Part shown: positions 1 through 34,653 of the stretch, one piece after another
Position numbering within the stretch: the stretch's first letter is position 1
Layout of the letters: each line of letters begins with the position of its first letter
Assembly: GCF_006539865.1 (NCBI RefSeq)
Contig: NZ_BJNV01000054.1
Span: forward strand, 1-34,653
Direction: 5' to 3'
Length of the DNA stretch: 34,653 nucleotides
Source: Zoogloea ramigera
GTDB taxonomy: Bacteria; Pseudomonadota; Gammaproteobacteria; Burkholderiales; Rhodocyclaceae
The notes under the pieces: model-generated
The model's database searches: none
What the model saw: the letters and a program-made list of their open reading frames with translations, nothing else
What the model was told of the DNA's origin: nothing
Position numbers and translations under genes: made by a program

Positions 1-1
1 T

Positions 2-76
2 CGCCGCCCGGCGCTGTGGGACGGCAAGGCCGCAGAGCGGATCGTGGCCGATCTCGACCGCCTGATCCAGGCCTGA
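2..76 (+). CDS. C-terminal end of an upstream gene, probably UDP-N-acetylglucosamine 2-epimerase (partial)
   Basis: Only the last 24 codons are present, reading from base 2 to a TGA at 74-76. The tail contains LWDGKAAERIVADL, which resembles the extreme C-terminus of non-hydrolysing UDP-GlcNAc 2-epimerases (WecB family), where a WDGxAAERI helix closes the protein. That is a family impression from a short stretch, and another sugar-nucleotide enzyme is possible. A strong rho-independent terminator follows 20 bases after the stop, which fits the real 3' end of a transcription unit. Confidence 0.5.
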   Translation, partial: RRPALWDGKAAERIVADLDRLIQA

Positions 77-96
77 GTTTTTTCGGGTTGGAATTG

Positions 97-138
97 AAAC
101 GGCCGCCGGGGCAGATGCCTCCGGCGGCCGTTTTGTTT
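97..138 (+). terminator. Rho-independent terminator of the upstream gene
   Basis: A perfect 10-bp GC stem (100-109 paired with 121-130, CGGCCGCCGG / CCGGCGGCCG) is flanked by AAA at 97-99 and followed by TTTTGTTT. The loop is 11 bases. It lies 20 bases after the stop of the partial gene. Confidence 0.85.
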
Positions 139-139
139 G

Positions 140-413
140 TGGCGTTGTGTCTGGGGTATTTGCTGTCGCTGCGGCCCCGCCGTCCCCGGGGCTCAAGCTG
201 CGCCGGCCTCGAACTTCGGTAGGCCAAGGGGCAGCGGAAGGGCGCATGAACCTGACACTTCCCACTTCTGGGCGGATAGGCAGGGCCGAGGCTTCGGAAG
301 CCAAGCATTTACCTTCCGAGGGTAACTCGTAGCCCTTGGAGGCTGACAAGCCCGCCCCGGCGGCCGACCGACGGGGCGAGGTGCGACAGGTGTCGCCTCC
401 TCTGCCGCTGGGC
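140..413. repeat. Non-coding, hairpin-rich spacer; candidate dispersed intergenic repeat
   Basis: No credible gene is seen in these 274 bases between the upstream terminator and the 3' end of ftsY. The stretch holds several small perfect hairpins: GGCTTC-G-GAAGCC near 291-303, CGACA-GG-TGTCG near 383-394, and GGGCT-C-AGCCC at the ftsY stop. The last element recurs as a longer palindrome in a similar spacer at 19377-19395. Short open frames here look like translated structure rather than genes. Calling it a dispersed repeat is inference, because only one window is available. Confidence 0.4.
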
Positions 414-1526
414 TCAGCCCGCCTGGCCGTCCTTGCCCGGGGCGCCGAACAGCGCGTCGACGAACTCCTTGGCGCGGAAGGTCTGCAGGTCGTCGATCTG
501 CTCGCCGACGCCGATGAAGCGCAACGGCTTTGGGCACTGGCGGGCGATCGCCGCCACCACGCCGCCCTTGGCGGTGCCGTCGAGCTTGGTGACCACCAGG
601 CCGGTGACGCCGATGGCGGCGTCGAAGGCCTTGACCTGCTGCAGCGCGTTCTGGCCGATGTTTGCGTCCAGCACCAGCAGCACCTCGTGGGGGCCGCTGG
701 GCTCGGCCTTCTGCACCACGCGGCGCACCTTGGCGATTTCTTCCATGAGGTGCAGCTGGGTGGGCAGGCGGCCGGCGGTGTCGGCCAGCACGATGTCGAT
801 GTTGCGGGCGCGGGCGGCGTTGATGGCGTCGAACACCACCGCCGCCGGGTCGCCGGACTCCTGGGCGATGACGGCCACGCCGTTGCGCTCGCCCCAGGTC
901 ATCAGCTGCTCGCGGGCGGCGGCGCGGAAGGTGTCGCCGGCGGCCAGCAGCACGCTCTTGCCCTGGTTCTGGAAGTGCTTGGCGAGCTTGCCGATGGAGG
1001 TCGTCTTGCCCGAACCGTTAACGCCCGCGATCATGATGATGTAGGGCTTGTGGCCGCTGATCTCGAGGGGCTGCTCGAGGGGCTGGAGGATGGACAGCAG
1101 GCCCTCGGCCAGCGCACCCTGGAGCTGGTCGGCGGTCTCGAGCTTGTCGCGCTTCCAGCGCAGGCGCAGCTCCTTGAGCAGATGGCCGGTGGCCTCGACG
1201 CCACAGTCGGCCATCAGTAGGGTGGTCTCGAGCTCTTCGAGGAGCTCCTCGTCGATCTTGCGCCGGGAGAACAGACTGGAGAGCCCGCCGCCGATCTGAT
1301 CGCGGGTGCGCGACAGGCCGGCCCGCAGGCGGTCCATCCAGGAGCGTTTCTTGTCGGGCTCGGCGGCAGCGGTCGGCGCGGCCGCTGGAGCCGGGCGGGC
1401 GGGCGCAGTGGGGGGCGCCACCAGGGTCTCCGGTGCCGCTTCGGGAGCGGCCGGGGTGTTGGGGGCGGCGGGTTCAGGGGCGGGCGTGCCGCCTCCCTTG
1501 AGGGATTTCTTCAGGAAACCAAACAT
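414..1526 (-). CDS. ftsY: Signal recognition particle receptor FtsY
   Basis: SRP receptor GTPase that docks ribosome-nascent-chain/SRP complexes at the inner membrane for co-translational insertion. It has 370 residues. The N-terminus is basic (MFGFLKKSLKGG), followed by an Ala/Pro-rich acidic A region to about residue 65, then the N domain and the GTPase G domain. Visible motifs are G1 GVNGSGKTTSIGK, the SRP-GTPase insertion-box region with DTFRAAAREQL, G3 DTAGRLPT and G4 TKLDGTAKGG, with the closing GVGEQIDDLQ motif. The A region is short compared with the enterobacterial protein, as is usual in betaproteobacteria. The gene is divergent from the M16 peptidase pair, an arrangement common in this group. 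The call is secure. Confidence 0.97.
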   Translation of the reverse strand: MFGFLKKSLKGGGTPAPEPAAPNTPAAPEAAPETLVAPPTAPARPAPAAAPTAAAEPDKKRSWMDRLRAGLSRTRDQIGGGLSSLFSRRKIDEELLEELETTLLMADCGVEATGHLLKELRLRWKRDKLETADQLQGALAEGLLSILQPLEQPLEISGHKPYIIMIAGVNGSGKTTSIGKLAKHFQNQGKSVLLAAGDTFRAAAREQLMTWGERNGVAVIAQESGDPAAVVFDAINAARARNIDIVLADTAGRLPTQLHLMEEIAKVRRVVQKAEPSGPHEVLLVLDANIGQNALQQVKAFDAAIGVTGLVVTKLDGTAKGGVVAAIARQCPKPLRFIGVGEQIDDLQTFRAKEFVDALFGAPGKDGQAG

Positions 1527-1592
1527 GAGGTGCCGGGTCAGAGTGTGGGTCTATGGGGGCGGGCTGCGGGAGATCATGCCCGTCAGGCCAGC

Positions 1593-1622
1593 TTGGCCGG
1601 CCCGCCGGAATGCCGCTATGAT
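1593..1622 (+). promoter_or_regulatory. Possible sigma-70 promoter for the M16 peptidase operon
   Basis: TTGGCC (1593-1598) and TATGAT (1617-1622) are separated by 18 bases, about 60 bases before the likely start at 1685. The -10 box matches consensus at 5 of 6 positions and the -35 box at 4 of 6. The call rests on sequence only. Confidence 0.35.
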
Positions 1623-1684
1623 GCCGCGCCACGTGCCGGCCGGTGGCCATAACATTCGAATTTTACCAGATGCCTCAAGAGCCT

Positions 1685-3055
1685 ATGATGAAACGCAGTT
1701 TTCGCATCGCCGCCTCCGTGCTCGCCCTGTCCGCAGTCGCCGCCCCGGCCTTGGCCAACCCCTTCGAGAGCGCGCTGCCCAACGGGATGAAGCTGATCGT
1801 CAAGGAAGACCGCCGGGCGCCCTCGGTGGTGCACATGGTGTGGTACAAGGTCGGCGCGATGGACGAGGTGGACGGCACCTCCGGCGTGGCTCACCTCCTT
1901 GAGCACATGATGTTCAAGGGCACCAGAAAGGTCGGCCCCGGAGAGTTCAACAAGCGCGTGAGCGCCGCTGGCGGGCGCGACAATGCCTTCACCAGCTACG
2001 ACTATACGGCCTACTTCCAGCAGGTCCCCAAGGAGGCGCTGCCTGCGATGATGGCCCTCGAGGCCGACCGCATGGCGCACCTGCAGGTGAGCGACGAGGC
2101 CTTCAAGAAAGAGATCGAGGTGGTCAAGGAGGAGCGCCGCCTGCGTACCGACGACAAGGCCCGTTCGCTGGTGATCGAGCAGCTGATGGCCACCGCCTTC
2201 CAGGCCCATCCCTACCGCCGCCCCATCATCGGCTGGATGAGCGACCTCGAGAACATGACCGCCAGCGATGCCCGCGACTGGTACACGCGCTGGTACGTGC
2301 CTAACAACGCGACCCTGGTGGTGGTCGGCGACGTGGATCACCAGGCGGTCTTCCGCGAGGCGGCGCGCACCTACGGCGCCGTCAAGGCCCGGGCGCTGCC
2401 GGCCCGCAAGCCCCTCGTCGAGCCCGCCCAGCGGGGGCCCCGCAGCACCCTGGTCAAGGCGCCGGCCGAGCTGCCCTACGTGGCGATGGCATGGCGCGTG
2501 CCCACCCTGCGTGACGTGAAGGCCGACGGCGACTTCTACGCCCTGCAGGTGCTCGCCGCGGTGCTCGACGGCTACGACGGCGCCCGCTTCGCCAAAAACA
2601 TCGTGCGCGGCAGCCGCGTCGCGGTGACGGCCGGTGCCGGCTACGACGGCTCCGCCCGGGGCGAGTCGCTGTTCATCGTCGATGGCGCGCCGGCCGAGGG
2701 CAAGACCGTCGCCGACGTCGAGGCCGCACTGCGCGCCGAGATCACCCGCATCCAGAGCGACGGCGTCTCCGAGGACGAGCTGCGCCGCGTCAAGGCCCAG
2801 GCGGTGGCCGGCCAGGTGTACAAGCGCGACTCGCTGATGGGGCAGGCGATGGAGATCGGCATGGACGAGATGGTCGGCCTGTCGTGGAAGGACGACGCCT
2901 ACATGCTGGAGCGTATCCGCGCCGTGACTCCCGCCGAGGTGCAGGCCGTCGCCAAGAAGTACTTCAGCGACGAAGCCCTCACCGTCGCCCGCCTCGACCC
3001 GCTGCCCGTCGACCCGCAGGCCCGGGAGCGTGCTGCCGCGCCCCACCGCCACTGA
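1685..3055 (+). CDS. Periplasmic M16 zinc peptidase, active subunit
   Basis: Zinc metallopeptidase of the M16B (pitrilysin/processing-peptidase) family. The chosen start (ATG 1685) gives 456 residues and places a clear Sec signal peptide at the N-terminus (MMKRSFRIAASVLALS, cleavage after ALA at residue 24). An earlier in-frame GTG at 1643 would bury the signal and is not favoured. The inverted zinc motif HLLEH is at residues 70-74, and the downstream acidic helix EIEVVKEERR supplies the third ligand. The protein is expected in the periplasm. It is followed after 24 bases by a second M16 gene lacking the zinc motif, the usual active/inactive pair. Substrates are unknown. Names such as PqqL or YmxG are used loosely for this group, so no symbol is given. 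Confidence 0.92.
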   Translation: MMKRSFRIAASVLALSAVAAPALANPFESALPNGMKLIVKEDRRAPSVVHMVWYKVGAMDEVDGTSGVAHLLEHMMFKGTRKVGPGEFNKRVSAAGGRDNAFTSYDYTAYFQQVPKEALPAMMALEADRMAHLQVSDEAFKKEIEVVKEERRLRTDDKARSLVIEQLMATAFQAHPYRRPIIGWMSDLENMTASDARDWYTRWYVPNNATLVVVGDVDHQAVFREAARTYGAVKARALPARKPLVEPAQRGPRSTLVKAPAELPYVAMAWRVPTLRDVKADGDFYALQVLAAVLDGYDGARFAKNIVRGSRVAVTAGAGYDGSARGESLFIVDGAPAEGKTVADVEAALRAEITRIQSDGVSEDELRRVKAQAVAGQVYKRDSLMGQAMEIGMDEMVGLSWKDDAYMLERIRAVTPAEVQAVAKKYFSDEALTVARLDPLPVDPQARERAAAPHRH

Positions 3056-3079
3056 CCCGCTGCCGAACCCGAGATCACG

Positions 3080-4425
3080 ATGCCCACTGCTACCCACCCC
3101 CGTTTCGCGCGCCTCGGCCTGGCCCTGGCGCTGACCCTCTCGGCCCTGTCTGCCCACGCCGGGCTGGCGATCCAGAACTGGACCACGCCCTCCGGCAGCA
3201 AGGTCTTCTTCGTCGAAAGCCGTGCGCTGCCCATCGTCGACGTGCAGGTCGACTTCCGCGCGGCCGGCACCGAGGTGCCCGCCGACAAGGCCGGCCTGGC
3301 CGGGCTGACCCGCCGTCTCCTCGACGCCGGCGCCGGCACCCTCGACGAGGAGGCGATCGCCAACCGGGTGGCCGACCTCGGCGCCCAGCTCGGTGGTGGC
3401 GCCGACATGGACCGTGCCTCCCTCAGCCTGCGCACCCTGAGCAGCCCGGCCGAGCGCGACGGCGCAGTCGAGCTCGTCGCCACCCTGATCCAGCAGCCGC
3501 GCTTCCCCCAGGCCGCGCTCGAGCGCGAGAAGGCGCGCAGCATCGCCGGCATCCGTGAATCCGAAACCCAGCCCGACGCGATCCTGGCCCGGCGCTTCGC
3601 GGCGGCGGTCTTCCCGGATCACGCCTACGGCCGGCTGCCCACCGTTGCCAGCGTAGAGAGCCTCACGCGGGGCGAGCTGGTGGCCTTCCATGCCCGTTAT
3701 TACACCGCGCGAGGCGCGACGGTGAGCATCGTCGGCGACCTGTCCCGGGCCGAAGCCGAGGCCATCGCCACCCGCCTCACCGCCGGGCTGCCGGCCGGCG
3801 AGGCGCTGCCAGCCAGCACCAACACCACGCTGCCGGCGCGCCAGACGATCCGCGTGCCGCACCCGGCGGCCCAGGCCCACATCGCGGTCGGCCAGCCGGG
3901 CATCCGCCGCGGCGACCCGGACTTCTTCCCGCTGCTGGTGGGCAACTACATCCTCGGTGGTGGCGGCTTCGTGTCGCGCCTGACCAGCCAGGTGCGCGAG
4001 CAGCGCGGCTACGCCTACAGTGTTTACAGCTACTTCGCGCCCCAGCGCGACGTGGGGCCCTTCCAGATCGGCCTGCAGACCAAGGGCAGCCAGGCCGACG
4101 ACGCCCTGCGCGTGGTGGCGGCGACCCTCGACGAGTTCCTCGCCAAGGGCCCGACCGAGGCTGAACTGCAGGCGGCCAAGGACAACCTGATCAACGGCTT
4201 CGCGCTGCGCCTCGACTCCAACCGCAAGATGCTCGAGCAGGTGGCGGCGATCGGCAGCTTCGGCCTGCCACTCGATTATCTCGACACCTGGCGCGACAAG
4301 GTGCGCGCGGTGAGCGCCCAGCAGATCCGCGACGCCTTCCGGCGCCATGTGTCGCCGCAGCACCTGGTGACGGTGGTCGTCGGCGGTGACGGCGACAAGG
4401 CTGCGCCGCGCAACGGGAGCGCGCC

Positions 4426-4429
<4 letters not shown>
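3080..4429 (+). CDS. Periplasmic M16-family protein, non-catalytic partner subunit
   Basis: 449 residues with a signal peptide (hydrophobic LGLALALTLSALSAHA, cleavage near residue 27). It has the M16 two-domain fold, including the C-terminal substrate-binding signature REQRGYAYSVYSY. The region where HxxEH should lie reads GLAGLTRRLLDAGAGT, so the zinc ligands are missing. In characterised M16 heterodimers one subunit carries the zinc and the other carries the Arg/Tyr pair, and this gene fits the second role. It sits directly downstream of the active subunit and overlaps rsmD by 4 bases (TTGA), so the three genes are probably co-transcribed. Confidence 0.92.
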
Positions 4430-5758
<1,329 letters not shown>

Positions 5759-5783
5759 GCCCCCGGCGCCTCGCGCCAGTAAA

Positions 5784-5820
5784 AAGGCCGGCTGCACCCT
5801 CGGGTGCGCCGGCCTTGTGT
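5784..5820. terminator. Terminator after the ferredoxin gene, between convergent genes
   Basis: A GC-rich hairpin pairs 5784-5799 with 5802-5816, with one bulged T at 5793 and a very tight loop. It is flanked by A5 on the left and TTGTGTTTTTG on the right. It sits 25 bases after the ferredoxin stop and 20 bases before the 3' end of the minus-strand GTPase gene, so it may serve both. Confidence 0.8.
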
Positions 5821-5839
5821 TTTTGTGGCGGCGGCGCTG

Positions 5840-7819
5840 TCAGGCGGCCAGCACGGAGCGGCGCGGGGCCTTGCCGGTGGGCATGCCGAGCGCCTGGTCG
5901 ATGCGGTCGGCCAGGGCGTCGATCTCCTTGAGCTGGGTGACGAGCTGCTCTTCGGTTTGCTGCAACTCGCGCACCCGGTCTTCGAGGGTGTCGGTGGCCT
6001 GGTGGATGCGCTTCACGCTCTCGAGGCGGCGCTTCAGCTGGAGCTGATATTCGCGGACCTGGGTCTCGAGGGGCGCCATCACCGCCCGCAGCCACTGCTC
6101 GGCGTCCCGGTTGGCGACCTCGAAGGTGCGCCGGGCCTGCACCGCGACGGTCTCGAAGAACTTCTGGGTGAGGGTGTGCTTCTCGGTGGTGACGATGGTC
6201 AGCACGGTGTTGAACTGGCTGTTGAAGGCCTCCTCGAGGCGCTCGATCTCCTTCTCGTAGCGCAGGGTCGAGAAGGCGGTGGGGGCGGCCAGCTTGAGGC
6301 CGTGCTCGACGGTGAAGCGCTTGTACATGGCGTCGAGCATCTTGGAGATTTCGCCGATTTCGTCGGTCGATTTGCGCAGGTTGCCGCGAAGGTGCTGGAA
6401 GAAGCCCTTCATGGCCTCGCGCAGCCCGCGGGAGAAGGCCGCGTCGAGCATCGCCTCGCGGGTGCGACGGGTCTCGTCGCGCAGGGCGTCTAGGCCGAGG
6501 TGGCCGAACAGGTTGTTGGACAGGTTGGAGAACACGCTGCGCACCGCGTAGTACTTCTGCAGGCCCTGCTCGAACTCGTCTTTCTCGGAGCGCACCTTGC
6601 GCATCATGTATTCGATGACGTTCTCGTTCTTGCCGCGCAGGTCGGTGAGCTCCTGGAGCTGCTCGCGCAGGCCGCTGAGGCGGGCGTTGAGGAGCTCGCG
6701 GGAGCGGTTGACGATGTCGGTTACGTCGCCGTAGGTGTTGTCGCGCACGATGTCGCGCTTGGTGGGCAGGAGCTCGGTGGACAGCGCCTGCTCGAGCCTG
6801 ACGAGGCGGCTGCGATCGAGCAGCTCGGCGTCGTCATTGACCTTGGCGACCAGGCCCTTCTGGGCCGACACGGGGTACACCTGGGCCGGGTCGATCTCGA
6901 GGGTGGCGGCGACGCTGGCCACCTGGCCGGCGATCTCGCGCTCGATGTCGGCCTCGCTGCGCAGGCCGTCCCACAGGCCGTCGATCTTGTTGAGGGCGAC
7001 GATGCGCCCGCGCTGGCGGCGGCCGGCATTGACGTGCTCGCGCCACACCGCCAAGTCGCTCTGGGTGACGCCGGTGTCGGCGGCCAGGATGAACAGTACC
7101 GCGTGGGCGTTGGGCAGCAGGTTGAGGGTGAGCTCGGGCTCGGCGCCGATGGCGTTGAGGCCCGGGGTGTCGAGGATGACGAGGCCCTGCTCGAGGAGCG
7201 GATGCGGGAACTGGATGACCGCGTGGCGCCACAGGGGGATCTCGACCCGCCCTTCGGCGTCCGGGCGAATGCCGTGGTCGCCGGTGTCATCGATCGGGAA
7301 GCCCAGCTCCTCGGCCTCGGTGAGGCTGGCCATGCGCGTCTCGCCGACCTGGGCGAGGGCCTGCTGGAGGCTCTCGGCCGAGCTGGTGTCGAGGGGGCGG
7401 ATCTGCCATTCGTCGGCGTAGCGCTTGAGCTCGGTGATGCTGGCGTTGGTCTTGCGGCTCTCGATGGGTAGCAGGCGGATCTCGGGCTTGTCGCCTTCCT
7501 TCCATTGCAGCTCGGTGGGGCACATGGTGGTGCGGCCCGCGCTGGAGGGCAGGATGCGGTTGCCGTAGCCGGCAAAGAACACGGCGTTGATCAGCTCGGA
7601 CTTGCCCCGCGAGAACTCGGCCACGAAGGCCACGATGAGCTTGTCCTCGCGCAGGCGGTCGAGCAGGTACTGCAGCCGCAGGTCGGACTGGGCATCGCCG
7701 ATCTCGTTCTGTTGCAGCCACTTGCGCAACTCCCCGATCCCCGAGGCGACGTCTCCGCGCCACTGGGTGTAGGCGGAGAAATGTTCAGCGAGCATGTGTG
7801 CGTCTTTCACGGGCTTCAT
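5840..7819 (-). CDS. Dynamin-like GTPase
   Basis: Large GTPase of 659 residues with a dynamin-type N domain. Visible motifs are the P-loop AEFSRGKS (67-74), switch threonines RTT (96-98), G3 DTPG (217-220) and G4 NKID (277-280). The remainder is predominantly helical, with heptad-rich stretches around 365-400 and 590-650. No convincing transmembrane segment is seen. Bacterial dynamin-like proteins remodel or repair membranes in general, but the role of this family member is not established. Start choice is uncertain: ATG 7819 has its AGGA too close, while the in-frame GTG at 7810 would be well spaced from it. The gene lies 82 bases downstream of mutM on the same strand. Confidence 0.85.
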   Translation of the reverse strand: MKPVKDAHMLAEHFSAYTQWRGDVASGIGELRKWLQQNEIGDAQSDLRLQYLLDRLREDKLIVAFVAEFSRGKSELINAVFFAGYGNRILPSSAGRTTMCPTELQWKEGDKPEIRLLPIESRKTNASITELKRYADEWQIRPLDTSSAESLQQALAQVGETRMASLTEAEELGFPIDDTGDHGIRPDAEGRVEIPLWRHAVIQFPHPLLEQGLVILDTPGLNAIGAEPELTLNLLPNAHAVLFILAADTGVTQSDLAVWREHVNAGRRQRGRIVALNKIDGLWDGLRSEADIEREIAGQVASVAATLEIDPAQVYPVSAQKGLVAKVNDDAELLDRSRLVRLEQALSTELLPTKRDIVRDNTYGDVTDIVNRSRELLNARLSGLREQLQELTDLRGKNENVIEYMMRKVRSEKDEFEQGLQKYYAVRSVFSNLSNNLFGHLGLDALRDETRRTREAMLDAAFSRGLREAMKGFFQHLRGNLRKSTDEIGEISKMLDAMYKRFTVEHGLKLAAPTAFSTLRYEKEIERLEEAFNSQFNTVLTIVTTEKHTLTQKFFETVAVQARRTFEVANRDAEQWLRAVMAPLETQVREYQLQLKRRLESVKRIHQATDTLEDRVRELQQTEEQLVTQLKEIDALADRIDQALGMPTGKAPRRSVLAA

Positions 7820-7901
7820 TCCTGGCTGGGGGCGCTACCGCAGGCAGCCTAAGTCACAGATATTGATAGCATAAACGGGATCGCGCCCGACCGGAATCGC
7901 T

Positions 7902-8711
7902 TTAGTGCTGACAGCGGGCGCAAAAAAAGGTGGCCCGCTGCCCCATGATGCGTTTCCGGATCGGTGTGGCGCACTGGCGGCAGGGCTCGCCGTCGCGTCC
8001 GTACACGAAATACTGCTGCTGAAAATAGCCCGGCGAGCCGTTGCTGCCGACGAAGTCGCGCAGGGTGCTGCCGCCGGCCGCGAGGGCATCCGTGAGGGTT
8101 TCGCGGATGCAGGTGGCGAGGCGGGCGCAGCGGCGCGGGCCCAGTTCGCCAACCGGCAGGGTCGGGTCGATGCCTGCGCGGAACAGGCTCTCGGAGGCGT
8201 AGATGTTGCCGATGCCCACCACCTGGGCGGCGTCCATCAGGAACAGCTTGACTGGTATCCGGCGCCCGCGACTGGCCTGATGCAGCCAGCGGCCGTCGAA
8301 GCCGTCGGACAGCGGCTCGATGCCCAGCTGGGCGAGCAGCGGATGCGGCGTGTCGCCGGGCTGCCACAGTACCAGCCCGAAGCGCCGCGGGTCGCGCAGG
8401 CGCAGGGCCCGCGGGCCGAAGGTGATGTCCAGGTGGTCGTGTTTTTCGGGCGCGAGCCCGGCCGCCACGATGCGCAGGCTGCCCGACATCCCCAGGTGCA
8501 CCAGCAGGCTGCCGTTTTCGAAACGGAATAATAAGTATTTGGCGCGTCGCTCGACAGCCTCCAGGCGCTGGCCGGCGAGCGTCGCCTCGAGGTCGGGCGG
8601 AATCGGGTGGCGCAGCCTGCCGTTGCGGATTACGACGCCGGTGGCACGCAGGCCGGTGAGCTCGGGGGCGATGCCGCGGCGGGTGGTTTCGACTTCGGGA
8701 AGTTCGGGCAT
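7902..8711 (-). CDS. mutM: Formamidopyrimidine-DNA glycosylase MutM (Fpg)
   Basis: Base-excision repair enzyme that removes 8-oxoguanine and formamidopyrimidines and nicks the abasic site. The start at 8711 gives 269 residues and puts the catalytic PELPEVE directly after the initiator Met, where Pro1 forms the Schiff base and Glu2 acts in catalysis. Thirteen codons of open frame upstream are therefore rejected. Other signatures are LLVHLGMSGSLRI and a C-terminal Cys4 zinc finger, CRQC plus CARC with GQRATFF. The gene is transcribed toward the dynamin-like gene and is divergent from the TPR/lolB operon. Confidence 0.97.
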   Translation of the reverse strand: MPELPEVETTRRGIAPELTGLRATGVVIRNGRLRHPIPPDLEATLAGQRLEAVERRAKYLLFRFENGSLLVHLGMSGSLRIVAAGLAPEKHDHLDITFGPRALRLRDPRRFGLVLWQPGDTPHPLLAQLGIEPLSDGFDGRWLHQASRGRRIPVKLFLMDAAQVVGIGNIYASESLFRAGIDPTLPVGELGPRRCARLATCIRETLTDALAAGGSTLRDFVGSNGSPGYFQQQYFVYGRDGEPCRQCATPIRKRIMGQRATFFCARCQH

Positions 8712-8905
8712 GGGCGGGCAGTTCGGGGTGAAAGGGGCAAAAACGGGCAAAAAGAGGCTTGCTTGCCGGGTTTTCGGAAAGCGCCTAACATCAAGCGAAC
8801 CCTATTGTAGCGGTGTGATCCAACGCGGTGCCCCGGCTGGACGTCGCACTGCGAGCTGGCGTGGGTGTGCCCCGTGAGCCGATTGCCTTGTCAGAACCGA
8901 TCTCC

Positions 8906-10642
8906 ATGAAACCTGATTTCCGCCGCATGCGCCCGGCCCGCCTGTTTGCATCGCTGTTTCTCGCTGCAGGGCTCCACGGCCCGGCCCAGGCCCAGGCCGA
9001 GCCGGCGCCGGAGGCCGCAGCAGCTCCCGGCCCGGCTGAGCCCGCCTATCCGGTCCAGGAGCTGACGCCGCAAATCATCTACCAGCTGATGCTTGCCGAG
9101 GTCGCCGGTGCCCGCGGCCAGGTTGCGCTGGCAGCCCAGTCCTACCTCGATCTGGCCCGGCGCACCCGTGATGCCCGCCTCGCCCGGCGCGCCGCCGAGC
9201 TGTCCGTGTTCGCGCGTCAGGCCGACCTGGTCACCGAGGCTGCGCGGCTGTGGCTGGAGCTCGATCCGGGCTCCGAGCGCGCCCAGCAGCTCACCGCCGG
9301 TGCCATGACCAGCGCGGCGCGCATCGACGAGCTGCAGGCGCAGCTGGCGAAGGCGCTGGCCACCCAGGGCGAGCGGATCGACACCGCGTTGCTCGGCCTC
9401 AACCGCGGTCTGGCGCGGATTCCCGACAAGGCGCTCATCCGCCGCCTCGTGAATCAGCTCACCGAGCCCTACCTCGACCGCGCGGAGGCCCATTTCGCCC
9501 GGGCCAACGCCGCTTACGTGGCGGGCGACCCTGAGGGCGCCTCGACAGCCATCGCCGGCGCTCTGGCCATCCGCCCCGACTGGGAGCAGGCCGTCATCCT
9601 GCGCGCCCAGCTGCAGCAGGAGCAAAACCCGGGCGCGGGGGTCGGCATCCTGCGCGATTACCTCGCGGCGCACCCCGATGCCCGCGAGCCGCGGCTCACG
9701 CTGGCGCGCCTGCTGGTGGCCGGACGCCAGTTCGGGACGGCCCGCGAGCAGTTCGAGCTCCTCCTTCAGCGCACGCCGGACGACCGCGACGTGCTTCATG
9801 CGGTGGCGCTGCTCTCCATGCAGCAGGGCGACTGGGCGTTGGCCGAGAAGCATTTCAAGCGCCTCCTCGAGCTTGGCCACCCCGAGCCCGACACCCTGCG
9901 CATGTACCTCGGGCAGATCGCCGACCAGGCTAAACGGCCCGACGACGCCATTGCCTGGTACAAGGCCGTCGCCCCGGGCGGCCAGTATGTGGCGGCCCAG
10001 GGGCGCATCGCCCAGCTGCTCGCCGCGGGTGGGAAGATGGCCGAGGCTCGCCAGCATCTGCAGGCGGCGGCCCGCGAGACGCCGGCCGAGCGGGCCCAGT
10101 ACGCGCTCCTCGAATCCCAGCTGCTGCGCGATGGCAATCGCAACCAGGACGCCTTCGATGTGCTCGACGAGGCACTGCGCGCCGAGCCGGAGAACCCCGA
10201 GCTGTTGTATGAATCTGCGCTGATGGCCGAGCGGGTGGGGCGCCTCGAGGCGATGGAGGGGCGCCTGCGCAAGCTCATCGCCCTCAAGCCCGATCACGCC
10301 CACGCCTACAACGCACTGGGTTACTCCCTGGCCGACCGCAAGCTGCGCCTCGACGAGGCTGAGGCGCTCGTCCGCAAGGGCCTGGCGCTTACCCCCGGCG
10401 ACCCTTTCATCATCGACAGCCTGGGCTGGGTGCTTTACCGGCGCGGCGATCTGGGCGGGGCGCTGGAGCAGCTGCAGAAGGCCTTCGGCCTGCGTGCCGA
10501 CCCGGAGATCGCCGCCCACCTGGGCGAAGTCCTGTGGATGCTTGGCCGGCGTGACGAGGCCGCCCGCGTCTGGAAGGACGCGGCCAAGGCCAGCCCGGAC
10601 AACGCCGTGCTCGCCGACGTCATCAAGAAGTTCAAGCCTTGA
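8906..10642 (+). CDS. Secreted tetratricopeptide-repeat protein
   Basis: 578 residues from ATG 8906, which places a signal peptide at the front (RLFASLFLAAGLHGPAQA, cleavage near residue 31). The rest is a series of helical TPR units through to the C-terminus. The clearest is PDHAHAYNALGYSLADRKLRLDEAEALV and the unit after it, GDPFIIDSLGWVLYRRGDLGGALEQLQKAF. It is probably periplasmic or outer-membrane associated. It precedes lolB and ispE in one operon, an order conserved in many betaproteobacteria, and overlaps lolB by 4 bases. A protein-binding or assembly role is likely, but the specific function is not known. The 27 codons of open frame upstream would mask the signal and are not used. 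Confidence 0.9.
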   Translation: MKPDFRRMRPARLFASLFLAAGLHGPAQAQAEPAPEAAAAPGPAEPAYPVQELTPQIIYQLMLAEVAGARGQVALAAQSYLDLARRTRDARLARRAAELSVFARQADLVTEAARLWLELDPGSERAQQLTAGAMTSAARIDELQAQLAKALATQGERIDTALLGLNRGLARIPDKALIRRLVNQLTEPYLDRAEAHFARANAAYVAGDPEGASTAIAGALAIRPDWEQAVILRAQLQQEQNPGAGVGILRDYLAAHPDAREPRLTLARLLVAGRQFGTAREQFELLLQRTPDDRDVLHAVALLSMQQGDWALAEKHFKRLLELGHPEPDTLRMYLGQIADQAKRPDDAIAWYKAVAPGGQYVAAQGRIAQLLAAGGKMAEARQHLQAAARETPAERAQYALLESQLLRDGNRNQDAFDVLDEALRAEPENPELLYESALMAERVGRLEAMEGRLRKLIALKPDHAHAYNALGYSLADRKLRLDEAEALVRKGLALTPGDPFIIDSLGWVLYRRGDLGGALEQLQKAFGLRADPEIAAHLGEVLWMLGRRDEAARVWKDAAKASPDNAVLADVIKKFKP

Positions 10643-11211
10643 AGCCCGCGCTCCTGGCCCTGGCGCTTGCCGTGGCGGGCCTTGTCGGCTGCGCCACCCC
10701 GGCGGCGGTGCCGGCGCCCGCTCCCGTGCTGCGCGCCCTCCCTCCGCTCACGCAGTTCGGCCTCGAAGGCCGGCTGCAGGTGCGCGACGGCGAGCGCAGC
10801 GCAGCGGTCGGCATCGACTGGCAGCACGGCCCGGCGCGGGACGAGTGGCTGTTCACCGGTCCGCTGGGGCAGGGCCTAGCGCGCATCGAGGCCGACGCTG
10901 GCGGCGCGCGCATGCTGCTCTCCGATGGCAGCCGCTCGGAGGCGGCCTCCGCCAGCGAGCTCGCCGAGTCCCTGCTGGGCGTGAGCGCGCCCTTCGATGC
11001 GCTGCCGCGCTGGGTCACGGCCCGGCCTGCCGCGACGGCGCAGGTCCGCAGCCTCGACCCCCTGGGGCGCCCGCTGCAGCTGGTCGACCAGGGCTGGATC
11101 ATCGATTACCTCGAATACGCCGGCGAGGCCCCGGACTCGCCGCCGCGCAAGATCGACGTGCAGCGCGGCGACACCCGCCTGCGCCTCATCGTCGACAGCT
11201 GGAACCCCTGA
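10639..11211 (+). CDS. lolB: Outer-membrane lipoprotein insertase LolB
   Basis: LolB receives lipoproteins from the periplasmic carrier LolA and inserts them into the outer membrane. It has 190 residues. The N-terminus is a lipoprotein signal with lipobox LVGC (Cys18). The body matches the LolB beta-barrel fold, with FGLEGRLQVRDG near the start and WIIDYLEYAG plus a closing LRLIVDSW strand, typical of proteobacterial LolB. The start is TTG at 10639 within a TTGA overlap with the TPR gene stop. ispE follows two bases after its stop. lolB-ispE adjacency is a standard gamma/betaproteobacterial arrangement and supports the call. Confidence 0.92.
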   Translation: MKPALLALALAVAGLVGCATPAAVPAPAPVLRALPPLTQFGLEGRLQVRDGERSAAVGIDWQHGPARDEWLFTGPLGQGLARIEADAGGARMLLSDGSRSEAASASELAESLLGVSAPFDALPRWVTARPAATAQVRSLDPLGRPLQLVDQGWIIDYLEYAGEAPDSPPRKIDVQRGDTRLRLIVDSWNP

Positions 11212-11212
11212 C

Positions 11213-12076
11213 ATGACGCTCCCCGACCTCGACCCGGCGCAGCCCCTGTGCGTGCCCGCGCCGGCCAAGATCAACCTCTTCCTGCACATCGTCGGGCGCC
11301 GTCCGGACGGCTATCACCTTCTGCAGACGGCCTTCCGGATGCTCGACTGGGGCGACGAGATCACCCTGCAGCGGCGCGATGACGGCCTGATCCTGCGCAC
11401 CTCCGACGTCCCCGGCGTGCCTGCCGAGTCCGACCTCGTGGTGCGTGCGGCGCGGGCGCTGCAGGCAGCGAGCGGCAGCCGCTTCGGCGCCGACATCGGG
11501 GTTCTCAAGCGGATTCCGATGGGTGGCGGGCTGGGGGGCGGAAGCTCGGATGCGGCCAGTGTGCTGCTGGCCCTCAACCGCTTGTGGGGCTGCGGCCTGT
11601 CGCGCCAGGCCTTGCAGGATCTCGGCCTGAAGCTGGGGGCCGACGTGCCGTTTTTCATCTTCGGCGAGACGGCCTTTGCCGAGGGCGTCGGTGAGGCCCT
11701 TCGCCCGCTCGCGGTGCCGCCGGCCTGGTACGTGGTGGTCGCGCCGCCGGTCTCGGTGCCGACCGCTGAAATATTTTCGGCAAAAGAGTTGACACGCGAT
11801 ACTGAAATCCTAATAATGCAGGGCTTCGCAGCACACAAAACACGAAACGACATGCAGGCAGTTGTCTGTGTGAAGTATCCGGAAGTGGCTGAGTCGCTCG
11901 AGTGGTTGTCGCAGTATGGCGATGCCAGGATGAGTGGATCAGGCGCCTGTTTGTTTGCTCCTTTCGATACGGAAGGGCAGGCGCGGCAGGTGGCGGCAAG
12001 TGTCCCGTTGGGGTGGAAGGTCTGGGTGGCTCGAGGGCTGGACAGGCATCCGCTGAAGGATTGGGTTGCCGACTAG
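11213..12076 (+). CDS. ispE: 4-diphosphocytidyl-2-C-methyl-D-erythritol kinase IspE
   Basis: GHMP kinase of the MEP isoprenoid pathway that phosphorylates CDP-ME at the 2-hydroxyl. It has 287 residues from ATG 11213. Motifs are the N-terminal PAPAKINLFLHIVGRRPDGYH, the ATP-binding glycine loop PMGGGLGGGSSDAAS and the late GHMP motif MSGSGACLF. The stretch from about 11765 to 11860 is much richer in A and T than the rest, with codons such as ATA and AAA. That stretch encodes normal IspE sequence but also contains a near-consensus sigma-70 promoter, which is the likely reason for the unusual codon use. Confidence 0.97.
   Translation: MTLPDLDPAQPLCVPAPAKINLFLHIVGRRPDGYHLLQTAFRMLDWGDEITLQRRDDGLILRTSDVPGVPAESDLVVRAARALQAASGSRFGADIGVLKRIPMGGGLGGGSSDAASVLLALNRLWGCGLSRQALQDLGLKLGADVPFFIFGETAFAEGVGEALRPLAVPPAWYVVVAPPVSVPTAEIFSAKELTRDTEILIMQGFAAHKTRNDMQAVVCVKYPEVAESLEWLSQYGDARMSGSGACLFAPFDTEGQARQVAASVPLGWKVWVARGLDRHPLKDWVAD
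11789..11817 (+). promoter_or_regulatory. Near-consensus sigma-70 promoter inside ispE, reading into tRNA-Gln and prs
   Basis: A perfect TTGACA (11789-11794), a 17-base spacer and AATAAT (11812-11817, 5 of 6) lie within the ispE coding sequence, about 280 bases before tRNA-Gln. The spacing and the local AT-richness in a GC-rich genome argue against chance. In Escherichia coli a promoter of prs also lies within the ispE coding region, so the arrangement has precedent. Confidence 0.7.
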
Positions 12077-12103
12077 TTTGTGTGCAGGGTGAAAACGATT
12101 TCT

Positions 12104-12180
12104 TGGGGAGTCGCCAAGTTGGTCAAGGCACCGGATTTTGATTCCGGCATTCGAAGGTTCGAATCCTTCTTCCCCAGCCA
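12104..12180 (+). tRNA. tRNA-Gln (anticodon TTG)
   Basis: A full cloverleaf of 77 bases with encoded CCA. The acceptor stem is TGGGGAG paired with CTTCCCCA, the anticodon stem CCGGA/TCCGG closes the loop TTTTGAT giving anticodon TTG, and the T arm has GGTTCGAATCC. It lies 27 bases after ispE and is followed directly by a terminator. Confidence 0.97.
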
Positions 12181-12187
12181 AACCGAG

Positions 12188-12215
12188 CGGGCAGGTCAAA
12201 AACCTGCCCGTTTTT
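12188..12215 (+). terminator. Rho-independent terminator between tRNA-Gln and prs
   Basis: A perfect 9-bp stem (12188-12196 with 12202-12210, CGGGCAGGT / ACCTGCCCG), a 5-base loop and TTTTT after it. It lies 8 bases after the tRNA and only 38 bases before the prs start, so prs expression must come from read-through or from a promoter in very little space. Confidence 0.85.
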
Positions 12216-12253
12216 GCTTTAAACGTTCTTCAGCGCAGTAACGAGAGGTGATC

Positions 12254-13204
12254 ATGGCTTCGGGCAGCCTGATGGTTTTCACCGGCAACGCCAACCCCAA
12301 ACTGGCCGCAGATGTTGTGCGGCGTCTGGGGATGTCTCTGGGTTCCGCCACAGTGGGGCGTTTCTCCGACGGTGAAGTCAATGTCGAACTCCTGGAGAAC
12401 GTACGCGGCAAGGACGTCTTCGTCCTTCAGCCGACCTGCGTTCCCACCAACGACAACATCATGGAATTGCTGATCATGGTGGATGCGCTGAAGCGGGCTT
12501 CCGCTGGCCGCATCACCGCAGCGATTCCGTATTTCGGCTATGCACGCCAGGATCGGCGGCCCCGTTCGGCCCGTGTGCCGATCACCGCCAAGCTGGTCGC
12601 CAACATGCTCCAGGCCGCCGGCGTGCAGCGTGTCCTCACGGTTGACCTCCACGCCGACCAGATCCAGGGTTTCTTCGACATTCCGGTTGACAACATCTAC
12701 GCAGCCCCGGTGCTGCTGGATCACCTGGAAAAGCAGAAGTACGAGAACCTGATGGTCGTCTCGCCGGACGTGGGCGGTGTGGTGCGTGCCCGTGCGTTCG
12801 CGAAGCGCCTCGAGTGCGACCTGGCCATCATCGACAAGCGTCGTCCCAAGGCCAACGTGTCCGAGGTGATGAACATCATCGGTGAGGTCGAAGGCCGCAC
12901 CTGCGTGATCATGGACGACATCGTCGATACCGCCGGCACCCTTTGCAAAGCCGCCCAGGCGCTCAAGGAAAACGGCGCCAAGCGCGTGATGGCCTACTGC
13001 ACCCACGCGGTGCTGTCCGGCCCGGCGATCTCCCGCATCAACGAATCCGACCTCGACGAGCTGGTTGTCACCGACACCATCCCGCTGTCCGACGAGGCCC
13101 GGGCCTGCAGTCGCATCCGCTCCGTGTCGATCGCCGCACTGCTGGCCGACACGATGCTGCGGATCAGCAACGAAGAATCGGTCAGCTCGCTGTTTTGCGA
13201 GTAA
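12254..13204 (+). CDS. prs: Ribose-phosphate pyrophosphokinase (PRPP synthetase)
   Basis: Makes PRPP from ribose 5-phosphate and ATP for purine, pyrimidine, NAD, histidine and tryptophan synthesis. It has 316 residues from ATG 12254, preceded by GAGAGG. An in-frame GTG two codons earlier is less well placed. Signatures are the N-terminal [13 protein letters not shown], the ATP-binding region [21 protein letters not shown] and the PRPP-binding loop [13 protein letters not shown]. Upstream lie ispE and tRNA-Gln with a terminator between, and downstream a terminator, then rplY and pth. This block is conserved in many proteobacteria. Confidence 0.98.
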
Positions 13205-13218
13205 GCCGTCAAGTTTCG

Positions 13219-13247
13219 AGCCGGTGGGGGTGCCCGCCGGCTTTTTT
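13219..13247 (+). terminator. Rho-independent terminator after prs
   Basis: A 10-bp stem with one T-G wobble (13219-13228 with 13233-13242), a GGTG loop and a run of T from 13242 to 13247. It lies 15 bases after the prs stop and about 50 bases before rplY. Confidence 0.85.
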
Positions 13248-13294
13248 CACGCCTTGTCTGGTCGCGGACGGGGTTTAAATCTGGAGTATCAAGC

Positions 13295-13894
13295 ATGACC
13301 ATCAAATTCAACGCCAAAGCGCGTGACGTCCAGGGTTCGAGTGCGAGCCGCCGCCTGCGTCGCGCCGGCAGTGTTCCCGCCATCGTCTTCGGCGGCGGTG
13401 CCGCCCCCCAACAGGTCGAGGTCGATCACAACGAGATCTACCACGCCCTGCGCAATGAAGCCTTCCACTCGTCCGTGCTGAGCATGGTGCTCGACGGCGC
13501 CACCCAGGCCGTGATCCTGAAGGACACCCAGTGGCACCCGTACAAGCAGCAAGTGCTGCACCTCGACTTCCAGCGCGTCGACGCCACCCACAAGATCCAC
13601 GTGAAGGTGCCGCTGCACTTCATCAACGCCGACATCGCTCCGGGCGTCAAGCTCGAAGGCGGCATGGTGTCCCACCCCTACACCGAACTGACCGTCGAGT
13701 GCCTGCCGGGCGCCCTGCCGGAGTTCATCGAGGTCGACCTGAAGGATCTCAAGTCCGGCGCGTCCATCCACGTCTCCAATCTGACCCTGCCGGCTGGCGT
13801 GAAGGTCCTGGCCCACGGTGAAGACCCGGTCGTGGCCACCATCCTGGCTATTCGCGGTGGTGACGAAGCCGCCGAAGAAACTCCGGCAGCCTGA
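13295..13894 (+). CDS. rplY: 50S ribosomal protein L25/general stress protein Ctc
   Basis: 5S rRNA-binding ribosomal protein of the long, two-domain CTC type, 199 residues. The N-terminal L25 domain begins with [21 protein letters not shown] and contains PAIVFGGG. The C-terminal TL5-type domain follows from about residue 95, with [18 protein letters not shown]. The start has GGAG nine bases upstream. A terminator separates it from prs, so it probably has its own promoter in the roughly 45-base spacer. pth follows after 34 bases, the usual rplY-pth pair. Confidence 0.97.
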
Positions 13895-13928
13895 TCCCGC
13901 GGCGGGTATTGACGAGGTCGAACGCACG

Positions 13929-14525
13929 ATGAGCCAGCCTGCACCGAAGCTCATCGTCGGCCTCGGCAATCCCGGCGACGAGTACGCCCAAACCCGGCAC
14001 AACGCCGGGTTTTGGTTTTGTGAGCGCCTGGCGCGCGAGCTGGGGGTTTCCTTCAGCCGCGAGGCCCGCTTTCACGGCCTGGCAGCCAACGCCCGCAGCG
14101 AGGGCGTGTGGCTGCTGATGCCGCAGACCTTCATGAACCGCTCCGGCCAGTCGGTGGCCGCGCTGGCGCGTTTCTACCGGATTACACCGGCCGAGATCCT
14201 CGTCGTGCATGACGAGCTCGACATCCCCCCTGGCCAGTTGCGCCTCAAGTTCGGCGGTGGCCTCGGTGGCCACAACGGCCTCAAGGACATCACCGCCCAC
14301 CTGGGCACCCAGGATTTCTGGCGTCTGCGGGTCGGCATCGGCCACCCGGGTGATCGCAACGAAGTGGTCAATTTCGTCCTCAAGCCTCCCCGGCGTGAGG
14401 AGTTTGACTTGATCGACGAGTCCATCGATCGCGCCCTCGCCGTGTGGCCGACCCTCGCCAAGGGCGACTGGAACGCTGCCACTCAGCGCCTCAACACCCG
14501 CCCGGCCGCCAAACCTGGCGCCTGA
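13929..14525 (+). CDS. pth: Peptidyl-tRNA hydrolase
   Basis: Releases tRNA from peptidyl-tRNAs dropped by the ribosome. It has 198 residues from ATG 13929, with GAGGT upstream. Motifs are [22 protein letters not shown], containing the catalytic His, then [33 protein letters not shown] with the catalytic Asp, and GHNGLKDI. An open frame extending upstream into rplY is rejected because the conserved N-terminus begins at the chosen Met. It is probably co-transcribed with rplY. Confidence 0.98.
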
Positions 14526-14552
14526 GCGCGCATTAATTTACTTCCTTGCAGT

Positions 14553-14579
14553 TCAGAGGCCTTTGGCCTAGGCCGTAAA
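14553..14579 (+). promoter_or_regulatory. Sigma-28 (FliA)-like promoter before the heme chemoreceptor
   Basis: TCAGAGGC, 11 bases, GCCGTAAA, ending 58 bases before the chemoreceptor start. The Escherichia coli consensus is TAAAGTTT-N11-GCCGATAA, and pseudomonad sites begin with TCAAG at the same spacing. The same geometry recurs at 26948 and 30148. Confidence 0.55.
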
Positions 14580-14637
14580 CAGGCTCAGTCATTGCGGGCC
14601 CCTGTCGAGGGCATCGCCTGAACCAAGGAAGAATTGC

Positions 14638-16260
14638 ATGCGCAAACTCGCCGATACGCCTATTTCCCTGCGCCTGACCGGTGCGATCTGGTTGATGCTC
14701 CTGTTCGCCTGGGGCGGCATGATCGTGTGGGAGACCCGCGTCAATCGTGAAACGGCCATCGACCAGGCGCAGGATTTCGCCCGCAGCATCCATGAGATGA
14801 CCATGGCGGGCCTCACCGGCATGATGATCACCGGCACGGTCGGGCAGCGGGAGGTGTTCCTCGATCAGATCAAGCAGCTGTCTGTCATCAAGGACCTCGA
14901 AGTGATCCGCGGTGAGGGCGTCAGCCGCCAGTATGGCCCGGGCAACCGGCCGATCCCGCAGCTCGACGCCGACGAGCGGGAGGCTCTCGAGAGGCGCGCC
15001 GAGGTGCTGCGGGTCGAGCGCGATCCGGTAGCCGGCGAGTATCTGCGCGTCGTCATGCCGGCGCTGGCGTCCGAGAATTACCTGGGCAAGAACTGCATCG
15101 CCTGCCATCAGGTTCCGGCGGGGACGCCGCTGGGGCTGGTGAGCATGAAGGTGTCCCTCGACAAGGTGAACGCCGCTGTCGACACCTTCATGTGGAAGAG
15201 CATCGTGAGCGCGTTGGTGGTGTCGCTGCCGCTGATCGCCTTCGTGGTGTTTTTCGTGCGGCGTTTTGTCGTGGGGCCGCTCACCGAGATGAACGCCAGC
15301 CTCGCCGAGATCGCCAAGGGTGAGGGTGATCTCACCCGGCGCCTTCAGGTGGCAGGGCGCGACGAGATCGGCCAGACCGCGGCCACCTTCAACGCGATGC
15401 TCGCCACGATTGCACAGCTGGTCCGCCAGGTCGGTGAGTCGGCCGGGCAGGTCACGAGTTCGGCGCGTCAGTTGTCGAGCGGGGCGGTCCAGGTCGCCGA
15501 CGGCTCGCGGCGCCAGAACGAACATTCCGGGCAGGTCGCCGCGGCCGTCGAGAACGTCGCGGAGGGTATCGCCAGCGTCGCCGCGAGCGCCGAGCGCGTG
15601 CATGGGCGCTCCCAGGAGAGCCTGCGCCGCTCCGGCGAGGGCGCCCAGACCCTGGTCCGCCTGGTTGCCGAGGTGGATCAGGCGGAGGCCGCCGTGCGGC
15701 AAATGGCCGACTCGGTCGAGCACTTCGTCGACTCCTCGACCTCGATCACCACGATGACCCAGGAGGTTCGCGAGATCGCCGAGCAGACCAATCTGCTGGC
15801 GCTCAACGCGGCCATCGAGGCGGCCCGCGCCGGCGAGCAGGGGCGCGGCTTCGCGGTGGTTGCCGACGAGGTACGCAAGCTGGCCGAAAAGTCGGCCCGC
15901 TCGGCGGGCGACATCGACAGCGTCACCACCAGTCTGTCACGGCAGTCGGTGGCCGTGCGCGAGGCGGTCCACGCCGGCCTCGAACATCTGGAGTCCAGCC
16001 GGGCTGCGGTCGCGATGGTGTCGACGGCCATCGCGGCGGCCAACGAGTCGGTTGTGGCGGTGGGCCATGGCCTCGACGAGATTGCCGAGGCGACCGAACA
16101 GCAGCGCACCGCCAGCGCCGAGGTGGCGGCAGGGATTGAGGCGATCGCCGAGATGGCCCGCGACAACAACGCCGCCGTCGAGACGACGGCCGATGCCGCC
16201 CGCGAGATGGAAAGGCTGGCCGTCGAGCTTCAGCAGGCGGTGTCCCGTTTCCGCGTCTGA
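14638..16260 (+). CDS. Methyl-accepting chemotaxis protein with a periplasmic c-type heme motif
   Basis: Transmembrane chemoreceptor of 540 residues that should signal through CheA/CheW to the flagellar motor. The order is TM1 at about 13-32, a periplasmic sensor domain at about 33-185, TM2 at about 188-206, HAMP ([25 protein letters not shown] split around 222-245), then a cytoplasmic signalling hairpin with [21 protein letters not shown] and the [17 protein letters not shown] tip. Just before TM2 the sensor has CIACH at residues 153-157, a CxxCH heme c attachment motif. Heme-binding chemoreceptors of this kind are known from anaerobic and metal-reducing bacteria as redox or gas sensors. No C-terminal NWETF-like pentapeptide is present. 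A sigma-28-like promoter precedes it. Confidence 0.93.
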
Positions 16261-16366
16261 CGGCTTTTCGACGGCAAGTTCCGTATCTCGTGGCGTCAGC
16301 GCGGGGTTCCGGGGCTAAAATACAAAATTGGCAACAGCCCATTTGCTACAAGACGGAGCCCCCCAG

Positions 16367-18208
16367 ATGCCCCAGTACCGTTCCCGCACCTCCACCGCCG
16401 GTCGCAACATGGCCGGCGCCCGCGCCCTGTGGCGAGCCACCGGCATGAAGGACGGCGATTTCGAAAAGCCGATCATTGCCGTGGTGAACAGCTTCACCCA
16501 GTTCGTGCCCGGCCACGTGCACCTCAAGGATCTCGGCCAGCTGGTCGCCCGCGAGATCGAAGCAGCCGGTGGCGTGGCCAAGGAGTTCAACACCATCGCC
16601 ATCGACGACGGCATCGCGATGGGCCATGGCGGCATGTTGTATTCGCTGCCCAGCCGCGACCTGATCGCCGACAGCGTCGAGTACATGTGCAACGGCCACA
16701 CCGCCGACGCGATGGTGTGCATCTCCAACTGCGACAAGATCACCCCGGGCATGCTGATGGCCGCGCTGCGCCTCAACATTCCGGCGATCTTTGTTTCCGG
16801 TGGCCCGATGGAGGCCGGCAAGGTGAAGTGGGAGTCCAAGGTGATCTCCCTCGACCTCGTCGACGCGATGGTCAAGGCCGCCGACAGCAGCTGCTCCGAC
16901 GAAGAGGTGAACGCCATCGAGCGCTCCGCCTGCCCGACCTGCGGCTCCTGCTCCGGCATGTTCACCGCCAACTCGATGAACTGCCTCACCGAGGCCCTCG
17001 GCCTGTCGCTGCCGGGCAACGGCACCGTGGTGGCCACCCACGTCGACCGGGAGCGCCTCTTCAAGGAAGCCGGCCGGCGCATCGTCGATCTGGCCCGCCG
17101 CTACTACGAGCACGACGACGAGTCGGTGCTGCCGCGCTCCATCGCCAGCTACAAGGCCTTCGAGAACGCCATCAGCCTCGACGTGGCGATGGGCGGCTCG
17201 ACCAACACCGTGCTGCACCTGCTGGCCGCGGCCAAGGAGGCCGGTGTCGACTTCAAGATGCAGGACATCGACCGTATCTCCCGCCAGGTGCCCTGCCTGT
17301 GCAAGGTGGCGCCGGCGGTGGCCGACGTGCATATCGAGGACGTTCACCGCGCCGGCGGCATCATGGCGATCCTGGGCGAACTCGCCCGCGCCGGTCTGCT
17401 GCATACCGACCTGCCCACCGTCCATAGCAAGACCATGGCCGAAGCCCTGGCCACCTGGGACGTCATGCAGGCCCACGATGCGGGCGTGTTCAGTTTCTAC
17501 AAGGCGGGCCCGGGCGGCGTGCCGACCCAGGTCGCCTTCAGCCAGGACCGCCGCTGGAACGAGCTCGACATGGACCGCAGCCACGGCGTGATCCGTGACA
17601 AGGCCAACGCCTTCAGCCAGGACGGTGGCCTCGCCGTGCTGTACGGCAACATCGCCGAGAAGGGCTGCATCGTGAAGACCGCCGGTGTCGATGAGTCCAT
17701 CTGGAAATTCACCGGCCGCGCCCGTGTCTTCGAGAGCCAGGAAGACGCCGTCGCCGGCATCCTCGACGATCAGATCGTCGCCGGCGACGTGGTGGTGATC
17801 CGCTACGAAGGGCCGAAGGGCGGCCCGGGCATGCAGGAAATGCTCTACCCGACCAGCTACCTGAAGTCGAAGGGCCTCGGCAAGGCCTGTGCGCTCCTGA
17901 CCGACGGGCGCTTCTCCGGCGGCACCTCGGGCCTCTCCATCGGCCATGCCTCCCCCGAGGCGGCCTGTGGCGGCGCGATCGGCCTGGTGGAGGAGGGCGA
18001 CGTCATCGAGATCGACATCCCCAACCGCCGCATTCACCTGGCGGTGAGCGAAGCCGACCTGGCGAGTCGTCGTGAAGCCCAGAACGCCCGCGGCTGGAAG
18101 CCCGCCAACCGGGTGCGTCATGTGTCGGCGGCCCTGCAGGCCTACGCGGCGCTGACGACCAGTGCAGACACCGGCGCCGTGAGGGATGTCACACAAATTC
18201 AATCCTGA
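16367..18208 (+). CDS. ilvD: Dihydroxy-acid dehydratase IlvD
   Basis: Fe-S dehydratase of valine, leucine and isoleucine synthesis, converting 2,3-dihydroxy-isovalerate or -methylvalerate to the 2-keto acids. It has 613 residues from ATG 16367 with ACGGAG upstream, close to the usual 610-620. Conserved features are [23 protein letters not shown]-type start motifs, [12 protein letters not shown] and [20 protein letters not shown] (cluster cysteines and the Mg-binding lysine region), and [21 protein letters not shown] near the C-terminus. A TAAAAT -10-like box lies at 16315 but has no good -35. The gene is monocistronic by appearance, with a terminator right after it. Confidence 0.98.
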
Positions 18209-18230
18209 ATTTGTCGGATTTTGTAGTATC

Positions 18231-18261
18231 AAGAGCCTAACGTGAGTTAGGCTCTTTTTTT
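18231..18261 (+). terminator. Rho-independent terminator after ilvD
   Basis: A perfect 11-bp stem (18231-18241 with 18246-18256, AAGAGCCTAAC / GTTAGGCTCTT), a GTGA loop and a T run to 18261. It lies 22 bases after the ilvD stop. Confidence 0.92.
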
Positions 18262-18398
18262 ATTGTATTTGTTGAATTGTTCCTCCTGGAAGGCGATCAG
18301 GGGTTCTCGAAGGGGGCTTTGCGCACCGAGCGTGACTCCATTCCGGGCAGGCCTGTCATCCGCTAGCATCGCATTCATCATCACAGGTTCGACCGATC

Positions 18399-19367
18399 AT
18401 GACATCTGCCCTCGTCTCCTCCCCCGCCTACGGTCCGGCGTGCCTCGTCCGTGAGATCGTGGTGCGTGCCGAGTGGGAGCGTCTCTACCGCCAGCTGCCG
18501 ATGCCACACATGGTGCAGGCCTGGGTCTATGGCGAGGCCAAGGCGGCGGAGGGCTGGGGTGTGGAGCGGCTGGTGTTCGAACAGCACGGCCGGCCGCTGG
18601 CCATCTGTCAGGTCCTGGTCAAGCGTCTGCTCGGTTTGCCGGTGGCGGCCCGGATCAACCGCGGGCCCCAGTTCATGGCGGTCCGTCCGTCGGATGCGGA
18701 CGGGCGGGCGGTTTATGCCGCCTTGCGCCAGCGCTGGCGTTTCGGACGCCGCGGTGTGCTGCTGATGGCGCCGGGGCTGGTGGAGTCGGCGTCGCTGCGG
18801 GCCTGGCTGCGGACGATGGGTTTCCGGACCCGCGGGGTGGCCGGCTGGTGCTCGGCGACGCTCGATCTGACTTTGGGCGAGGAGGCCCTGCGCAGGCAAC
18901 TGGCGGCCAACTGGCGTAACCACCTCAACGTGGCGGAGCGGAGCGGCCTCGTCTTCGAGCTGTCCACGGCGCCGGAGGCTGTGGACTGGATGCTGGCGCG
19001 CCACGCCGAGCACATGCAGGAGAAGGGTTTTTCCGGGACGACGGTGACTTTCCTGCGGGCGTTGCAGCGTGAGGCGCCGGACGACTTCTTCGTGGCGCGG
19101 GCCCTGCTGAACGGCGAACCGCTCGCCGGGATGGTCGTCTTCCGCTTCGGCCGCAGCGCCGAGTACTTCGTGGGCTGGTACGGGCCCGAGGCGCGCCAGG
19201 CCAAGGCCGGCAACTTCCTGCTGTGGCACGCGGCCCAGGCCATGGGCCGTCTGGGCTGCGAGCGTTTCGACCTGGGCGGGTATTCCTCGTCGGAGGGCTA
19301 CGGGCGTTTCAAGCAGGACATGCGTGGCAATGAATACCACCTGATGGAGGAGTGGCTGGCTGTCTGA
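18399..19367 (+). CDS. FemAB-like/GNAT-fold acyltransferase
   Basis: 322 residues resembling FemAB-related proteins (two GNAT-like domains, as in lipid II:glycine glycyltransferases and similar aminoacyl or acetyl transferases). Supporting stretches are an N-terminal MVQAWVYGEAKAAEGWGVERL, a central NWRNHLNVAERSGL with a following helix AEHMQEKGF, and the closing FDLGGYSSSEGYGRFKQDMRG followed by an aromatic EYHLMEEW tail. No signal peptide or membrane segment is visible, so it is probably cytosolic. In Gram-negative bacteria such genes often act in capsule or exopolysaccharide synthesis, but nothing nearby confirms that here. It lies alone between a terminator and a hairpin-rich spacer. Confidence 0.75.
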   Translation: MTSALVSSPAYGPACLVREIVVRAEWERLYRQLPMPHMVQAWVYGEAKAAEGWGVERLVFEQHGRPLAICQVLVKRLLGLPVAARINRGPQFMAVRPSDADGRAVYAALRQRWRFGRRGVLLMAPGLVESASLRAWLRTMGFRTRGVAGWCSATLDLTLGEEALRRQLAANWRNHLNVAERSGLVFELSTAPEAVDWMLARHAEHMQEKGFSGTTVTFLRALQREAPDDFFVARALLNGEPLAGMVVFRFGRSAEYFVGWYGPEARQAKAGNFLLWHAAQAMGRLGCERFDLGGYSSSEGYGRFKQDMRGNEYHLMEEWLAV

Positions 19368-19376
19368 GCGCTCCGT

Positions 19377-19546
19377 GGCTGGGCTCAGCCCAGCCCGCCC
19401 CCCCCGTGGGGGCAAGGAAACTCGGGGTGGCCTGCGTTTCCTTGAGAGCGCCCCGGGAACGGCTTGGGCATACAAGCCCCTGCCTGCGGGCAAGGGCGCG
19501 CGGTTGCCCTGCGTGTTCTTGCGACGGTGGGCCGCCTGGCCGGGCG
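19377..19546. repeat. Hairpin-rich intergenic element; candidate dispersed repeat
   Basis: The 170 bases between two convergent genes carry a succession of inverted repeats: a perfect 9-1-9 palindrome at 19377-19395 (GGCTGGGCT C AGCCCAGCC), CCCCCCGTGGGGG just after, GGAAAC...GTTTCC (19416-19441), and GGCTTG-N6-CAAGCC near 19461-19478. There is no gene of its own and no run of T typical of a terminator. The GGGCTCAGCCC core is shared with the spacer at the ftsY 3' end. The layout resembles dispersed bacterial interspersed elements, but copy number cannot be seen from one window. Confidence 0.5.
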
Positions 19547-20074
19547 TCAGCCGAGCTTCTTTTCGAAAAACAGAGCCTGGCCCATGGCGGGGTCGAGTTG
19601 ATAGCCCTCGAAGCCGAAATCCAGGTAGGCGCGGCGGGCACCGTGGTTGCCTTCGAGCACCTCGAGTGTCAGCTTGCAGCAGCCCCGCTGGCGAGCCATC
19701 GCCTCTACATGCGCGAGAAGGGCCCGGGCGATGCCCTGGCGGCGGAAATCCTCGTGCACCACGATGTCGTGCACGTTGAGCAGCGGCCGGCCGGCGAAGG
19801 TCGAGAAGCCCTCCACGCAGTTGATCAGCCCGACCGCGCGTTGCCCGGTGTCGGATACCCGGTAGGCGATGTAGCTGAGCACCTGGGGCCGCCGGCGCAG
19901 CTCTGCCGGCAGGCGCTGGCGCAATTCGTCGCTCATCGGCTCGCCGTTGCCCGTCGGGCTCTGCATGTAGTGGTCGAGGAGGGCGAGGAAGTCGTCGCAG
20001 CTGCGGGGGTCGTCGAAGTCGGTGGCAGCGATGGCGAGGGGCTGCGCTTCTCCAGATTGCCTTGGGGTGTTCAT
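19547..20074 (-). CDS. GNAT-family N-acetyltransferase
   Basis: 175 residues from ATG at 20074. The GNAT acetyl-CoA site is clear: LLNVHDIVVHEDFRRQGIARALLAHVEAMARQRGCCKL, with the R/QxxGxG/A loop in RRQGIA. It is followed by LEVLEGNHGARRAYLDFGFEGYQL, the usual beta5-alpha4 tail. The acceptor substrate is unknown. A much longer open frame continues upstream on this strand but overlaps the next gene in another frame and lacks a family match there, so it is rejected. The start lies 11 bases after the stop of the upstream minus-strand gene, so the two are probably co-transcribed. Confidence 0.9.
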   Translation of the reverse strand: MNTPRQSGEAQPLAIAATDFDDPRSCDDFLALLDHYMQSPTGNGEPMSDELRQRLPAELRRRPQVLSYIAYRVSDTGQRAVGLINCVEGFSTFAGRPLLNVHDIVVHEDFRRQGIARALLAHVEAMARQRGCCKLTLEVLEGNHGARRAYLDFGFEGYQLDPAMGQALFFEKKLG

Positions 20075-20085
20075 GGCCGTGTTGC

Positions 20086-21225
20086 TCACTTGCCCGACAC
20101 CGCGTACAGGAGGCCCACCGTGAGCGCCGTCAGCGTCAGGATGATGCTGCCCGCCACCAGCAGGATGGGCGTGTAGCTGACGATGGCGAAGTGTTTTCCG
20201 CAGTGCTTGCAGCGGAAGTATTCGGTGAAGTTGATCCCGGCAAATTTGTGGGGCTGGATGCGCGAGGTGCGCACATTGGTGCTCTTGCAGTGGATGCAGT
20301 GGGGGTTGGCGCTGCGGATCAGGGCGTAGCGTCGGGCGGGCCGGCCGCTCCGTTTTTGTGCAGCCTGATCGGGAACGGATGTGGTGTTCGCTGCGGTGTC
20401 CTGGCTGGGCGGCACGCTCTCCGGGGCGGCACTGGCTGGGGCTTCGCTGATCGGCGCGGCGACCCCGGGCTCCTGGCGTGCGGGGTGGTGGGCGCCAGGC
20501 CCCTTGTGCCGGTCGGCCGAGCGCTTGCGGTGCATTTGTGAGCGCCGGCGCAGGAGATAGGCTGCGAGCACGGCACAGAAGGCCAGCGCTGCGAGTCCTG
20601 CGGCCTTGACGTGGGGGGCGATGATCTCCCAGATGGCTTCCGGGTTGAGGGCCGGAGCCGCCGCTGGTTGGGCCTCTGTTTTGGCGGCACTCTTGGCCCG
20701 CAGCTCCTTGAGTTTCTCGTGGCCGTGCCAGGCGGCTTCGGCGGGGCTCATGCCGCTGCGGGCGAGTTGCAGCGCGTCCTCGAAGGCGAAGCCGGCCTCC
20801 CACCAGGCCAGCCGGTCGGCGGGGGTGAAGCCTTCGCGCTTCCATTCGCTGGGGTCGGAGCGGTCGAGGTCGGCCATCAGGGTGGTCGTGCTGCGCGCCG
20901 AATCCAGCCAGTTGCGGGCCTCCTGGGGGTCGAAGCCCTTGTCGGCCCAGGTGCGGGCCACCACCGGCGCAAAGCTTGCGCCCAGCCAGTCGACGGCCTC
21001 CTGGGGCTTGAAACCGTAACTCGCCCATTCCTGGGCGACCTGGGGCTTCAGGCCGGAGTCTTCCCAGCGGCTGATCCGGACCGGGGTCGTGAGGGCCGTG
21101 TCATCTACGCTCGGCTTGGCGGGTGCTGCCGCAGCGGGGCGGCCGTTGTCGGCTGCGGCACTGAGGGCCTGGATGGGTGAGGCGAGTGCGATCAGGACGG
21201 CGATGGCTGGAAGATGGGCTTTCAT
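20086..21225 (-). CDS. Unrecognised membrane protein with 13-residue Trp repeats and a zinc ribbon
   Basis: 379 residues, family not recognised. A signal peptide or anchor is at 1-23. Residues 54-118 form a tandem repeat with Trp at 54, 67, 80, 93 and 106, exactly 13 apart, of the form WxxxGFxPxEAxx. Two weaker units follow, starting at W128 and W141. A hydrophobic segment at about 206-225 is followed by RRR. A low-complexity Ala/Pro/Ser linker (240-295) leads to a CxxC...CxxC zinc ribbon (C310, C313, C339, C342), and a second membrane segment lies at about 352-375. By the positive-inside rule the ribbon is probably cytoplasmic and the repeats periplasmic. The repeats look helical and suited to protein contacts. 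Coding statistics and the clean start support a real gene. It is probably co-transcribed with the GNAT gene after it. Confidence 0.8.
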   Translation of the reverse strand: MKAHLPAIAVLIALASPIQALSAAADNGRPAAAAPAKPSVDDTALTTPVRISRWEDSGLKPQVAQEWASYGFKPQEAVDWLGASFAPVVARTWADKGFDPQEARNWLDSARSTTTLMADLDRSDPSEWKREGFTPADRLAWWEAGFAFEDALQLARSGMSPAEAAWHGHEKLKELRAKSAAKTEAQPAAAPALNPEAIWEIIAPHVKAAGLAALAFCAVLAAYLLRRRSQMHRKRSADRHKGPGAHHPARQEPGVAAPISEAPASAAPESVPPSQDTAANTTSVPDQAAQKRSGRPARRYALIRSANPHCIHCKSTNVRTSRIQPHKFAGINFTEYFRCKHCGKHFAIVSYTPILLVAGSIILTLTALTVGLLYAVSGK

Positions 21226-21536
21226 GGGGCGAAGATAAAGCAGGCGCGGGCCTGGGTTCAGCGAAGTTGTGGGTGGGTGCGAAATAAGTCATACGCTCCG
21301 CACACCGGGTTTGACGCAGATGGCGTGTTGGAGCGCACGTATCGGCCGGCATTTTCTCATGACAAAGGCGTTTCCGGCGCTCGAATTGTGTCCGTCCGTG
21401 TATTTCGTTCGGGAGCGGACGATTTTGCGCTGTGTGCGGCGGCTCGCAATTCAACCCGTGAAAAGGGTATCGTGGCATCAAGAGGTGTTGGGCGGGCGGC
21501 TTGCAGGCTGCGCCGCCACCGCGGTGGAGACCGGTA
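21226..21536. other. Divergent intergenic region upstream of hypA
   Basis: 311 bases without a gene, between the divergent Trp-repeat protein and hypA. It is less GC-rich than its surroundings in places, as expected of a control region. An inverted repeat CGTCCG-N17-CGGACG lies at 21393-21421, about 70 bases upstream of a sigma-54-like element at 21490-21505. That is a distance at which enhancer-binding proteins often sit, but this is inference. No complete NikR-type GTATGA-N16-TCATAC operator is present, only a lone TCATAC near 21290. Confidence 0.5.
21490..21505 (+). promoter_or_regulatory. Possible sigma-54 promoter for the hyp operon
   Basis: GG at 21491-21492 and GC at 21503-21504 are separated by 10 bases, and the -12 part is a full TTGCA. 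The -24 part is GGGCGG instead of TGGCAC, so the match is partial and the region is GC-rich. Hydrogenase operons in several H2-oxidising proteobacteria are sigma-54 dependent, which makes this plausible. The element lies 32 bases before the hypA start. Confidence 0.3.
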
Positions 21537-21878
21537 ATGCACGAAATGTCGCTGGCGGAAGGCATCCGCCAGATCGTCGAGGACGCGGGGCGCAGGCAGG
21601 GCTTCCGAAAGGTGAAAACGGTTGTGCTGGAGATCGGCCAGCTCGCCGCCCTCGAGCCCGACAGCCTGCGCTTCTGCTTTGATCTGGTGATGAAAGACAG
21701 CATCGCCGAGGGCGCGGTGCTGCAGATCGACAGCCTGCCGGGGCGCGGCTGGTGTGCCCGGTGCGCCGAGACGGTGCCGATTGCGGCCCTGTATGATGCC
21801 TGCCCGCGCTGCGGCAGCTACCAGGTGCAGGCGAGCGGCGGCACCGAGATGCGGGTCAAGGAGCTTGAAATCGAGTGA
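21537..21878 (+). CDS. hypA: Hydrogenase nickel-incorporation metallochaperone HypA
   Basis: Nickel chaperone that works with HypB to deliver Ni to the [NiFe]-hydrogenase large subunit. It has 113 residues, the normal length. The N-terminal MHEMSLAEGI supplies the conserved His2 nickel ligand. The zinc site is formed by WCARC and ACPRCGS in the C-terminal half. The start at ATG 21537 is fixed by the MHE motif. It is the first gene of the hyp cluster, with hypB following after 12 bases. Confidence 0.97.
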   Translation: MHEMSLAEGIRQIVEDAGRRQGFRKVKTVVLEIGQLAALEPDSLRFCFDLVMKDSIAEGAVLQIDSLPGRGWCARCAETVPIAALYDACPRCGSYQVQASGGTEMRVKELEIE

Positions 21879-21890
21879 AGGCGGTTTGAA

Positions 21891-22877
21891 ATGTGCAATG
21901 TGTGCGGCTGTGGCAGCGGGGAGACCCGCATCGAAGGTGAAGGGGCGAAACCTGCCTATCGTTGGGCGCCGGTCGGGCGCCGCCAGGCGACCCGCGCCCA
22001 GGCTGAGGCCGCCCCTCCGGCGTCTGCGCACGCGGCGGGCGGGGAGGCGGGCGAGGGGAGCCTGCACTTCGGCCATGGCCCGGCGGGCGCCCACGCGCCG
22101 GGCATGAGCCAGGCCCAGATGGTGAAGATCGAGCAGGACATCCTCGCCAAAAACGATGGCTTCGCCGCCGACAACCGCCGCTGGCTCGCCGAGCGGGGCG
22201 TTCTGGCCCTCAACCTGGTGTCCAGCCCCGGCTCCGGCAAGACCAGCCTGCTGGTGCGCACGATCGCCGCGCTGCAGTCCCTGCCCCAGCCGGTGCCGGT
22301 GAGCGTCGTCGAGGGCGACCAGCAAACCAGCTTCGACGCCGAGCGCATCCGTGCCACCGGCGCTCCGGCGCTGCAGATCAACACCGGCAAGGGCTGTCAT
22401 CTGGATGCGCGGATGGTCGGGATCGCCATGGAGAGGCTCGCGCCGCCCGAAGGCGGCGTGCTGCTCGTCGAGAACGTGGGCAACCTGGTCTGCCCGGCGG
22501 CCTTCGACCTGGGCGAGGCGGCCAAGGTGGTCGTGCTGTCGGTCACCGAGGGCGAGGACAAACCCCTCAAATACCCCGACATGTTCGCCGCCGCCAGCCT
22601 GATGCTGGTGAACAAGATCGACCTCCTGCCCCACCTGAACTTCGACGTGAACAAGACCATCGAATTTGCGCTGCGGGTCAACCCGCGCCTTCAAGTGATC
22701 TCGCTGTCAGCCAGCACCGGTGAGGGTTTCGAGGCCTGGCTGGACTGGCTGCTGACCCGCCGGAAGGCCGCCCGCATCGCCCGGGCCGAGCGGCTGGCGG
22801 GGCTGCGTGACGCCGCTGCCGATCCCGTTGCGGAGGCTGACCTCGAGCCCGCCGCCAACAGCGGCAGGGCAGGGTGA
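21891..22877 (+). CDS. hypB: Hydrogenase nickel-incorporation GTPase HypB
   Basis: GTPase that loads nickel into the hydrogenase precursor together with HypA. It has 328 residues. The N-terminal CNVCGCG gives the CxxCGC high-affinity nickel site. A linker of about 70 residues with a few histidines ([14 protein letters not shown]) follows, poorer in His than in rhizobial HypB. The G domain has P-loop [11 protein letters not shown], the metal-site segment [19 protein letters not shown], and G4 NKIDLLP. The C-terminus runs on about 35 residues past the G domain. hypF starts 7 bases after the stop. Confidence 0.97.
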
Positions 22878-22884
22878 GCGTCCG

Positions 22885-25266
22885 ATGCTGATCGTCGTCG
22901 ACCCGACCCGCGTCGCCCGCCGGCTGCGGGTGCGCGGGGTGGTCCAGGGGGTGGGCTTCCGGCCCTTCGTCTATCGCTATGCCCGCAGCCTCGGCCTCGT
23001 CGGCTGGGTGCGCAATGACGGTGGCGGGGTGGAGATCGAGGTGCAGGGCAGCGAGCCGCTGGTCGAAGCCTTCACCCGCGGTCTGGTGGCCGAGGCGCCG
23101 CCCCTGGCGCGCATCGACACCGTCGAGCCGGAGGTGATCCCGCCCGAGGACGGGCGCCGTGATTTCGCGATCCTGCCCAGCGCCGGCGGCACCGTGGCCA
23201 CCGCCATCGGGCCCGATGTAGGCGTCTGCCCGGCGTGCCTCGCCGAGCTGTTCGACCCCGCCGACCGCCGCTGGCGTTACCCCTTCATCAACTGCACCCA
23301 CTGCGGGCCGCGCTACACCATCACCCGCAGCCTGCCCTACGACCGCGCCCGCACCAGCATGGCCGGCTTCGAGCAGTGCCCCGCGTGCGCCACCGAATAT
23401 GCCCACCCGGGCGACCGGCGTTTCCATGCCGAGCCCAACGCCTGCCCGGTGTGCGGGCCGCGGCTCAGCCTGTTCGAGCCCCACGGCGTGCCGGCCCTGG
23501 CGCGCGATGCGATCGCCGAGACCCTGCGCCGCATCCGCCTGGGCGAGATCGTGGCGATCAAGAGCCTGGGTGGTTTTCACCTGGCCTGCGACGCGGCCAA
23601 CGCTGCGGCCGTGGCCCGCCTGAGGGCATCCAAGCAGCGCCCCGACCGGCCCCTGGCGCTGATGCTCGCCAATCTTGCCAGCGTCGCCCCGCTGGCCCGG
23701 CTGGGCGGCGCGGCGGCAGCCACCCTCGAGAGCGCCGAGCGCTCCATCGTGCTGCTCGACAAGCAGGCCGGCTTCGACGCCCGCCTGCCCGGCATCGCGC
23801 CGGGGCTCGACGAAGTGGGCATCATGCTGCCCTACACGCCGCTGCATTACCTGCTCTTCCACGAGGCCGCCGGCCGCCCCGCCGGCACCGCCTGGCTCGC
23901 CGAAGCCCAGCCGCTGGCCCTGGTGATGACCAGCGCCAACCCCCACGGCGAGCCCCTCGTGCAGGGCAACGACGAAGCCTTCGAGCGTCTCGCCGAGATC
24001 GCCGACGTGCTCCTGATGCACGACCGGGACATCGTCGTACGCTGCGACGATTCGGTGCTCCGCCTGCGCTCCGACCTGCCCGTCGGGCCGGGTGAGGCCG
24101 CCGGGGCGGGCGTCCAGTTCCTGCGCCGGGCGCGGGGTTTCACGCCGCTCGCGATGCCGCTTCAAGAGGCCGGCCCGCCGGTGCTCGCCTTCGGCGCTCA
24201 TCTCAAAGCCACCCTGTGCATGGCCCGCGGGCGCGAGGCCTTTCTATCCCAGCACATCGGCAACCTCAACAGCCCGGCCGCCTGCGCCGCGCTCGACGAG
24301 GCGGCCGAGCACCTGCAGACCATCCTGTCGGTGCGCCCGGCGGCGGTGGCCCACGACGCTCACCCCGACTACTACTCCACCCGCGCGGCGCTCGAGATGG
24401 CGGCGCGCCTGGGCGTGCCGGCGGTCGCCGTCCAGCATCACCACGCCCACATCGCGGCCGTGTGCGCCGAGCATAGTCTCGATGGCCCGGTGCTCGGCTT
24501 CGCCGCCGACGGGGTCGGCCTCGGCACCGACGGCATGCCCTGGGGCGGCGAACTGTTGCAGGTGGACGGGGCCGAATTCCAGCGCCTGGGGCATCTCGCC
24601 CCGCTGCCCCTGCCCGGGGGCGACCGCGCGGCCCGCGAACCGTGGCGCATGGCCTGTGCCGTGCTGCACGCCCTCGGAGGCGCCGACGAGGCTGCCCGGC
24701 GTTTCGCCCACCAGCCCCATGTGGCTCAGGTGCTCGACATGCTGACGCGCGGCACCCGCTGCCCACCGACCACCAGCCTCGGCCGCTGCTTCGACGCCGC
24801 CGCCGGCTTGCTGGGCCTGTGCGAGACGATGACGTTCGAAGGTCAGGCGGCCATGCTCCTCGAGACCGCCGCCCGAGCCTATGGCAAGGCGCTGCCCCTG
24901 CCCGGCGGCTATCACATCGACCGTCGCTCGCCCGACGGGCCCCTTGTGCTCAACCTTTACCCGCTCTTCAATCAGCTGGCCGAAGAAACCACGCCCGAGC
25001 GCGGTGCCGCCCATTTCCACGCCAGCCTCGTCGACGGGCTTGAGCACTGGATCGGCGAAGCCGCCGAGGCCAGCGGGCTGCGGCGGGTGGCGCTGGCCGG
25101 CGGATGCCTGCACAACCGCGTGCTGGCTGCCGGCCTGCGCAGCAAGCTGATGGCCCGCGGGCTGGCCGTCTTCGAGGCCCAGCACGTGCCCCCTGGCGAC
25201 GGCGGCATCGCCCTCGGCCAGGCCTGGGTCGCCCGGGCGCAGCTCATGACGGGGCCTGCGACTTGA
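22885..25266 (+). CDS. hypF: Carbamoyltransferase HypF
   Basis: Makes the thiocarbamate precursor of the cyanide ligands, transferring a carbamoyl group from carbamoyl phosphate through carbamoyl-AMP to HypE. It has 793 residues from ATG 22885. Domain order is acylphosphatase-like (VQGVGFRPFVYRYARSLGL, about 10-95), two zinc-finger loops (CPACLAELF..., CTHCGP, CPACATEY, CPVCGP, about 112-192), a YrdC-like domain (IKSLGGFHLACDA...), then the Kae1-like carbamoyltransferase domain with HHHAHIAAVCAEH and LAGGCLHNRVL. All parts are intact. The Cdd1-like gene overlaps its stop by 4 bases. Confidence 0.97.
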   Translation: MLIVVDPTRVARRLRVRGVVQGVGFRPFVYRYARSLGLVGWVRNDGGGVEIEVQGSEPLVEAFTRGLVAEAPPLARIDTVEPEVIPPEDGRRDFAILPSAGGTVATAIGPDVGVCPACLAELFDPADRRWRYPFINCTHCGPRYTITRSLPYDRARTSMAGFEQCPACATEYAHPGDRRFHAEPNACPVCGPRLSLFEPHGVPALARDAIAETLRRIRLGEIVAIKSLGGFHLACDAANAAAVARLRASKQRPDRPLALMLANLASVAPLARLGGAAAATLESAERSIVLLDKQAGFDARLPGIAPGLDEVGIMLPYTPLHYLLFHEAAGRPAGTAWLAEAQPLALVMTSANPHGEPLVQGNDEAFERLAEIADVLLMHDRDIVVRCDDSVLRLRSDLPVGPGEAAGAGVQFLRRARGFTPLAMPLQEAGPPVLAFGAHLKATLCMARGREAFLSQHIGNLNSPAACAALDEAAEHLQTILSVRPAAVAHDAHPDYYSTRAALEMAARLGVPAVAVQHHHAHIAAVCAEHSLDGPVLGFAADGVGLGTDGMPWGGELLQVDGAEFQRLGHLAPLPLPGGDRAAREPWRMACAVLHALGGADEAARRFAHQPHVAQVLDMLTRGTRCPPTTSLGRCFDAAAGLLGLCETMTFEGQAAMLLETAARAYGKALPLPGGYHIDRRSPDGPLVLNLYPLFNQLAEETTPERGAAHFHASLVDGLEHWIGEAAEASGLRRVALAGGCLHNRVLAAGLRSKLMARGLAVFEAQHVPPGDGGIALGQAWVARAQLMTGPAT

Positions 25267-25559
25267 AAAAATCGGCTCACACGCCGGGCAGCGTGCGCCG
25301 GCTCGAAGACATCCCCAACGTCGGTTGCGCGGTGGCCGATGAACTGCGGGCCCTCGGCATCACGGCGCCGATTGGGCTCGTCGGCCGCGACCCGTGGGCC
25401 CTGTACGCCGAGCTCAACGCCCGCCGCGGCTTCTGCCACGACCCCTGCCTGCTCGACACCTTCATCGCCGCGACGCGCTTCATGGCCGGCGAGCCGGCCC
25501 GGCCCTGGTGGCATTACACGGCCGAGCGCAAGGCGCGCCAGGCCGCCAGCAAGGACTGA
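25263..25559 (+). CDS. Small helix-hairpin-helix protein, Cdd1 (pathogenicity-locus) type, inside the hyp operon
   Basis: 98 residues. [22 protein letters not shown] is a helix-hairpin-helix motif. The continuation [23 protein letters not shown] and WWHYTAERK matches the arrangement of the Cdd1 family of small HhH proteins, whose function is not established (DNA or RNA contact through the HhH is the usual guess). The start is TTG at 25263 in a TTGA overlap with the hypF stop, and hypC starts 4 bases after its stop, so it is translated as part of the hyp operon. It is not one of the six standard Hyp proteins. Confidence 0.8.
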
Positions 25560-25563
25560 TCCC

Positions 25564-25806
25564 ATGTGCCTCGCCATCCCGACCCGCGTGGTCGAACTCC
25601 TCCCCGACAACCAGGCCCTGGTAGACCTGGGCGGCGTTCGCAAGGCCATCTCCCTCGAACTGGTGGACGATGTCGCGGTGGGTGATTACGTGATCATCCA
25701 CGTAGGCTACGCGCTCACCCGGCTCGACCCCGACGAGGCGGCCCGCACGCTGGCGCTTATGGCCGAGGCCGGCCTCGACGTGGGCGGCGCGGGGGCGTGC
25801 CCATGA
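25564..25806 (+). CDS. hypC: Hydrogenase maturation chaperone HypC
   Basis: Small OB-fold chaperone that carries the Fe(CN)2CO unit with HypD and then binds the large-subunit precursor. It has 80 residues. The start is fixed by MCLAIPTRV, where Cys2 is the essential iron-binding residue. The core [32 protein letters not shown] is typical. The stop overlaps the hypD start as ATGA. Confidence 0.96.
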
Positions 25807-26939
25807 AATACGTGGACGCGTTTCGTGACGGCGAACTGGCCCGCGGCATTGCCGCCGCCATCGCCCGCGAGGCCAGCCCGGCGCGCCGCTACGCCTTCAT
25901 GGAGTTCTGCGGCGGCCACACCCACGCGATCTCCCGCTACGGCCTGGCCGACCTGCTGCCGCCCCAGGTCCGGATGATCCATGGCCCGGGCTGCCCGGTC
26001 TGCGTGCTGCCCATCGGGCGCATCGACCAGGCGATCCGGCTGGCCCTCGACGAGGGCGTCACCCTGTGCACCTACGCCGACACGCTGCGGGTGCCGGCCT
26101 CGGCGGGGCTCACGATGCTCCGCGCTCGGGCGCAGGGTGCCGACATCCGCATGGTCTATTCGGCCGCCGAGGCGCTGGCGCTGGCCCGCCGCGAACCCGG
26201 GCGGCAGGTTGTCTTTTTTGCGATCGGCTTCGAGACCACCACGCCGCCCACTGCGCTGTTGATCCGCCAGGCGGCGGCGCTGGGCCTCGCCAACTTCAGC
26301 GTGCTGTGCTGCCATGTGCTGACCCCGCCGGCGATCGCCGCGATCCTCGACGCCCCCGAAGCCCGGGCGCCGGGCGGCGTGGCCCTCGACGGCTTCATCG
26401 GCCCGGCCCACGTGAGCACCGTGATCGGCAGCCGCCCCTACGCCCGCTTTGCCGCCGAGTACCGGAAACCGGTGGTGATCGCCGGCTTCGAGCCCCTCGA
26501 CGTGATGCAGGCGATCCTCATGCTGGTACGCCAGGTGAACGATGGCCGCGCCGAGGTCGAGAACGAGTTCACCCGGGCCGTCACCGACGACGGCAACCTC
26601 AAGGCCCAGGCGCTGATGGCGGATGTCTTCGCGCTGCGCGAGAGTTTCGAATGGCGCGGCCTCGGGGTGCTGCCCCGCTCGGCGCTGCGCATCCACGAGC
26701 GCTACGCCGCCTTCGACGCCGAGGCCCGCTTCGGGCTCGTCTATGTGCCGGTGGCCGACCACAAGGCCTGCGAATGCGGGCCCATCCTGCGTGGGGTCAA
26801 GGCGCCCCTCGACTGCAAGCTGTTCGGCACCGTGTGCACGCCCGACACGCCGATGGGGGCCTGCATGGTGTCCTCCGAGGGCGCCTGCGCCGCCCACTAC
26901 ACCTACGGGCGTGTCCGCGACCCAGCCGGCCCCCACTGA
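25803..26939 (+). CDS. hypD: Hydrogenase maturation protein HypD
   Basis: [4Fe-4S] protein that is the scaffold for assembling the Fe(CN)2CO moiety with HypC and HypE. It has 378 residues from ATG 25803, which overlaps the hypC stop by 4 bases. An in-frame GTG two codons earlier is less likely. Visible motifs are [12 protein letters not shown] (with the Cys that contacts the iron), [10 protein letters not shown] and [10 protein letters not shown]. The C-terminal cluster region is [40 protein letters not shown]. All expected cysteines are present. Confidence 0.97.
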
Positions 26940-26947
26940 TTTCTGCT

Positions 26948-26974
26948 TCAGATTTCTCGCCTCGCCGCCGATAG
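26948..26974 (+). promoter_or_regulatory. Sigma-28 (FliA)-like promoter before the FIST chemoreceptor
   Basis: TCAGATTT, 11 bases, GCCGATAG. The -10 element matches the GCCGATAA consensus at 7 of 8 positions and the -35 element matches TAAAGTTT at 5 of 8, with exact spacing. It lies in the 77-base gap after hypD and ends 42 bases before the GTG start. The best of three like elements in the window. Confidence 0.65.
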
Positions 26975-27016
26975 AGCTTCAAATGGTCTGCACCAGGCCG
27001 AGCGAGGAGACAACAA

Positions 27017-29047
27017 GTGAAGTTTTTCAGCAAACTGCGCGGAACGTCCATGTCGGGCGTCGCCATGCTGCAGTGCCGTGCCGCAGAGCTCGAGCAGGCG
27101 CTTGCCGCCCTGTCGATCAAGCCGACTTTCATCAACGCCTACGTGTCGCCCCACCTCGACATCGATCAGGTTGCCCGCACGGTGACCCGCCGCTTCCCCG
27201 GGGTGCCGATCATGCTGTGCTCCACCGCCGGTGAGCTGTGTTCGGCGGGCGAAGGCCTCTACTGCAACACCGGCGATCAGTGGGGCAGGGTGGTGCTGCA
27301 GTGCTTCGATGCCTCGCTGATCGCCCAGGCCAGCGTTGTGGCGGTGCCCCTTGGTTGCGAGGACATCCGCCGGGGCGACGTCGACATGCCGGTCAAGGAG
27401 CGGGTCGCCCGGATCGCCCGCAACATCCAGGCGCTGCAGGTGGGCATGGAGATCGACCACCGGGATACGCTGGCGTGCGTCCTCTTTGACGGCCTGTCGG
27501 CCTCCGAATCCTTCTTCATGGAGGCGCTGTACGACTCCGGGCGCTTCCCGTGCCTGTTCGTGGGCGGCTCGGCAGGGGGCAAGTTCGACTTCCGCAACAC
27601 CTGGCTCCACGACGGCACCCGCCGCCTCGAGAACCATGCCCTGATCGCCTTCCTGAAGGTCGCCCGGGGCACCCGCTTCGGGGTGCTGAAGAGCCAGAAC
27701 TTCGTGCCCGACGGCCCGCACTTCCCGGTGCTCCACGCCTCCCTCGAACAGCGCTACGTGAGCGAAGTGATCGACGCCGATGGGCGCGTGGTGTCCTTCA
27801 TCGACGCCCTGTGCGCGCATTTTCGCTGCGCCCCGCGGGAGCTCGAAGCCAAGCTGGCCGACTTTTCCTTTGCGATCCAGGTCGGCAAGGAGATCTTCGT
27901 GCGCTCGGTGGTGCGGGTCGATGTCGAGGCCAGGCGGGTGTATTTCTACTGCGACATCTCCCCGGGCGACGACCTGCTGCTGGTGCGCCGGACCAAGCTG
28001 GTGCAGAGTACCGAAGAGGATTTCCGGCGTTTCATGGCCGGCAAGCCCGGTGCGCCGGTGGCCGGCATCCTCAACGACTGCATCCTGCGGCGGCTCTACA
28101 ACGACAAGGACCTCGCCCATGTTCGCCAGGCGCTGCCCTGCGACCAACTGGCGGGCTTCTCGACCTTCGGCGAGATCCTCGGCCTCAACCTCAATCAGAC
28201 CCTCACCGCGGTGTTCTTCTTCCGGGTGCCGGAAGGCGCGGGCTTCCGTGACGACTACGTGGACTACTTCGTGGCGCACTACGGCGAGTTCAAGGCATTT
28301 TTCCTGCGTCGGCAGGGGGCCAAGCTGGCCGGCTTGTCCAAGCTCATCGTCACCCAGATCGACGACTACCAGGCCCAGCGCTTCGACAGCCAGCTCGACG
28401 CGTCGAGTTTCGACGAGGGCATTGCGCCGGTGGTGCATGGCCTCAACAGCCTGGGCCGCACATTGAAGTCGTCCCGCGACCTGCGCGAGAGCACCGCCCT
28501 GCAGCTCGAAGAATGCGCGGGCGACCTGTATGCCTCGATGGGCGTGCTCGCCGCCACCACCGACGAGCAGGCGAAGGTGGTGGCCCAGGTGGGCGACACC
28601 GTCGAGGAGCTGTCCCGCCAGGCCGGAGACGCCGCCGGCAGCGCGCGCAACCTGGCCCATTCCAGTGGCCGGATCCAGGGCGTCGTCGAGATCATCCAGC
28701 AGATCGCCGACCAGACCAACCTGCTCGCCCTCAACGCCGCCATCGAGGCCGCCCGCGCGGGCGAGGCCGGTCGCGGCTTCGCGGTGGTGGCCGACGAGGT
28801 GCGCAAGCTGGCCGAGAAGTCGCGCACCAGCGCCGGCGAGATCGGCGCCGACATCTCGACCCTGGCAGCCGAGATCAACCGGGTTGCCCAGGAGATCGGG
28901 CGCCAGGCGGAGGACGTGTCTGGCGTGTCGGGCATGTTGCAGGATATCGAGGCCTTCAGCAGCAAGACCACCGAGAGCGCCGACCATGCACGGCTTGTCG
29001 CCGATACACTCAAGAACCTCACCGACAATCAGCTGAGGCAGGCCTGA
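27017..29047 (+). CDS. Soluble FIST-domain methyl-accepting chemotaxis protein
   Basis: Cytoplasmic chemoreceptor of 676 residues lying between hypD and hypE. The N-terminal half is a FIST sensor: the hallmark CSTAGEL at 68-74, GLSASESFF and [12 protein letters not shown], then a FIST_C region to about residue 420 ([11 protein letters not shown]). After a linker, a short MCP signalling hairpin follows, with [25 protein letters not shown] around 563-590 and RKLAEKS. No signal peptide, transmembrane segment or HAMP is seen. FIST domains bind small ligands in signalling proteins, and one subgroup (NosP) binds heme and NO. The ligand here is unknown. The start is GTG 27017 with GAGGA eight bases upstream. 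It has its own sigma-28-like promoter, and its position suggests taxis linked to hydrogen or redox metabolism. Confidence 0.92.
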
Positions 29048-29094
29048 GCCACGGCGCGTCCGTGGCGGTCGGGGCTGCCGCGGCGCGCACCATC

Positions 29095-30141
29095 ATGAAA
29101 AAAAACTACGTCCGCCCCCTCGATCTCGCCTGCGGTGCCGTCGATCTCTCCCACGGCGGAGGGGGGCGTGCCATGCTTCAGCTCATCAGCGAGGTCTTCG
29201 GCCGCGCCTTCGACAACGAATGGCTGCGCCGGGGCGACGACGGAGCCGTGCTGCCGGCGCCCGCCGCCGGCGAGCGGCTGGTGATCGCCACCGACGCCCA
29301 TGTGGTCTCGCCACTGTTCTTTCCGGGTGGCGACATCGGCTGCCTCGCCGTGCACGGCACCATCAACGATGTGGCGATGATGGGCGCCCGGCCGCTCTAT
29401 CTGGCGGCCAGCTTCATCCTCGAAGAAGGCTTCCCCCTGGCCGAGCTCGCCCGCATCGTCGCCAGCATGGCCGCCGCCGCGAAGGAGGCGGGCGTGCCGG
29501 TGGTGACCGGCGACACCAAAGTGGTGGAAAAGGGCAAGGGTGACGGCATCTTCATCACCACCACCGGTGTCGGTGCGCTGCCGGCCGGGCGCGAGCTGTC
29601 GGGCGCCAACGCCAGGCCCGGCGACGCGGTGATCGTCTCGGGCACGCTGGGCGACCACGGCATGGCGATCATGGCCCGGCGCGAAGGGCTTGCCTTCGAG
29701 TCCGGGATCCGTTCCGACACGGCGGCGCTCCACGGTCTCGTCGAGTCTGCGCTGGCGGCGGTGCCGGGCCTGCGGGTGCTGCGCGACCCGACCCGCGGCG
29801 GCCTGGCGGCCACCCTCAACGAGATCGCGCGCCAGTCCGGCGTCGGCATCGTCCTCGACGAAATGGCGCTGCCCGTCAATCCCCAGGTGGCGGCGGCCTG
29901 CGAGTTCCTCGGCCTCGACCCGCTGCACATCGCCAACGAAGGCAAGCTCATCGCCATCTGCGCGGCGGACGAGGCCGACGCCCTCGTGGCCGCGCTGCGC
30001 GCCCACCCCCTCGGCGCCCGGGCGGCGCGGGTCGGCGAGGTGTGTGCCGACGAGCGCTGTTTCGTGCAGATGAAGACCGCCCTCGGTGGTCGCCGCATGG
30101 TCGACTGGCTGGCGAGCGAACAACTGCCGCGCATCTGCTGA
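29095..30141 (+). CDS. hypE: Hydrogenase maturation protein HypE
   Basis: Dehydrates the C-terminal thiocarbamate, made on it by HypF, to a thiocyanate that donates CN to the iron in HypC-HypD. It has 348 residues from ATG 29095. It matches the PurM-like ATP-binding fold: PLDLACGAVDLSHGGGGRAM, FFPGGDIGCLAVHGTINDVAMMGA, TGDTKVVEKGKGDGIFI and RDPTRGGLAATLNEIA. It ends in PRIC with the essential C-terminal Cys. No clear Shine-Dalgarno precedes the ATG, and an in-frame GTG at 29062 is a weaker alternative. It is separated from hypD by the chemoreceptor gene and so may be read partly from that gene's promoter. Confidence 0.97.
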   Translation: MKKNYVRPLDLACGAVDLSHGGGGRAMLQLISEVFGRAFDNEWLRRGDDGAVLPAPAAGERLVIATDAHVVSPLFFPGGDIGCLAVHGTINDVAMMGARPLYLAASFILEEGFPLAELARIVASMAAAAKEAGVPVVTGDTKVVEKGKGDGIFITTTGVGALPAGRELSGANARPGDAVIVSGTLGDHGMAIMARREGLAFESGIRSDTAALHGLVESALAAVPGLRVLRDPTRGGLAATLNEIARQSGVGIVLDEMALPVNPQVAAACEFLGLDPLHIANEGKLIAICAADEADALVAALRAHPLGARAARVGEVCADERCFVQMKTALGGRRMVDWLASEQLPRIC

Positions 30142-30147
30142 GTCCAT

Positions 30148-30174
30148 TCAAGCCACTGGCTAAATGGCCGTAGT
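30148..30174 (+). promoter_or_regulatory. Sigma-28 (FliA)-like promoter before the EF-hand/VCBS-like gene
   Basis: TCAAGCCA, 11 bases, GCCGTAGT, ending 34 bases before the start of the next gene. TCAAG equals the pseudomonad-type -35 core. The -10 half is less perfect than at 26967, but the spacing is identical. Confidence 0.5.
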
Positions 30175-30208
30175 TCAGAGGTGTTTGGTGTAATGAGGTG
30201 GTGCTGCA

Positions 30209-31222
30209 ATGAAAATCTCTGAATCCAGCCTGGAGCTGCAGGCCAGCAGCCTCAAGGCGACCCGTCTCGAGGTGAAGGAAAGCCTGTCGGCCTGGGTCGG
30301 CCAGGGCGCTGCGGTGGAGCGGGGGGCCCGGGCCTTGCCCGAGGTGCGTGTCTCCGAGGCTGCCCGGGAGGCCTTGCAGGCTGACGAAAGCGCCGCGACG
30401 GGGGCTGCGGCGGAGGATGCGCCGCTGGACCCGAAGCTGGAGCTGGTCAGGGCCATCGTCGAGATGCTCAGCGGGCGCTCGATCCGGGTGCTTTCGAGCG
30501 AGGACATCCAGGCCGATGCGGCGGCAGAGGCGCCGGCAGGGCAGGGCGGCAGCCGGCCTGCCTTCGGCATCGAATATTCCCGCAGTGAAACCATCGAGCA
30601 CTACGAGGCAGCCAGCTTCGAGGCCGCCGGTACGGTGCGCACCGCCGACGGGCGTGACATTTCTTTCAGCCTGAGCCTGTCGATGCAGCGCTACGAGAGC
30701 GAGACCCGCAGCCTCAGCCTGCGGGCCGGCAGCGCTGCGGCGAAAGACCCGCTGGTGCTCAACTTCGGCGCCGACGCGGCGAGCCTGCGCAGCCAGCGTT
30801 TCAGCTTCGACTTGCTGGGCAATGGCGACGAGGTGGACATGCCCTTGCTCGGTGAGGGCAGCGGTTTTCTGGTGCTCGACGCCGTCGGCGGCGGGCGTGT
30901 CGAATCCGGGCGCCAGCTCTTCGGGCCGACCAGCGGTGACGGCTTCGCCGATCTGGCCGCCTACGACAGCGACGCCAACGGCTGGATCGACGAGGCCGAC
31001 CCGGTGTTCGGCCGCCTCGGTGTGTGGACGCCGGACGCCGAGGGCGGTGGTGCGGTGCGCAGCCTGGCGGAGGCTGGTGTGGGCGCCCTGGGGCTCGACC
31101 GGGTCGCCACGCCCTTTGCGCTCAAGGATGGCACTGAGCTGGGGGCGGTCCGCAGCTCGGGCGTGTATCTTCGCGAGGCTGGCGGCGCGGGCACCCTGCA
31201 GCAGGTGGATGTGGTCGTCTGA
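30209..31222 (+). CDS. EF-hand/VCBS-like protein of unknown function
   Basis: 337 residues. There is no signal peptide. The N-terminus (MKISESSLELQASS, then KESLSAWVG) resembles a family of proteobacterial proteins annotated as VCBS repeat-containing. The C-terminal half has a complete EF-hand loop DSDANGWIDEAD (253-264), preceded by two degenerate calcium-loop-like stretches near 201-214 and 224-234, and the family phrase ELFGPxSGDGF appears as QLFGPTSGDGF. Calcium binding is likely for the complete loop. The cellular role is unknown. It has a good RBS (GAGGTGG), a sigma-28-like promoter, and its stop codon abuts the stop of the convergent thioesterase gene. Confidence 0.82.
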   Translation: MKISESSLELQASSLKATRLEVKESLSAWVGQGAAVERGARALPEVRVSEAAREALQADESAATGAAAEDAPLDPKLELVRAIVEMLSGRSIRVLSSEDIQADAAAEAPAGQGGSRPAFGIEYSRSETIEHYEAASFEAAGTVRTADGRDISFSLSLSMQRYESETRSLSLRAGSAAAKDPLVLNFGADAASLRSQRFSFDLLGNGDEVDMPLLGEGSGFLVLDAVGGGRVESGRQLFGPTSGDGFADLAAYDSDANGWIDEADPVFGRLGVWTPDAEGGGAVRSLAEAGVGALGLDRVATPFALKDGTELGAVRSSGVYLREAGGAGTLQQVDVVV

Positions 31223-31648
31223 TCAGCCCTGGGTACGCTGCCGGAAGCCTTCGGGCACCGGCGCCGGCCGTCTCGCCGTGTAGTCGAAGAACAGAATGCC
31301 GGTCTTGCCCCGGGCGACCTCGCGGCCGCTGGCCTTGTCGCTGGCCTGCCACATCAGGTCGCAGCCGTACTTGTTGAAGTCGGCGGGGGTGATCTGGAAA
31401 ACCAGCGTCTCGCCGTGGAATGCTTCGGATTTGTACTGCATGGCGGCATCCGCGACGACGATGCCTACGCCTTCCACGTCCAGTTCGGTATAGCCGAGGG
31501 ACTTGAAAAAACGCACCCGGGCCTCGGAGAGCAGGCCGATCAGGGCGGCATTGTCGAGGTGATGGCCGTAGTTGATGTGGCCGATGTAGATCGGGATGTC
31601 GGTGGTGAACAGAAAATGCTCGGGGAGCTCGATGATCACGCGGGCCAT
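31223..31648 (-). CDS. Hotdog-fold acyl-CoA thioesterase
   Basis: 141 residues from ATG at 31648, with AAGGA upstream. The sequence fits the 4-hydroxybenzoyl-CoA/YbgC-type thioesterase family: IYIGHINYGHHLDNAALIGLLSEARVRFF contains the helix and the conserved His/Asp area, followed by YKSEAFHGETLVFQ. The open frame extends 43 codons upstream, but those overlap nikR on the other strand and lack family resemblance. The substrate is unknown. The gene converges on the EF-hand protein gene with no spacer, TGA and TCA meeting as TGATCA, and is divergent from nikR. Confidence 0.86.
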   Translation of the reverse strand: MARVIIELPEHFLFTTDIPIYIGHINYGHHLDNAALIGLLSEARVRFFKSLGYTELDVEGVGIVVADAAMQYKSEAFHGETLVFQITPADFNKYGCDLMWQASDKASGREVARGKTGILFFDYTARRPAPVPEGFRQRTQG

Positions 31649-31760
31649 GGACGCGTCCTTGGGTGGTTTGTCGGTCGGCGGATTATCGCAGGGCCGGCCG
31701 ATTGCCGGCTCGAGATGTGGCGGGCAGAATGATGTGCTCACCCCGATCCGGAGCCTGCCC

Positions 31761-32237
31761 GTGGAACGCTTCACCATCTCCCTCGACGAAGAGCTGGCCC
31801 AGGCCTTCGATGCGCTGATTGCCGCCCGGGGCTATTCCAACCGCTCTGAGGCGGTGCGCGACATCCTGCGCAGCCAGATCGAGGCCAGCCGCCTGGCTCG
31901 GGAGGACGCCCCCCACTGCATCGCCAACCTGTCTTACGTCTTCAATCACCACGAGCGGGAACTGGCCGAGCGGGTGACCCACGACCAGCACGCCCACCAC
32001 GACCTCTGCGTGGCGACCCTGCATGCCCACCTGGATCACGACAACTGCATGGAAAGCGTGATCCTGCGGGGGCCGACCGACGCGGTGCGGGCTTTCGCCG
32101 ATGCCCTCATCGCCCGCCCCGGCATCCGCCACGGGCAGTTGAATCTGGTGAGCGCAGAATATCGGGAGCAGCCCCACAGCCATTCCCACGCCGACGGGCA
32201 CAGTCGTTCCCACGGTCACTATCGGCCGCGGAGCTGA
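31761..32237 (+). CDS. nikR: Nickel-responsive transcriptional regulator NikR
   Basis: Ribbon-helix-helix repressor that binds operator DNA when nickel is present. It has 158 residues from GTG 31761, with GGAG seven bases upstream. The DNA-binding RHH is ERFTISLDEELAQAFDALIAARGYSNRSEAVRDILR. The ACT-type metal domain keeps all four high-affinity ligands: His77, His88, His90 and Cys96 (pattern H...LHAH...C). The C-terminus carries an extra tail of about 20 residues with seven histidines. It sits between hyp genes and a NiCoT permease, so it probably controls nickel uptake. No canonical GTATGA-N16-TCATAC operator was found. Confidence 0.95.
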   Translation: MERFTISLDEELAQAFDALIAARGYSNRSEAVRDILRSQIEASRLAREDAPHCIANLSYVFNHHERELAERVTHDQHAHHDLCVATLHAHLDHDNCMESVILRGPTDAVRAFADALIARPGIRHGQLNLVSAEYREQPHSHSHADGHSRSHGHYRPRS

Positions 32238-32339
32238 GCTGCCACAGGCTGGCTGGAGCGTCGATTTTCCTCGCAGGGTGGGTGTGACCCCTGTGTGTGC
32301 ACTAAAATAAAAGCTTCTTACCTGCCCGGTGCCGGCCCC

Positions 32340-33161
32340 ATGTCTCCCCTGCCTGCCGACAGCTTTGCCCTCGTCCTGCTGGTATTCGTGCTGGGCGTGA
32401 AGCACGGCTTCGACGCGGACCACCTGGCCACCATCGACGGCTTGACGCGCTACAACGCCCGGGCCCGGCCGCGGATGGCGCGCTTCTGTGGCGGCTTGTT
32501 CTCGCTGGGGCATGGGGCGGTGGTCGTGGCCATCGCGTTGGGGGTGAGCCTGCTCTCCGGCGGCTGGTCGGCGCCGGAATGGCTGGAATTTTCAGGGGCC
32601 TGGATTTCGATTGCTTTCCTGGTGCTGCTGGGCGTGCTCAACCTGCGCGCAGTCTTCGCCGCAGAGGCCCATGAGGTGGTGCGCCCGGTGGGCCTGAAGG
32701 GGCGCTGGCTGGGGCGTCTTGCGCGGGTCTCGGACCCGGCTGGCGTCGCCATGGTCGGGGCGCTGTTCGCCCTGTCCTTCGACACCGTGAGCCAGGCTGC
32801 GCTGTTCGCCGTGGCCGGTGTGCAGGCCGGCGGCTGGCAGCACGCGCTGGGGCTGGGTCTGGTCTTCATGGCCGGGATGCTGCTCGCCGATGGGGCCAAC
32901 GGCCTGTGGCTGGCCCGTCTCATCGCCCGGGCCGACAGCGCGGCGCGCATCGCGTCGCGGGTGATGGCCGTGGCGGTGGCGGGCGTCAGCCTGCTGGTGG
33001 CCGCCTACGGCGCCGCCCGGTTGGTCCTGCCCGGGCTTGAGGCGTGGGGCGAGGGCAGGGAGCTGCTGCTCGGCGCCAGCGTGATCGCGGTGGTGTTTGC
33101 GAGTTTCCTGGTCGGCCTCCATCTGGCGCGCCGCAGTGGTCTGCGCCAGGGCGTCGTCTGA
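32340..33161 (+). CDS. NiCoT-family nickel/cobalt permease
   Basis: Inner-membrane importer of 273 residues, related to HoxN/NixA high-affinity nickel permeases. The family signature HxxDxDH appears as KHGFDADHLATIDGLTRY in the first helix region. Later helices contain FSLGHGAVV and LFALSFDT. About seven to eight hydrophobic segments are visible. ATG 32340 is chosen because it begins at the first hydrophobic region, while the open frame reaches back to 32295. The gene lies 102 bases after nikR. That spacer has an AT-rich CTAAAATAAAAG stretch at about 32302 which could be a -10 region but lacks a clear -35. Ni would serve the hydrogenase-maturation genes nearby; cobalt cannot be excluded. Confidence 0.9.
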   Translation: MSPLPADSFALVLLVFVLGVKHGFDADHLATIDGLTRYNARARPRMARFCGGLFSLGHGAVVVAIALGVSLLSGGWSAPEWLEFSGAWISIAFLVLLGVLNLRAVFAAEAHEVVRPVGLKGRWLGRLARVSDPAGVAMVGALFALSFDTVSQAALFAVAGVQAGGWQHALGLGLVFMAGMLLADGANGLWLARLIARADSAARIASRVMAVAVAGVSLLVAAYGAARLVLPGLEAWGEGRELLLGASVIAVVFASFLVGLHLARRSGLRQGVV

Positions 33162-33437
33162 ACATCGAGTGCCGATGGGAGCCTGGTCGGTGCGGCGCAT
33201 CGCGCTGTGAGCGTGTAGCATTCGGCCCCTATCAGGCCCTCGTCGTGAAGTCCACCTGGTGTCTTGATCGGGTTCAAGGTTGCCATGGGGCACCGATGGC
33301 ACAGTGGGCGCCTGCCGTGCGGGGTGACGCCTCGTCGCGTGACACCGATATCGCCGTGAGTCCCCGTTGAACACCGAAAGCCCTCTCGTGACCATGACTT
33401 ACTCAAGCTTGATCCTGATTGTCCGTCGGAGGCCGGC
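33162..33437. other. Intergenic region before tonB
   Basis: 276 bases with no gene that can be supported. An inverted repeat TGCCAT-N9-ATGGCA (33281-33301) could be a regulator site. Palindromes CGATATCG and TCAAGCTTGA occur nearer tonB. No B12-riboswitch box, Fur-box match or strong terminator was recognised. Confidence 0.4.
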
Positions 33438-34154
33438 TTGAGGGATAAGGGGCTCCTTTACGCCGTCGGCGCGTCCATCGTTGCCCACGGCCTGGTGCTG
33501 GCTCTGGGGAGCGGCCTGCCAAGGCCTGTGCTGGAACCGCGCCCCATCGAAGCCCGCCTGTTGCCGCGGGAGTCTGCCGAGGCGCCCGCGGCGAGCCGCC
33601 CTGCGCACCCACAGCCGCCCGCGCCGCATCGGGTGTCGCCGGAGCCACCTCGTCAGGTGAAGACGCCGCCCCGTTCCGAGGCTGTGGCGCCCCCGCCGCA
33701 GCGCATGGTGGCGCCGCGCGCAGATCCCGCGACACCCAGCGTCGCTGCCGGGGCCGGCGCCCCCGTCACGACCGTTCACAAGGCTGACGCGGCACCTGCC
33801 GTCATCACTCCCGCTGCGCCCGCGCCCGTTGCCAGTCACCCCGCTGCGCCACCCAGCTACGCGCCGCCGAGTTTCGGCGCCCGCTATCTGGACAACCCGA
33901 AGCCTGCCTACCCGATGCTTGCGCGCCGCCGTGGGCTGGAAGGGACGGTGCGCCTGGAGGTCCAGGTGTCCGCAGAAGGGATTCCGACTGCGGTCAGGGT
34001 TAGGGAGAGCGCCGGTCACGAGGCGCTCGACGAGGCGGCGATGACCGCGGTCTGGCACTGGCGCTTCGTTCCGGCCAGGCGTGGAAGCGAGGCGGTTGAG
34101 GGCGTCGTTGTGGTGCCTATCCGTTTCCGGCTGGGCGATGATGAGGCGGCCTGA
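33438..34154 (+). CDS. TonB-family energy-transducing protein
   Basis: 238 residues. A short cytoplasmic N-terminus and one membrane anchor (LLYAVGASIVAHGLVLALGSG) are followed by a Pro/Ala-rich periplasmic spacer of about 100 residues and a C-terminal TonB domain (YPMLARRRGLEGTVRLEVQVSAEGIPTAVRVRESAG, AVWHWRFVPA). It couples the proton-motive force, with ExbB/ExbD, to outer-membrane receptors. The start is TTG 33438 with CGGAGG just upstream, giving a better RBS than any ATG. ExbB/ExbD are not in the window, and several TonB paralogues are usual, so the receptor served is unknown. Uptake of nickel complexes is a possibility from position only. Confidence 0.9.
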   Translation: MRDKGLLYAVGASIVAHGLVLALGSGLPRPVLEPRPIEARLLPRESAEAPAASRPAHPQPPAPHRVSPEPPRQVKTPPRSEAVAPPPQRMVAPRADPATPSVAAGAGAPVTTVHKADAAPAVITPAAPAPVASHPAAPPSYAPPSFGARYLDNPKPAYPMLARRRGLEGTVRLEVQVSAEGIPTAVRVRESAGHEALDEAAMTAVWHWRFVPARRGSEAVEGVVVVPIRFRLGDDEAA

Positions 34155-34219
34155 ACACGGTTTCTTGTCGTCGCAGGAAGGTGTCACCGCGGCGGTTCAC
34201 GAAAAGACGCAGATAGTGT

Positions 34220-34248
34220 TTGACAGCGCGGGAAACGATGTCTAGAAT
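34220..34248 (+). promoter_or_regulatory. Strong sigma-70 promoter for the tRNA-Tyr/Gly/Thr cluster
   Basis: TTGACA (34220-34225), a 17-base spacer and TAGAAT (34243-34248) lie 16 bases before tRNA-Tyr. A GC-rich discriminator (GCGC) follows the -10, as in stringently controlled stable-RNA promoters. Confidence 0.85.
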
Positions 34249-34264
34249 GCGCAGCTTCTCGCTT

Positions 34265-34350
<86 letters not shown>

Positions 34351-34421
34351 CAGTTTATAGCTGTGTGCTCAGTCGTGAGTTCTGCGGCGTGAGCGGTGAA
34401 TGTGAGTCGTTGCGTTGTAAA

Positions 34422-34495
34422 GCGGGTGTAGCTCAATGGTAGAGCAGAAGCCTTCCAAGCTTATGACGAGGGTTCGATTCCCTTCACCCGCTCCA
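34422..34495 (+). tRNA. tRNA-Gly (anticodon TCC)
   Basis: 74 bases with CCA. Acceptor GCGGGTG pairs with CACCCGC, loop CTTCCAA gives anticodon TCC, and the T arm has GGTTCGATTCC. It is 72 bases after tRNA-Tyr. Confidence 0.97.
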
Positions 34496-34510
34496 GGTTG
34501 AGTGTGTGAG

Positions 34511-34585
34511 GCCCATGTAGCTCAGTGGCAGAGCACTCCCTTGGTAAGGGAGAGGTCGGCAGTTCAATCCTGCCCATGGGCACCA
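34511..34585 (+). tRNA. tRNA-Thr (anticodon GGT)
   Basis: 75 bases with CCA. Acceptor GCCCATG pairs with CATGGGC, stem CTCCC/GGGAG encloses TTGGTAA giving anticodon GGT, and the T arm has CAGTTCAATCCTG. It is 15 bases after tRNA-Gly, in one transcript. In betaproteobacteria tuf normally follows this trio. Confidence 0.97.
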
Positions 34586-34599
34586 TCGACTTGATGGTG
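34581..34599 (+). other. Hairpin overlapping the 3' CCA of tRNA-Thr
   Basis: A perfect 7-bp stem CACCATC / GATGGTG (34581-34587 with 34593-34599), loop GACTT, begins in the tRNA acceptor end. There is no T run, so it is not a terminator. It could affect 3' processing or be the leader of the next gene. The remaining bases to 34653 hold no gene start that can be identified. Confidence 0.45.
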
Positions 34600-34653
34600 C
34601 GGCAAATCATAGTTGGTGTTCCGATTTCCTGATTTTTTGCGGGGTTGATGATA

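Follow-up and report, generated by a model that had tools for sequence, protein, structure and literature searches.

Why should a chemoreceptor gene lie among the genes for hydrogenase maturation? The question is raised by a 34,653-nucleotide contig of Zoogloea ramigera (NZ_BJNV01000054.1; this whole stretch is referred to as the window). Hydrogen taxis has, to our knowledge, been described in a single organism, the methanogen Methanococcus maripaludis. In the titles and abstract openings of the open-licence papers surveyed we found no description of a chemoreceptor tied to hydrogenase genes. A conserved receptor of the FIST type within a hyp operon is a defined gene with which one could ask, in a strain such as the sequenced Zoogloea oleivorans Buc, if hydrogen metabolism guides bacterial movement.

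The window contains a hypA-B-F-C-D-E set on the + strand, comprising hypA (21537..21878), hypB (21891..22877), hypF (22885..25266), hypC (25564..25806), hypD (25803..26939) and hypE (29095..30141, ATG start). Four of these were identified with Pfam (HypF domains; HupF_HypC; HypD, 497 bits, 4.8e-149; AIRS and AIRS_C for hypE), while hypA and hypB are ORFs occurring in the same order in relatives and were named by this order and by eye, without a family search. Between hypD and hypE, an ORF with a GTG start preceded by AGGAG (27017..29047) encodes a 676-residue protein with FIST, FIST_C and MCPsignal domains. The gaps separating it from hypD and hypE are 77 and 47 bases, respectively, and all three genes are on the + strand, which confirmed the insertion described in the sequence-only reading. 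That reading had called the cluster otherwise standard; this is correct for the hyp gene order, but a Cdd1-family ORF (25257..25559, + strand; PF11731, 94 bits; start unsettled) is inserted between hypF and hypC as a second extra gene. Further along the + strand are genes for a NikR-type regulator (31596..32237; NikR_C and RHH_1), whose listed start overlaps a thioesterase ORF, so that the true start is probably later, and a NicO-family nickel transporter (32340..33161; PF03824). Five terminator-like sites were predicted, none of them in the gap on the hypD or the hypE side of the receptor gene, and no sigma-70-like sites were found within 25000-31800. The window gave 4 matches to a sigma-54 consensus, compared to 16.4 in shuffles.

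The domains of the receptor recognized with Pfam are a FIST N domain (residues 38-250; 27128..27766), a FIST_C domain (residues 269-387; 27821..28177) and an MCP signalling hairpin (residues 538-668; 28628..29020; all + strand) with the tip glutamate E583, the MCPsignal match scoring 118 bits against a cut-off of 34.6. No transmembrane segment was evident in a 19-residue hydropathy scan, the maximal value being 1.76, compared to 2.86 for the MCP encoded at 14638-16260. Values above 1.6 were obtained for 10 of 55 FIST-MCPs, with a top value of 1.8. The tip facing CheA and CheW is intact, and its residues are invariant or nearly so across 53 FIST-MCPs. On both counts, solubility and a CheA/CheW-type tip, the earlier description is supported. 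Judged by its sequence, the protein belongs to the soluble (cytoplasmic) chemoreceptors of the MCP superfamily, and it would be expected to signal to CheA.

The hairpin is short. The tip is followed by 93 residues, compared to 140-142 for ten further receptors encoded in this genome, and the remaining tip-bearing proteins among the 20 match rows have 94 (one protein) or 164-316. Approximately 140 residues past the tip corresponds to the 36H length class, and a full-length 36H hairpin was rejected by this measure, which concerns length only and not a class model. None of the 49 tip-bearing FIST-MCPs (55 in total) matched a methylation consensus in the hairpin, but most of the genome's remaining receptors went unrecognized by this pattern as well.

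The sequence-only reading had also drawn attention to the heme- and NO-binding NosP proteins. The FIST half aligns with nearly the entire NosP model (NCBIfam NF041558, positions 9-366 of 368, E 1.4e-35), and thus shares the FIST/FIST_C region with this FIST-FIST_C nitric oxide sensor. However, the score of 123 bits is below the equivalog cut-off of 450, an MCP hairpin is fused to the FIST half, and two positions at which five NosP relatives, all from one order, invariably have histidine (a candidate heme ligand) are occupied by asparagines, N228 and N391. Asparagine occurs at position 228 in 52 of 53 FIST-MCPs and at position 391 in 47 of 53, while C312 and C355 align with cysteines invariant in the five NosP relatives. 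The FIST part is a distant NosP homologue; NosP-like heme/NO sensing is not supported, and a NosP-type sensor coupled to chemotaxis is highly improbable. A FIST receptor lacking the NosP histidines offers a handle on FIST ligands other than heme or NO. Two AlphaFold2 runs of 13 sequences each yielded models with mean pLDDT of 54 and 61, which are too poor to assess a spatial meeting of the conserved cysteines C75, C271, C312 and C355. Foldseek returned nothing at E<=0.001, the top match being SKP1-FBXO22 (E 8e-3); FBXO22 carries a FIST domain. Two sequence searches against solved structures gave only ribosomal L22 (E 0.64 or worse) and two unrelated chains (E 0.35 and 0.81), respectively.

In a survey of relatives for FIST-MCP genes beside hyp genes, as proposed in the sequence-only reading, 19 Zoogloea genomes carried the receptor, and in 17 of them it lay directly 3' of hypD; the same held for all three receptor-bearing genomes of the genus labelled g165 and for the single one of g150. 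Far from being confined to one genome, the arrangement occurs in three genera, and these similar placements make it more than chance. The receptor gene is co-directional with the hyp genes in every embedded locus seen, and its product is 72-94% identical within the genus and 61-63% across genera. Purifying selection acts on the receptor, with dN/dS of 0.12-0.36 in seven pairs, each formed with another Zoogloea. HypD was found in 93 of 121 family genomes, and for this reason the co-occurrence of receptor and hypD was not counted as evidence. The outer neighbours of the embedded loci vary, being hypX-hoxA-hoxB(C) in some and orf337-nikR-NicO in others. The cluster continues into the former in the Zoogloea oleivorans group, g165 and g150, these genes being named by eye (three that were tested gave only general or below-cut-off matches).

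The association has exceptions. In eight further genera, represented by 21 genomes with the receptor, no hyp genes were found around it in the stretches fetched. In three Zoogloea genomes (G206, G219, G220) hypD is joined to hypE and the receptor is absent. In two others (G205, G209) hypA, B, C, D and E are missing from the site, with another such set elsewhere, and hypF and the receptor are retained; in G205 the receptor frame is interrupted by a stop before the tip. The embedded receptors occupy two separate branches of the receptor tree, their constraint to one clade was rejected (AU p 0.00133), and at least three changes between the embedded and free states are required. The embedded state may nevertheless have had a single ancestral origin, followed by losses. 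Only two alignment positions, N194 and L373, separate embedded from free receptors.

Genome G282, of genus g170, carries a FIST-MCP gene 30 bases behind hypB, in a run hypA-moaA-hypB-receptor that is divergent from antiporter, NADHdh, 20-kDa and 49-kDa/NiFe-hydrogenase-type genes resembling a membrane-hydrogenase cluster. Its product is 35% identical to the Zoogloea receptor and lies on a far branch of the tree. Some other genera have FIST-MCP genes with electron-donor or respiratory genes nearby, the neighbours having been chosen after inspection; some neighbours are unrelated, such as a recombinase-family gene and one for a solute-binding protein in g120. In a control of twenty 17-kb stretches at round positions of the same genomes, the tested neighbour genes were absent apart from three weak matches (PAS-MCP, 33-34%; aldehyde dehydrogenase, 30%). 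As the test genes were themselves drawn from receptor loci, this control describes the background only.

The explanation that we prefer, with a probability of roughly one half (0.48), is that the protein acts as an energy- or redox-type chemoreceptor in the cytoplasm, is produced along with the hydrogenase maturation proteins and is presumably linked to H2. Its FIST/FIST_C half would bind an intracellular small molecule or sense redox state, and the coiled-coil hairpin would relay this state to a CheA-CheW complex. The gene is probably co-transcribed with the maturation genes, and the receptor would thus be present when the cell makes hydrogenase, where it would most likely report the energy or redox state accompanying hydrogen oxidation. 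The recurrent placement in relatives suggests cells steering by the state of hydrogen metabolism. This energy or redox interpretation is favoured by the far-branch receptor behind hypB in G282; it is weakened by the eight genera with no hyp genes nearby, by the ortholog in G166, whose genome gave no HypD match, by the three Zoogloea genomes without the receptor, and by the hyp losses, the interrupted frame and the other ORFs found in the gap.

These ORFs bear on a serious rival, which we regard as less likely: that an ordinary cytoplasmic receptor with an unrelated intracellular ligand was placed by convenience, the hypD-hypE gap being a site in a well-expressed operon at which insertions are tolerated. 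Of the Zoogloea loci, 16 could be read on both flanks of the receptor, and 6 of these have a 118-aa ORF between receptor and hypE; an ORF 40% alike lies in the hypD-hypE gap of G322 (genus g162), and a 181-aa ORF occupies the gap of a second hyp set in G214. The spacing is 211-701 bases in 6 of 42 non-embedded sites, in four more of which hypE is absent from the stretch measured. The receptors away from hyp genes in eight genera, and the retention of the receptor in G209 after most hyp genes had left the site, are likewise consistent with neutral placement. On the other hand, the gap is only 8-125 bases in 32 of the 42 sites, yet it holds the receptor in two separate tree branches, and the constant orientation, the sequence conservation and the far relative behind hypB argue against convenience.

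Two readings go further than the preferred one. The receptor could be dedicated to hydrogen taxis, responding to the activity of hydrogenase, or to one of its maturation or redox products, and steering the cell to H2. In that case FIST-MCPs would have joined hydrogenase genes repeatedly (hypD-hypE in Zoogloea and in g165/g150, hypB in g170); this we consider unlikely. Unlikely, too, is a direct sensor of hydrogen or hydrogenase activity and true H2 taxis, for example via contact with hydrogenase or a maturation protein. The placement in the maturation operon, seen in three genera, and the position behind hypB in one more genus point in this direction, as do the hypX-, hoxA- and hoxB(C)-like genes, but FIST-MCPs also occur in genomes without a HypD match (an ortholog in G166; distant ones in G061, G027 and G094). 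Zoogloea forms flocs, and the receptor might feed a Che-like pathway for flocculation, c-di-GMP or gene expression instead of swimming. The genome has three matches to CheA-type kinases, which makes more than one output possible; nothing ties the receptor to any one of them, none of the three being on its contig, and we consider such an output improbable.

The energy or redox receptor favoured here would act much as TlpT of Rhodobacter sphaeroides (PMC6829392) and TlpD of Helicobacter pylori (PMC4820699) do, both of them soluble energy sensors. TlpT, described as a 36H receptor whose candidate adaptation sites were mutated, is the product of a che operon (PMC6829392); the Zoogloea protein differs in its shorter hairpin, its FIST sensor and its location in a hyp operon. 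TlpD differs in that it binds zinc through a C-terminal domain and that its N-terminal part has no known homology to sensors, and the excerpt mentions hydrogenase only as an iron-sulfur protein (PMC4820699). The HoxBC-HoxJ-HoxA regulatory hydrogenase resembles the proposed system in H2-linked sensing, and several of the embedded clusters have genes like hoxA and hoxB(C) behind hypE; it differs in that a histidine kinase acts on transcription and there is no MCP hairpin (PMC6978683). In Dechloromonas aromatica RCB, nothing is listed between HypD and HypE in the excerpt, and the order HypC, HypD, HypE, HypX, HoxA, HoxB, HoxC (PMC2907700) is that of the Zoogloea oleivorans-type loci.

The soluble FIST-domain chemoreceptor (FIST-MCP) that the sequence-only reading had placed between hypD and hypE was confirmed at this position. 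As judged from ORF reading and Pfam searches, the + strand carries in succession hypA, hypB, hypF, a Cdd1-family ORF, hypC, hypD (25803-26939), the receptor gene (27017-29047, 676 aa) and hypE (29095-30141). The receptor gene starts with GTG preceded by AGGAG, and its product contains the Pfam domains FIST (residues 38-250), FIST_C (269-387) and MCPsignal (538-668). Downstream of hypE are a 337-aa ORF, an opposite-strand thioesterase-family ORF, a NikR-type regulator and a NicO nickel transporter. The 337-aa ORF (30209-31222, +), directly after hypE, had no match in Pfam or NCBIfam; ORFs of this type were found again close to hyp genes across many Zoogloea loci. The Cdd1-family ORF (PF11731; 25257-25559, +), located between hypF and hypC, was matched at this position in part of the Zoogloea loci and was absent from the match list in others.

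The host genome (4.6 Mb in 207 contigs, the window being contig C54) yielded a single FIST match, that of the FIST-MCP itself. The closest named relatives, with proteins 93-94% identical, are metagenome bins of Zoogloea, which makes a Zoogloea origin of the window very likely. It also encodes 18 MCP-type ORFs above the Pfam cut-off (20 match rows; one ORF holds two and one row is sub-threshold), three CheA-type kinases and two NiFe-hydrogenase large-subunit ORFs (four match rows). Both of the latter lie outside the window contig, and one adjoins HoxF/HoxU-like ORFs.

Among 23 Zoogloea genomes, the receptor was found in 19 (E<=1e-40) and HypD in 22. The receptor gene lies directly 3' of hypD in 17 of the 19 receptor-bearing genomes, and hypE was present downstream of it in all 16 loci with a sufficiently long contig (that of genome G221 is cut). 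In six of these 16 loci a 118-aa ORF (L013 8134-8490 in the fetched DNA stretches) intervenes between the receptor gene and hypE. It had no family match in Pfam or NCBIfam, and a 40% relative (L200 1985-2332) sits between hypD and hypE in G322, a genome of another genus. The two exceptions are G205 (L108) and G209 (L109), in which hypF and the receptor gene remain at the old site, hypA, B, C, D and E have been lost from it, and a different such set is present elsewhere in the genome. The reading frame of the G205 receptor has a stop codon upstream of the tip, the CheA/CheW-facing end of the hairpin. Three genomes (G206, G219, G220) lack the receptor and have a hypD-hypE spacing of 21-61 bases, and G208 (72% complete) has neither receptor nor HypD.

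In a survey of 395 genomes of the family, representing 68 genera, receptor orthologs (E<=1e-100) were identified in 43 genomes of 11 genera, 18 of them Zoogloea and 25 others. The neighbourhoods of all 25 non-Zoogloea loci were retrieved and scanned for hyp genes. The embedded arrangement, with the receptor gene inside the hyp cluster behind hypD, was found in all three receptor-bearing genomes of genus g165 and in the only one of g150, and in none of the 21 receptor-bearing genomes of eight other genera (the G374 contig stops ~1.5 kb from the receptor gene). G262 (g150) and G324 (g165) have HypD and gave no receptor match in the family searches, their inclusion in which is inferred from the genome handles. 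In the embedded cluster of G423 (L155 5902-7008), the hypF match spans only 376 of 793 residues, and this gene may be short or broken. At the level of the order, nine of 200 drawn genomes matched the receptor at E<=1e-40; outside the family, identity above 50% was found only in G166.

A more distant FIST-MCP (664 aa, 35% identity; FIST, FIST_C and MCPsignal by Pfam) is encoded in G282, a genome of genus g170 (L107 6867-11173, L247), and is placed in a far branch of the receptor tree. Its gene ends the run hypA, moaA-like, hypB, receptor, with 30 bases between hypB and the receptor gene; HypA and HypB of this run exceed the NCBIfam cut-offs. Divergent from it are ORFs matching proton-antiporter, NADHdh, Oxidored_q6 and Complex1_49kDa/NiFeSe_Hases, the NiFeSe_Hases match being confined to model positions 1-68. 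By their matches, these genes would resemble a membrane-bound hydrogenase set, which we label group 4-like. A complete hyp set, with hypD joined to hypE, is on a separate contig. The locus, one of 10 distant FIST-MCP loci inspected, is suggestive of a second hydrogenase association. The arrangement is not unique to the window genome. Its recurrence after hypD in three genera, together with the distant receptor following hypB in another genus, makes the observation stronger than could be known from the sequence alone.

In the receptor tree, which has flagged long branches (G423 included), the Zoogloea receptors form a group with 100/100 support. A g165 and g150 group (97/95), which also contains free receptors, encoded elsewhere, of g162 and g154, stands apart from it, with other free receptors in between. 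A single clade of all embedded receptors plus G209 was rejected (log-likelihood 45.5 lower, AU p 0.00133), and one of g165 and g150 alone was not (p 0.256); the constrained groups were set by gene order, though the receptor tree was already known. At least three changes between embedded and free states are required on this tree; a single gain with two losses may account for them. The HypD tree intermixes embedded and non-embedded loci, with seven changes, mainly inside genus groups (bootstrap unsettled).

The tip of the window receptor is intact. Its glutamate, E583, is followed by 93 residues, compared to 140-142 in ten other host receptors and 94 in one other. Among 55 FIST-MCPs examined, 49 have the exact tip motif, followed by 87-94 residues in 38, 108-113 in ten and 176 in one. 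Since 44H and 36H receptors are the only classes in which methylation has been seen, according to the TlpT study (PMC6829392), classical adaptation by the window receptor is doubtful. A methylation-site consensus pattern matched the hairpin in none of these 49 FIST-MCPs, and it likewise passed over most other receptors of the host genome. Sequence comparison does not support NosP-like heme/NO sensing: the FIST half aligns to the NosP model over its length but scores 123 bits where the cut-off is 450. In an alignment of 14 FIST-MCPs with five NosP relatives (four above the cut-off, one at 432 bits), two histidines invariant in the latter correspond to N228 and N391 of the window receptor. Of 53 FIST-MCPs, 52 have Asn at position 228; at position 391 Asn is found in 47, Pro in four and His in two. 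C75, C271, C312 and C355 are retained in 51-53 of the 53.

The hypD-hypE gap was measured at 42 receptor-less hypD sites (36 non-Zoogloea, 6 Zoogloea). The spacing was 8-125 bases at 32 sites and 211-701 bases at six, and hypE was not found within the stretch at four. These counts indicate that joined hypD and hypE are usual and that the gap accepts inserts. Neutral placement of the receptor gene is the main rival explanation, and we consider it rather unlikely. A receptor remnant was sought in the ~700 bases between hypD and hypE of G324 (L196 1512-2211), and none was found. G214 carries a second hyp set, whose hypD and hypE are separated by a 181-aa ORF (L129 10185-10730) that by eye resembles a membrane protein.

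The most likely reading is an energy- or redox-state receptor for H2-oxidising cells, to which we assign a probability of about 0.48, raised from 0.42 because of the G282 locus. The FIST half would sense an internal cue, the hairpin of this cytoplasmic receptor would control CheA, and, given the place of its gene in the operon, the receptor would be on hand while hydrogenase is matured. Taxis toward H2 is plausible. FIST-MCP fusions were reportedly already noted in the study defining the FIST domain. Our search of open-licence literature retrieved no paper joining the FIST domain to a chemoreceptor and hydrogenase, or to methyl-accepting chemotaxis; FIST and NosP are treated in PMC8846402 and PMC8738867. 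Further comparisons were with the hyp cluster of Dechloromonas aromatica RCB (PMC2907700), in whose gene list HypE comes right after HypD, with the soluble energy sensor TlpD of Helicobacter pylori (PMC4820699), and with the H2-linked HoxBC-HoxJ-HoxA system (PMC6978683), which controls transcription by way of a histidine kinase.

The genes neighbouring the receptor elsewhere, a list compiled post hoc with many loci assessed by ORF reading alone, fit an energy-state sensor. G240, G312 and G027, three of the 32 non-embedded loci, encode an aldehyde dehydrogenase (73-100% alike) within 4 kb, and in each a sigma-54-type regulator is nearby. A two-component pair adjoins the receptor in G301, G246 and G392. 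G301, G392 and G312 have PQQ-alcohol-dehydrogenase matches, 5 kb away in G312 and 8-9 kb away in the other two. G537 has an aldehyde:ferredoxin oxidoreductase ORF nearby, and G192 a cytochrome-oxidase subunit II ORF; the receptors of G027, G312 and G192 are distant relatives, not orthologs. The neighbours in genus g120 are a solute-binding protein and a recombinase-family ORF. In all nine genomes of genus g114 (L101 to L103, L149 to L154), the FIST-MCP gene and a second receptor gene are arranged tail to tail; the one second gene tested (L101) encodes a PAS-MCP.
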